Positions 1-43,991 of a stretch of 43,991 bases of DNA are shown here, in pieces. The translations under genes and the position numbers were made by a program. The notes under the pieces were generated by a model. It saw nothing but the letters and a program-made list of their open reading frames with translations, was not told the origin of the DNA and did no database searches. Numbering within the stretch: position 1 is the stretch's first letter; every line of letters begins with the position of its first letter. Source of the stretch: Bacillus sp. REN16 (GTDB lineage: Bacteria > Bacillota > Bacilli > Bacillales > Bacillaceae_L); contig NZ_JAJFZK010000017.1 in assembly GCF_020731355.1 (NCBI RefSeq), forward strand, positions 1 to 43,991, written 5' to 3'.

Positions 1-1
1 G

Positions 2-85
2 CTCAATAAAACATTATTCTTTTCAGGTATTATTATTGTTTCAGCATTAATTTACTTTGCCTTCGGTGCGAAATATTTAAACTGA
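2..85 (+). CDS. C-terminal end of an unidentified membrane protein (partial)
   Basis: An open frame enters from the left edge and ends at TGA 83-85, giving 27 residues. They are strongly hydrophobic (a run of F, I, V, A, L, with a G-rich part) and end in GAKYLN, like a last transmembrane helix with a short tail. The start and most of the protein lie outside the window, so the family cannot be named. Its position is notable, because in most Bacillus genomes the gene directly upstream of rpsR is ssb, and this tail is not SSB (SSB ends in an acidic DDDLPF-like tip). It could be a chance open frame. Confidence 0.4.
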   Translation, partial: LNKTLFFSGIIIVSALIYFAFGAKYLN

Positions 86-215
86 TGAAGGCTACTATTT
101 TACTTGAAACAATTAATACGAAAAGCGTGTGTTTTAATATCACCTAAAATAATTCGTAACGTCTAAAACCTCTGAAATCAGGGAACAATTTAAGGTATAG
201 ATTACACACGAATTA

Positions 216-224
216 TGGTATAAT
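216..224 (+). promoter_or_regulatory. Extended -10 promoter for rpsR
   Basis: TATAAT at 219-224 is preceded by TG at 216-217, giving an extended -10 (TGgTATAAT). No good -35 hexamer lies at the usual distance, which extended -10 promoters tolerate. The site is 111 nt upstream of the rpsR start. The 11-mer GATTACACACG at 200-210 lies just upstream and recurs at 249-259. Confidence 0.5.
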
Positions 225-233
225 AACCTTACC

Positions 234-286
234 CTTTGGAATACCAAAGATTACACACGTTAGAGTGGGCATAACTTCCATTCTAA
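234..286 (+). promoter_or_regulatory. Structured rpsR leader with two hairpins
   Basis: Two hairpins lie in the 5' leader. CTTTGG/CCAAAG (234-239 with 244-249) has a 4-nt loop. TTAGAGTGG/CCATTCTAA (260-268 with 278-286) pairs fully if one G-U is allowed. Ribosomal protein leaders are often autoregulated, and S6:S18 complexes are known to bind rpsF-operon leaders. Whether this leader carries such a site is inference. Confidence 0.4.
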
Positions 287-334
287 CTTGTAAGTCAACC
301 GATAAAAACCAAATCGAAAAGGGAGGGAAATTAA

Positions 335-574
<240 letters not shown>

Positions 575-580
575 TAAAGA

Positions 581-618
581 AAAGCGATGATCGAAAATTA
601 GATCATCGCTTTTTATTT
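581..618 (+). terminator. Rho-independent terminator after rpsR (bidirectional)
   Basis: Perfect 12-bp stem AAAGCGATGATC/GATCATCGCTTT (581-592, 601-612) with an 8-nt loop, followed by a T-rich tract. The opposite strand also ends in a T-rich run, so it can serve thiT as well. Confidence 0.9.
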
Positions 619-633
619 TATATGATAGGAACG

Positions 634-672
634 ATAGGAACCAGGGGAGCTTCCCCCTTGGTTCCTATTTTT
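634..672. terminator. Hairpin between rpsR and thiT
   Basis: Long stem ATAGGAACCA...TGGTTCCTAT with an inner GGGG/CCCC, followed on the + strand by ATTTTTGTTTT. It overlaps the last codons of the convergent thiT gene. It probably acts as a second terminator between the convergent units. Confidence 0.55.
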
Positions 673-1231
673 GTTTTAGTACGAAGAAACGAGGTGAAGC
701 AATAATTAGGATTGATAGGACAATTGTACATAAAACAAACGTTGCTAGCATGGTGATTCCGTTAAAAGTAAAGGAATACCATACTGGGTTTTCAATTTCT
801 GGTGCAAAGTATTCAATAAAGATAAAGCCCGCAAGAAAATGCCAAAAATAGCGTGCTACACTACCAATAAAGATAGCAAACGTGATTGAGATAATGGCTT
901 TGGGTTTTTGATTGTTTTTCAAACTATCCTGTACAATCGATTTGAATATTCCACCAAAACCAATAAATGAAAAGGCAATAATATATTCTATAATGGCTTG
1001 AACAGGGTGGACAATCCATGGGTCAAATACTAATTGGAGTAATCCCCAAATCAACCCAGACAGCATTCCTGTTTTTATTCCCCATCTTAAAGCAATAATA
1101 AAAACAGGGACCATCGCAAATGAGATGGATATGGCTGGCGTAATATTAATCGATGGAAGCAGGTCCAAAACTAGAGCTAATGCTGCAAAAATAGCAGCTT
1201 CAATCATTGCCTGTAATCTTGTGTTTTGCAT
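665..1231 (-). CDS. thiT: Energy-coupled thiamine transporter S component ThiT
   Basis: About 188 residues, almost entirely hydrophobic with six predicted helices. The N-terminal pattern QNTRLQAMIEAAIFAALA and the internal RWGIKTGMLSGLIWGLLQL fit ThiT/YuaJ, the thiamine-binding S component of an ECF transporter that shares the common EcfAA'T module. The start ATG (1229-1231) is chosen because AAGGGGGA lies 8 nt upstream. A longer reading frame would run into the riboswitch expression platform. A TPP riboswitch upstream confirms the thiamine assignment: the gene should be shut off when thiamine pyrophosphate is plentiful. It is monocistronic and convergent with rpsR. Confidence 0.93.
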   Translation of the reverse strand: MQNTRLQAMIEAAIFAALALVLDLLPSINITPAISISFAMVPVFIIALRWGIKTGMLSGLIWGLLQLVFDPWIVHPVQAIIEYIIAFSFIGFGGIFKSIVQDSLKNNQKPKAIISITFAIFIGSVARYFWHFLAGFIFIEYFAPEIENPVWYSFTFNGITMLATFVLCTIVLSILIIASPRFFVLKQK

Positions 1232-1280
1232 AAAAAAATCCCCCTTGAAGTAGTTGTAAAATAACGTACCCCAAAGGAGA
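1232..1280 (-). terminator. TPP-controlled terminator whose 3' arm is the thiT ribosome binding site
   Basis: On the minus strand TCTCCTTTG (1280-1272) pairs with CAAGGGGGA (1247-1239) over 9 bp including two G-U pairs, and seven U follow (1238-1232). The 3' arm is the Shine-Dalgarno sequence of thiT, so the folded form could both stop transcription and hide the ribosome site. Confidence 0.7.
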
Positions 1281-1321
1281 ACAACTTTAATAAAAGTATC
1301 CGTTCCCTCAACTAACTCCAC

Positions 1322-1408
1322 ATCCCTACGCTAGTATTAACTAACAGGTTCGAAGGGTCTGAACTCTAAGTGTTCACTCTCAGCAAAATTGCTCCCCTTG
1401 TGGTTACG
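1322..1408 (-). promoter_or_regulatory. TPP riboswitch (THI element)
   Basis: Read on the minus strand it shows the conserved THI-box blocks in order: GGGGAGC, GCTGAGAG, GACCCTTCGAACCTG and GCGTAGGGA. These form the TPP-binding core. It lies directly upstream of thiT, with the expression platform at 1232-1280. Confidence 0.96.
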
Positions 1409-1560
1409 TTTTACATATATAATTACTATCATAATAGAAAATAGGGAAAAGTAAAACAAAAAGTTTCGGAGCAGAGGAACTTCGACTAAAAATGGCCACT
1501 TCCGTATTAAAGTCGAGGTCCAAAGGTTGAAGACTTTCTAGTAAATCTTTAAAATAGAAA

Positions 1561-1589
1561 TTGATTGTTAAAATAGGTGTATGTTATTT
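1561..1589 (+). promoter_or_regulatory. Possible sigma-A promoter for yybS-gdpP-rplI
   Basis: TTGATT at 1561-1566 and TTATTT at 1584-1589, with 17 bp between them. The match is fair, not strong. The rest of 1409-1560 shows no gene or clear element. Confidence 0.3.
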
Positions 1590-1592
1590 TTA

Positions 1593-1650
1593 TGTCTAGC
1601 TCCAGGCGCCATCGGCTTGAGGTCATAATCCAGGCGCATTTTGCTTTTCT
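1593..1650 (+). repeat. Bacillus-type intergenic repeat (TGTCTAGCTCCAGGCGC family)
   Basis: Begins TGTCTAGCTCCAGGCGCC and ends GGCGCATTTTGCTTTTCT, with GGCGC inverted ends. From memory, sequences starting TGTCTAGCTCCAG and ending GCTTTTCT recur between genes in many Bacillus genomes. This copy is short and lies just upstream of the yybS ribosome site. No second copy was seen in this window. Confidence 0.5.
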
Positions 1651-1669
1651 AATAAGTTGAGGTGAAAAG

Positions 1670-2602
1670 GTGAAGAACGCAAAAATTTTAACAGAAGGGG
1701 CCATGCTGTTAGCAGTATATAGTGTACTGTTGCTCCTTACTTTATATATCCCAATACTTGGATTTGTGCTTTCGTTCATTTTACCCATTCCATTTATCCT
1801 GTTTACGGTGAAATATAGGGTAAAGCAATCATTGCTATTTATTCTAATTGCCTTTTTATTATCGGGGTTGTTAGGTTCTGTCTTTGGGATTATACATACG
1901 CTTATGTTTGGAATTTCAGGGATCTTGCTAGGCGAATTAATTAGCCGGGGAAGAAGTGGAATTGAGTTATTTTTAGGGTCCTGTTTGTCGTATTTGTTCT
2001 CAATTGTGATCCTGTATGTAATTGCGGTACTCGTACTGCAAATTGATGTCTTTGACATGATCCGTGAAAGCTCACGGGAATCTTTTGCAATGGCTGAGAG
2101 TATAATGAGGGCAACGGGGGGCGAAGTAAATAAAGAGGCTATTGCACAACTGGAAGAGTCGATTGACATGATGCAATACATGATTCCAAGTATGTTTGTT
2201 CTAATTGCAATGTTTTTAGCTTTTGTAACAGTTGTAGCAATGAAACCAGTGCTTGTACGGCTTCAAGTGAAAATGAATCCATTCCCGCCGTTTCGTGAGA
2301 TTACATTTCCTAAAAGTATTTTATGGTATTACTTACTGATTTTACTTTTTAGCTTTGTTGAAATGGAAAAGGGTACATTTGGGTATACCGCCTTTTTAAA
2401 TCTCTTTTTTGTTTTGCAGATGTTCATGGTGGTTCAAGGCTTGGCCTTCATTTATTATTTCTGTCATCAAAAAGGGATTACAAAGGCAGTGCCAGTTGTA
2501 CTGACAATATTAACACCATTTCTCCTTTATATTATTCGAATCTTAGGTATAATTGACTTAGGATTTCAACTGCGAAATCGAATAAGTGGAAAGAAGAAGT
2601 AA
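1670..2602 (+). CDS. yybS: YybS family membrane protein (DUF2232)
   Basis: 310 residues with about eight hydrophobic segments, a size and layout typical of YybS/DUF2232. The soluble stretch (about residues 125-165, acidic and S/E rich) interrupts the helices. The start is GTG at 1670 with GAGGTG 6 nt upstream. It lies 27 nt ahead of gdpP, the normal order in Bacillus, and should be co-transcribed. The molecular function is not known; the family is membrane-integral and always found beside gdpP and rplI. Confidence 0.9.
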   Translation: MKNAKILTEGAMLLAVYSVLLLLTLYIPILGFVLSFILPIPFILFTVKYRVKQSLLFILIAFLLSGLLGSVFGIIHTLMFGISGILLGELISRGRSGIELFLGSCLSYLFSIVILYVIAVLVLQIDVFDMIRESSRESFAMAESIMRATGGEVNKEAIAQLEESIDMMQYMIPSMFVLIAMFLAFVTVVAMKPVLVRLQVKMNPFPPFREITFPKSILWYYLLILLFSFVEMEKGTFGYTAFLNLFFVLQMFMVVQGLAFIYYFCHQKGITKAVPVVLTILTPFLLYIIRILGIIDLGFQLRNRISGKKK

Positions 2603-2629
2603 AACAAAGCTTTAGGAGCTGAGAATTAC

Positions 2630-4603
2630 ATGCCAGACTTTTACAAAAGGAAGTTATTTCGCTATCCTATATATGCATTGCTTGTGATTACAAGTATTTT
2701 TAGTGCAATTCTCACTTATTTTCAATGGATGATTGGGATAGCATGTTTTCTGCTCCTTGGATTGATTGTGTATTTTTTATTAAAAGCAAACTCACTTCTT
2801 AAAAAGGAGATGGAGCATTATATCTCGACCCTTTCGTATCGCTTAAAAAAGGTTGGCGAAGAAGCGTTAATGGAAATGCCAATCGGGATATTGCTTTATA
2901 ATGATGAATTTCAGGTTGAGTGGGCTAACTCCTATTTATCGAACTTTCTTGATGCCGATACGCTGGTAGGGAGATCTCTTTATGATGTTGAGGAGCTAAT
3001 TGTTCCTTTAATTCAACAAGAGATTGAAAGTGAGACAATTACATTAAATGAACAGAAATTTAAGGTCATCATCAAGAGAGAAGAACGATTACTTTATTTC
3101 TTTGATGTAACTGAACAAATGGAAATCGTGCAATTGTATGAGGCAGAGCGTACCGTATTAGGGATTATCTTTTTAGATAATTATGATGAAGTAACCCAAG
3201 GAATGGATGATCAACGAAAAAGCTCGTTAAATAGTCAGGTTACATCAATCCTAAACGAATGGGCAACTGAACATGGTGTGTTTTTAAAAAGGACTTCATC
3301 TGAGCGATTTATTGCAGTGTTAAATGAAGAAATTTTGTCAAATCTTGAAAAAACAAAGTTCACAATTTTGGATGATGTGAGGGAAAATACCGCGAAGGAT
3401 AGTGTAGCCTTAACATTAAGTATTGGGATTGGAATTGGGGTTCCAACACTTCCTGAGTTAGGTACAGCCGCACAATCGAGTTTGGATCTGGCATTGGGAC
3501 GTGGCGGAGACCAGGTTGCGATGAAGCTTCCGAATGGGAAGGTTAAGTTTTACGGCGGTAAAACGAACCCGATGGAAAAACGGACTAGGGTCCGCGCACG
3601 CGTGATTTCACATGCATTAAAGGAAATAGTCTCAGACAGTGACAAAGTCATCATCATGGGCCATAAATACCCTGATATGGATGCAGTAGGGGCTGCCATT
3701 GGGATTTTAAAAGTGGCGCAAATGAATCATAAAGAAGGATACATTGTTTTAAATCCTAATGAAATTGATTCAGGTGTAGGACGTCTACTTGAAGAAGTGA
3801 AGGAAAATACGGAGCTTTGGTCCTATTTTATTACTCCGGAACAAGCTCTTGAAATCGCTACAAATGAAACGTTGCTCGTGGTTGTTGATACCCATAAGCC
3901 ATCACTCGTCATTGAGGAAAAACTCGTATCAAAAATTGATAAAGTGGTTGTCATCGATCATCATCGTCGCGGGGAGGAGTTCATTCAATCACCATTACTC
4001 GTTTATATGGAACCATATGCTTCGTCAACAGCGGAGTTGGTGACTGAGCTTCTTGAATATCAGCCAAAGCGAAAGAAAATCGACATGCTTGAGGCAACGG
4101 CTTTACTTGCGGGAATTATTGTAGACACAAAGAGCTTTACACTCCGCACGGGGTCAAGAACATTTGATGCGGCATCCTATTTACGCGCTCAAGGTGCAGA
4201 CACCGTTCTAGTACAGAAATTCCTTAAGGAAAACATGGATCATTTTAAAAAGCGCTCAAGGCTTATTGAATCAGCGTTTATTTATAAAAATGGGATTGCG
4301 ATTGCAAAAGGGAAACAAAATGAGACTTTCGACCAAGTAATGATTGCACAGGCAGCAGATACATTACTGACAATGAATGATGTAGTTGCTTCATTCGTGA
4401 TATCAATCAGGCACGACTTACGCATTGGGATCAGTGCCCGTTCATTGGGAGACGTCAATGTACAATTGATTATGGAAAGCCTAGGCGGCGGAGGCCATCT
4501 TACAAATGCAGCAACTCAGTTAGTTGATACAACGATAGAAGAAGCGGAAGAACAGCTACTTTTAGTAATTGATGAGTATTTAGAGGGAGGTACCAAGGAA
4601 TGA
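2630..4603 (+). CDS. gdpP: Cyclic-di-AMP phosphodiesterase GdpP
   Basis: 657 residues with the full domain order of GdpP/YybT: two N-terminal transmembrane helices (about 12-52), a degenerate PAS domain (about 80-165), a degenerate GGDEF domain in which the signature reads GRGGDQ near 290, and a DHH/DHHA1 phosphodiesterase. Metal ligands are visible: [11 protein letters not shown] (H345, D349, D351), VVDTHKP (D420) and IDHH (D443-H445). The C-terminal GGGGH loop is near 617. It hydrolyses c-di-AMP to pApA and so affects potassium and osmotic balance and wall stress. The stop overlaps the rplI start by 4 nt (ATGA), so translation is coupled. Confidence 0.97.
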
Positions 4604-5046
4604 AGGTTATATTATTAAAAGATGTAAAAGGAAAAGGTAAAAAGGGAGAAGTGAAGAACGTATCTGATGGATATGCACACAACTTCCTATTCAAGCAAAA
4701 TCTTGCGATTGAGGCAACACCAGCTAACATGAAAACATTAGAAGCAAAGAAAAATAAAGAATCAAAAGAAGCTGCCGAAGAATTAGCGCAGTCCAAGCAA
4801 TTGAAAGAAAAACTTGAAACTCTAACTGTTGAATTGCAAGCAAAAGCGGGTGAAGGCGGTCGTTTATTTGGTTCTGTAACAAGTAAGCAAATTGCTGATG
4901 AGCTTGCGAAAAAGCAAGGAATCAAAATTGATAAGCGCAAATTTGATCTTCCGGATGGAATTAGAGCATTAGGCTATACAAATGTATCTGTAAAATTACA
5001 TCCCGAAGTGACTGCTACTGTGAAGGTTCATGTCAAAGAACAGTAA
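4600..5046 (+). CDS. rplI: 50S ribosomal protein L9
   Basis: 148 residues, the normal length. The N-terminal domain [20 protein letters not shown] is the L9 signature, then comes the long connecting helix rich in K and E (about 41-75), and the C-terminal rRNA-binding domain. The ATG overlaps the gdpP stop, and GGAGG lies about 10 nt upstream inside gdpP. It is the last gene of the yybS-gdpP-rplI unit. Confidence 0.98.
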
Positions 5047-5083
5047 TTTCCATTGAAAATGAATAAGGAAAACAGATAGAATG

Positions 5084-5124
5084 AAAAATGTGGTTTTGTT
5101 TACAGACAAGATCACATTTTTTTC
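5084..5124 (+). terminator. Terminator after rplI
   Basis: AAAAATGTG (5084-5092) pairs with CACATTTTT (5113-5121), with an inner TGT/ACA, and ends in a T run. Confidence 0.75.
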
Positions 5125-5178
5125 GTATAACAAGCATTTTCATTCTGAAATAAGTATAATAGATAGATAGAAGACTAA

Positions 5179-5302
5179 TCAAATGCGCCTTGGCGTTTTT
5201 GCGCCCGATTTTTTTCGAGCAAGCTCGAAAAGTTTCTTTTGAAAAATCGTGGCATCCGCCGGAGGTTATAACTTTATTCAGAAGAAGGCTGAATAAAGTT
5301 AA
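5179..5302 (+). repeat. Dispersed repeat, short copy (inverted relative to 32411-32610)
   Basis: It starts TCAAATGCGCCTTGGCG, passes through GTGGCATCCGCCGGAGG and ends in a hairpin with 11-bp arms AACTTTATTCA/TGAATAAAGTT. The same blocks occur in reverse orientation at 32411-32610. The centre here is a short hairpin TTCGAGC/GCTCGAA (5214-5229), where the other copy has about 70 extra bases. It fills most of the rplI-dnaC gap. Confidence 0.85.
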
Positions 5303-5336
5303 TGATGAACTAATAAATAAAGGGAGTGGAGAATAG

Positions 5337-6701
5337 TTGAGTGACATTTTTGCTGATCGTATTCCTCCGCAAAATATAGAGGCAGAGCAAGCAGTATTAG
5401 GGGCTATTTTTCTAGAACCGAGCTCACTTACTCTTGCTTCAGAAGTATTGATTCCAGAAGACTTTTATCGGACAGCCCACCAAAAGATTTTTGACGCGAT
5501 GCTCAATCTCTCAGATAAAGGTGAACCAGTCGACCTAGTAACGGTTACTTCTGAGTTAGCGGATGTGAAAATTTTAGACGAAATAGGTGGAGTTTCTTAC
5601 TTAAGTGAATTGGCGGGTTCAGTACCTACAGCCGCCAATATTGAATACTACGCGAAGATTATTGAAGAGAAATCAATTTTACGTCGGTTGATTCGCACAG
5701 CAACGACAATTGCAACAGATGGTTATTCACGCGAAGACGAGGTAGATGCGCTTTTAGGTGAGGCAGAAAAAAATATTATGGAAGTCGCAAACCGTAAAAA
5801 TGCGGGTGCATTCCAAAATATTAAGGATGTTCTTGTCCAAACCTATGATAATATTGAAACTCTTAATAATCGTGTAGGTGATATTACAGGAATCCCAACA
5901 GGGTTTTCTGAGCTTGACAAGATGACTGCTGGATTTCAACGAAATGATTTAATTATCGTAGCAGCACGTCCATCTGTTGGTAAGACTGCCTTTGCTCTGA
6001 ATATTGCACAAAACGTAGCAACAAAGACAGATGAGAATGTGGCGATCTTTAGTCTAGAGATGGGTGCAGAGCAGCTGGTAATGAGGATGCTCTGTGCTGA
6101 AGGAAACATCAATGCTCAAAATCTGCGTACTGGCTCGTTAACCCCGGAGGATTGGGGTAAGCTTACGATGGCAATGGGAAGCTTATCGAACTCAGGGATT
6201 TATATTGATGATACCCCAGGTATTCGTGTAAATGAAATTCGCTCAAAATGCCGCAGACTTAAGCAGGAAAGTGGATTAGGAATGATCCTAATTGATTACC
6301 TTCAGTTGATTCAAGGTAACGGTAGAAGCGGTGAAAACCGCCAACAAGAGGTTTCGGAAATCTCGCGTTCCTTAAAAGCGTTAGCCCGTGAATTAAAGGT
6401 CCCAGTAATAGCCTTATCGCAGCTATCCCGTGGGGTTGAACAAAGACAGGACAAGCGTCCGATGATGTCAGATATTCGTGAATCTGGAAGTATTGAGCAG
6501 GATGCGGATATTGTAGCATTCCTATACCGTGATGATTATTATGACAAAGAATCAGAGAATAAGAATATCATTGAAATTATCATTGCAAAGCAACGTAACG
6601 GCCCGGTAGGAACTGTTTCGCTGGCATTCGTAAAGGAATACAATAAATTCGTCAATCTCGAACGAAGGTTTGATGATGCCGGTGTTCCACCAGGTGCATA
6701 A
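5337..6701 (+). CDS. dnaC: Replicative DNA helicase (DnaB family)
   Basis: 454 residues, almost identical in pattern to B. subtilis DnaC. The N-terminal domain begins PPQNIEAEQAVLGAIF, the Walker A motif is ARPSVGKT at 210-217, the Walker B region reads MILIDYLQLI, and the end is RRFDDAGVPPGA. It is the hexameric helicase that unwinds the fork and recruits primase. The start is TTG at 5337, supported by AGGGAGTGGAG just upstream; this matches the N-terminus of the family. purA, which follows dnaC in B. subtilis, is not found downstream. Confidence 0.97.
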   Translation: MSDIFADRIPPQNIEAEQAVLGAIFLEPSSLTLASEVLIPEDFYRTAHQKIFDAMLNLSDKGEPVDLVTVTSELADVKILDEIGGVSYLSELAGSVPTAANIEYYAKIIEEKSILRRLIRTATTIATDGYSREDEVDALLGEAEKNIMEVANRKNAGAFQNIKDVLVQTYDNIETLNNRVGDITGIPTGFSELDKMTAGFQRNDLIIVAARPSVGKTAFALNIAQNVATKTDENVAIFSLEMGAEQLVMRMLCAEGNINAQNLRTGSLTPEDWGKLTMAMGSLSNSGIYIDDTPGIRVNEIRSKCRRLKQESGLGMILIDYLQLIQGNGRSGENRQQEVSEISRSLKALARELKVPVIALSQLSRGVEQRQDKRPMMSDIRESGSIEQDADIVAFLYRDDYYDKESENKNIIEIIIAKQRNGPVGTVSLAFVKEYNKFVNLERRFDDAGVPPGA

Positions 6702-6743
6702 TGTAGAAAAGTGCAAGGAGCCCGATGACTCCTGGAACTAGAC

Positions 6744-6777
6744 AAAAAGACGTGTCACATTTGTGATATGTCTTTTT
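6744..6777 (+). terminator. Terminator after dnaC
   Basis: AAAAAGACGTGTCAC pairs with GTGATATGTCTTTTT (G-U pairs included), with loop ATTT and a T run. Confidence 0.85.
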
Positions 6778-6923
6778 TCGTTCTATGACCATTTGGCTAT
6801 GTAATAATTAGAAAAAGATGCCTTTTGATGTGGATAATCGACAGGAGTCCTTAAAAACTGCGTAGTTTTATAAGAGGAAAGACTCAATTATTTGCTAAAA
6901 TCCTACAATTTCCGTGTAAAAAA

Positions 6924-6951
6924 ATGACAGTAATACTACAATTATATTACA
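6924..6951 (+). promoter_or_regulatory. Tandem WalR-like half-sites upstream of the M23 endopeptidase
   Basis: On the minus strand three half-sites lie in exact 11-bp phase: TGTAAT (6951-6946), TGTAGT (6940-6935) and TGTCAT (6929-6924), each separated by 5 bp. The WalR consensus is two TGTWAH half-sites spaced by 5 bp. The first matches fully and the other two each miss one position. The rest of 6778-7016 is AT-rich, with one DnaA-like box (6829-6837) and no gene. Confidence 0.5.
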
Positions 6952-7017
6952 TATTGGAAACTAGTATACTTTTTTTGAAATTCTATGGTAAATTAATAAA
7001 GTATAAAATAGAGAGAT

Positions 7018-7103
7018 TTGTCGAACTATCGAATACGTCTTGGCGTATTTTGTAAGACAACGCTTTTCAACACACAGGGTGAGAGGAACGAGTATTCGGA
7101 CAA
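7018..7103 (+). promoter_or_regulatory. Structured 5' leader with competing hairpins
   Basis: CGAATAC (7030-7036) can pair with GTATTCG (7092-7098), extended by TTGTC (7018-7022) with GACAA (7099-7103). The overlapping AATACG (7032-7037) forms a local hairpin with CGTATT (7044-7049). The two folds exclude each other. The ribosome site AGGGAGG follows at 7118-7124. It does not match any riboswitch class I know. Confidence 0.4.
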
Positions 7104-7130
7104 GCAACCTTTGTTCAGGGAGGAAAGACC

Positions 7131-8564
7131 GTGTCAAACCAAAATAAAAATAATAAAGCACCAAGATCATACATGAAATTGTTTAAACGAGTGGCTATTA
7201 CTTCAGTAGCACTTTCAACACTAGTGTTTGGAACTGTATCAGCCGATACAAAAATCCAAACTGTGTATCACGTATACATAGATGGCCAAAGAATCGGAAC
7301 AGTAGATTCTAAAGATATTGTTGAAAAAGTGATTGATCAGAAAGTAAGCTCTTTAAAGGATCAGTATCAAGGATTATCCTTAGTAGCAGATAATATATCA
7401 GTTGTTGAAGAACAAGCTTTTCTCCCGGCTTTTAATAATGAGACAGCTTCCAAAAAATTGGCGTCTGAGCTTAAAATAGCAGCCGAAGCAAAAGCGATTA
7501 CGGTTGAAGGAGAGCCAGTTGCTTACCTCAAAAATGAGGAAGAAGCAAATGAAGCTCTTAAACAACTAAAATTACAATATGTAAATGAAGATGAACTAAA
7601 TGAGCTTGAAGCTAGAGCAAACTCAGAAGAGCCTTTACCAGCGTTAGCTGAAGGACAGTCTCGTTTATTAGACGTTTCTTTTGAGGAAAAGGTTTCAATT
7701 TTAGATAAAAAAGTTTTACCAGACCAGGTTCATAGTCCTGCTGATACTGTTACATTGCTTCAAAAGGGAACTTTAGAAGAGAAGAAGTATCAGGTTACAG
7801 AAGGGGATGTACTAGGTTCTATCGCGGCAGACCATGAATTAACAACTGCTGAGTTAGTTGCGTTAAACCCAGGGATTACGGCAGAATCATTGCTTCAAAT
7901 TGGACAAGAGTTAAATGTAACAGCTTATAAGCCGTTCTTAACTGTTGTTGTAAAAAAGGAGCAAAACCAAAAGGAAACAATTAAGTTTGAGACAAAAGTA
8001 AATGACAATTCGGATATGTTTAAAGGTGACAGAAAAGTAACCCAAGAAGGTCAAGATGGTGAAAAGACTGTTCACTATGAATATAAAATGATTAATGGCG
8101 TAACTGCTGAGACGAATAAGCTGAATGAAACGATTACGAAAGAACCAGTAGCCGAGATCATTGAAAAGGGAACAAAGGTTGTTCCATCTAGAGGCTCAGG
8201 CCAGCTTGCATGGCCAACAGTTGGCGGCTATATCTCAAGCCACGTAGGATATAGATGGGGAAGACTTCATAAAGGCCTTGATATTGCAAGACCAAGCAAT
8301 CATGCAATTAAAGCAGCCGATAATGGAACAGTTGTAGAAGCTGGGTATGATGGAAGCTTCGGTAATAAAATTGTGATCAACCATAATAATGGAATGAAAA
8401 CAATTTATGCACATTTATCTTCAATTGGTGTAAGTGTTGGACAAACTGTTTCCAAAGGACAACAAATAGGTGTAATGGGGTCTACTGGTAACTCGACAGG
8501 AACTCACTTGCATTTTGAATTATATATAAACGGGGCTCTTAAAAATCCATTGGATTATTTATAA
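7131..8564 (+). CDS. Secreted peptidoglycan endopeptidase, LysM-G5-M23
   Basis: 477 residues. A basic start and hydrophobic stretch (about 17-38, ending VSA-DT) form a signal peptide. Then come a long helical region (about 60-200), a LysM-like module (about 220-265, YQVTEGDVLGSIA), a G5-type domain (about 268-348) and a C-terminal M23 zinc peptidase. The M23 ligands are visible: H380 and D384 in RLHKGLDIA, and H459/H461 in GTHLHFEL. It should cut peptide cross-links in the wall. The start is GTG at 7131 with AGGGAGG 6 nt upstream. It is next to walRK and has WalR-like sites upstream, which fits control by the wall-stress regulator. Confidence 0.92.
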   Translation: MSNQNKNNKAPRSYMKLFKRVAITSVALSTLVFGTVSADTKIQTVYHVYIDGQRIGTVDSKDIVEKVIDQKVSSLKDQYQGLSLVADNISVVEEQAFLPAFNNETASKKLASELKIAAEAKAITVEGEPVAYLKNEEEANEALKQLKLQYVNEDELNELEARANSEEPLPALAEGQSRLLDVSFEEKVSILDKKVLPDQVHSPADTVTLLQKGTLEEKKYQVTEGDVLGSIAADHELTTAELVALNPGITAESLLQIGQELNVTAYKPFLTVVVKKEQNQKETIKFETKVNDNSDMFKGDRKVTQEGQDGEKTVHYEYKMINGVTAETNKLNETITKEPVAEIIEKGTKVVPSRGSGQLAWPTVGGYISSHVGYRWGRLHKGLDIARPSNHAIKAADNGTVVEAGYDGSFGNKIVINHNNGMKTIYAHLSSIGVSVGQTVSKGQQIGVMGSTGNSTGTHLHFELYINGALKNPLDYL

Positions 8565-8577
8565 AAACCACACTCTA

Positions 8578-8606
8578 AACCTTCAGCATGGTGCTGAAGG
8601 TTTTTT
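8578..8606 (+). terminator. Terminator after the M23 endopeptidase
   Basis: Perfect stem AACCTTCAGCA/TGCTGAAGGTT with a 3-nt loop and six T. Confidence 0.93.
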
Positions 8607-8691
8607 CATAAGTATAAAGAATGATGAAAAGAGAAAATGGAACATACGAATGACCCATAACACTGATTTTTTTGCACATACTGATGATATG

Positions 8692-8758
8692 GCTCCCTTT
8701 TTCTGCTAAAGTTAGAATTAAGGGAGCAAAATAGAAGATACAATTCGAACTATATAAT
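8692..8758 (+). promoter_or_regulatory. walR upstream region: hairpin and -10-like site
   Basis: GCTCCCTT (8692-8699) can pair with AAGGGAGC (8720-8727). TATAAT at 8753-8758 is a perfect -10 hexamer, about 37 nt ahead of the walR start, but no clear -35 is seen at the right distance. Confidence 0.35.
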
Positions 8759-8794
8759 ATGAGCTTTTATTTAAATGTGAAGGAGCAAATAAGA

Positions 8795-9502
8795 ATGGAT
8801 AAAGTGATACTTGTAGTTGATGATGAGAAACCAATTGCAGATATATTACAATTTAATCTCGAAAAAGAAGGTTATAAAGTGGTTTGTGCTTATGATGGCA
8901 ATGAGGCATTAGAAAAGGTGGAAGAAATAGATCCAGATCTTATTCTTCTTGATATCATGCTACCTCATAAAGACGGGATGGAGGTTTGTCGTGAAGTACG
9001 AAAAAAACACGATATGCCAATCGTCATGTTGACTGCTAAGGATTCTGAAATTGATAAGGTATTAGGACTTGAGCTTGGCGCAGATGACTATGTAACAAAG
9101 CCATTTAGCACAAGAGAACTACTTGCGCGTGTTAAGGCAAACCTGCGTAGACACCAACAAATTTCTGAGGCAGCTACTCAGGATACTTCTAATGAAATTA
9201 CCGTGGGCTCACTTGTCATTCATCCTGATGCTTATGTAGTCAGTAAACGTGGTGAAACGATTGAATTAACGCACCGTGAATTTGAACTTCTGCATTATTT
9301 GGCAAAGCACTTAGGTCAAGTGATGACTAGAGAGCATTTATTACAAACGGTTTGGGGCTATGACTATTTCGGGGATGTCCGAACAGTAGACGTAACCGTT
9401 CGGCGTTTACGTGAAAAAATTGAAGACAGCCCAAGTCATCCAACTTGGATCGTAACAAGACGTGGAGTGGGCTATTATTTGCGAAACCCTGATCAGGAGT
9501 AA
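8795..9502 (+). CDS. walR: Response regulator WalR (YycF), OmpR family
   Basis: 235 residues. Receiver domain: [12 protein letters not shown] (acidic pocket D9-D10), phospho-acceptor in LLDIMLP (D53), LTAKDSE and the KPF lysine. C-terminal winged helix: [10 protein letters not shown] and [15 protein letters not shown]. The ATG at 8795 is chosen, not the upstream in-frame ATG at 8759, because GAAGGAG precedes it and it gives the family N-terminus [11 protein letters not shown]. WalR is the essential regulator of wall metabolism genes. It heads walR-walK-walH-walI-walJ. Confidence 0.97.
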
Positions 9503-9510
9503 ATCCAAAA

Positions 9511-11340
9511 ATGAGAAGACTAGGATTCTTTCAGTCCATTCACATTAAATTTGCCCTCATATATTTGCTTCTCATTTTAATTGCGATGCAAATTATTGGT
9601 GTCTATTTTATCGGGAAATTGGAGCTGCAATTAGTAGAAAACTTTAAAGTATCGTTAAATGAACGCGTCAATATGCTTGCGTTTAGCATGGAGCAGGAAA
9701 TCATTAAGGAGAGGGAGGACCCCTCTACTTTAGAAAAGGATATCCGGAATATTTTAAAAGACTATGAGTCAGAGGATATTCAGGAAATCCAGGTAATTGA
9801 TAATAAAAGCCGTGTAATAGGAAGCTCAGATCCTTACAATCAAAGCGATGTTGGACGAAAGTCTAATGTAAATTTGGTCAAACGTACGTTATTACTCGGT
9901 GATAACCAGGATGATGTGCGCCGAAAGAATTCTGATCGCATATATGAATCATCCACACCAATTCGTTCCAACGGAGATACCATAGGCGCCATTTACTTAA
10001 AAGCAAAAATGGAAAATGTCTATGATGATATTAAAGAAATAAATGATATTTTCGTGACAGGGACGGGGATTGCGATGGCAATTACCGCGATTCTGGGAAT
10101 CTTTGTTGCGCAAACCATTACTAGACCCATCTCTGCAATGAGAAAACATGTAGTGGAGTTGGGAAGAGGGAATTATTCGAAGAAGGTAAAGGTCTTTGGC
10201 CAGGATGAGATTGGCCAACTGGCCATGACCTTTAATAATTTATCCAATAAGATACAGGATGCACAGGCGACAACAGAAGGGGAACGAAGGAAGCTTTCTT
10301 CTGTACTGGCGCATATGACCGACGGGGTTATCGCCACTGACAAAAAGGGCAGGGTCATTTTAATTAATACACCAGCAGTCAATATGCTTGATGTTTCACG
10401 TGAAACAGTTCTTAATCAATCCGTTGTGTCCCTATTGGGATTGGACGAACAATATACGTTTGAGCAGCTTGTTCATGATATTGATACGGAAATACTTGAT
10501 TTTAGTACACATAAGAAGCAGTACATTATTAAGGTTAGCTTCTCGGTTATTAAGAAGGAGTCAGGCATTATTAATGGGTTGATTGCTGTTTTATATGATG
10601 TAACTGAGCAAGAGAAGATTGAAAATGAACGAAGAGAATTCGTCGCGAATGTTTCGCATGAACTAAGAACGCCCTTAACGACAATGAGGAGCTATCTCGA
10701 GGCACTGGCGGAAGGCGCTTGGAAAGATGAAACGATCGCTCCTCAATTTTTAAATGTCACACAAACTGAAACTGAGCGAATGATTCGGCTAGTGAATGAC
10801 TTACTTAAGCTATCAAAACTAGATAGTAAGGACTACCAATTTTCAAAGGAACTTATCGATTTTACAAAATACTTTAATAGAATCATTGACCGCTTTGAAA
10901 TGACCAAGGATCAGCATGTTTCATTCGTTCGTAATTTACCAGACAAACCGATTTATCTTGAATTGGATCCAGACAAGATAACACAGGTGCTTGATAATAT
11001 CATTTCAAATGCTTTGAAATATTCTCCAGAGGGTGGTACAGTCACCTTCCAAGTTGAAGAAGTGAATGATGAAATTGTAATTAGTGTGGGCGACCAAGGT
11101 GTAGGGATTCCTAAGGAAAATATTACCCGTATTTTTGACCGTTTTTACCGTGTGGATAAAGCCAGGACCCGTAAGTTAGGGGGAACGGGATTAGGACTTG
11201 CAATTGCCAAAGAAATGGTTGTTGCACATGGAGGTCGGATTTGGGCTGAAAGTGAAGAAGGGGTTGGAACAACAGTTTTCTTTACCCTGCTAACCGATGG
11301 AAATCAAGAGGGACTAGAGGATGATTGGGATGAAGTATGA
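9511..11340 (+). CDS. walK: Sensor histidine kinase WalK (YycG)
   Basis: 609 residues: transmembrane helix (about 12-35), extracellular sensor domain (36-180), second helix (about 181-203), HAMP (about 204-255), PAS (about 262-365), HisKA with H383 in VSHELRTPL, and HATPase (DNIISNALKYSPEGG, GDQGVGIP, GGTGLGLAI). It phosphorylates WalR. At the position of the PAS zinc ligand His364 of S. aureus WalK this protein has Tyr362 (YDVTEQ), while H268, D271 and E366 match the other ligands. The stop lies beyond the walH start, so the two genes overlap. Confidence 0.97.
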   Translation: MRRLGFFQSIHIKFALIYLLLILIAMQIIGVYFIGKLELQLVENFKVSLNERVNMLAFSMEQEIIKEREDPSTLEKDIRNILKDYESEDIQEIQVIDNKSRVIGSSDPYNQSDVGRKSNVNLVKRTLLLGDNQDDVRRKNSDRIYESSTPIRSNGDTIGAIYLKAKMENVYDDIKEINDIFVTGTGIAMAITAILGIFVAQTITRPISAMRKHVVELGRGNYSKKVKVFGQDEIGQLAMTFNNLSNKIQDAQATTEGERRKLSSVLAHMTDGVIATDKKGRVILINTPAVNMLDVSRETVLNQSVVSLLGLDEQYTFEQLVHDIDTEILDFSTHKKQYIIKVSFSVIKKESGIINGLIAVLYDVTEQEKIENERREFVANVSHELRTPLTTMRSYLEALAEGAWKDETIAPQFLNVTQTETERMIRLVNDLLKLSKLDSKDYQFSKELIDFTKYFNRIIDRFEMTKDQHVSFVRNLPDKPIYLELDPDKITQVLDNIISNALKYSPEGGTVTFQVEEVNDEIVISVGDQGVGIPKENITRIFDRFYRVDKARTRKLGGTGLGLAIAKEMVVAHGGRIWAESEEGVGTTVFFTLLTDGNQEGLEDDWDEV

Positions 11341-12664
11341 ATCAATAAAAACGGCCATATTAACCTTCTTAGTGCTTTCAAGCATTGTTCTGACATGGAC
11401 ATTGTGGACTTATCAGCCCGAATACAAGGACATAGAAGCAAATGATGATTTAGTGGAGGAAGTAACGGAAAATATCAAAAGGGATACGTCTCAAATCATA
11501 AAACCAAGTAAAATTCTTTATCATATTGAGGGTGGGCATTTCGGAACCTTTAATGAAATAGAGCTGAATCGTGTGATGAAAGAGATCAGACTTTGGGAGA
11601 TCACTGATATTCAAAACATTACTCATACCGTTCAAGAAGCCGGCTTAGCAGACTTTTTAAGTCAAAATGGACATGTTGAAATTGACTTTCCAGACCCATT
11701 CCCTTTGCAGCTATATAAATCATTTTTAAATATTAATGATAAAGAACACTCACTCATTTCATTTGATCGATTTATCATTGATGTCAACTCAGAGGACCGT
11801 GGCGAAGGAATTGTGTATTTTGTGTCGACAGGTGATAACTTAGTGTATGAAGGCCGAGTAGAAAGCAGGTTAACGAAAGATTTTAGAAGAACTTTCTATA
11901 CAACGGCAACGAGATATCCTGAACAAATTGAATATAAACTTTCAGAGACAAATTCGATTTATTTGCCAAAGGATACGACCGAAGTAAATCATTACGAATA
12001 TTTTCTTGATGCGTTAGATATTAATATATTTGTTAAACGCTTATTTACAAATCCAAACCTTGTAAAAAGTGACAGGCTCACAACAGGTGAGGTTCATACG
12101 GATGGAACGAGACTTCTTAGAGTCTATAACAATGAGAAATATATTGAATTTATTAATCCGACGAGAATGAATGGAAAACAGGCGAATACAACAACAGACT
12201 TAATTCAAACGAGCATTGATTTTGTTAATGAACATGTTGGGTGGACAGATGACTACCGCTTTTTTAGCTGGAATAAGGAAAGCGAAGCAACAGTGTTTAA
12301 ATTGTATATTAAAAACATTCCTGTCTTTAGTAGTCGCAAAGGTCTGGCAGATATCACACAACAATGGGAAAACAATGAGATTGTAGAATATGCCCATCCA
12401 TCCATCAACCTGCAAATTGGTCTGCCGCCAGTCGTGAATTATCTTCCAAAAGGAGAAAAAGTCATGGAGTCCATCACTTCTATGCGGGATTTTAATCCTG
12501 AACTGCTTGATAGTGTAACGGTTGCATATGAGATGGTGGAGAAAGAAGATAATTCCCAGTTTGTTTCACTTCAACCGATTTGGTCATACAGGTATAATGG
12601 AAGTTGGTTAAAGGTTGAGATAAAGGATGGGGATTTAGGGGGGCATGAAGATGGATTGGAGTAA
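11330..12664 (+). CDS. walH: WalK regulator YycH
   Basis: 444 residues from the ATG at 11330 (MKYESIKTAILTF); an in-frame ATG at 11321 is also possible. One N-terminal transmembrane helix (about 8-28) is followed by an extracellular part with the YycH pattern, including FHY/EYF-type beta segments and the internal region NEKYIEFINPT. In B. subtilis the helices of WalH and WalI bind WalK and restrain it. The start overlaps the walK end, so coupling is likely. Confidence 0.92.
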   Translation: MKYESIKTAILTFLVLSSIVLTWTLWTYQPEYKDIEANDDLVEEVTENIKRDTSQIIKPSKILYHIEGGHFGTFNEIELNRVMKEIRLWEITDIQNITHTVQEAGLADFLSQNGHVEIDFPDPFPLQLYKSFLNINDKEHSLISFDRFIIDVNSEDRGEGIVYFVSTGDNLVYEGRVESRLTKDFRRTFYTTATRYPEQIEYKLSETNSIYLPKDTTEVNHYEYFLDALDINIFVKRLFTNPNLVKSDRLTTGEVHTDGTRLLRVYNNEKYIEFINPTRMNGKQANTTTDLIQTSIDFVNEHVGWTDDYRFFSWNKESEATVFKLYIKNIPVFSSRKGLADITQQWENNEIVEYAHPSINLQIGLPPVVNYLPKGEKVMESITSMRDFNPELLDSVTVAYEMVEKEDNSQFVSLQPIWSYRYNGSWLKVEIKDGDLGGHEDGLE

Positions 12665-13415
12665 AACTCAGTCTTTATTTATTATTGTCTTCCTGATTCT
12701 CAACGTCTTTTTAGGGTATCAACTTGCTCAAAAAAGGGATAGCAGTCAAATTGATGCTTTAGCGGAATTGACTACCGATGAGGAGCTGGCGAATGAGGAA
12801 ATTAAGTATGAAGCCTTGCCGAAGGAACCGAAGGAACTAAGCTATATCAGTGGGAAGGTTCAGATTTTTACAGAGGACGATGTTAAAAATCTTAAAAACC
12901 AAGAGGTTACCATTGAAACCGCTGGTGTGTTAAAGGGTGAATTTAAGGATCCTATTAAAGTATCGCTAACCGACCAATTGAAAATTCAGCAATTTGTGAA
13001 GGATCATTTGCTTTCAGGTGAGAAATATTCGGTTTGGAGTATAGATGAAGAGGCAGGGATCATTGTTCTAGTCCAACAGCATAAAAATTATAAGGTTTTT
13101 GGCATTAGCGGAGTCATTTATTTATATGTGAATGATGACCATGAAGCCATCTCGTATGAGCAAACTTTGATCCCAGAGTTTAAAGAGCATGAGCCGGAGG
13201 AGTTAATCACCCCGCTCGCGACCCTAGGAAACCTTTTAGATAATAATCATTTAAAATCAGGAAGCCATGTGTCTAAAGTGGAGATTGGGTATTACCCACT
13301 CCTGCCATACTCGGAATCACAACTGTTGGCACCAGCTTGGCATGTTGTCATTGATGATGAGAAAGAGATTTACGTAAATGCCATTGAAGGACAAATTTTA
13401 AATAAGACGGAGTGA
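12651..13415 (+). CDS. walI: WalK regulator YycI
   Basis: 254 residues from the ATG at 12651 (MDWSKTQSLFIIVFLILN). The purine-rich AGGGGGG at 12637-12643 is well placed for this start, while the ATG at 12645 is too close to it. One N-terminal helix and an extracellular YycI domain follow. The gene overlaps the end of walH. It works with WalH as an inner-membrane brake on WalK. Confidence 0.92.
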   Translation: MDWSKTQSLFIIVFLILNVFLGYQLAQKRDSSQIDALAELTTDEELANEEIKYEALPKEPKELSYISGKVQIFTEDDVKNLKNQEVTIETAGVLKGEFKDPIKVSLTDQLKIQQFVKDHLLSGEKYSVWSIDEEAGIIVLVQQHKNYKVFGISGVIYLYVNDDHEAISYEQTLIPEFKEHEPEELITPLATLGNLLDNNHLKSGSHVSKVEIGYYPLLPYSESQLLAPAWHVVIDDEKEIYVNAIEGQILNKTE

Positions 13416-13421
13416 AGGACT

Positions 13422-14216
13422 ATGGGGTTGCATTTTAGTGTGCTTGCCAGCGGGAGCACAGGAAATGCGTTCTATGTTGGGACAGACAAGCATTCCTTGC
13501 TTGTAGATGCCGGGTTAAGTGGTAAACAACTAGAACTTTTATTTAAAGAAATCAACAAAGAGATCAAGTATCTCTCCGGGATCCTTGTGACACATGAGCA
13601 TAGTGACCACATCAAGGGGCTTGGTGTACTTGCTAGAAAGTACAAGCTTCCGATCTATGCGAATGAAAAAACATGGAAGGCAATGGAGCACAATATTGGA
13701 GAGATTCCCACAGAGCAGAAATTCGTTTTTCAAATGGGAACGGTAAAGACATTTGGAAATATGGATGTTGAATCATTCGGTGTCTCTCATGATGCGGCTG
13801 AACCGATGTTTTATACATTTCATCATGAGGGAAAAAAGGTTGTATTAATTACAGATACTGGCTATGTCAGTGACCGAATGAAGGGTACGATTGAAAATGC
13901 GGATGCCTATGTGTTCGAAAGTAACCACGATGTGTCCATGCTTCAAATGGGTCATTACCCCTGGAGCATTAAACGACGAATTTTAAGTGATGTCGGGCAT
14001 GTTTCGAACGAAGACGCTGCACTTGCGATGTCAGATGTCATCGGAGACCGTACGAAACGGATCTATTTGGCACATTTAAGTAAAGATAATAATTTAAAAG
14101 AATTAGCGCGCATGTCAGTCAAGCAAACCCTGGAAAGCAAGGGGTATTTTGTTGGAGAACAATTTGATTTGTATGATACAGATCCAAAGATTCCAACCAA
14201 GCTTGCAACGGTGTAA
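13422..14216 (+). CDS. walJ: Metallo-beta-lactamase fold hydrolase WalJ (YycJ)
   Basis: 264 residues. The metal-binding motif THEHSDH (H58, H60, D62, H63) and downstream LITDTGYVS and LAHLSKDNN fit YycJ, a metallo-beta-lactamase-fold protein of the RNase Z/nuclease type that is always linked to walRK. The exact substrate is unsettled; links to DNA repair and to wall homeostasis have been proposed. ATG 13422 has GAAGGA upstream and lies 6 nt after walI. Confidence 0.95.
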
Positions 14217-14221
14217 GAGAG

Positions 14222-14254
14222 AAGCTCATTTGATTTTATCAGATGGGCTTTTTG
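14222..14254 (+). terminator. Terminator of the wal operon
   Basis: AAGCTCAT/ATGGGCTT stem (one G-U pair), followed by TTTTTGTTTT. Confidence 0.8.
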
Positions 14255-14322
14255 TTTTGGAAAATACTTGCCGTATCCATAAATTTCTAGTAATTTGAGA
14301 TTAGGATGAAAGTGGGGATGGT

Positions 14323-15405
14323 ATGAGAGCTTTTGTGTTACAAACGGCAGGTTTAATGGTGCTCTGGAGTTTATTTTTTGTCTATGAACGGTCAATCCCA
14401 ACCGCATATTCCATCATGATTTGTGCAGCAGTCATGACCCTTTATTTTTTTCTAAAAATCACGTCAAAGCCGATTTATTTGTATGGGGGAATAACCGGGC
14501 TGCTTTTGGTGCTTTCTGTTGTTGAAGCAGGCAACCCGTTTACACCTCTTTTATTGATGTATGTTGCATTATTGGCAGCTAACCAGTTAGAAAGTAAACC
14601 ATTTAAAGGTCTCGTGACTTTATCGGCTATGTGTATATTGGGCTTGTTTTTTATGATAGAAATTGATTTTTCCGTGTATCTTTATTTTCTCTTATTCTAT
14701 CTTCTTGCCCTTCAGGTGAATGAGCTATGGACGAAGCGGGAGGAACAGCGTAACTTATATGAAGAATTGCTTGGGGAATATCGAAAGCTAAAAAGGATGG
14801 CACTTGTTACTGAGGAGGAAGCCCGCTATCAGGAGAGGACTAAGATCGCAAGGGACATTCACGATTCGGTTGGGCATAAGCTTACGGCACTGCTCATGCA
14901 GTTGGAGATCCTTTCAATTAAGCAAGGACCCGAACATTATGGGGAATTAAAGGAATTAGCGAAAGAGAGCTTGGAAGAAACCCGCTTTGCAGTCCGAACC
15001 CTAAAGGATCGAGAGTATGAAGGAATAGCAACGATTTTACAGCTCATTAAAAAGCTTGAGGCTGAAAGTCATATGATGGTTCAGTTCACAACAAAGCAAG
15101 GTATCCTTTCAGAGCAACTAACAAATCAGCAAAGTGTTGTGCTCTATCGTGTCATTCAAGAGGGACTTACAAATGCAATGCGCCATTCCCAATCACGTGA
15201 GGTACAGGTGGCACTTGGAAAAATGGCAGACGGAAACGTGGAGCTTATCGTTAAAAACCGCATTCATAAGAAAGAACCATATCAAGAAGGATTTGGGCTT
15301 TCAAATATGCGGAAGCGCGTTGAAGAATTAGGTGGCACACTAGCAGTCTATCAAACGGATGAACAGTTTGTGATTAAAGGAATGATTCCGTTAGGAAGAA
15401 TGTAA
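14323..15405 (+). CDS. lnrJ: NarL-type sensor histidine kinase, LnrJ-like
   Basis: 360 residues. Four to six membrane helices (1-130) form a small sensor with almost no external domain. Then a coiled segment and a HisKA_3 domain with H180 in ARDIHDSVGHKLTALL. The HATPase region shows VIQEGLTNAMRHS and GFGLSNMRKRVEELGG. Small intramembrane-sensing kinases of this type pair with ABC exporters. The order kinase, regulator, ATPase, permease, permease equals B. subtilis lnrJKLMN (yfiJKLMN), which resists linearmycin polyenes. The symbol rests on that order and domain match, and the true ligand may differ. It lies between walJ and the HtrA-type gene, which are adjacent in B. subtilis. Confidence 0.78.
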   Translation: MRAFVLQTAGLMVLWSLFFVYERSIPTAYSIMICAAVMTLYFFLKITSKPIYLYGGITGLLLVLSVVEAGNPFTPLLLMYVALLAANQLESKPFKGLVTLSAMCILGLFFMIEIDFSVYLYFLLFYLLALQVNELWTKREEQRNLYEELLGEYRKLKRMALVTEEEARYQERTKIARDIHDSVGHKLTALLMQLEILSIKQGPEHYGELKELAKESLEETRFAVRTLKDREYEGIATILQLIKKLEAESHMMVQFTTKQGILSEQLTNQQSVVLYRVIQEGLTNAMRHSQSREVQVALGKMADGNVELIVKNRIHKKEPYQEGFGLSNMRKRVEELGGTLAVYQTDEQFVIKGMIPLGRM

Positions 15406-15419
15406 GGGAGGGGAATTAC

Positions 15420-16049
15420 ATGTGGAATGTGTTGATTGTAGAAGACCAATCAATTGTAAGGCAGGGCCTGAAGCTTATGCTCCAACAGGACGAGCAAATA
15501 CAGGTGGTAGCTGAGGCAGAAAACGGAGAAGAAGCAATCAAAAAGATGGAGGCACATGTGATTGATGTGGTGCTAATGGACATCCGGATGCCAGTTATGA
15601 ATGGACTAGAAGCGACACGTAAGATTAAGACGCGCTGGCCCAATGTAAAGATATTAATCCTCACGACCTTTAATGATGATGAATATGCTATACAGGCACT
15701 AAAATATGGCGCGAATGCCTTTTTGCTAAAAACATCTGATCAACAAACATTGATCCATGCTGTTTATAGCTGTTTTCAAGGGGGACTGATGATTCATGAA
15801 GAGGTTGCGGCAAAGGTCATGCCGCGGTTGTTACAAAGGATAGAGAAAAAGCTTGAATTGCCTTTATCCGGCAGGGAATTGGATATTACAAAATTAGTAG
15901 GCGAAGGAAAGACAAACAAAGAAATCGCAGATGAATTATTTTTATCGATTGGTACAGTAAAAAACCATATTACACAGATTTTGCATAAATTGGAGCTTCG
16001 CGACCGTACTCAGTTAGCCATTTTTGCAGTGAAAAATGATATTACATAA
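15420..16049 (+). CDS. lnrK: NarL/LuxR-type response regulator, LnrK-like
   Basis: 209 residues. Receiver with VEDQ (E8-D9), phospho-acceptor D54 in LMDIRMP, and LLKTSD. The C-terminal LuxR helix-turn-helix reads LVGEGKTNKEIADELFLSIGTVKNH as one block. It lies 14 nt after the kinase with a strong GGGAGGGG site. It is the likely activator of the ABC genes that follow the terminator at 16054. Confidence 0.8.
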   Translation: MWNVLIVEDQSIVRQGLKLMLQQDEQIQVVAEAENGEEAIKKMEAHVIDVVLMDIRMPVMNGLEATRKIKTRWPNVKILILTTFNDDEYAIQALKYGANAFLLKTSDQQTLIHAVYSCFQGGLMIHEEVAAKVMPRLLQRIEKKLELPLSGRELDITKLVGEGKTNKEIADELFLSIGTVKNHITQILHKLELRDRTQLAIFAVKNDIT

Positions 16050-16053
16050 GGCA

Positions 16054-16088
16054 TAAGGGTTGTCCAAATTGGGTGGATGCCCTTTTTT
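16054..16088 (+). terminator. Terminator between the two-component genes and the ABC genes
   Basis: AAGGG...GTCCA pairs with TGGAT...CCCTT and is followed by six T. It separates the regulatory pair from the transporter genes, which therefore need their own promoter. Confidence 0.75.
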
Positions 16089-16101
16089 AATGCCATTATG
16101 A

Positions 16102-16126
16102 CTCAGGTCATGTTTTTTACATAAAC
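16102..16126 (+). promoter_or_regulatory. Conserved motif upstream of the ABC ATPase gene
   Basis: Contains CTCAGGTCATGTTTT and ends TTACATAAAC. It overlaps an inverted repeat ATGACtcagGTCAT (16098-16111) and an ATGT/ACAT pair. Nearly the same sequence lies upstream of the HtrA-type gene at 19567-19587. It is a candidate binding site for the LnrK-like regulator. Confidence 0.5.
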
Positions 16127-16194
16127 AAGTGACGCGAGATAGTGCTGTAACGAGATGAGAAAGTCTATGATAAGACTATAAGGAGGCTGACGGG

Positions 16195-17127
16195 ATGTTA
16201 GAGATTATTGATTTATCAAAGAAATATAAACAAAAGTTTGCAGCTCAAGGGATTAATATGTTTTTGGAAAAAGGAGAAATTGTAGGGCTATTAGGTCCGA
16301 ATGGAGCGGGGAAATCGACAACTATTTCGATGCTTTCATCATTAGTCATTCCGACATCTGGAGACGTGCGGTTACTGAATGAAAGCATAACTAAACATCC
16401 ACAGAATATCCGTAAAATTTTAGGTGTAGTACCTCAGGAAATTGCCCTATATACAGATTTATCGGCGGAAGAAAATTTACGTTTTTTTGGAGAGATTTAT
16501 CGTTTAAAGGGTGCTGAATTGAAGCAGAGAATTGAAGAGGTACTGGGGCAAATTGGCTTAACAGACCGCAGAAAGGATCTCGTAAAGACTTTCTCAGGTG
16601 GTATGAAAAGAAGGCTGAATATTGGGGTGGCACTGCTGCATAACCCGGAAATTATTATTATGGATGAACCGACTGTTGGGATTGATCCACAATCTCGTAA
16701 CTATATTTTAGAGACGGTAAAGCGCCTTAACAAAGAACGTGGAATGACCGTTTTATATACGAGCCACTACATGGAGGAAGTCGAGTTTTTATGTGACCGA
16801 ATTTATATTATGGATAAAGGTCATATTATTGCGTCCGGTACAAAGGAAGAGTTGAAGAATATCTTATCCTCTGAAAATACGATTTCAATCAAGGTAGAGC
16901 GGGCAAAAGGAGATTTTATTCAGCTGCTTGAAGCAGATTCGACCATTCGTCAAGTAAAGGTACAGGACCGAGATATTACGGTTATTGTTCCAAAGGAATA
17001 TAATTTATTCCAAAAAATTTCCCAATTTGCTGATGAAACAGGCACAGCATTAATTTCAGTGGAAGTAAAAGCACCGACACTTGAAGATGTCTTCCTTCAT
17101 CTGACAGGCAGAGCGCTAAGAGACTAG
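16195..17127 (+). CDS. lnrL: ABC transporter ATP-binding protein, LnrL-like
   Basis: 310 residues. Walker A GPNGAGKST (about 38-46), Q-loop VPQE, signature FSGGMKRR, Walker B IIIMDEPTVGIDP, and the switch His in YTSHYMEEV. A C-terminal extension (about 225-310) is typical of drug-exporting ATPases of the CcmA/NatA type. Length equals B. subtilis LnrL (about 311). AGGAGG precedes the ATG. It should power the two permeases that follow. Confidence 0.82.
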   Translation: MLEIIDLSKKYKQKFAAQGINMFLEKGEIVGLLGPNGAGKSTTISMLSSLVIPTSGDVRLLNESITKHPQNIRKILGVVPQEIALYTDLSAEENLRFFGEIYRLKGAELKQRIEEVLGQIGLTDRRKDLVKTFSGGMKRRLNIGVALLHNPEIIIMDEPTVGIDPQSRNYILETVKRLNKERGMTVLYTSHYMEEVEFLCDRIYIMDKGHIIASGTKEELKNILSSENTISIKVERAKGDFIQLLEADSTIRQVKVQDRDITVIVPKEYNLFQKISQFADETGTALISVEVKAPTLEDVFLHLTGRALRD

Positions 17128-17138
17128 GGGGTGAAGTG

Positions 17139-18398
17139 ATGATTATTCCATTTATTAAAAAAGACCTATTGGTGTTACTAAGGAATCCTCAGGAACTGCT
17201 TGTTTTAGTTCTGATGCCAATTGTCCTTATTGCAATACTTGGCTTCGCCCTAGGCGGGGTGATGAACGGTGATACAGAAACAATCTCAGTGAAGGTTGCC
17301 TTCATTAATCATGGTGAGGAACAAGAGGATATCGATGCTTTTATCGGGAAGGTAAAAGCAGAAGGACTGCCGCTGGAAGCAGAAACAGCATTAATCGAAG
17401 GAGCAAATCAGCTTCGTCCCATTCAGATTTTACTAGATGAAGTGTTTGGCAGCAAGGAATTAAGAGAAATTGTGGAGCTTAAGCAAACTGAGCCAGATAA
17501 ATTGGATGAAATTAAAAATGATGACAGTTATGCTGCTGTCATTGAGATACCTGAGAATTACACGTTTGATATCCTTTCCTCTGCCCTACTTGATGAGCCT
17601 TCAACTGCAACCATTAAGCTATATAAAAATGAAGGAAAAGAGATTGCTCCAAAAGTAGTAGAAGATATCCTGGTGAGTTTCCAAAAGCAGATGACTTCGA
17701 TGACGGTAATTGGGAAAGCGGGGCTTCAATTAGAGGAGGTAGGCAGTGCGAGGCTAGGAGAAATCGAAACGGTAACTGAACGGGATCCAATCAACTCCTT
17801 GCAATATTATTCCGTTGGGATGAGTGTGATGTTTATTATGTTTATTGCTTCTCATGTCGGATCATTTGCGTACCGTGAAAAGCAATTGCAGGTGTTCAAC
17901 CGTATTATTTTATCCAATACATCAAGATGGTCATATTTGGGTGGTATCTTTTTCTCTGTAATGGTCATTTCAATTGTTCAACAGGCGATTTTATATGGTG
18001 TTACCTCTTTAATATTTGATGTCGTTTGGAGGGATCTTCTCGGATTTTTCTTAGTAAATCTATCATTATGCTTCGCCATTGGTGGAGTGGGAGCCTTATT
18101 GACCGCATTAAATTTTCGAATTGATTCAGAAGGAGTATCAAACTTTTTTGGGAATGTGATGGTTTCAATTTTTGCCTTTTTAGGTGGCAGCTTTACGCCA
18201 ATTGGTGAAACTTCGTCTGTCATTGGCACGCTGGGTAATTTTACGCCCAATGGTGCAGGCATGACTGCATTATTGCAATTGCTGCAAGGGGTAGAGCTAT
18301 CATCTGTTGTTCATCATATTTTTTATTTAGTTGGCTTTGGTTTAGTGATGTTAACGGTAGCTGTTATTAGTTTTCCGAAAAGAGGTGATGCCATATGA
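17139..18398 (+). CDS. lnrM: ABC-2 type permease, LnrM-like
   Basis: About 419 residues. One N-terminal helix (about 20-42), a large extracellular domain (about 45-220), then five to six helices: the ABC2_membrane layout. GTG 17136 is in frame, but the ATG at 17139 is better spaced from AGGGGGTG. The stop overlaps the next start (ATGA), so the two permeases are coupled and probably form a heterodimer. Confidence 0.8.
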   Translation: MIIPFIKKDLLVLLRNPQELLVLVLMPIVLIAILGFALGGVMNGDTETISVKVAFINHGEEQEDIDAFIGKVKAEGLPLEAETALIEGANQLRPIQILLDEVFGSKELREIVELKQTEPDKLDEIKNDDSYAAVIEIPENYTFDILSSALLDEPSTATIKLYKNEGKEIAPKVVEDILVSFQKQMTSMTVIGKAGLQLEEVGSARLGEIETVTERDPINSLQYYSVGMSVMFIMFIASHVGSFAYREKQLQVFNRIILSNTSRWSYLGGIFFSVMVISIVQQAILYGVTSLIFDVVWRDLLGFFLVNLSLCFAIGGVGALLTALNFRIDSEGVSNFFGNVMVSIFAFLGGSFTPIGETSSVIGTLGNFTPNGAGMTALLQLLQGVELSSVVHHIFYLVGFGLVMLTVAVISFPKRGDAI

Positions 18399-19510
18399 TG
18401 AGTATTTTACAGGCAAAATTTAAATTGTTTTTGAGAAAGCCAATGCTTATGATTGGCATGACCGTGATGAGTATTGTGTTTGCCTTGTTATTAGGCGCCG
18501 CAAATTATTCAACGATTAATGTACCTGTTTATACAGACATCGAAAATATTGAAGAAACGGAGCTTTGGAAGGATATAAACAAAACGCAAGGCTTTGAATT
18601 TTCACTAGTGACAGAGGATGAGGCGAAGAAAATAGTCAGTGAAGGTGACGCCGAGGCTGCGGTGAAGATTAAGGAGGACTCCTACACGATTGTTGTTGTG
18701 ACAGAGACGTCTTCTAATCTCCATTTATTAGAAAGCTATCTTCAAACCTTTTATGGCGACCTTTTAATGGAAGACAACATCAAAGAGGCAGCGACTGCAA
18801 GTAGCCATATTGATCCAGATGCCATTTTAGGTGAATTAAAGGAAAAGAAAGAGAATCCATTATTCAAGATTCAGGAAGCTTCCTTCCGCGGCGACGATGT
18901 TGTGATTATCGATAATCAGATGCAAACCATTTTTGGATTTACATTATTCTTTGTCATTTACACAATTTCTTATAATGTCCACAATATTTTACAGGAGAGA
19001 ACATGGGGCGTCTGGGACCGAATGATTTTATCGCCTTTAAAAAAATGGGAGATGTATGCAGGAAATTTAGTGTATAGCTTCCTCATGGGTTACTTTCAGG
19101 TTGCTCTCATCTTTTTCGTGTTCCGGTATGGAGTTGGGGTAGACTTTTACGGGGGATTTGGAAAAACATTAATTGTATTAATCCCTTATGTGTTCTCAAT
19201 CGTTGCCTTAGCACTATTTCTAGTCAGTATTGTTAGAAGCACTCAGCAATTCAATGCGATTATATCGCTCGTGTCAGTCTGCCTGTCGATGCTTGGCGGG
19301 GCTTATTGGCCACTTGAAATTGTTAGCTCAGACTTTTTGTTAAAAGTATCAGACTTTGTGCCAATTAAACATGCAATGGAAGGCTTAAAAGCAGCGACCA
19401 TTTACGGAGCACCAATGAGTGAATTACTGTACCCGATTAGCATTCTAACGTTAATGGGAGTCGTGTTAATCGGAATCGGGATTAATGTAATGGAACGGAA
19501 GAACGCATAA
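18395..19510 (+). CDS. lnrN: ABC-2 type permease, LnrN-like
   Basis: 371 residues, with the same fold as the previous gene: first helix (about 17-35), extracellular domain (about 36-180), then a membrane core with NILQERTWGVWDRM, a typical ABC-2 coupling segment. It completes the ATPase-permease-permease exporter. GAGGTG lies 8 nt upstream; ATG 18398 is an alternative start. Confidence 0.8.
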   Translation: MMSILQAKFKLFLRKPMLMIGMTVMSIVFALLLGAANYSTINVPVYTDIENIEETELWKDINKTQGFEFSLVTEDEAKKIVSEGDAEAAVKIKEDSYTIVVVTETSSNLHLLESYLQTFYGDLLMEDNIKEAATASSHIDPDAILGELKEKKENPLFKIQEASFRGDDVVIIDNQMQTIFGFTLFFVIYTISYNVHNILQERTWGVWDRMILSPLKKWEMYAGNLVYSFLMGYFQVALIFFVFRYGVGVDFYGGFGKTLIVLIPYVFSIVALALFLVSIVRSTQQFNAIISLVSVCLSMLGGAYWPLEIVSSDFLLKVSDFVPIKHAMEGLKAATIYGAPMSELLYPISILTLMGVVLIGIGINVMERKNA

Positions 19511-19521
19511 TCGTGGATGGA

Positions 19522-19553
19522 AAAAAGGCAGGGGCTATCAGCTTCTGCCTTTT
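19522..19553 (+). terminator. Terminator after the ABC genes
   Basis: AAGGCAGGGGC pairs with GCTTCTGCCTT (one G-T-type mismatch or wobble), with a 5-nt loop, followed by TTTG. Confidence 0.8.
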
Positions 19554-19566
19554 GTTCGTTGTAGGG

Positions 19567-19587
19567 CTCGGTCATGTTTTACATAAA
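19567..19587 (+). promoter_or_regulatory. Copy of the conserved motif upstream of the HtrA-type gene
   Basis: CTCGGTCATGTTTTACATAAA, nearly the same as 16102-16125, with one fewer base after CTC and two fewer T in the run. ATGTTTTACAT is an inverted repeat. It lies 44 nt ahead of the protease start. Confidence 0.5.
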
Positions 19588-19630
19588 AAATGGGTAAAAT
19601 TGAATATGGAATGTTTTTTAAAAAGGAGAA

Positions 19631-20875
19631 ATGGCGATAATGGGGTATTATGATCAGGATTATGCAAATCAGAGATATAAACGCAGAGGGGGTCGTGGCA
19701 GCTGGTTTTTTACAGCATTCATCGGAGCCATCATTGGGGCATTGCTTGTTGTCGTTCTTGTACCGACATTATCAAAGTATCATTTACTTCCATACGAGGA
19801 GAATGTCGCCACTAATGAGCAAAATGGGCTAGATGATGTAGAGAGAAAAGCACCGGAATCTGGTGAAGGTGTCCAGCAGACCATTAATGTAAACGTCACG
19901 TCAGAGATTACGGATGCCGTGAACCGTGTAAGTGAGGCAGTCGTGGGAGTTGTTAATCTTCAACAAACAAACTTTTGGTCGGAGGAAGCCACGGCGGCCG
20001 GGACAGGCTCTGGAGTCGTGTATAAAAAAGGAAATGGCAAGGCTTTTATCGTTACAAACCACCATGTTATTGAAGGAGCATCAGATATAGAAGTCAGCTT
20101 AAGTGACGGGTCAAGAGTGAAGGGAAAACTGCTTGGGAGTGATATTTGGACGGATTTAGCGGTGATTGAAATTGACGCTAGCCATGTAGAAAAGATTGCT
20201 CAATTTGGCAACTCCGATACTATTAATCTGGGTGAGCCGGTCATTGCCATTGGTAATCCGTTGGGACTTGAATTTTCTGGTTCGGTTACACAAGGTATTA
20301 TTTCCGGCTTAAATCGGACAATTCCTGTTGATATTAATCAGGATGGCGTACCTGATTGGAATGCCGATGTCATGCAAACAGATGCAGCGATTAATCCAGG
20401 AAATAGCGGAGGAGCCCTTGTGAATATTAAGGGAGAAGTAATCGGCATCAATTCAATGAAAATTGCACAGGAAGCAGTTGAAGGTATTGGCCTTTCAATA
20501 CCTATAACAAGTGCAAAGCCCATTATTGAGGATCTTGAACTATATGGTGAGGTGAAGCGTCCATTTATGGGTGTGGGGCAACTCAGGTCACTAAGTGAAA
20601 TTTCCTCCTATCATCGAGTGCAAACCTTACATTTACCGAATGAGATCACTGAGGGAGTAGCTGTTTTAGAAGTGATACGAAATACACCTGCCTCTCAAGC
20701 GGGATTACGTGAGTTAGATGTGATTGTCGAACTAGACGGTGAAAAAATTGCATCAGTGGTTGAATTACGAAAGCATTTATATAAAAAATCAGTAGGTGAC
20801 AAAATGGAGGTTATATTCTACCGAGCGGGTGAAAAACAAAAGGCAACCATACAATTGGCTAGTGAATCGATGTGA
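19631..20875 (+). CDS. htrC: HtrA/DegP-type membrane serine protease (YycK/HtrC)
   Basis: 414 residues. A short basic cytoplasmic head, one transmembrane helix (about 26-46), a trypsin-like domain with the triad H145 (TNHHVIEGA), D175 (WTDLAVIEI) and S259 (PGNSGGALV), and a C-terminal PDZ domain (about 325-410). It degrades or refolds damaged proteins outside the membrane. The place after the wal genes and before rlmH is that of B. subtilis htrC (yycK). The start could be ATG 19631, 2 nt from AGGAG, or ATG 19640, 11 nt from it. Confidence 0.92.
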   Translation: MAIMGYYDQDYANQRYKRRGGRGSWFFTAFIGAIIGALLVVVLVPTLSKYHLLPYEENVATNEQNGLDDVERKAPESGEGVQQTINVNVTSEITDAVNRVSEAVVGVVNLQQTNFWSEEATAAGTGSGVVYKKGNGKAFIVTNHHVIEGASDIEVSLSDGSRVKGKLLGSDIWTDLAVIEIDASHVEKIAQFGNSDTINLGEPVIAIGNPLGLEFSGSVTQGIISGLNRTIPVDINQDGVPDWNADVMQTDAAINPGNSGGALVNIKGEVIGINSMKIAQEAVEGIGLSIPITSAKPIIEDLELYGEVKRPFMGVGQLRSLSEISSYHRVQTLHLPNEITEGVAVLEVIRNTPASQAGLRELDVIVELDGEKIASVVELRKHLYKKSVGDKMEVIFYRAGEKQKATIQLASESM

Positions 20876-20883
20876 AATCATTT

Positions 20884-20917
20884 ACAGGAGAGAGAAAAAA
20901 TTCTCCTGTTTTTTTGT
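20884..20917 (+). terminator. Terminator after the HtrA-type gene
   Basis: Perfect ACAGGAGA/TCTCCTGT stem followed by a T run. Confidence 0.9.
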
Positions 20918-21284
20918 GGACAAAATAATATGTTAAAATGGGTAAGATAAAAACATGTGGATAAGAAAAAATAAACAGAAAAAGTTATACCCATAATTCC
21001 CAAGGGGCTGTGGGTAAGATAGATGGAGGAAGTAAAAATGATTAAATGTTGTGAAGAACATATTGAATTAGCATTAGATATAATGGTGGATGAACATGAG
21101 ATTGCGCCGATTATGACGAAAATTGAAGATGAAAACTTATCAACAACCTGCGAATTTTGTCAAAATAAGGCAGTATATGTTGTGGGGAACTAATATTCCC
21201 ATACAAGATGTGGATAGACTTTGTGGATATGTGGATAACTATTGTGGATAATATGTTTGTAAAATGTGAGCGAAGTGGGGATAA
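20915..21284 (-). repeat. Cluster of DnaA boxes, all in one direction
   Basis: On the minus strand the DnaA box TTATCCACA is perfect at 20956-20964, 21230-21238 and 21243-21251. One-mismatch boxes are at 20915-20923, 21009-21017, 21209-21217, 21222-21230 and 21276-21284. Eight boxes in 370 bp have the same orientation, and four of them are packed into 21209-21251. They flank the CxxH/CxxC gene, and the last overlaps the rlmH ribosome site region. Confidence 0.75.
21038..21193 (+). CDS. CxxH/CxxC mini-protein
   Basis: 51 residues with four conserved metal-ligand-type residues: CCEEH near the start and CEFC near the end, the hallmark of the Bacillus CxxH/CxxC protein family, usually found just before rlmH. 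GGAGGAAGT precedes the ATG. It probably binds zinc. No function is established. Confidence 0.85.
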   Translation: MIKCCEEHIELALDIMVDEHEIAPIMTKIEDENLSTTCEFCQNKAVYVVGN

Positions 21285-21286
21285 GT

Positions 21287-21766
21287 TTGAACATCACAAT
21301 CGTAACAATTGGAAAACTGAAAGAAAAGTATTTGATTCAAGGGATCAATGAATACTTAAAACGATTAATGGCTTATGCGAAGGTGGAAATCGTGGAGCTT
21401 GCTGATGAAAAGGCACCGGAAAATTTAAGTGGAACGGAAATGGAGCAGGTGAAGCAAAAAGAGGGAGAGCGAATTCTTGCAAAGTTATCGGACGACACCC
21501 ATGTGATTGCCTTAGCGATTGAAGGTAAAATGAAGTCCTCAGAGCAACTGGCAGCAGATATTGATAACCTAGCAACCTATGGGAAAAGCAAAATCGCCTT
21601 TGTCATCGGAGGATCGCTCGGATTAAGCAAGGATGTCATGAAGCGGGCAAATGATACATTGTCATTTTCAAAAATGACCTTTCCGCATCAGTTGATGAGG
21701 TTGATATTGGTAGAGCAGGTGTATCGGGCTTTTCGGATTAATAGGGGAGAACCGTATCATAAGTAA
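21287..21766 (+). CDS. rlmH: 23S rRNA pseudouridine-1915 N3-methyltransferase
   Basis: 159 residues, the family length. SPOUT-class features: [15 protein letters not shown] at the start, [10 protein letters not shown] (SAM-binding knot) and the end [28 protein letters not shown] in family-typical form. The start is TTG at 21287, which gives the family N-terminus; GTG 21266 would add seven residues not seen in the family. The ribosome site AGTGGGG is weak and lies in a DnaA-like box. It methylates Psi1915 in helix 69 of 23S rRNA. Confidence 0.95.
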
Positions 21767-21787
21767 ATGAGGTTTTGGAATAGGAAT

Positions 21788-21824
21788 AGCACCAATTCAA
21801 TAATAATCTGAATGGTGCTATATT
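21788..21824 (+). terminator. Terminator after rlmH
   Basis: AGCACC-ATTCA pairs with TGAAT-GGTGCT (one bulge), followed by ATATTTGTT. Confidence 0.7.
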
Positions 21825-21957
21825 TGTTAAGCCATCTAAAATGGCCTTATAAATCTGGACTATATTCGAGTGTTGCTTGTGAATTTGCATTTTCTACCAA
21901 GGAAAAACCGTTTAATATATCTTATCATCTAATTTTTCAAGTGTTTAATTTTTATAG

Positions 21958-21971
21958 TGCAAACGGTTGCG
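21958..21971 (+). promoter_or_regulatory. Upstream LacI-family operator
   Basis: TGCAAACGGTTGCG, a near-palindrome with the central CG of LacI/CcpA-type sites. It is identical to 22127-22140 and 169 bp from it. The rest of 21825-22067 is AT-rich with no gene seen. Confidence 0.65.
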
Positions 21972-22067
21972 TAATTTATGAATTAATAATATAATAAACA
22001 ATGTTTTCATATAAGATGTTCTCATTGTACAAATTGCTTGTTTTTTGATATGAATGGTTAATAATAC

Positions 22068-22095
22068 TTGATTCTATCATAGTACAATTTATATA
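22068..22095 (+). promoter_or_regulatory. Probable sigma-A promoter of the sugar transporter gene
   Basis: TTGATT (22068-22073) and TATATA (22090-22095) with 16 bp between them. It sits between the two identical operators. Confidence 0.5.
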
Positions 22096-22126
22096 GGTGA
22101 TTGAAAACCCTTACCTTCAATTTTAA

Positions 22127-22140
22127 TGCAAACGGTTGCG
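22127..22140 (+). promoter_or_regulatory. Downstream LacI-family operator
   Basis: Second TGCAAACGGTTGCG, about 25 bp after the expected transcription start. Bound repressor could act as a roadblock or loop with 21958-21971. It could also be a CcpA (cre) site. No LacI-type gene is in the window. Confidence 0.65.
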
Positions 22141-22197
22141 CAATTTGGTAGTGAAAAAGAGTTTATAGAGTCTATAAAGTTATTTTAGGAGGTTATT

Positions 22198-23556
22198 ATG
22201 TTAGCGGAACAGCGTGATAATAATAGTAAGAAAGTGAATAGACAGCAGTTGCCTACTCTCCCAATTAATATGATTTGGATGATAAGCTTTGGCTTTTTAG
22301 GGGTACAGATGGCTTTTTCTTTACAAAGTTCAAATATGGGACGTATCTTTCAAACGATTGGTGCCGATCCTCATACATTAGGATTCTTCTTTATTTTACC
22401 GCCACTGGCAGGTTTAATTGTTCAACCCCTGGTTGGATACTTTTCAGACAGAACTTGGATGCCAAGACTTGGACGACGTATCCCTTACTTACTTGTTGGG
22501 GCTGTTGTAGCAGTCATAGTAATGTGTTTGTTGCCAAATGCAGGTAGTTTTGGGTTTGGCCCAATTGTAGCTCTTACTTTTGGAGCAGTAGCAATTTTGT
22601 TTATGGATGTTTCATCGAATGTTGCAATGCAGCCATTTAAAATGATGGTGGGTGACATGGTTAATGAAGAGCAAAAGGGATTTGCTTATTCAATACAAAG
22701 CTTTCTCTCAAACAGTGGTGCTGTGTTAGCTTGTATATTTCCTTTCCTTCTAACAATACTTGGTGTATCAAATAGTGCGCCCGAAGGGGTTGTACCACAA
22801 TCAGTAATTATCTCTTTTTATGCAGGAGCTATTATCTTAATTATTTGTAGTCTTTTTACCGTTTTGAAAGTTAAAGAGTACTCACCAGCTGAATATGCTG
22901 CTTATCATGGTATTACGAATGAGGAAAAAAGTGAAAAAGTGAGTGTGATTAGATTACTGCGTAATGCCCCAAAAGTATTTTGGACTGTATCCCTGGTTCA
23001 AATGTTTTGCTGGATGGGATTTCAGTATTTATGGACATATGGTACGGGTGCAGTTGCAGAAAATGTTTGGCAAACAGCTGAACCATCAAGTGCTGCATAT
23101 CAAGCAGCTGGAAACTGGTTTGGAATCCTTTCCGCTGTGCAATCAATTGCAGCGGTACTTTGGTCCCTTGTGTTAGCGCGCGTGCCAAATGATAAGCGTA
23201 AAATCTGGTATGCACTCAGTTTGTTATTAGGTAGTATTGGTTTTGGATCAGTATTTTTCATACACAACCAATTCGCGTTACTTGCATCATTTACATTAAT
23301 TGGTATTGCGTGGGCAGCTATGATGACATTCCCATTCACAATGCTAACAAATGCCTTATCTGGTGGAAATATGGGCACGTATTTAGGGCTCTTTAATGGT
23401 AGTATTTGTTTGCCACAAATTATTGCCTCATGTTTAAGTTTTGCCTTGTTCCCTGCATTAGGTTCATCGATGCCGGTCATGATTTTAGTTTCAGGAGTTT
23501 TACTTGCGGTAGGGGCGTTTAGTGTTTCAATCATTAAAGAAACCTATGCTAGATAG
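22198..23556 (+). CDS. MFS sugar transporter, GPH/SLC45-like (maltose or sucrose type)
   Basis: 452 residues, 12 predicted helices. The loop after helix 2 reads GYFSDRTWMPRLGRRIPY, the signature of the SLC45/SUT branch that imports disaccharides with protons. MDVSSNVAMQPFKMMVGDM in helix 4-5 is also typical. AGGAGG precedes the ATG. It is a single-gene unit under two LacI-type operators. No glycosidase or phosphorylase lies beside it, so the sugar cannot be fixed. Maltose or another alpha-glucoside is an inference from the operator type and family. Confidence 0.8.
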   Translation: MLAEQRDNNSKKVNRQQLPTLPINMIWMISFGFLGVQMAFSLQSSNMGRIFQTIGADPHTLGFFFILPPLAGLIVQPLVGYFSDRTWMPRLGRRIPYLLVGAVVAVIVMCLLPNAGSFGFGPIVALTFGAVAILFMDVSSNVAMQPFKMMVGDMVNEEQKGFAYSIQSFLSNSGAVLACIFPFLLTILGVSNSAPEGVVPQSVIISFYAGAIILIICSLFTVLKVKEYSPAEYAAYHGITNEEKSEKVSVIRLLRNAPKVFWTVSLVQMFCWMGFQYLWTYGTGAVAENVWQTAEPSSAAYQAAGNWFGILSAVQSIAAVLWSLVLARVPNDKRKIWYALSLLLGSIGFGSVFFIHNQFALLASFTLIGIAWAAMMTFPFTMLTNALSGGNMGTYLGLFNGSICLPQIIASCLSFALFPALGSSMPVMILVSGVLLAVGAFSVSIIKETYAR

Positions 23557-23596
23557 AAATTATATTTATTGATACGTTGATTGTCTTTCAACTAAT

Positions 23597-23721
23597 GTTC
23601 TTCATCGTGATGGAGAACAAACTTTGCCCCTTCTTTTCACAGGAAGGGTATTTTGTAGGTCTGACCACAAGTATATATAAAGAAAAACACATTGAATTCC
23701 GGCGGGATCCAATGTGTTTTT
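23597..23721. terminator. Hairpins between the sugar transporter and the PAS gene
   Basis: GTTCTTCATC/GATGGAGAAC near 23597-23620 and CCCTTC/GAAGGG near 23629-23648 are hairpins without strong T tracts. AAAAACACATTG (23683-23694) with CAATGTGTTTTT (23710-23721) is a perfect 12-bp stem with T runs on both strands, so it serves both convergent genes. Confidence 0.8.
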
Positions 23722-23742
23722 CAGCGGCCTCAGGTTATCTTT

Positions 23743-24222
23743 TTATTTAGGCTTAACAGCTATAAATTCATCTATTGTTTCAGGTGTGTTTTTACCTTCT
23801 TTTCCTTGGAAAAGGTCGATATTAACGGTCACATCCATACAGCCAAGATATTTTCCGTTTTTATCACGTACCGCCATAAATTTTTGGTAGATTTGACCGG
23901 TTTCTTCGCCTGAGCGTTTTGGGAACCAAAATTCCCAATCGTCGCGTGCTCCAGAACGGAAATCATTCAACAGTTTTTCAACGTGGTGGGCCATTCTTGG
24001 GTGAAGCTCCAGCACATGACGGCCAATTGCTTCTTTACGACGACCATGAACGCGATTTGGATTATTTGAATACCAGCGGAAAATGTCGTTAGCATCGCAA
24101 AAACCCATTTCAAATGGTAAAAGATTAATAATTGAATCCAAAGTGCTTGCTTTAATGGCGCCAGTTTCAAAGTTAATGACGGCTTCAGGGCTAATTAACT
24201 CAGATAATTTATTTTCAGACAT
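23743..24222 (-). CDS. PAS-domain protein, DUF438-like sensor fragment
   Basis: 159 residues. After about 30 residues a PAS fold starts: LLPFEMGFCDANDIFRWYSNN, then RRKEAIGRHVLELHP, WEFWFPK and YLGCMDVTVNI. This matches the PAS part of DUF438 proteins, which are linked to redox or nitrogen-oxide metabolism. There is no output domain, so it would act through a partner. AAGGAGAG precedes the ATG. A perfect FNR-type box lies about 112 bp upstream, so expression in low oxygen is likely. A heme or other ligand is possible but not shown. Confidence 0.8.
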   Translation of the reverse strand: MSENKLSELISPEAVINFETGAIKASTLDSIINLLPFEMGFCDANDIFRWYSNNPNRVHGRRKEAIGRHVLELHPRMAHHVEKLLNDFRSGARDDWEFWFPKRSGEETGQIYQKFMAVRDKNGKYLGCMDVTVNIDLFQGKEGKNTPETIDEFIAVKPK

Positions 24223-24249
24223 TGATAACTCTCCTTTATGCGAAGAATA

Positions 24250-24259
24250 GTGAGATAAA
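24250..24259 (-). promoter_or_regulatory. Half-site repeat related to the FNR box
   Basis: GTGAGATAAA is the reverse complement of TTTATCTCAC, which forms half of the FNR-type box at 24327-24342. It lies between that box and the gene start. Confidence 0.3.
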
Positions 24260-24326
24260 ACCTGCTATTTTTGGTGATTATTATCTAACTCCATAAATAA
24301 TGATAGCATCAATAGCGAAAATAAAT

Positions 24327-24342
24327 TGTGATTTATCTCACA
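24327..24342 (-). promoter_or_regulatory. FNR/CRP-type operator
   Basis: TGTGA-N6-TCACA is a perfect match to the B. subtilis Fnr consensus, extended by one more paired base at each end (TTGTGA/TCACAA). It is placed to activate the PAS gene under oxygen limitation. No fnr gene is in the window. Confidence 0.7.
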
Positions 24343-24410
24343 ATAACTGTTTTTTCAGGAGGCGTTTTTTAGAGTAATTGCAAATAATAGAACGTACTTG
24401 AAATTTGATA

Positions 24411-24464
24411 AAAAAAGCAACTGCATACCTATGCTTAATAGATAGGTACGTAGTTGCTTTTTAA
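24411..24464 (-). terminator. Terminator of the restriction-modification unit
   Basis: AAAGCAACT...TACCTAT pairs with ATAGGTA...AGTTGCTTT, with A/T runs outside. Read on the minus strand it ends in a run of T. Confidence 0.88.
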
Positions 24465-24469
24465 ATCCA

Positions 24470-25363
24470 TTATAAATAAATATCGGAGTTATGAAAACGC
24501 TGGTTATACACTCCAAGTAAATCATCAACAAATGTGTTAATAGAGATTTTCTCAAGTTCAATTGGGAAATTTGGAGGTACCAATTTATCTTTCTTTAACT
24601 CATCTGTTGTATTGTATAACTTTGGTATATCCGTACTAAAATCAACAATTAAGAGCGCGCATCTTTCATATTTATGATGATCTTTAGTAGGGTCTTGTCT
24701 ACCATTAATAAAGTCAAAAAAGCTAATATACTTTGCTATATTTGTAACATTCTTTTTAAACTTTACTTGATTTTTAACCATGGCAACTTCGTCATATTCT
24801 CTAACAGGTATCATATATACTTCACCAAGGCAAAGATTTGGGTGTAAATTATGAAGATTTAGTGCTTCGGCAAAAGTCCTCTCAAATAATGTATCTGCAT
24901 TCTTTGCAAGGCTGCTCATTTGGCTTCTGATATTGATAACGACTATTTGTTCTGTAAGTTCCTTACCCAACGAACATGTAATATTTTCATGAAGCAAAGG
25001 ACCCCAACTAATTTTTTCTTTAACGGGTATAATATTTGTAGGCTTCACACAAATATCTTGATCCTTTTGCTTTAGCAGCCCGGTAATTTTTAATTCAGGT
25101 TTACCATGACCTAGCGGCGGGAAAATTTTAGATGGATTGATACTGGTCCTAATCAGCTCGGCTTTAATTAATTCGTGTAAGTGATTGATTAATCCTTGTG
25201 ATCGGATCAGTGCTTCTTTAGCTTTTTGTCCGTTACCGTATGGAATTCCTTTTGAATTGACAGGCGAGCCTTTTACGGTTGCGGTTGTAATGGACGCTTC
25301 TAGATCATTTTTCATATTCAGCAAAGTCGAATTCAAATCTAAAAGGTTATTATTGTTTAGCAT
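24470..25363 (-). CDS. Putative type II restriction endonuclease
   Basis: 297 residues from the ATG at 25363, which has GAGGTGGGAG just upstream; a GTG at 25372 is in frame but less well spaced. No family recognised with certainty. PELKITGLLKQK (about 89-100) has an E-x-K that could be part of a PD-(D/E)xK nuclease core. The stretch RSQMSSLAKNADTLFERTFAEALNLH is a helical block that I associate loosely with XcyI/Cfr9I-like enzymes. The call rests mainly on position: it starts 11 nt after the methyltransferase stop, on the same strand, with a shared terminator. The target is unknown. Confidence 0.6.
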   Translation of the reverse strand: MLNNNNLLDLNSTLLNMKNDLEASITTATVKGSPVNSKGIPYGNGQKAKEALIRSQGLINHLHELIKAELIRTSINPSKIFPPLGHGKPELKITGLLKQKDQDICVKPTNIIPVKEKISWGPLLHENITCSLGKELTEQIVVINIRSQMSSLAKNADTLFERTFAEALNLHNLHPNLCLGEVYMIPVREYDEVAMVKNQVKFKKNVTNIAKYISFFDFINGRQDPTKDHHKYERCALLIVDFSTDIPKLYNTTDELKKDKLVPPNFPIELEKISINTFVDDLLGVYNQRFHNSDIYL

Positions 25364-25374
25364 TTCTCCCACCT

Positions 25375-27252
25375 CTAAAGCTCAAGTTCATATTTTTTTA
25401 TTAAAAAGCGATCTAATTCTTTAGGATCGTTACAGGATTCAACAAAAGCTAGTTCTTGTTCATTCAGTGGAGGAATAGAAAAATTATTAATATATTTCTT
25501 CTGGTAACAGTAATAACCTCCACTAATCATATAGCTGGTTAATTTAATATAATAATCCATAATGGTCGAATTTAGTATTTTCACCAAAACCTTAAGGCTA
25601 GGGATGGTCTCATGAAAAATACTGTCAGATGCAATACCGTATATGGCATATCCATTATTGAAAAGAGCCGATTCTTCAAACAACGTAAATTTTGGCCGAT
25701 CGGAATTAGTCGGTGATATTATTTTCGTTCCAAAGCTATCTAGCGCTTGACTTCTACCATATTCGTACCAAACAGAAACACTAGGATTCCCGCCATTTCT
25801 AGTGTTAAGTTCTTCACGAGCAGCATCCAAATAATGATAGGCATATGGATACTTTTCTTTTAAAGTATCCTCAGGAATAACTTTGATACTCCCATATTTA
25901 TCTTTAAAATATGGATAAATGATCTGAACCTTCTTCTTTACATCTCCAGTATCATGATCAATATTTGTGCCACCCTTAATTAGGGGAACCGTGATATCTT
26001 TTTCAATTTTGTATTCCTTACCATCATAATATTTCGTATAGAAATCATTTCCATCATCGATTGAGTCGTTTTTGTTAAGTCCTAACATATAGACCCCATC
26101 TTTTTGAGTCGCAATCCCGGTACTTATTTTTAAATGTAAGCCAGCATTTTCTATTTTATTGATATTCTGTTTTTCAACTTCGTTTAGCAGGTTGATCGTT
26201 TCTATATCTATTTCGCTGTAATACAGGTCCTTTAATGATTGATTGAGTTCTGAAAGATTTTCATTTTTGAGCTGATTAACTATTTCATAAGATAGCTTTT
26301 CTTTCTTACTTCTATCAAGTGTAATGATCGATGAATACGTTTGTGCATTAGGAAATAAGCGACAGTCTTTAAAGTCAATCACTTTTCGAATCAACCTTTG
26401 CTTAATTAAGAACTCTCTAAGAGGTTTTGCGGACTGCAATTTAAGAAAATAGTTAGGAACGATATATCCTAGTGTACCCTCCTGATGTAAATGAGTTACT
26501 CCTAATTCAATGAATGCAAAATAGATATTAATGCTTCCGGTGGTTGTTGTTTTATAATTTGCCTTGAGTTTGTTTCTGACCTCGATGTCTAAATCCTGAA
26601 TTTTAATATAGGGAGGATTTCCCACAACACAATCAAAACCATGTAACACTTTTTCATTCTGAAATTTCTCAAGCGCATCTTTCTCGGTACTATCATAGCA
26701 AACGATATTTAGTTTTATTTGCTCCTTATCCATATTTTCCCTATAAGCAAGCAATGTAAGTAATATTTTCGTCCTTCTTACATTTTCCTCTAGCAAGTCC
26801 ATTCCAAAAATGTTATTCTCAATAATTTCAATCATATTATTGGACTTTTGTTTACGGAATAATCGTTCGGTTGCTCTAATTAAAAATGCTCCGCATCCGC
26901 AAGAGAAATCACAAATTGTCGGGTTCTGATAATGGTCAACAGTTTCAGAGAGAATGTAGTCAACAATATAATTCGGTGTAAAGATTATTCCATTTGCGTT
27001 GGTTGTTTCCTTATTAAAAAGGGAATAAAAGTAATCCTCAATGTCCTTTAAGTCCCATGTATTCCTTATTTGCAATAACTCTTTTTCAGTTTCCGGGCAT
27101 CGTTCTTTAAGGCAATTTATTAAAAATTTATTCTTGATCCCCTCAGCATCCATGCCAAGTTGATGTAAATAAATTCTAATTAATGAACTTTCGATTAATA
27201 ATACATCTGGTTGAGTACCATTTTTGTTGTTTTCAACGAGTAGTGTTGACAA
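25375..27252 (-). CDS. Gamma-class N6-adenine DNA methyltransferase (TaqI/Eco57I-like)
   Basis: 625 residues. Motif X GIIFTPNYIVDYI (about 88-100), SAM-binding motif I DFSCGCGAFL (115-124; the usual form is DPACGSG/TGxFL), and catalytic motif IV NPPY (212-215) mark an N6-adenine enzyme of the gamma order. The C-terminal half (about 370-610) holds a TaqI-like target recognition region, with GGYYCYQKKYINNFSIPPL near the end. The start is TTG at 27252 behind GAGGTGAT. It is the first gene of the pair, so methylation would precede cutting. The size is large for a stand-alone type II enzyme but too small for a typical type IIG fusion. Confidence 0.88.
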   Translation of the reverse strand: MSTLLVENNKNGTQPDVLLIESSLIRIYLHQLGMDAEGIKNKFLINCLKERCPETEKELLQIRNTWDLKDIEDYFYSLFNKETTNANGIIFTPNYIVDYILSETVDHYQNPTICDFSCGCGAFLIRATERLFRKQKSNNMIEIIENNIFGMDLLEENVRRTKILLTLLAYRENMDKEQIKLNIVCYDSTEKDALEKFQNEKVLHGFDCVVGNPPYIKIQDLDIEVRNKLKANYKTTTTGSINIYFAFIELGVTHLHQEGTLGYIVPNYFLKLQSAKPLREFLIKQRLIRKVIDFKDCRLFPNAQTYSSIITLDRSKKEKLSYEIVNQLKNENLSELNQSLKDLYYSEIDIETINLLNEVEKQNINKIENAGLHLKISTGIATQKDGVYMLGLNKNDSIDDGNDFYTKYYDGKEYKIEKDITVPLIKGGTNIDHDTGDVKKKVQIIYPYFKDKYGSIKVIPEDTLKEKYPYAYHYLDAAREELNTRNGGNPSVSVWYEYGRSQALDSFGTKIISPTNSDRPKFTLFEESALFNNGYAIYGIASDSIFHETIPSLKVLVKILNSTIMDYYIKLTSYMISGGYYCYQKKYINNFSIPPLNEQELAFVESCNDPKELDRFLIKKYELEL

Positions 27253-27339
27253 TAAATCACCTCATTTTTATATCATTATTGTATCGGAAAGATGAGTAAA
27301 TATAAACAGATGATGTTTGGTTTAAGTTGGCAACATATG

Positions 27340-27368
27340 AAAAAACCCCTCCTTTTCACAAGGTGGGG
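27340..27368 (-). terminator. Terminator of the formate/nitrite channel gene
   Basis: Minus strand CCCCACCTT...AAGGAGGGG stem with one mismatch, followed by TTTTTT. Confidence 0.8.
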
Positions 27369-27388
27369 CGTTAGGCAGAGCTCTATTA

Positions 27389-28243
27389 TTAATTCATTTC
27401 TTTACCTTTTAGGGCAGGAGGGTAGGTAACGAAAACGTTTTTAGTTTGTGTTGCCGTTTTCTTATTAACCACATGAAGTGCTAATGCTGTAAAAATAAAC
27501 CCGCCAATAAAGTTGCCAATTGTCACCGGAATTTGGTTCCATATCCACCAATCACCCAGTGTAATATCAGCACCCATGAGAATGGCAGTTGGAATAACAA
27601 ACATATTTACGACAGCATGCTCAAATCCGTGGGCGAAAAATAAAAATACAGGAAGCCACATGGCAGCAATCTTACCGATAGTTGAACTTGAGATAAAAGC
27701 CATAAACGCACCTAACGTAACCATCCAATTGCATAAAATGGCCTTTGTAAAGGCAACAATTAATCCGTCTCCACCAATGCTTTTATATGCGATTGTTTTT
27801 CCCTCCGCCACGGCAATAATCTTATCAATCATGGCTCCTTGAGTGACATGTCCTAGTTTTGTTGCAACAATATAAAATAAAAAACCATATAAAAGGCTTC
27901 CAATCAGATTTCCAAGAAAAGCCCAAAAAAAGTTGTAGACGACATTTTTGTTAGCGGTTAGTCCTCTTATTCTAGCAAGCGGGAGCATTGCAAAGTTTCC
28001 AGTCACTAGTTCAAGACCTAATAATAAGATGAGGACAAATCCAACTGGAAAGACAAGAGCACCAACAATGCTAAGGTTTGTTTCAATGGTTGCTGTAAAG
28101 GCGAGCGTTGTTGCAAAGCCAAGAAAGGCACCTGAAAGTATCCCTTTAATCAAGATATCACGTATCTTGAGGGTAGATTTATAAGCGCCCGCATTTGCTA
28201 CATCCTCTATTAATTGAGTTGGTTTAACATAATCCAAGGTCAT
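27389..28243 (-). CDS. Formate/nitrite channel, FocA/NirC family
   Basis: 284 residues with six helices. Family motifs: GLELVTGNFAM, KAILCNWMVTLGAFM and HGFEHAVVNMF, the last with the pore His region. It moves formate or nitrite across the membrane. The ATG at 28243 is only 1 nt from GGAGG, so the TTG at 28237 (then DYVKPTQL) may be the real start. No nitrite reductase or formate lyase gene lies nearby, so the substrate is open. Confidence 0.9.
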   Translation of the reverse strand: MTLDYVKPTQLIEDVANAGAYKSTLKIRDILIKGILSGAFLGFATTLAFTATIETNLSIVGALVFPVGFVLILLLGLELVTGNFAMLPLARIRGLTANKNVVYNFFWAFLGNLIGSLLYGFLFYIVATKLGHVTQGAMIDKIIAVAEGKTIAYKSIGGDGLIVAFTKAILCNWMVTLGAFMAFISSSTIGKIAAMWLPVFLFFAHGFEHAVVNMFVIPTAILMGADITLGDWWIWNQIPVTIGNFIGGFIFTALALHVVNKKTATQTKNVFVTYPPALKGKEMN

Positions 28244-28546
28244 GCCTCCATTACATTTTTATAGTTGCCTCTTCATTGTAATGAGTAGGAATTTCCTATC
28301 GCAAGAACTATTTACAAAAAATTACATTTATCTATATGCATAGTAAATATGGTAATCACGGAGAAAATGTTGTTAATACTTGTGGAGGAGTTAAAGGAGT
28401 TCCAGCGGGAGCCTTTTTTGAGATAAAGAGGCTATTCGAATGCGGATGTTATTTAGACAAGAATTAGAGATAGTAGAGTGATAGAGTCCAAATGGTTGCT
28501 TCATTTTGACAGATATAGCCCCAAAACCTGGTGCTGGGTCCTAATC

Positions 28547-28590
28547 AAAACCCAAGAATGTTGGTATTACTTCATTCCTGGGTTTAACTT
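28547..28590. terminator. Hairpin downstream of the acetyltransferase gene
   Basis: AAACCCA-GAATG pairs with CATTC-TGGGTTT (one mismatch). T-rich sequence follows on the + strand and A-rich precedes. The rest of the gap 28244-28668 shows no gene or other clear element. Confidence 0.6.
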
Positions 28591-28668
28591 TAACTTATAA
28601 ATATACTCTTTTCACCACAGCTCATTATCATCCTTGGTAACTCAAAGTTATAACGCTTTTGTGCGATA

Positions 28669-29112
28669 TTAAAACGTAAATCTGGCTACCTGTTCGCCGT
28701 CGATCAAAAACCCATCAATTTCATGAAAGCCCATTTTCTTATAGATGCTTTTTGCCATGTCATTACTTGGTTCATACGAAAGCGTGATCGATTGGTGGCG
28801 GTTTTCTTTACTATTCTTAATATCATCTATTACCAGTTTAATAGCCTGCTTTCCATATCCTTTACCTTGATACTTTTGATCAATCATCATGCGATAAATC
28901 CAGTATTCATGGTCATCTTCATCAATTCCATAAAGTGTAAAACCTATCATTTCATCACCGTGATAGATTCCTTTTGCATGGAAATTTTCTAGGAAATTAA
29001 GCTGGGCCAAGGATACCACGTTGGAAGCTACAAACTTCTCTTGGTCTTCCCGGACTTTTAGTGAAATAGCTTTCAGCCAATTCTCTTTTGTAATTGTTTT
29101 TAAATATAACAA
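28669..29112 (-). CDS. GNAT acetyltransferase, BltD-like (spermine/spermidine type)
   Basis: 147 residues with the full GNAT fold: YGIDEDDHEYWIYRMMIDQKYQGKGYG holds the acetyl-CoA loop Q-x-x-G-x-G (QGKGYG), followed by LSYEPSNDMAKSIYKKMGF. The N-terminus and the end of the protein (DGEQVARFTF) follow the pattern of B. subtilis BltD, which acetylates polyamines. The start is TTG at 29112, with AAAGGAAAG about 8-10 nt upstream. The substrate is inferred. Confidence 0.8.
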   Translation of the reverse strand: MLYLKTITKENWLKAISLKVREDQEKFVASNVVSLAQLNFLENFHAKGIYHGDEMIGFTLYGIDEDDHEYWIYRMMIDQKYQGKGYGKQAIKLVIDDIKNSKENRHQSITLSYEPSNDMAKSIYKKMGFHEIDGFLIDGEQVARFTF

Positions 29113-29313
29113 CTGTCATCTTTCCTTTCTACTTAGCAAACTAGTATAAAACGACTATATTGTCATTTTATATTAAACTATTCATAAGTAGAATCCTTAC
29201 TTAATATAAAAACATTTCTACTAAGAATACCGAAAAACAGGCAAGTAGGGCACGCATATTTTTTCGGAGTTGGTCATGAAAATGCAAGCTCATGCAGTGT
29301 GACAACCACAAAC

Positions 29314-29351
29314 AAAAAGCCATCACAATTTTATTCTTGTGATGGCTTTTG
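29314..29351 (-). terminator. Terminator after the His/Gly-rich gene
   Basis: Perfect AAAAGCCATCACAA/TTGTGATGGCTTTT stem, with A/T runs on both sides. Confidence 0.9.
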
Positions 29352-29363
29352 CAGTCGTACAAT

Positions 29364-29723
29364 TTAATAGTAATTTCCATATGGCGGGTACGAATAGTAT
29401 GGATAGGTAGGGTATGGGGCTGGAGGATATGGAGGATAGTATCCATAATATGAGTTTTGCCCATATGGATAATAGCCCGGCTGGTTCATTAATGACCCTG
29501 CGAGTAGACCTCCTGCTAATCCACCCAGGAATGGCAACCCGCCTTGAAAGCCACCATGTGATGGTTTGCCGTGGCCGCCATGATGCCCGCCGCCGTGTCC
29601 TGGTTTACCATGGCCACCGTGATGCCTGCCGCCATGTCCATGTTTTCTCATCATTGCCATCTGCCCATAATCCTGTTGGTACGGAAAAGGCATTGGATTT
29701 GATTGGTACCATTCATAATTCAC
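29364..29723 (-). CDS. His/Gly/Tyr/Pro-rich low-complexity protein, probable spore coat component
   Basis: 119 residues. The centre repeats HGGHGKPxHGG twice, then a GGLAGGLLAGSLM glycine segment, and the tail is Tyr/Pro rich (YYPPYPPAPYP). Such composition is typical of Bacillus coat and exosporium proteins cross-linked through Tyr. The start is GTG at 29723 with GAGGG 8 nt upstream. A sigma-K-like promoter lies about 35-60 nt upstream. The call is by composition and promoter, not by family. Confidence 0.6.
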   Translation of the reverse strand: MNYEWYQSNPMPFPYQQDYGQMAMMRKHGHGGRHHGGHGKPGHGGGHHGGHGKPSHGGFQGGLPFLGGLAGGLLAGSLMNQPGYYPYGQNSYYGYYPPYPPAPYPTYPYYSYPPYGNYY

Positions 29724-29757
29724 ATCTTTTCCCTCATTTCATGATTATTCTCCATTC

Positions 29758-29783
29758 AGCATATGCATTAGTCTATAAAAGGT
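29758..29783 (-). promoter_or_regulatory. Sigma-K-like promoter
   Basis: On the minus strand CATATGCT (29765-29758) fits the sigma-K -10 (CATANNNT), and AC at 29783-29782 lies 16 nt upstream, as in the sigma-K -35. This points to mother-cell expression late in sporulation. Confidence 0.45.
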
Positions 29784-29882
29784 TATTATATAAATAATGA
29801 ATGATTTAAATGTTCGGTAATAAAGATTGTATACTAACTAGTAGTGAAGGCCAGATAGTAAAATTTTTAAGGGGGGATTTGC

Positions 29883-30374
29883 ATGAAGCAACTCTATATA
29901 AAGCAGAAGGTATTTAGTCTAAGCGGTAAATTTACAGTAAAGGATCAAAAAGAAAAAGACGTTTATTACGTAGAAGGCAGTTTTATGAAAGTTCCTAAGA
30001 CCTTCTCCATTATGAATCCAAAACGAGATGAAGTTGCGCTTATAACGAAAAAGGTATTTAGCTGGTTACCGAAATTTTTTGTTGAGGTAAATGGTCAAGA
30101 AGTATTAACGATTAAGAAGGAGTTTTCCTTCTTAAAGGCACGTTATACGATTGATGCGGCAGGTATTGAAGTACAGGGCAATTGGTGGGATATGGATTTT
30201 CAGGTATTACAGCATGGTAAAGTTGTCGGTAAAGTAAACAAAGAGTGGTTCACTTGGGGCGATAGCTATAAGGTTGAAGTATTGAATGAAGAGATGGAAG
30301 CTATCATTATTGCAATCGTTGTCGCCATTGACTGTGTGAAGGCTGACGAGGCAGCAGCATCTTCAGCAACCTAG
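29883..30374 (+). CDS. yxjI: LURP-one-related protein YxjI
   Basis: 163 residues, the usual length. The N-terminus KQLYIKQKVFSLSGKFTVKDQ and the repeating beta-strand pattern (YYVEGSF, ALITKKVFSW, KARYTIDAAG) fit the LURP-one/tubby-like barrel of YxjI. The role in bacteria is unknown; a membrane lipid association has been suggested for the fold. AGGGGGG precedes the ATG. Confidence 0.88.
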   Translation: MKQLYIKQKVFSLSGKFTVKDQKEKDVYYVEGSFMKVPKTFSIMNPKRDEVALITKKVFSWLPKFFVEVNGQEVLTIKKEFSFLKARYTIDAAGIEVQGNWWDMDFQVLQHGKVVGKVNKEWFTWGDSYKVEVLNEEMEAIIIAIVVAIDCVKADEAAASSAT

Positions 30375-30453
30375 GATCAAAGGTAGGGACAAAGGGACAG
30401 GTCCTATTGACAACGGGTTCCGTTAACTATCACAAACATTAAAAATGTAAGTT

Positions 30454-30496
30454 AAAATGAGTGCCAATTTACATATGAAATTGACGCTCATTTTTT
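30454..30496 (+). terminator. Terminator after yxjI
   Basis: AAATGAG-GCCAATTT pairs with AAATTG-CGCTCATTT (one mismatch) and runs into TTTTTT. Confidence 0.85.
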
Positions 30497-30556
30497 ATTG
30501 GAGTAAAGCCATTTGTCCCGAAATTACATAAAAATTTTTATAAGAAAATGACCCCC

Positions 30557-30596
30557 AAATTGTAGGGGTACAATGGCTGTTGTACCCCTACAATTT
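30557..30596. repeat. Perfect 17-bp inverted repeat
   Basis: AAATTGTAGGGGTACAA pairs exactly with TTGTACCCCTACAATTT around a 6-nt loop. No T run follows, so it is not an ordinary terminator. It lies in a region without genes (30375-31278). Confidence 0.8.
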
Positions 30597-30673
30597 CGCA
30601 TACATTTTATCTTACAAAAGTGCTTAGAAACATAAGAAATCCTATCCTTAATTGAATACCCAGTGATATTTAA

Positions 30674-30866
30674 AATAAGCGGAGATATTTCCGTTAAATG
30701 CAGACTAGAGCTCTTTTCGGGGTTTATAGGGGGAAATTTTCCGCTTATGTAAAGAAAAATCCCCAATTTTTACGTTACTTGAGTCAATAGGGGAAATTTC
30801 TCCTCTTATTTACGCTATTTTTTAGCTTATTTACAAATTAAGAGGAATTTCTCCCTCTATTTTTTA
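30674..30866. repeat. Four diverged palindromic units in a row
   Basis: Units at 30674-30697, 30726-30748, 30786-30810 and 30835-30866 share the plan AATAAG-rGGA-AATTT-TCC-yCTTATT, each being nearly its own reverse complement. Spacing is about 50-60 bp. No gene overlaps them. Confidence 0.6.
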
Positions 30867-31081
30867 AAATCCGGTGCGTAAGCTGCCCCCCCTAACCTCT
30901 TTTGCAATCAAAAACAGATACAAGAAGCAGTACAAAATGGGCTACATTTTCGGGTTTTGCGACAGGAAACCGAACCCGTTATCCTATTGATTCTCTGCTT
31001 TTTTATTATAAATTTTCTTTGTTTTCCTATTACTTCTGTTAAATGGTTTGGAAAAATGATAATTATAAAGGTGAAATAAAT

Positions 31082-31182
31082 GTGGATACAATTATTCAAA
31101 GATCCTTAAAGGTTTGAAAAATAATAGCTTTGAGTATGAAGAAGTTGTATTTTTTGATGAGATAGTACCTATTGAAGAATAG
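31082..31182 (+). pseudogene. Remnant of a small frameshifted gene
   Basis: A GTG at 31082 behind AAAGGTG opens VDTIIQRSLK and then meets TGA. A different frame continues from the same place as LKGLKNNSFEYEEVVFFDEI and ends PIEE at TAG 31180-31182. One inserted or deleted base would join them into about 33 residues. The acidic tail looks protein-like. The family is unknown, and chance cannot be excluded. Confidence 0.3.
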
Positions 31183-31278
31183 TTGAATTCAAAATGAATT
31201 GTAGCAATGTCCTTTTTCGATGTTTGTTCAATAATCTAAATGATATAATACTTATAGTAACAATTGGAGGTGTTAAGA

Positions 31279-31542
31279 TTGAAATGGGAGAAAATTCGCG
31301 AACAATATCCAGAACAATGGGTACTTGTTGAGGCCATATCAGCATTTTCGAAAAATTCAACGCGCTATTTTGAAGAACTATCAGTTATTTCAAATTTCCC
31401 CGAATCTACTATTGCATGGAAAGAATATAAAAAACTACATTTAAATGATCCTTCACGTGAATACTATATTTTCCATACGGACCATGAAACAATTGAAGTA
31501 AAGGAACAAAAGTTTATAGGTGTAAGGAGACGAATCCAATGA
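31279..31542 (+). CDS. Small conserved Bacillus protein of unknown function
   Basis: 87 residues from TTG at 31279, chosen because GGAGGTG lies 6 nt upstream; TTG 31264 and GTG 31270 are in frame but fall on or before that site. KWEKIREQYPEQWVLVEAI at the start and EYYIFHTDHETIEV near the end look like a known Bacillus family of unknown role, which I recall next to a clan AA (retropepsin-like) protease gene. A truncated piece of such a gene overlaps its stop here. Confidence 0.7.
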   Translation: MKWEKIREQYPEQWVLVEAISAFSKNSTRYFEELSVISNFPESTIAWKEYKKLHLNDPSREYYIFHTDHETIEVKEQKFIGVRRRIQ

Positions 31543-31574
31543 AAATCCAAATGGAAAATGGGTTGCCTATGTAA
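31539..31574 (+). pseudogene. Truncated start of a probable clan AA aspartic protease gene
   Basis: ATG at 31539 overlaps the previous stop (ATGA) and has AAGGAG 9 nt upstream, so it is a real-looking coupled start. It encodes only MKIQMENGLPM before TAA. The pattern MKI..(.)GLPFV is, from memory, the N-terminus of the retropepsin-like protein that normally follows the gene upstream. No continuation is seen in 31575-31740, which holds no gene. Confidence 0.4.
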
Positions 31575-31741
31575 CGTTTAGGAGCTAGATATATGGAAAT
31601 AGAAGTCAAATATGCGCGATTTATGTATAATCACCAATTTTAAACTATACAATAATAAAAGGGATATAAAAATTTCCATTTGACGATATCACCTAGATAT
31701 TATATATTGTATTGAGGTAAAGAATGCCCAGGTAAATATGG

Positions 31742-31780
31742 GAGAGGTTCATAGCTGATACCCTCTATAAAAAACTATGG
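31742..31780 (+). promoter_or_regulatory. preQ1-I riboswitch upstream of queF
   Basis: AGAGG (31743-31747) pairs with CCTCT (31762-31766), followed by the A-rich tail ATAAAAAACTAT. The loop CATAG pairs with CTATG, giving the H-type pseudoknot of class I preQ1 switches. A terminator follows at once. Confidence 0.93.
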
Positions 31781-31794
31781 AAACATGACAAATG

Positions 31795-31822
31795 CCATGT
31801 CCATCAGCGGATGTGGTTTTTT
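31795..31822 (+). terminator. Riboswitch terminator of queF
   Basis: CCATGTCC/GGATGTGG stem (one G-U pair) with loop ATCAGC and TTTTTT. It is the expression platform of the preQ1 switch. Confidence 0.85.
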
Positions 31823-31906
31823 CTGTTTTTACATATGTATTTTATAGATGATTGGCTAAGCCTCTCTTGTTAAAATGTTGGGAAACATTTACAAGGAGGT
31901 TTTTTT

Positions 31907-32407
31907 ATGTCTGGCAGAAGCCATGAAGAAGGTTTAAAGGATTTAACACTTTTGGGGAATCAAAATACTCAATATTCATTTGAATATGCACCAGAGGTAC
32001 TTGAGGCAGTAGATAATCTTCATACTAACCGGGATTATTTTGTGAAATTTAATTGCCCGGAATTCACAAGTCTATGCCCACTTACGCATCAGCCGGATTT
32101 TGCCACAATATATATTTCATATATTCCTGATAAAAAGCTTGTAGAAAGTAAATCATTAAAGTTATATTTATTTAGTTTTAGAAATCATGGTGATTTCCAT
32201 GAGGATTGCGTCAATATTATTATGAACGATTTAATTAAATTACTTGATCCAAGATATATCGAGGTTTGGGGGAAATTTACTCCGCGTGGAGGAATCTCGA
32301 TTGACCCATGGTGTAATTATGGAAAGCCAGGTACGAAGTTTGAAGAAATGGCAAATTTCCGTTTAATGAATCATGATTTAAATCCGGAAAAAATCGATAA
32401 TCGATAA
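31907..32407 (+). CDS. queF: NADPH-dependent preQ0 reductase QueF
   Basis: 166 residues, the short (YkvM-type) form. The active-site block [15 protein letters not shown] carries the nucleophile C57 and the acid D64. [13 protein letters not shown] is the substrate and NADPH region. It reduces the nitrile of preQ0 to preQ1 in queuosine synthesis. AAGGAGG precedes the ATG. It forms its own unit under a preQ1 switch and is separated from queC by a repeat element. Confidence 0.96.
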
Positions 32408-32410
32408 AAA

Positions 32411-32610
32411 TTTAACTTTATTCAGTCGGAGTTCAAACCCCGACTGAATAAAGTTAAAGCCTCCGGCGGATGCCACAGATTTTCAAAGGAAATTTTTCAA
32501 GGCATAAGATCAAAGACTAAGAACGCCACGTCCTGTGGCAACGTCTTTGTGACCCACATCGTGTGAGCCTAAAAAATCTGGGCACAAAAACGCCAAGGCG
32601 CATTTGATTT
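32411..32610 (-). repeat. Dispersed repeat, long copy
   Basis: Read on the minus strand it starts ATCAAATGCGCCTTGGCG and ends in a hairpin with arms TTTAACTTTATTCAGTCGG, as the short copy at 5179-5302 does in part. Between them lies about 70 extra bases (around 32500-32570) with its own hairpin GCCAC/GTGGC. It fills the queF-queC gap and ends a few bases before the second preQ1 switch. Confidence 0.85.
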
Positions 32611-32614
32611 AAGA

Positions 32615-32650
32615 AAGAGGTTATTAGCTACCCTCTTAAAAAAACTAAGA
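32615..32650 (+). promoter_or_regulatory. preQ1-I riboswitch upstream of queC
   Basis: AGAGG (32616-32620) pairs with CCTCT (32631-32635), followed by TAAAAAAACTAAG. The loop TTAG pairs with CTAA to make the pseudoknot. It differs in sequence from the queF copy but keeps the pairing. Confidence 0.93.
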
Positions 32651-32684
32651 AACGGCACTTTTTCTTAGAGTGCCGTTTTTTCGT
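32651..32684 (+). terminator. Riboswitch terminator of queC
   Basis: AACGGCACT pairs with AGTGCCGTT and runs into TTTT. It follows the preQ1 switch directly. Confidence 0.88.
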
Positions 32685-32702
32685 TAAAAAGGAGTTTTGA
32701 CG

Positions 32703-33380
32703 TTGAATCGGGAAAAAGCAATCGTTGTATTTAGTGGGGGTCAGGATAGCACAACATGTCTATTCTGGGCTAAGGAACGTTTTGAAGAGGTTGAAGCAGT
32801 GACTTTTGATTATGGGCAAAAGCATCGACTTGAAATTGAATGCGCAAAGAAAATTGCAGAGGAACTTGATGTTAACCATCACATTCTTGACATGTCGCTC
32901 CTGAATCAACTAGCTCCGAATGCCTTGACACGACAAGATATAAAGATAGCAGAGGGAGAAAATGGTGAATTGCCATCGACTTTTGTGCCGGGGCGCAACC
33001 TGCTTTTTCTTTCATTTGCTGGCGTATTAGCGCGTCAAGTGGGGGCAAGACATATCGTGACTGGAGTTAGTGAAACAGATTTCAGCGGGTATCCTGATTG
33101 CCGGGATATTTTTATGAAGTCTTTGAATGTAACATTAAATTTATCGATGGATGATACTTTTGTGATTGAAACGCCATTGATGTGGCTAAATAAGGCACAG
33201 ACATGGGAGCTCGCCGATGAGCTTGGGGCATTGGAGTTTGTCCGTGAAAGAACATTAACTTGCTATAACGGTATAATCGCAGATGGCTGTGGTGAATGTC
33301 CGGCTTGCAAATTGCGAAAAAGAGGACTTGATGAATTTTATTTAGGGAAATCAAAACTAGCTAATCAAGGAGAAAGATGA
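32703..33380 (+). CDS. queC: 7-cyano-7-deazaguanine (preQ0) synthase
   Basis: 225 residues. The PP-loop [11 protein letters not shown] near the start binds ATP, and four Cys near the end ([15 protein letters not shown]) bind zinc. It makes preQ0 from 7-carboxy-7-deazaguanine. The TTG at 32703 gives the family start (NREKAIVVF) and is 8 nt from AAAGGAG; TTG 32697 is too close to it. The stop overlaps the next start. queD and queE, usual partners, are not in the window. Confidence 0.96.
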
Positions 33381-33922
33381 TGAGAATACTATTTTACTTA
33401 CTATCTATTGTTGCAGCGAATGTAGTAACAGCTGCACTCGCGCCGTTGCAGTTTGGAATTTTTATCGTTCCAATGGGTACGCTGTTGGTTGGAGCGACCT
33501 TTATTCTTCGGGACCTGGTGCAAAACAAATATGGTAGGGCGAAAACCTATTTATTTATTTTTATAGCATTAATCTTATCAGGATTGGTTTCATTTATGCT
33601 TGGGGATACGTTATTAATTGTAGTGGCATCGGCCATTTCATTTGTTGTCTCTGAGTCGGCTGATACAGAGATTTATACGAGATTGAAATTGCCGCTAGCT
33701 TGGCGCGTCTTCTACAGCGGAATTGTAGGAGGATTTCTAGACTCTGTTATTTTCGTAATTGTTGGTTTAAGTCCACTAGGAGCTAATATTCTGCCTTGGG
33801 AGGCAGTACCAGCTGCTATTTTAGGGCAAATCATTGTTAAGACGATCATTCAAATGATAGGAGCTCTTATTTTGAACCAAGTTCGATCGAATGGTTTTGA
33901 TAACGTAGAAGCAATGAAATAA
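33377..33922 (+). CDS. YhhQ/VUT family queuosine precursor transporter
   Basis: 181 residues, about six helices. [26 protein letters not shown] is the conserved N-terminal block of the COG1738 (YhhQ) family, known to import preQ0/preQ1. The overlap with queC (ATGA) and the shared preQ1 switch support a role in precursor uptake. ATG 33380 is an alternative start. Confidence 0.88.
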
Positions 33923-33933
33923 AAGACATTGAA

Positions 33934-33957
33934 GAAGCCACGTTTTGTGGCTTTTTT
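33934..33957 (+). terminator. Terminator after the queuosine transporter
   Basis: AAGCCAC/GTGGCTT with a 4-nt loop and TTTTTT. Confidence 0.92.
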
Positions 33958-33965
33958 ATATGATA

Positions 33966-33999
33966 AACACTGCAAAGCCATTCATGATTTTGCAGTGTT
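33966..33999. terminator. Hairpin downstream of the 3D-domain gene
   Basis: AACACTGCAAA pairs with TTTGCAGTGTT. T runs are weak on both sides. It lies between two convergent genes. Confidence 0.5.
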
Positions 34000-34029
34000 C
34001 AAAGTTGAATAATCAAAAACAAATCTGAA

Positions 34030-34929
34030 TCAATCTAAAATAGTCACCTTCAATTGTTTTCTGCCGAAATTAATGGCTTCTTGTTTCGAAGGAATAAAGA
34101 CATCGATTTTATTTCCTTTTATAGCTCCGCCAGTGTCTCCGGCAATTGCTTCTCCATAGCCTTCTACATAGACTTTACTGCCAAGAGGAATAACAGATGG
34201 GTCAACAGAGATAACCTTTGCATCTTGGTTTTCTAATAGATTAATACCGGTTGATGTAATGCCTGAGCATCCTTCACATGTAGCAGTATAGGCTGTAGCT
34301 TCAACAACTAGTTCCTTTTTATTACTTGTTGAAGAAGCAGATGTGCTTTCCTCTTGCGTTTGGGCAGGAGGTACTGCTGCTTGGCTAGTATTACTTGTTT
34401 CAGTTACTGGTGCAGCAGCTTCTATTTCCTTTTGTGTTTCAGTTATCGGTGCAGCAACTTCTGTTTCTTCTTGTGTTTCAACAGCTGGTGCAGCACTTGC
34501 AGTTTCCTTAGGTACTTTAACAACAGTTTGTGCCTGCGTTTCAGCATTAGCAGTGGTGGTAGCTTTTACACCCTCAAAGATTACTAGATTTAATCCAGGA
34601 TGGATGAGGTCAGGGTTTTTATGTATTTGGTTCCACTCTTGAAGTTGAGAAACTGTTACCTGATGATCCTCTGCTATATCCCACAAAGTGTCACCCTGCG
34701 TAACTGTATATTGTTTTTCTGGCACAACGATAAGGTCATCTCCAGGGTGAATTAGGTCTGTTGTTAGTTGATTTACCATTTTGATATTTTTAACAGAAGT
34801 ATTATTTGCTTGCGAAAGATCCCAAAGTGTATCGCCCTTTTGTACTGTAATTGTTGAAGCTTGTACATTAGCACTTACTGATACTGAGAGCACAGTACCT
34901 GCCAAAATTGTAACTATTCTTTTAAGCAT
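34030..34929 (-). CDS. yocH: Secreted LysM-LysM-3D wall protein, YocH-like
   Basis: 299 residues. Signal peptide (about 1-24, ending VQA-ST), two LysM modules (about 25-68, ITVQKGDTLWDLSQ, and about 74-117, YTVTQGDTLWDIAE), a long T/E/A/Q-rich linker with repeats of the type PxTETQ (about 125-205), and a C-terminal 3D domain with the three Asp (SVDPSVIPLGS, GDTGGAIKG, IDVFIPS). The plan equals B. subtilis YocH, a muralytic protein of the WalR regulon. ATG 34929 has GGAGGG upstream. Two single TGTTAC half-sites (minus strand, ending 34974 and 35020) lie upstream, but no full WalR pair. Confidence 0.9.
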   Translation of the reverse strand: MLKRIVTILAGTVLSVSVSANVQASTITVQKGDTLWDLSQANNTSVKNIKMVNQLTTDLIHPGDDLIVVPEKQYTVTQGDTLWDIAEDHQVTVSQLQEWNQIHKNPDLIHPGLNLVIFEGVKATTTANAETQAQTVVKVPKETASAAPAVETQEETEVAAPITETQKEIEAAAPVTETSNTSQAAVPPAQTQEESTSASSTSNKKELVVEATAYTATCEGCSGITSTGINLLENQDAKVISVDPSVIPLGSKVYVEGYGEAIAGDTGGAIKGNKIDVFIPSKQEAINFGRKQLKVTILD

Positions 34930-35155
34930 TCTTTTTACCCTCCATGTTCTATGGTTGCTAATTTTCAATAATCGTAACATAGATTTTCCGCAGAAAAAGA
35001 ACAGGGGGGTGTTAATTTGGTAACATCTATGGCAATTATATTGCAAGAGTATTTCTAGCAGGGAGCCAAACTGGGAAACCACCAGCCACAGTAATGGATA
35101 AAGTATGCTAAGATGTAGTGGATAATATCAATATATTAACGGAGGAAATTAATTT

Positions 35156-35494
35156 ATGAGTAATCTGCCAAATTGTCCGAAATGTGATTCTGAATATGCC
35201 TATGAGGATGGAGCACTATTGGTTTGCCCAATGTGCGGCCATGAGTGGGCTTTGGGATTAGTAGAGAACAATGAGGATAAAAGAGAGATCAAGGATTCAA
35301 ATGGTAATGTATTAAATGATGGGGATACAGTAACCGTCATTAAAGACCTTAAAGTAAAAGGGAGCTCTTCTACTCTTAAGCAGGGTACCAAAGTAAAAAG
35401 TATTCGTTTGGTAGAAGGAGACCATAATATCGATTGCAAAATTGATGGTTTTGGAGCAATGAAATTAAAATCTGAATTTGTAAAAAAAATATAA
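35156..35494 (+). CDS. yjdM: Zinc-ribbon protein YjdM (PhnA family)
   Basis: 112 residues. A rubredoxin-like zinc ribbon (CPKC at 8-11 and CPMCGHEW near 24) is followed by the SH3-like domain [24 protein letters not shown]. The family was called PhnA (alkylphosphonate) but its role is not settled. GGAGG precedes the ATG. Confidence 0.93.
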
Positions 35495-35511
35495 AAGTAG
35501 TTTTGAAGTGA

Positions 35512-35549
35512 AAAAGCGTCAAAGACTGGGCAATGTCTTTGACGCTTTT
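35512..35549. terminator. Terminator between yjdM and the EamA gene
   Basis: Perfect AAAAGCGTCAAAGAC/GTCTTTGACGCTTTT stem. It can work for both convergent genes. Confidence 0.92.
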
Positions 35550-35572
35550 ATAATGAAAGGTATTGAACGGTA

Positions 35573-36481
35573 CTAAAAGCTACCCTCAACATGCCTTTTA
35601 GTACTATAAACTCTACTACCAAGCTCATTTAACATAATCGCTGCTAAAATAATAGCTGTGCCTAACCACTGCAGCCCAGTTACCGTTTCTGACAAAATAA
35701 GGCTGGCTGATAAGATGGCAATTGGTAACTCAATGGATGTTAATATATTAGCGATTCCACCTGGAACTAAAGGCGAGCCCACAGCGAAAAAGAGTGGAGG
35801 AAGTACCGCTCCAAATAGCGAAACCCCAATTGCAACCGTGAATAGGTCTGCTTCCAATGGCAGTACAGATGGAATATCACGCATGAATACGACTAGAATT
35901 AAGATGGTGGACCCAGTTGCCATTAAAGAAGTTCGAGTTAATGGATCTACATGAACAGCAACCTTTCCACTGAAAAAAATAAATCCTGCATACGTAAATG
36001 CAGAAAGAATACCAAATAGGAAACCTTTATAAGGGAGACCCTGGATGTCACCATTTACGATATTGGAAGCAAAAAAGACTCCGATTAAAATTAAGACAAT
36101 TGATAGAATCGTGACAGGGGAAGGTTTTATTTTACTAAAAATCCATTCCAAAATAATACCGATCCAAACAAATTGAAACATTAAAATGATGGCCAGTGAA
36201 GCTGGAAGGTATTGCATCGCACCATAATAAAAGATACTTGTTAATCCGATAAAACAACCGGTTATCATGATTTGTGGAATATTCTTCTTAGTAAGCCCTT
36301 TAAAGCTTGGACGTTTTATTAGAGTAATGGACCATAATAAAATTGCGGAAATTAGCATTTGAACGATATTAATTTGGCCAAGTGAATAGCCAAAGCTAAA
36401 CCCTAATTTAGCAAATACCGGTGTAAAACCAAAACACCCAGCTCCTAAGAGAACGAATAATATGCCCTTATTTATTTTCAC
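35573..36481 (-). CDS. DMT superfamily exporter, EamA family
   Basis: 302 residues with ten helices in two EamA repeats (about 5-138 and 150-290). The pattern LLGAGCFGFTPVFAKLGF opens the first repeat, and SIELPIAILSASLILSETVTGLQW is typical of the second. The substrate is unknown; the family exports amino acids and metabolites. The start is GTG at 36481 with AGGAGG 8 nt upstream. Confidence 0.9.
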   Translation of the reverse strand: MKINKGILFVLLGAGCFGFTPVFAKLGFSFGYSLGQINIVQMLISAILLWSITLIKRPSFKGLTKKNIPQIMITGCFIGLTSIFYYGAMQYLPASLAIILMFQFVWIGIILEWIFSKIKPSPVTILSIVLILIGVFFASNIVNGDIQGLPYKGFLFGILSAFTYAGFIFFSGKVAVHVDPLTRTSLMATGSTILILVVFMRDIPSVLPLEADLFTVAIGVSLFGAVLPPLFFAVGSPLVPGGIANILTSIELPIAILSASLILSETVTGLQWLGTAIILAAIMLNELGSRVYSTKRHVEGSF

Positions 36482-36592
36482 TATGATACCTCCTGATGCA
36501 AAAAGACTATTAGACGATTATAGCATAAATAGGGGATTAGCTGTTCCAAGTACCTGTTTGAATGAGAGGTTCAATCTGGAGATGTCCCAATT

Positions 36593-36622
36593 AAAAAAAT
36601 CTCCTTAATCAAGGAGATTTTC
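36593..36622 (-). terminator. Terminator of the BCCT gene
   Basis: AAAATCTCCTT/AAGGAGATTTT with a 4-nt loop, and an outer A run that reads as T on the minus strand. Confidence 0.88.
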
Positions 36623-36629
36623 TATATGT

Positions 36630-38162
36630 TCAATTCTTCATAGTACGCGTGATGTTTTTATTTCCTCTTTGTACTTCAACTTCACTTTTTAACCCTTTCA
36701 GTAACGAGAAGCACATGATGATCAAAATGATCGCAAAAGGGAGTGCAGCCGCGATGGAGGCTGTTTGCAAAACTTCCAATCCTCCAGCTAAGAGCAGAAC
36801 AGCAGCTAAAGCCGATTGAATGACACCCCAGGTTACTTTTATTTTATTTGAAGGATTTAAGGTACCACCTTCACTTAACATGCCTAATACAAAGGTGGCT
36901 GTATCAGCTACTGTTATATAATAAATGGCCACGACAGCAAAACCCAAAATACTTAACAAAGAACTTAATGGCAGATAATCAAAGAATGTAAAAATAGACA
37001 ATGAGACGTTTTCAGTGATATGGGTTGCCAAGTCATGATTTCCTGTGTTTTGAACAAGTTCTAATGCCGAACCGCCGAATATGCTCATCCAAAGGCATGT
37101 TCCGAGGGTAGGGAAAATCAATACGCCGATCACAAATTCGCGTACTGTTCTACCTTTCGAAACCCTGGCTATGAACATTCCGACAAAAGGAGCCCAGGCA
37201 ATCCACCATGCCCAATAAAATAAGGTCCATGATGCAATCCATTCTCCTTCACCAAAGGGCTTTAGCCTTAAACTCATATGAATAAAGTCATCAAGATAAA
37301 GACCCATCGTATTAAAAAAGACCTTTGTGATAGTTAAGGTTGGACCAACGATTAAGATCATCAGCATAATCGCAAAAGATAAAATCATCGCTGCATTTGA
37401 TAGGTATTGAATTCCTCTTTCCAGACCTGTATTAATGGAGATAATAAACAGGACTGTTGCGACTGCAATCACAATTATCTGAACGAACAATTCATTAGGA
37501 ACTCCGAATAGGTCATGCATTCCGGCTGTAACCTGCATGGCACCAAGTCCTAATGATGTTGCAATCCCGAATACTGTTGCAAAAATGGACAGGATATCAA
37601 TTGTTTTACCAATAGGTCCATAAATTCGATCGCCCAGCATTGGGTAGAATGCCGAACTAATGGATGCAGGAAGCTTTTTATTATATTGAAAAAAGGCAAG
37701 GGCTAAACCAATAATTGTATAGATGGCCCAAGGGTCCAGACCCCAATGAAAAAAGGTATATTTCATTGCGGTATTAGCTGCGTCGACTGTATAAGGTTCA
37801 CCATAGGGAGGATTTGTGTAATGGGTGACCGGTTCCGCAACACCCCAGTAGACAATTCCTATCCCCATCCCGGCACCGAACAACATCGCAAGCCAGGAAG
37901 CAGTATTGAAATCAGGCCTGTCTGTTTTTTTACCTAGTCGTATATCACCATATCTAGAAAACAATAAATAGACAGAGAAGATAACAAAGAATAGGGTTGC
38001 ACCGAGATATACCCATCCAAGGTAATCAATTGAACCATTATAGATGATATCAGTGACATGAGCGAGATTATCTGTAAAAAAGACTCCCCATACAATAAAT
38101 ATGAGGGTAAGTATTAATGAAATAATAAAAACGCTTGATCCGTTTTGACCTTTTTTAGCCAT
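36630..38162 (-). CDS. BCCT family osmolyte transporter (OpuD-like)
   Basis: 510 residues, 12 helices. The glycine stretch GMGIGIVYWGVAEP and the aromatic block FYWAWWIAWAPFVGMFIARVS carry the BCCT substrate-site Trp residues. Members import glycine betaine, choline or related compounds with sodium. The acidic and basic C-terminal tail (EVEVQRGNKNITRTMKN) may sense osmotic strain. AGGAGG precedes the ATG. The gene following the same strand upstream is the unknown 223-residue protein. Confidence 0.92.
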   Translation of the reverse strand: MAKKGQNGSSVFIISLILTLIFIVWGVFFTDNLAHVTDIIYNGSIDYLGWVYLGATLFFVIFSVYLLFSRYGDIRLGKKTDRPDFNTASWLAMLFGAGMGIGIVYWGVAEPVTHYTNPPYGEPYTVDAANTAMKYTFFHWGLDPWAIYTIIGLALAFFQYNKKLPASISSAFYPMLGDRIYGPIGKTIDILSIFATVFGIATSLGLGAMQVTAGMHDLFGVPNELFVQIIVIAVATVLFIISINTGLERGIQYLSNAAMILSFAIMLMILIVGPTLTITKVFFNTMGLYLDDFIHMSLRLKPFGEGEWIASWTLFYWAWWIAWAPFVGMFIARVSKGRTVREFVIGVLIFPTLGTCLWMSIFGGSALELVQNTGNHDLATHITENVSLSIFTFFDYLPLSSLLSILGFAVVAIYYITVADTATFVLGMLSEGGTLNPSNKIKVTWGVIQSALAAVLLLAGGLEVLQTASIAAALPFAIILIIMCFSLLKGLKSEVEVQRGNKNITRTMKN

Positions 38163-38215
38163 GGGAACCTCCTCTTATGATAAAAGCATTGTCTTGTGAG
38201 TTCTTATAAAAAGAA

Positions 38216-38887
38216 TTACGAATCCTGGTCCAATACACTATAAAGAAACTCCCACTTGTCGGCGTTCATCAACTCAAACGCAGATACTTCTTGATCGCCA
38301 CCCAGATAGACCGTATCGCCTTTAATTGCTATCACCATAGCTATTATATTTTCGGTACTATCTTTCTTTTGATAGATGTCTCCTAATGATGGCAGCAATG
38401 CATTGTTATTGGCATTTTCAGACAGGGACTCCTGTAAGTCAGCAACTGCGCTTGATTCCATATCTTTAAAATCGATTGGGTGGCTGTCTTTGTCACGGCC
38501 AGGTGCCATTAACATATACTCATTGTGCTTGACTCCGTGAGAATTACTTGTAATAATTCCTTTTTTGTCCACCGTCTCAACCATTTCAATTTCATTTAGC
38601 GAATAAGTGTCTAAGGAATCAGGTCTTGGATTGTGAATGAGGATATAATCTCCTTCTTCAGCATTTTGATCGAGTTTGAGGGTGTATGCTTTAAAGTTGA
38701 AAATAAAGCTGTCATGCTCCTTTGGTTTATACCTTTCTACTTCTGCCGCTTTGGTTAAATGCTGTGTGAGGTCTCGTAGCTTTATAAGATGGACGGATTG
38801 CTTATACACAGGATTTACCCCATAAACCTTATGTAATTCATTGTTGTAATAAACAAATTGTCCTTTTCTGACCTGAAACAATTTCAC
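38216..38887 (-). CDS. Conserved protein of unknown function upstream of the BCCT gene
   Basis: 223 residues, soluble, no signal peptide. The N-terminus KLFQVRKGQFVYYNNELHKV resembles a small beta-barrel, and the end repeats that style (GDTVYLGGDQEVSAFELMN). The middle is acidic. I do not recognise the family. The start is GTG at 38887 with AAGGGAG 9 nt upstream. It lies 53 nt ahead of the BCCT gene on the same strand with no terminator between, so the two are probably co-transcribed. Confidence 0.7.
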   Translation of the reverse strand: MKLFQVRKGQFVYYNNELHKVYGVNPVYKQSVHLIKLRDLTQHLTKAAEVERYKPKEHDSFIFNFKAYTLKLDQNAEEGDYILIHNPRPDSLDTYSLNEIEMVETVDKKGIITSNSHGVKHNEYMLMAPGRDKDSHPIDFKDMESSAVADLQESLSENANNNALLPSLGDIYQKKDSTENIIAMVIAIKGDTVYLGGDQEVSAFELMNADKWEFLYSVLDQDS

Positions 38888-39160
38888 TCAAAAAACTCCC
38901 TTCAACCATAGGTTTATCAAGTTGCGAATCACTAGAGATTTTGTATGTAGTGGAAGGCATAATACTTTATCCTTTCTTAGCATGTCTTTTTTAGATAAAA
39001 CAATGTAAGAATTGGAAAGTTTAAAATCGGAAATATTTAACCGACTGATGGCTGGGTGTATTTACTAATTGTGTGTCGATTTTATGACAAAACGGTGAAA
39101 CAAAATGGACAAGGGAAAAACGTAGTAAAATAGACTAGAGGCTAGGTTTAGATTGATATC

Positions 39161-39172
39161 TACCAATTGGTA
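39161..39172. promoter_or_regulatory. Perfect palindrome just upstream of the multicopper oxidase gene
   Basis: TACCAATTGGTA, a 12-bp perfect palindrome ending two bases before the ribosome site GAGAGG. It could be an operator. The regulator is unknown. The rest of the gap 38888-39160 shows TAAAAT at 39126-39131 as a possible -10 and nothing else clear. Confidence 0.4.
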
Positions 39173-39185
39173 AGAGAGGACGTAA

Positions 39186-40670
39186 ATGAAAAAATTGAAA
39201 TCATATCATAGATTTTTTGCGCTACTAATGACATTATTTATAGTAAGTTTGGCAGGTTGTAGTAAGGAAGAAATTGTTGTAACAAATGTAGGGGAGCTAG
39301 ACTTTAAGCAAGCCTTAAAAATTCCAGAGCTTGTCGAACCTGCAATTGAATCCGATGGTACAAAAAACTTTACATTATCCATGCAAACAGGAACAACGGA
39401 ATTGTTGCCAGGTAAAATGGCGGACACATTCGGAATTAATGGAACCTACTTAGGTCCAACCATAAGAGTTTCGCGGGGTGACAAGGTTTCTTTTAATGTT
39501 CAAAATAACCTAGGTGAGACGTCTACATTACATTGGCATGGGATGAGATTACCTGCTGCGATGGATGGAGGTCCACACCAGATGATTGAAGCAGGGGATA
39601 CATGGACACCGCATTGGACGATTGACCAACCATCTGCAACTACCTGGTATCACCCTCACTTACATGGAAAAACAGAAAAGCATGTCTATCGCGGACTTGC
39701 GGGGATGTTTATTATCGATGATGAAGATTCTAAAAAACTTCCTTCCGATTATGGTGTAGATGATATTCCGCTCATTATTCAAGACAAATTGTTTACAGAT
39801 GATGGCCAATTAAAAGATGATAAGGAAGGCATCTTTGGAACCCTTGGTGATAAAATACTTGTCAACGGCACGTATGACCCTTATCTCGAAGTGACGTCAA
39901 GCCAGGTTCGGTTTCGGTTGCTAAATGGCTCAAATGCAAGAGCTTATCATTTTGGTTTTACCGACGGTCGATCTTTTAAGCTTGTCGCTAACGATGCAGG
40001 GCTCCTTCAAGAGCCAGTTACGATGGATCGTTTCATGTTAAGCCCGGGTGAACGTGCAGAAATTGTGGTTGAATTTAAGCCGGGAGAAGAAACAATTCTT
40101 CACAGTTTCAGTGGAAATAACGGTATTGATAATGGGGAGTTTGATTTGTTAAAGATTATTGCGGCTCCTGAATTAACTGAAGCCTCTCCAATCGAAGGAC
40201 AGCTTTCAAGCGTTCCTCCAATCGAAGTTCCAAAGAATGCACTGGTTCGTCAATTTACATTAACAATGGAGAACAAGATTAATGACAAAGTAATGGATAT
40301 GTATCGAATTGACGAGGTTGTCCCGGCTGGTACAACGGAAATTTGGGAGATTAATAATTTTGGTTGGTCTCATAATTTCCATATTCATAATGCCGCTTTC
40401 CGAATTTTGGACATTAATGATAAGGAACCTTCGGAGTATGAAAGAGGAAGAAAGGACACCGTATTTGTTCCTAATGGATCAAAGGTTAGAATCGTTGTAG
40501 AGTTTGGTAACTTTTCAGATCCTCATGTCCCTTATATGTATCACTGCCATTTATTACGTCATGAAGACGATGGCATGATGGGCCAATTCTTAATGGTTGA
40601 ACCAGGTACAGAATCCCAGGTGCCAACCACATTGCCTAAAAAAGAAAACGAACAGCATGATCATCATTAA
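39186..40670 (+). CDS. Lipoprotein multicopper oxidase
   Basis: 494 residues. A lipobox LAGC puts the mature N-terminal Cys at 25. Copper ligands are all visible: HWHG (H116, H118), YHPHLHG (H156, H158), HNFHIH near 400 and HCHLLRHEDDGMMG near 450, with the type 1 site Cys, His and an axial Met. The Met-poor, His-ending tail (EQHDHH) may bind metal. Members oxidise Cu(I), Mn(II), bilirubin or phenols at the cell surface. No copper pump or chaperone gene is nearby, so the substrate is open. Confidence 0.93.
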   Translation: MKKLKSYHRFFALLMTLFIVSLAGCSKEEIVVTNVGELDFKQALKIPELVEPAIESDGTKNFTLSMQTGTTELLPGKMADTFGINGTYLGPTIRVSRGDKVSFNVQNNLGETSTLHWHGMRLPAAMDGGPHQMIEAGDTWTPHWTIDQPSATTWYHPHLHGKTEKHVYRGLAGMFIIDDEDSKKLPSDYGVDDIPLIIQDKLFTDDGQLKDDKEGIFGTLGDKILVNGTYDPYLEVTSSQVRFRLLNGSNARAYHFGFTDGRSFKLVANDAGLLQEPVTMDRFMLSPGERAEIVVEFKPGEETILHSFSGNNGIDNGEFDLLKIIAAPELTEASPIEGQLSSVPPIEVPKNALVRQFTLTMENKINDKVMDMYRIDEVVPAGTTEIWEINNFGWSHNFHIHNAAFRILDINDKEPSEYERGRKDTVFVPNGSKVRIVVEFGNFSDPHVPYMYHCHLLRHEDDGMMGQFLMVEPGTESQVPTTLPKKENEQHDHH

Positions 40671-40678
40671 AAGGACGG

Positions 40679-40722
40679 AAACCCCCTAAAATGGACTTAA
40701 GATCCATCAAGGGGGTTTTCTT
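40679..40722 (+). terminator. Terminator after the multicopper oxidase
   Basis: AACCCCCT pairs with AGGGGGTT, with an inner ATGGA/TCCAT, and ends in TTTTC. Confidence 0.88.
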
Positions 40723-40808
40723 TTGTTTGGAATAAAAGTCATTCTTCACGAATTTTCCCAGTGTTTCCCTTATAGATTTAAAGTAAGAAGCGAAAGGGGG
40801 ATAATTCT

Positions 40809-41033
40809 ATGAACGAATGGCTTACAAGCTTAAGAACGAAAACACCTCAAGAGGGATTTGAATTGGCCATTACATTGGCAAGGAAGGGTGTTGGGTATAC
40901 TCAACCTTCGGAAGAAATTAAGAAAAAGTTAAGGCCAAAGTATTCAAAGAATGCGGATAGCCTCATCATGGCATCACAGGTAATTGCCATTCATTTTCAA
41001 ACAATCTCCGCTGCCAATAATTATTGGAAATAA
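40809..41033 (+). CDS. Small conserved protein of unknown function
   Basis: 74 residues, soluble and basic, helical (NEWLTSLRTKTPQEGFELAIT, then a K-rich part). A good AAAGGGGG site lies 8 nt before the ATG, and codon use matches neighbours. I do not recognise the family. Confidence 0.65.
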   Translation: MNEWLTSLRTKTPQEGFELAITLARKGVGYTQPSEEIKKKLRPKYSKNADSLIMASQVIAIHFQTISAANNYWK

Positions 41034-41150
41034 AATTACAGGTATTGGTTATTATAGGGGCGGTTGCGGACAGTACCCACGGCTTATAATGTTATTTGAA
41101 TATACATATATGTAATGTAATAATGATTTTTAAAAATAATTTTTCTTAAA

Positions 41151-41190
41151 AGAAAGTCCCGTTCCACCAAAGGGAAAGGGACTTTCTTAT
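41151..41190. terminator. Terminator of ahpF (bidirectional)
   Basis: AGAAAGTCCC pairs with GGGACTTTCT, with a T run on the minus strand in the T-rich region before 41150. Confidence 0.9.
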
Positions 41191-41192
41191 CT

Positions 41193-42773
41193 TTATTGAT
41201 GAATCAGTGTTTTCTGATCAGGTTTGTCTGCACTTGTATCCCAATTATTTCGAATGATATAGTCGAATGCACTTAATGATGCAGTTGCACCTGAGCCCAT
41301 TGAAATGATGATTTGCTTATAAGGACTATTAGAGCAGTCTCCTGCAGCAAAGACACCAGGGATAGACGTTGCACCACGGTTATCAACAACAATCTCACCC
41401 ATACGATTGCGTTCGATTGTGTCACCGAGCCAATCAGTATTTGGAACAAGTCCAATTTGAACGAACACACCTTGTAACTCAACATGATGTTCTTTTTCAG
41501 TCGAACGGTCAACGTAAGAAATTCCATTTACTTTGTCAGTACCCGTAATTTCTGTTGTTTGAGCATTCGTAATAACTGTTACGTTAGGAAGACTGAATAG
41601 ACGATCTTGTAGTACAGTGTCAGCTTTAAGTTCTGAATTAAATTCAAGAACTGTAACATGCTTCACAATACCTGCAAGGTCAATTGCTGCTTCAACACCA
41701 GAGTTTCCGCCGCCAATAACAGCTACGTCCTTGCCTTCAAACAATGGACCATCACAATGTGGACAGTATGCTACACCTTTGTTTTTGAACTCTGCTTCAC
41801 CTGGTACATTGACATTACGCCAACGGGCACCAGTTGAAAGAATAACGGTTTTACTCTTTAGGATAGCACCGTTCTCAAGTTCAATTTCAACAAAGTCTTT
41901 CTTTTCAATACGTTTCGCACGTTGAAGGTTCATGATATCAACGTCATACTCTTTTACGTGTTCTTCAAGGCTTGCCGCAAGCTTAGGTCCTTCAGTACGC
42001 TTAACACTGATAAAGTTCTCAATGCCAAGAGTATCCATGATTTGACCGCCAAAGCGCTCAGCAACAAGACCTGTACGAATGCCTTTACGTGCTGCATAAA
42101 CTGCTGCACTTGCACCAGCAGGTCCGCCTCCAACAACAAGAACATCATATGGGTCTTTTCCGGCAAATTCTGATGCGTCAGGAGTGCTTCCTACTTTAGA
42201 TAGGATTTCCTCAAGAGACGAACGACCGCTGCTGAATGACTCGCCATTTAAGAATACTGTCGGTACTGCCATGATCCCTTTACTTTCAACTTCTTCTTTA
42301 TAAGCAGCCCCTTCAATCATAGTATGAGTAATACCAGGGTTAAGGACGCTCATGACGTTTAATGCTTGTACTACATCAGGACAGTTATGGCAGCTTAAAC
42401 TAACATAAGATTCAAAGTGATATTCACCTTTAATATTCTTTATTTGGTCAATTAGCTTTTGATCAACTTTCGGAGCTCTTCCACTTACTTGTAAAAGGGC
42501 TAGTACTAATGATGTAAATTCATGTCCAAGAGGGATACCAGCAAAGGTAATTCCAGTATCTTCACCGATTCGATTTACACTAAAGCTGGGGGTTCTCTCT
42601 AACTTAGAATTCTCAACTTTAATTTTGGCTGACATAGCTGTCAACTCATCAATGAGAGACAGCATGTCCTTTGAAACATCATCAGAACCTGCACTAACTT
42701 TAAGTAAGATATCATTTTCTAAAAGCTGAAGATATTGGGCTAATTGCTGCTTAATATCTTTATCTAATACCAT
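41193..42773 (-). CDS. ahpF: Alkyl hydroperoxide reductase subunit F
   Basis: 526 residues, slightly longer than B. subtilis AhpF (about 509). The N-terminal thioredoxin-like part has redox CHNC (near 128-131). The C-terminal thioredoxin-reductase part has FAD motif [12 protein letters not shown], redox CPHC (near 343-346), NADH motif [12 protein letters not shown] and GVFAAGDC. It passes electrons from NADH to AhpC. It starts 12 nt after ahpC. Confidence 0.97.
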
Positions 42774-42785
42774 TTATAGCACCCC

Positions 42786-43355
42786 TTAGATTTTTCCTAC
42801 TAGGTCTAGGCTTGGCTTAAGTGTTTCGCTTCCTTCTTCCCATTTTGCAGGGCAAACTTCACCTGGATTGTTACGAACATATTGAGCAGCTTTAATTTTG
42901 TTAACAAGTGTACTTGCATCGCGGCCGATACCGTCTGCATTAATTTCCATAGCTTGTACAACACCATCTGGATCAATGATGAAAGTTCCGCGTTGTGCAA
43001 GACCTGCTTCTTCATCTAGTACGTCAAAGTTACGTGAAATTGTTTGTGAAGGGTCACCGATCATTGTATACGTAATTTTACCAATTGCATCTGAATGATC
43101 ATGCCATGCTTTATGTGTGAAATGTGTGTCTGTTGAAACAGAATATACTTCAACACCTAATTCTTTTAGTGTTGCATATTGGCTTTGTAAATCTTCAAGC
43201 TCAGTTGGGCAAACGAATGTAAAATCTGCTGGGTAGAAGCAAATGATACTCCATTGTCCTTTAAGATTTTCCGCCGAAACCTCAACAAAATCGCCATTTC
43301 CGGCATTGTAGGCTTGTGCTGTGAATGGTAGTATTTCTTTTCCGATAAGTGACAT
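42786..43355 (-). CDS. ahpC: Peroxiredoxin AhpC
   Basis: 189 residues. The peroxidatic Cys is in [12 protein letters not shown] and the resolving Cys in [12 protein letters not shown]; the end SLDLVGKI is the family end. It reduces hydrogen peroxide, organic peroxides and peroxynitrite with AhpF. ATG 43355 is chosen, since GGAGGAATTTATT precedes it; the in-frame TTG at 43370 lies on that site. A consensus promoter under a PerR-like box lies upstream. Confidence 0.98.
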
Positions 43356-43437
43356 AATAAATTCCTCCAATAGGGTTATATTTAAAAATAGACTATTAGT
43401 AGTATGGACTAAAAGGTCTATAATTATTACTTGTTTA

Positions 43438-43473
43438 TACTAATTATTATATAGATATTATTATTTATGTCAA
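43438..43473 (-). promoter_or_regulatory. ahpC promoter with overlapping PerR-like box
   Basis: On the minus strand TTGACA (43473-43468), 16 bp, TATAAT (43451-43446): a consensus sigma-A promoter. The 15-mer at 43438-43452 matches the Per box (TTATAATnATTATAA) at 11 of 14 fixed positions and covers the -10. Weaker Per-like sequences are at 43418-43432 and 43482-43496. Confidence 0.7.
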
Positions 43474-43571
43474 CGAATAAACATAAATAATTATAACTAA
43501 ATAGTATTTTACACATTCTGTACAAAATCATTCTATTCCCATTCTTCTTCTCAAATTATCAATTAGTGACA

Positions 43572-43600
43572 TTGACATTGCAACAAATATGATTCATAAT
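43572..43600 (+). promoter_or_regulatory. Promoter of the T-box unit
   Basis: TTGACA (43572-43577), 17 bp, CATAAT (43595-43600). Transcription should start near 43607, about 50 nt ahead of the T-box stem I. Confidence 0.7.
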
Positions 43601-43654
43601 ATTCCTAATCTATACAAAAAAGATAGTTGTCGCTCAACTTATTATAAAAGAAGT

Positions 43655-43822
43655 AATGATAGGGAACTAGTAAATAGTCCTCGGGTAAAAGAGAGTAAAA
43701 TTCGTCGGCTGAAAGATTTTACGCGCCTGCAATGCTATTGAACCTGTCCTTTGAACTGTTAGGCAAAACCTAACCGTCGCCTGCGTTAAAGGTTTTTGAG
43801 TGGGTGCTAGAAGGATTTCTAA
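43655..43822 (+). promoter_or_regulatory. T-box leader, stem I to stem III, specifier CCU (proline)
   Basis: The specifier loop is clear: AGGGA (43661-43665) pairs with TCCTT (43747-43751), AATAG (43673-43677) pairs with CTATT (43735-43739), and the loop between holds the conserved AGTA (43669-43672) facing GAA (43740-43742), followed by CCT (43743-43745) as the specifier codon. The AGAGAG bulge (43690-43695) and the stem TAAAAT/ATTTTA follow. Then come GTTAGG/CCTAAC, CGTTAAAGG, GAGTGGGTGC and a stem III-like TAGAA/TTCTA. The conserved antiterminator TGGNACCGCG is not found before the window ends. The controlled gene lies outside; proline biosynthesis or prolyl-tRNA synthetase is likely. Confidence 0.8.
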
Positions 43823-43827
43823 TATGT

Positions 43828-43970
43828 GTTCAAAAAGGAGGATGAAAAGGACCAAGAATTTCAAGGCGGCGCTGCTTTGAGTACCGGAGCGTATGCAGTT
43901 AATACGTGAGGAACGGAGAAGCAAGCCAACGCAGAAATTCGAAGTGTCATTTTCACCGGACTTTTTGAAC
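43828..43970. repeat. Palindromic element of about 143 bp with imperfect inverted ends
   Basis: Ends GTTCAAAAAG (43828-43837) and CTTTTTGAAC (43961-43970) are exact reverse complements. Inside, TGAAAA/TTTTCA, GAATTTC/GAAATTC, TGCTT/AAGCA and CGTAT/ATACG pair in nested order, so the whole unit folds as one long stem. It has no reading frame of note. It stands where the T-box antiterminator is expected. Confidence 0.7.
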
Positions 43971-43991
43971 TTCCTCTTCTAGTATCAATAA

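Follow-up and report, generated by a model that had tools for sequence, protein, structure and literature searches.

A MITE-like element in the stem III loop of a proline T-box leader upstream of proB-proA

Near the end of the DNA stretch analysed here (the window; 43,991 bases, C9:1-43991 of a contig that continues to 56,703 bases), a proline-type T-box appears to run into a long palindrome where its antiterminator should follow. The locus raises the question of whether the palindrome has replaced or displaced the antiterminator, as an earlier note made from the window alone had proposed, whether it lies inside an expression platform that works at longer range, or whether the platform is of a new type. 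The answer that we favour, with a probability of about 80%, is that a complete proline T-box of proB-proA received a MITE-like element of ~150 bp in the apical loop of its stem III, and that the switch presumably still works.

The sequence shows that the feature is a real, complete transcriptional proline T-box located before proB-proA. The full Rfam model (RF00230, positions 1-219) matches C9:43647-44081 with 65.7 bits (E 8.7e-14), and the alignment contains a single large insertion, in the loop of the helix that immediately precedes the antiterminator. The Rfam search proposed in the earlier note thus recovers the T-box over its full length, but its score does not reach the gathering score of 93, and no T-box match at that threshold is obtained from the window alone. 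The assignment to proline is borne out by the CCU specifier, which agrees with the regulated pathway, because the genes beyond the window are proB and proA (NCBIfam TIGR01027 and TIGR00407, both above cut-off). ProB is 90-95% identical to the ProB of Ferdinandcohnia onubensis, Bacillus timonensis, and relatives (named records), and the host genome is Ferdinandcohnia-like. Promoter-like matches number 4 in 700 bases, compared with 1.6 in shuffled sequences, and the site listed in Table 1, upstream of stem I, is the best of them. Two other riboswitches of the window score above their gathering thresholds, a TPP riboswitch (1306-1408, minus strand) and a PreQ1 riboswitch (31738-31784, plus strand).

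The earlier note had correctly recognised stem I, the AGAGAG motif, and the GAA-CCU specifier region, but the helix that it took for stem III (GTTAGG/CCTAAC) is stem II. Stem III is defined by the motif RRRxG-stem III-AA in the accessible text of PMC7583486; because the purine motif GAGTG precedes and AA follows the 12-bp helix whose strands are given in Table 1, this helix is stem III. The palindrome does exist, although it is imperfect, and spans 143 nt from a GTTC to a GAAC; it is located not behind stem III but enclosed by it.

The antiterminator remained hidden from the earlier reading because the window ends at C9:43991 and is followed by an N and a repetition of the preceding 49 nt. An N with identical 49 nt on either side is apparently a scaffold join, and the length of the leader is uncertain because the sequence crosses it. 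Past the N, the sequence reads TATCAATAAAGGTGGTACCACGAGAGACAATGGTCTTTTCGTCC, followed by a strong terminator-like hairpin, proB, and proA. Extending the sequence beyond the window, as the earlier note had advised, therefore yields the T-box bulge TGGNACC of an antiterminator, a competing terminator (both recognised by sequence, not by switching), and the regulated genes. Antiterminator and terminator are of the normal kind and lie directly after stem III when the 49-nt duplication is read once, which excludes both the absence of an antiterminator and a new type of platform. Among the options that had been raised, an insertion inside the expression platform comes closest: the element does lie within the platform, in the apical loop of stem III, and the switch would still work across it.

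Table 1. Features of the proline T-box leader, the inserted element, and copies of the element in other T-boxes (numbers without prefix are window positions; C9 denotes the contig)
Feature	Position or locus	Strand	Basis or remark
Promoter-like site TTGACA-17-CATAAT	43572..43600 (L020:73-101)	+	upstream of stem I; consensus match only
Stem I	43647..43757	+	RF00230 alignment
AGAGAG motif	43690-43695	+	within stem I
Proline specifier CCU (after GAA)	43743-43745	+	position after GAA and downstream proBA
Stem II (GTTAGG/CCTAAC, 43758-43774) and stem IIA/B region	43758..43788	+	RF00230 alignment
Purine motif GAGTG (RRRxG), 5' of stem III	43798..43802	+	sequence
Stem III, 5' strand	43803..43814	+	12-bp stem with 43975-43986
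Left target duplication TTCTAATAT	43817..43825	+	8/9 equal to 43977-43985; empty sites in 7
Inserted MITE-like element	43826..43976	+	palindromic core 43828-43970
49-nt exact repeat	43943..43991	+	second copy after N at C9:43992; apparent scaffold join
Stem III, 3' strand	43975..43986	+	followed by AA motif 43987-43988
Right target duplication TTCTAGTAT	43977..43985	+	8/9 equal to left, not perfect
Antiterminator AAAGGTGGTACCACG	from C9:44040		outside window
Terminator-like hairpin	C9:44064-44098 (L020:565-599)		outside window; simple scan
Copies in stem III loop	proBA (G000); hisS (G000, G004, G007); thrS (G007)		Rfam alignment
Copies in stem II loop	argS (G005, full; G000, internally deleted)		Rfam alignment
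Copies in stem I 5' strand, before AG motif (hinge)	glyQS (G000), ileS (G007), alaS (G004)		comparison with orthologous leaders
Deleted copy in stem III loop, other genus	L296		30.8 bits
Deleted copy in stem II loop, other genus	L309		27.6 bits; perfect 8-bp duplication TATAAGTA, read from alignment
Core copy in stem II loop, other genus	L301		80.6 bits; adjoins a Bacillaceae-1 RNA in the same loop
Copy directly 5' of T-box, other genus	L313		stretch selected for that copy
Weak match, stem I insertion, other genus	L306 (G085 T-box)		E 0.02; ends GTTCAAAG...CTTTGAAC; before AGAGA motif

That the palindromic element is an insertion is evident from the orthologous leaders. A proB match is present in eight of the nine genomes of the genus, including the one that holds the window (G000), and absent from G004. 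In all seven congeners with a proB match, the proBA leader has an intact T-box without the element, and stem III is a short hairpin, e.g., GGATGCTAGAATAATTTCTGGTGTC. The alignment with relatives that the earlier note had called for thus identifies seven empty sites; a normal antiterminator follows position 43991, and the palindrome is not conserved in all relatives. The sequences TTCTAATAT and TTCTAGTAT that flank the element fit a target duplication, as would be expected for such an insertion.

The element belongs to a large family of dispersed repeats. A 171-base query has 39 matches in its own genome, some of which are pieces of one copy, and with a 150-base copy as the query, each of the nine genomes of the genus yields 16-55 matches. 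A covariance model built from 27 copies matches 43821-43977 with 190.2 bits and occurs at at least 262 places in these genomes (32, 20, 16, 40, 30, 24, 43, 41, and 16; lower bounds, with 150 candidates scored per genome). It also matches all four genomes of a sister genus and, with the genus included, at least 98 of 299 genomes of the order, whereas four genomes from two other genera of the family gave no match. The possibility that the element is carried by phages or plasmids was dismissed after a distant blastn search found no match in either collection. A known Rfam RNA was likewise ruled out, as the only one of 4227 models to match at E≤1 in L018 and L019, which contain two copies of the element, was that of the T-box.

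The ends of the element, which are of the GTTCAAAAAGGAGG and AGAGGATGTTCAAAAAGTCC types, are inverted (GTTCAAAAA...TTTTTGAAC), with an imperfect continuation. Among 66 non-redundant copies from several genera, 17 show at least seven equal bases in an 8-bp target duplication (3.25 expected from mismatched flank pairs) and nine show at least eight equal bases in a 9-bp duplication (1.2 expected). The length of the duplication was ambiguous in a fixed-offset scan of 53 copies, but a clear signal at 7-9 bp emerged when the offsets were allowed to vary slightly (66 copies). The copy in L288 is flanked by a perfect 9-bp target duplication (CTATTAGTG); the perfect 9-bp matches in L274 and L285 may derive from tandem copies. 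MITEs are short, have inverted ends, duplicate their target, and occur in many copies. As far as can be judged from sequence, the element behaves like a MITE, with its length of ~150 bp, many dispersed copies, inverted ends, and target duplications of 7-9 bp; the bcr1-type repeats of B. cereus are a possible lead. Several copies in G000 (L041-L045, L048, L049, and L050) are interrupted by repeat-like sequences of the CACATCCTGTG or CAGACGATCTTGCACGCCGG type, which represent nested insertions.

The element also has the characteristics of a structured RNA. Its hairpin is paired in 98.1% of the alignment cells, and two-sided changes occur in 13 of 43 pairs, compared with 5.8 after shuffling (0/500). 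The plus strand folds better than the minus strand in all 27 copies (mean -48.1 vs. -37.2 kcal/mol). Many of the single changes in pairs lead to G-U and few to A-C; because the rules of structure prediction allow G-U, this excess is taken only as support for folding of the plus-strand RNA. A fixed direction relative to genes was rejected, as both orientations occur without strong bias: where both neighbours have the same direction, ~16 copies are sense and ~11 are antisense to them. This hand count relies on home-made gene calls and omits duplicate rows, copies in T-boxes, and rows whose neighbours diverge or converge (15 of 49 tallied); 2 of the 16 are orthologous sites in different genomes.

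At proBA, the region that holds the palindrome (43822-43973, 152 nt) is predicted to fold with -53.8 kcal/mol (z -5.1; equalled by 0 of 200 shuffles), and a fold of 43797-43991 comprises the 12-bp stem III and the element as a separate hairpin (-66.6 kcal/mol, z -5.2). In the minimum-energy fold of the whole leader (G000, 385 nt, with the duplication at the N read once), the element core pairs internally with 100 bases and externally with none. The RRRxG-stem III-AA arrangement is present in the sequence, but in this fold the two strands of stem III do not meet, as the 5' strand is engaged partly by the left target duplicate (5 pairs) and partly by stem I. The left duplicate is thus, in the model, a real competitor for stem III, and such a pairing may disturb the T-box. 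The antiterminator helix A1 is missing from the whole-leader fold (0 of 5 pairs); because it is also missing from four of the five element-free congener leaders folded identically, the fold is a weak test of function. A simple scan detected neither promoter-like nor terminator-like sites within the element, and the only terminator-like site is that of the T-box itself.

The insertion at proBA is not an isolated case. The nine genomes of the genus yielded 163 T-box matches (19 + 72 + 72), of which 162 were searched for the element. Ten of these T-boxes contain an internal copy; the copies occupy seven gene positions, all in the orientation of the T-box, and are located in the loops of stem II or III or in the 5' strand of stem I (Table 1). 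Eight further copies end no more than 6 nt from the start of a T-box match (tyrS, three at valS, pheS, thrS, and two at glyQS, the latter two slightly further from stem I when judged by eye). Another six, all antisense, are located 12-37 nt 3' of a T-box match (four at serS, one at a brnQ-like gene, and one at glyQS), and two additional element matches are more than 800 nt away from a T-box (L135 and L137). Gene names are those of NCBIfam and, except for proB, proA, and glyQ, rest on N-terminal fragments below the whole-protein cut-offs.

Comparison of orthologous leaders suggests that the copies come and go. The hisS leaders of G000, G004, and G007 carry diverged copies (insertions of 121-181 nt), whereas those of G001, G002, G003, G006, and G008 have short remnants and that of G005 a minimal loop. 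In the case of thrS, a full copy in G007 is accompanied by scar-like loops in G004, G005, and G006 and by short loops in G000, G001, G002, G003, and G008; the remnants and scars of both genes were called by eye. The argS leader has a full copy in G005, a deleted one in G000, and an empty site in the five other leaders found. Going by these sequences, some T-box copies have apparently decayed to scars, and the hisS, thrS, and argS leaders with persisting or decayed copies still give full-length matches to the T-box model.

At all 12 positions inside (7) or directly 5' (5) of T-boxes, the copies are in sense orientation, compared with ~16 of 27 elsewhere (Fisher p 0.009), whereas the six copies behind T-box terminators are without exception antisense. 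This could simply mean that a transcribed switch tolerates an insertion only if its RNA folds on itself; because the plus strand does so better, sense copies would be tolerated in T-boxes. A rough estimate also indicates enrichment in T-boxes, with 5-7 positions observed and 0.7-1.5 expected (P about 0.0007-0.0009), subject to the caveats that the non-coding share stems from one 44-kb window, that genome copy counts are lower bounds, that T-box loci were scanned more sensitively, and that some copies are shared by descent; the input was 119 copies with at least 130 bits, compared with 116 in the nine congeners on recount, a difference without real effect.

Other repeats are found in comparable places. 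The stem III loop of the valS T-box of G006 (L160) contains a member of a second, different repeat family that recurs elsewhere, including a copy in the window (5178-5265; AGCCTCCGGCGGATGCC...GCGCATTTGAT) that is 92% identical to that in L160. The alaS T-box of G007 (L236) has another hairpin-like insertion in its stem III loop, which is absent from the other alaS leaders compared and has no other match among the loci examined. In the window, a Bacillaceae-1 RNA (RF01690, 32501-32567) lies between the two halves of a second dispersed repeat (32455-32608); because of this position, it resembles an inner arm of a mobile repeat.

The element is also present in T-boxes beyond the genus. In 14 genomes of other genera, which contain 270 T-box matches, 20 stretches were examined, mostly selected because their T-box is long, and the element model matches five (Table 1). 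The stem I insertion in L306 is possibly a related mini-element, and two more cases, in stem I (L303) and before stem III (L295), were noted by eye. The element is therefore one source of long T-boxes among several.

Apart from the insertion, the leader is an ordinary member of its family. T-boxes of proBA in Bacillus use a CCU specifier (PMC13198045), and the leader described here shares the gene pair and the specifier but differs in its inserted element, which is not described in the accessible part of that source. Insertions of unknown nature occur in every T-box domain, according to the text available for PMC7583486; among such lineage-specific insertions, one class can here be attributed to a mobile repeat that is dispersed and is accompanied by target duplications and empty sites. 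In the pneumococcal trp operon, a BOX element is located between two tandem T-boxes, and the riboswitches still appear to regulate (PMC3049150, as far as accessible). The two cases have in common that T-box sequence is transcribed together with a structured repeat that is small and dispersed; unlike the BOX element, the repeat described here resides inside a single T-box, in the stem III loop, and its family also occupies positions in stems I, II, and III of other T-boxes. The accessible portion of a review of prokaryotic MITEs regards effects on riboswitches or terminators as conceivable and points to potential T-box motifs within BOX elements (PMC10969869). The element resembles the MITEs covered there in its shortness, inverted ends, target duplication, and copy number but differs by the RNA-type covariation of its plus strand. 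We recognised no description of a mobile repeat within a T-box stem loop in the open-licence literature searched, as far as its text was accessible, and PMC3049150 came closest.

Since the T-box has kept all of its conserved parts and the element forms a hairpin by itself, the most likely reading, on the grounds of sequence and model, is a T-box that works and carries the hairpin as a passenger, and not a new platform. The N and the exact 49-nt duplication at the right edge of an element that has many genomic copies could also arouse the suspicion that the entire arrangement is an assembly artefact, but this is highly improbable: the junction between the right end of the element and unique T-box sequence is the same on both sides of the N, the left junction shares its side of the N with the rest of the T-box, a flank duplication is present, and only the duplicated 49 nt appears artefactual. 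Damage to the switch deserves more attention. An insertion of 150 nt close to the decision region, whose left target duplicate is able to pair with the 5' strand of stem III, might have broken or weakened the T-box and left proBA constitutively off or on, with the leader in decay, and the RF00230 score is indeed well below those of the proBA leaders in seven congeners (90.7-105.5 bits). We nevertheless consider this unlikely, as the conserved elements are the same as in the congeners, the insertion is limited to a variable loop, and copies have persisted or decayed in hisS, thrS, and argS leaders that still match the full T-box model.

A different objection concerns the role of the element and not the integrity of the switch. 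Its consistent sense orientation in T-boxes, its covariation, the better folding of its plus strand, and the rough enrichment in T-boxes would all be expected also of a cis-regulatory RNA that was domesticated by T-boxes, e.g., for tuning the kinetics of tRNA binding, and is not a neutral passenger. Its presence among congeners is patchy, however, and several of the copies in T-boxes have diverged, lost internal parts, or apparently shrunk to scars. Moreover, both orientations occur elsewhere, the copies just 3' of T-box terminators are antisense, and the orientation bias could equally result from a tolerance for the self-folding strand only, so that domestication seems a doubtful explanation. 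A more far-reaching proposal, which we regard as improbable, is that T-box leaders are preferred landing sites of a mobile, structured hairpin whose sense copies are kept in stem loops for retuning tRNA sensing, e.g., through added transcription time ahead of the decision, and that the birth and decay of such hairpins are a main source of structural diversity among T-boxes.

In the case of a working T-box with a passenger, the MITE-like element would have inserted into the apical loop of stem III, with a target duplication of ~9 bp as the result. Its RNA would form a self-contained rod atop stem III, which presumably still closes underneath. Because the purine motif, antiterminator, terminator, specifier, and stem I are kept, the decision between antiterminator and terminator should still be made by uncharged tRNA-Pro, which would bind the CCU specifier and stabilise the antiterminator, whereas charged tRNA would leave the terminator to form. 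RNA polymerase needs a few seconds for ~150 nt. The additional ~150 nt may therefore delay the polymerase and the decision, which would give the tRNA longer to bind and might, speculatively, increase sensitivity.

The apparent loss of the antiterminator thus resolves into an insertion in a permissive loop and a scaffold join, which shows why T-boxes with such insertions can score below the Rfam cut-offs. The hisS, thrS, and argS leaders suggest a route by which insertions in T-box domains may originate: a mobile hairpin inserts into a loop, where one orientation is tolerated, and is then reduced by internal deletion to an enlarged loop. Recurrent insertion and decay could in this manner explain T-box insertions that have so far lacked an explanation. 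Natural alleles of one and the same leader, with the site empty, full, or decayed, provide a ready test of how much RNA is tolerated between tRNA binding and the regulatory decision.
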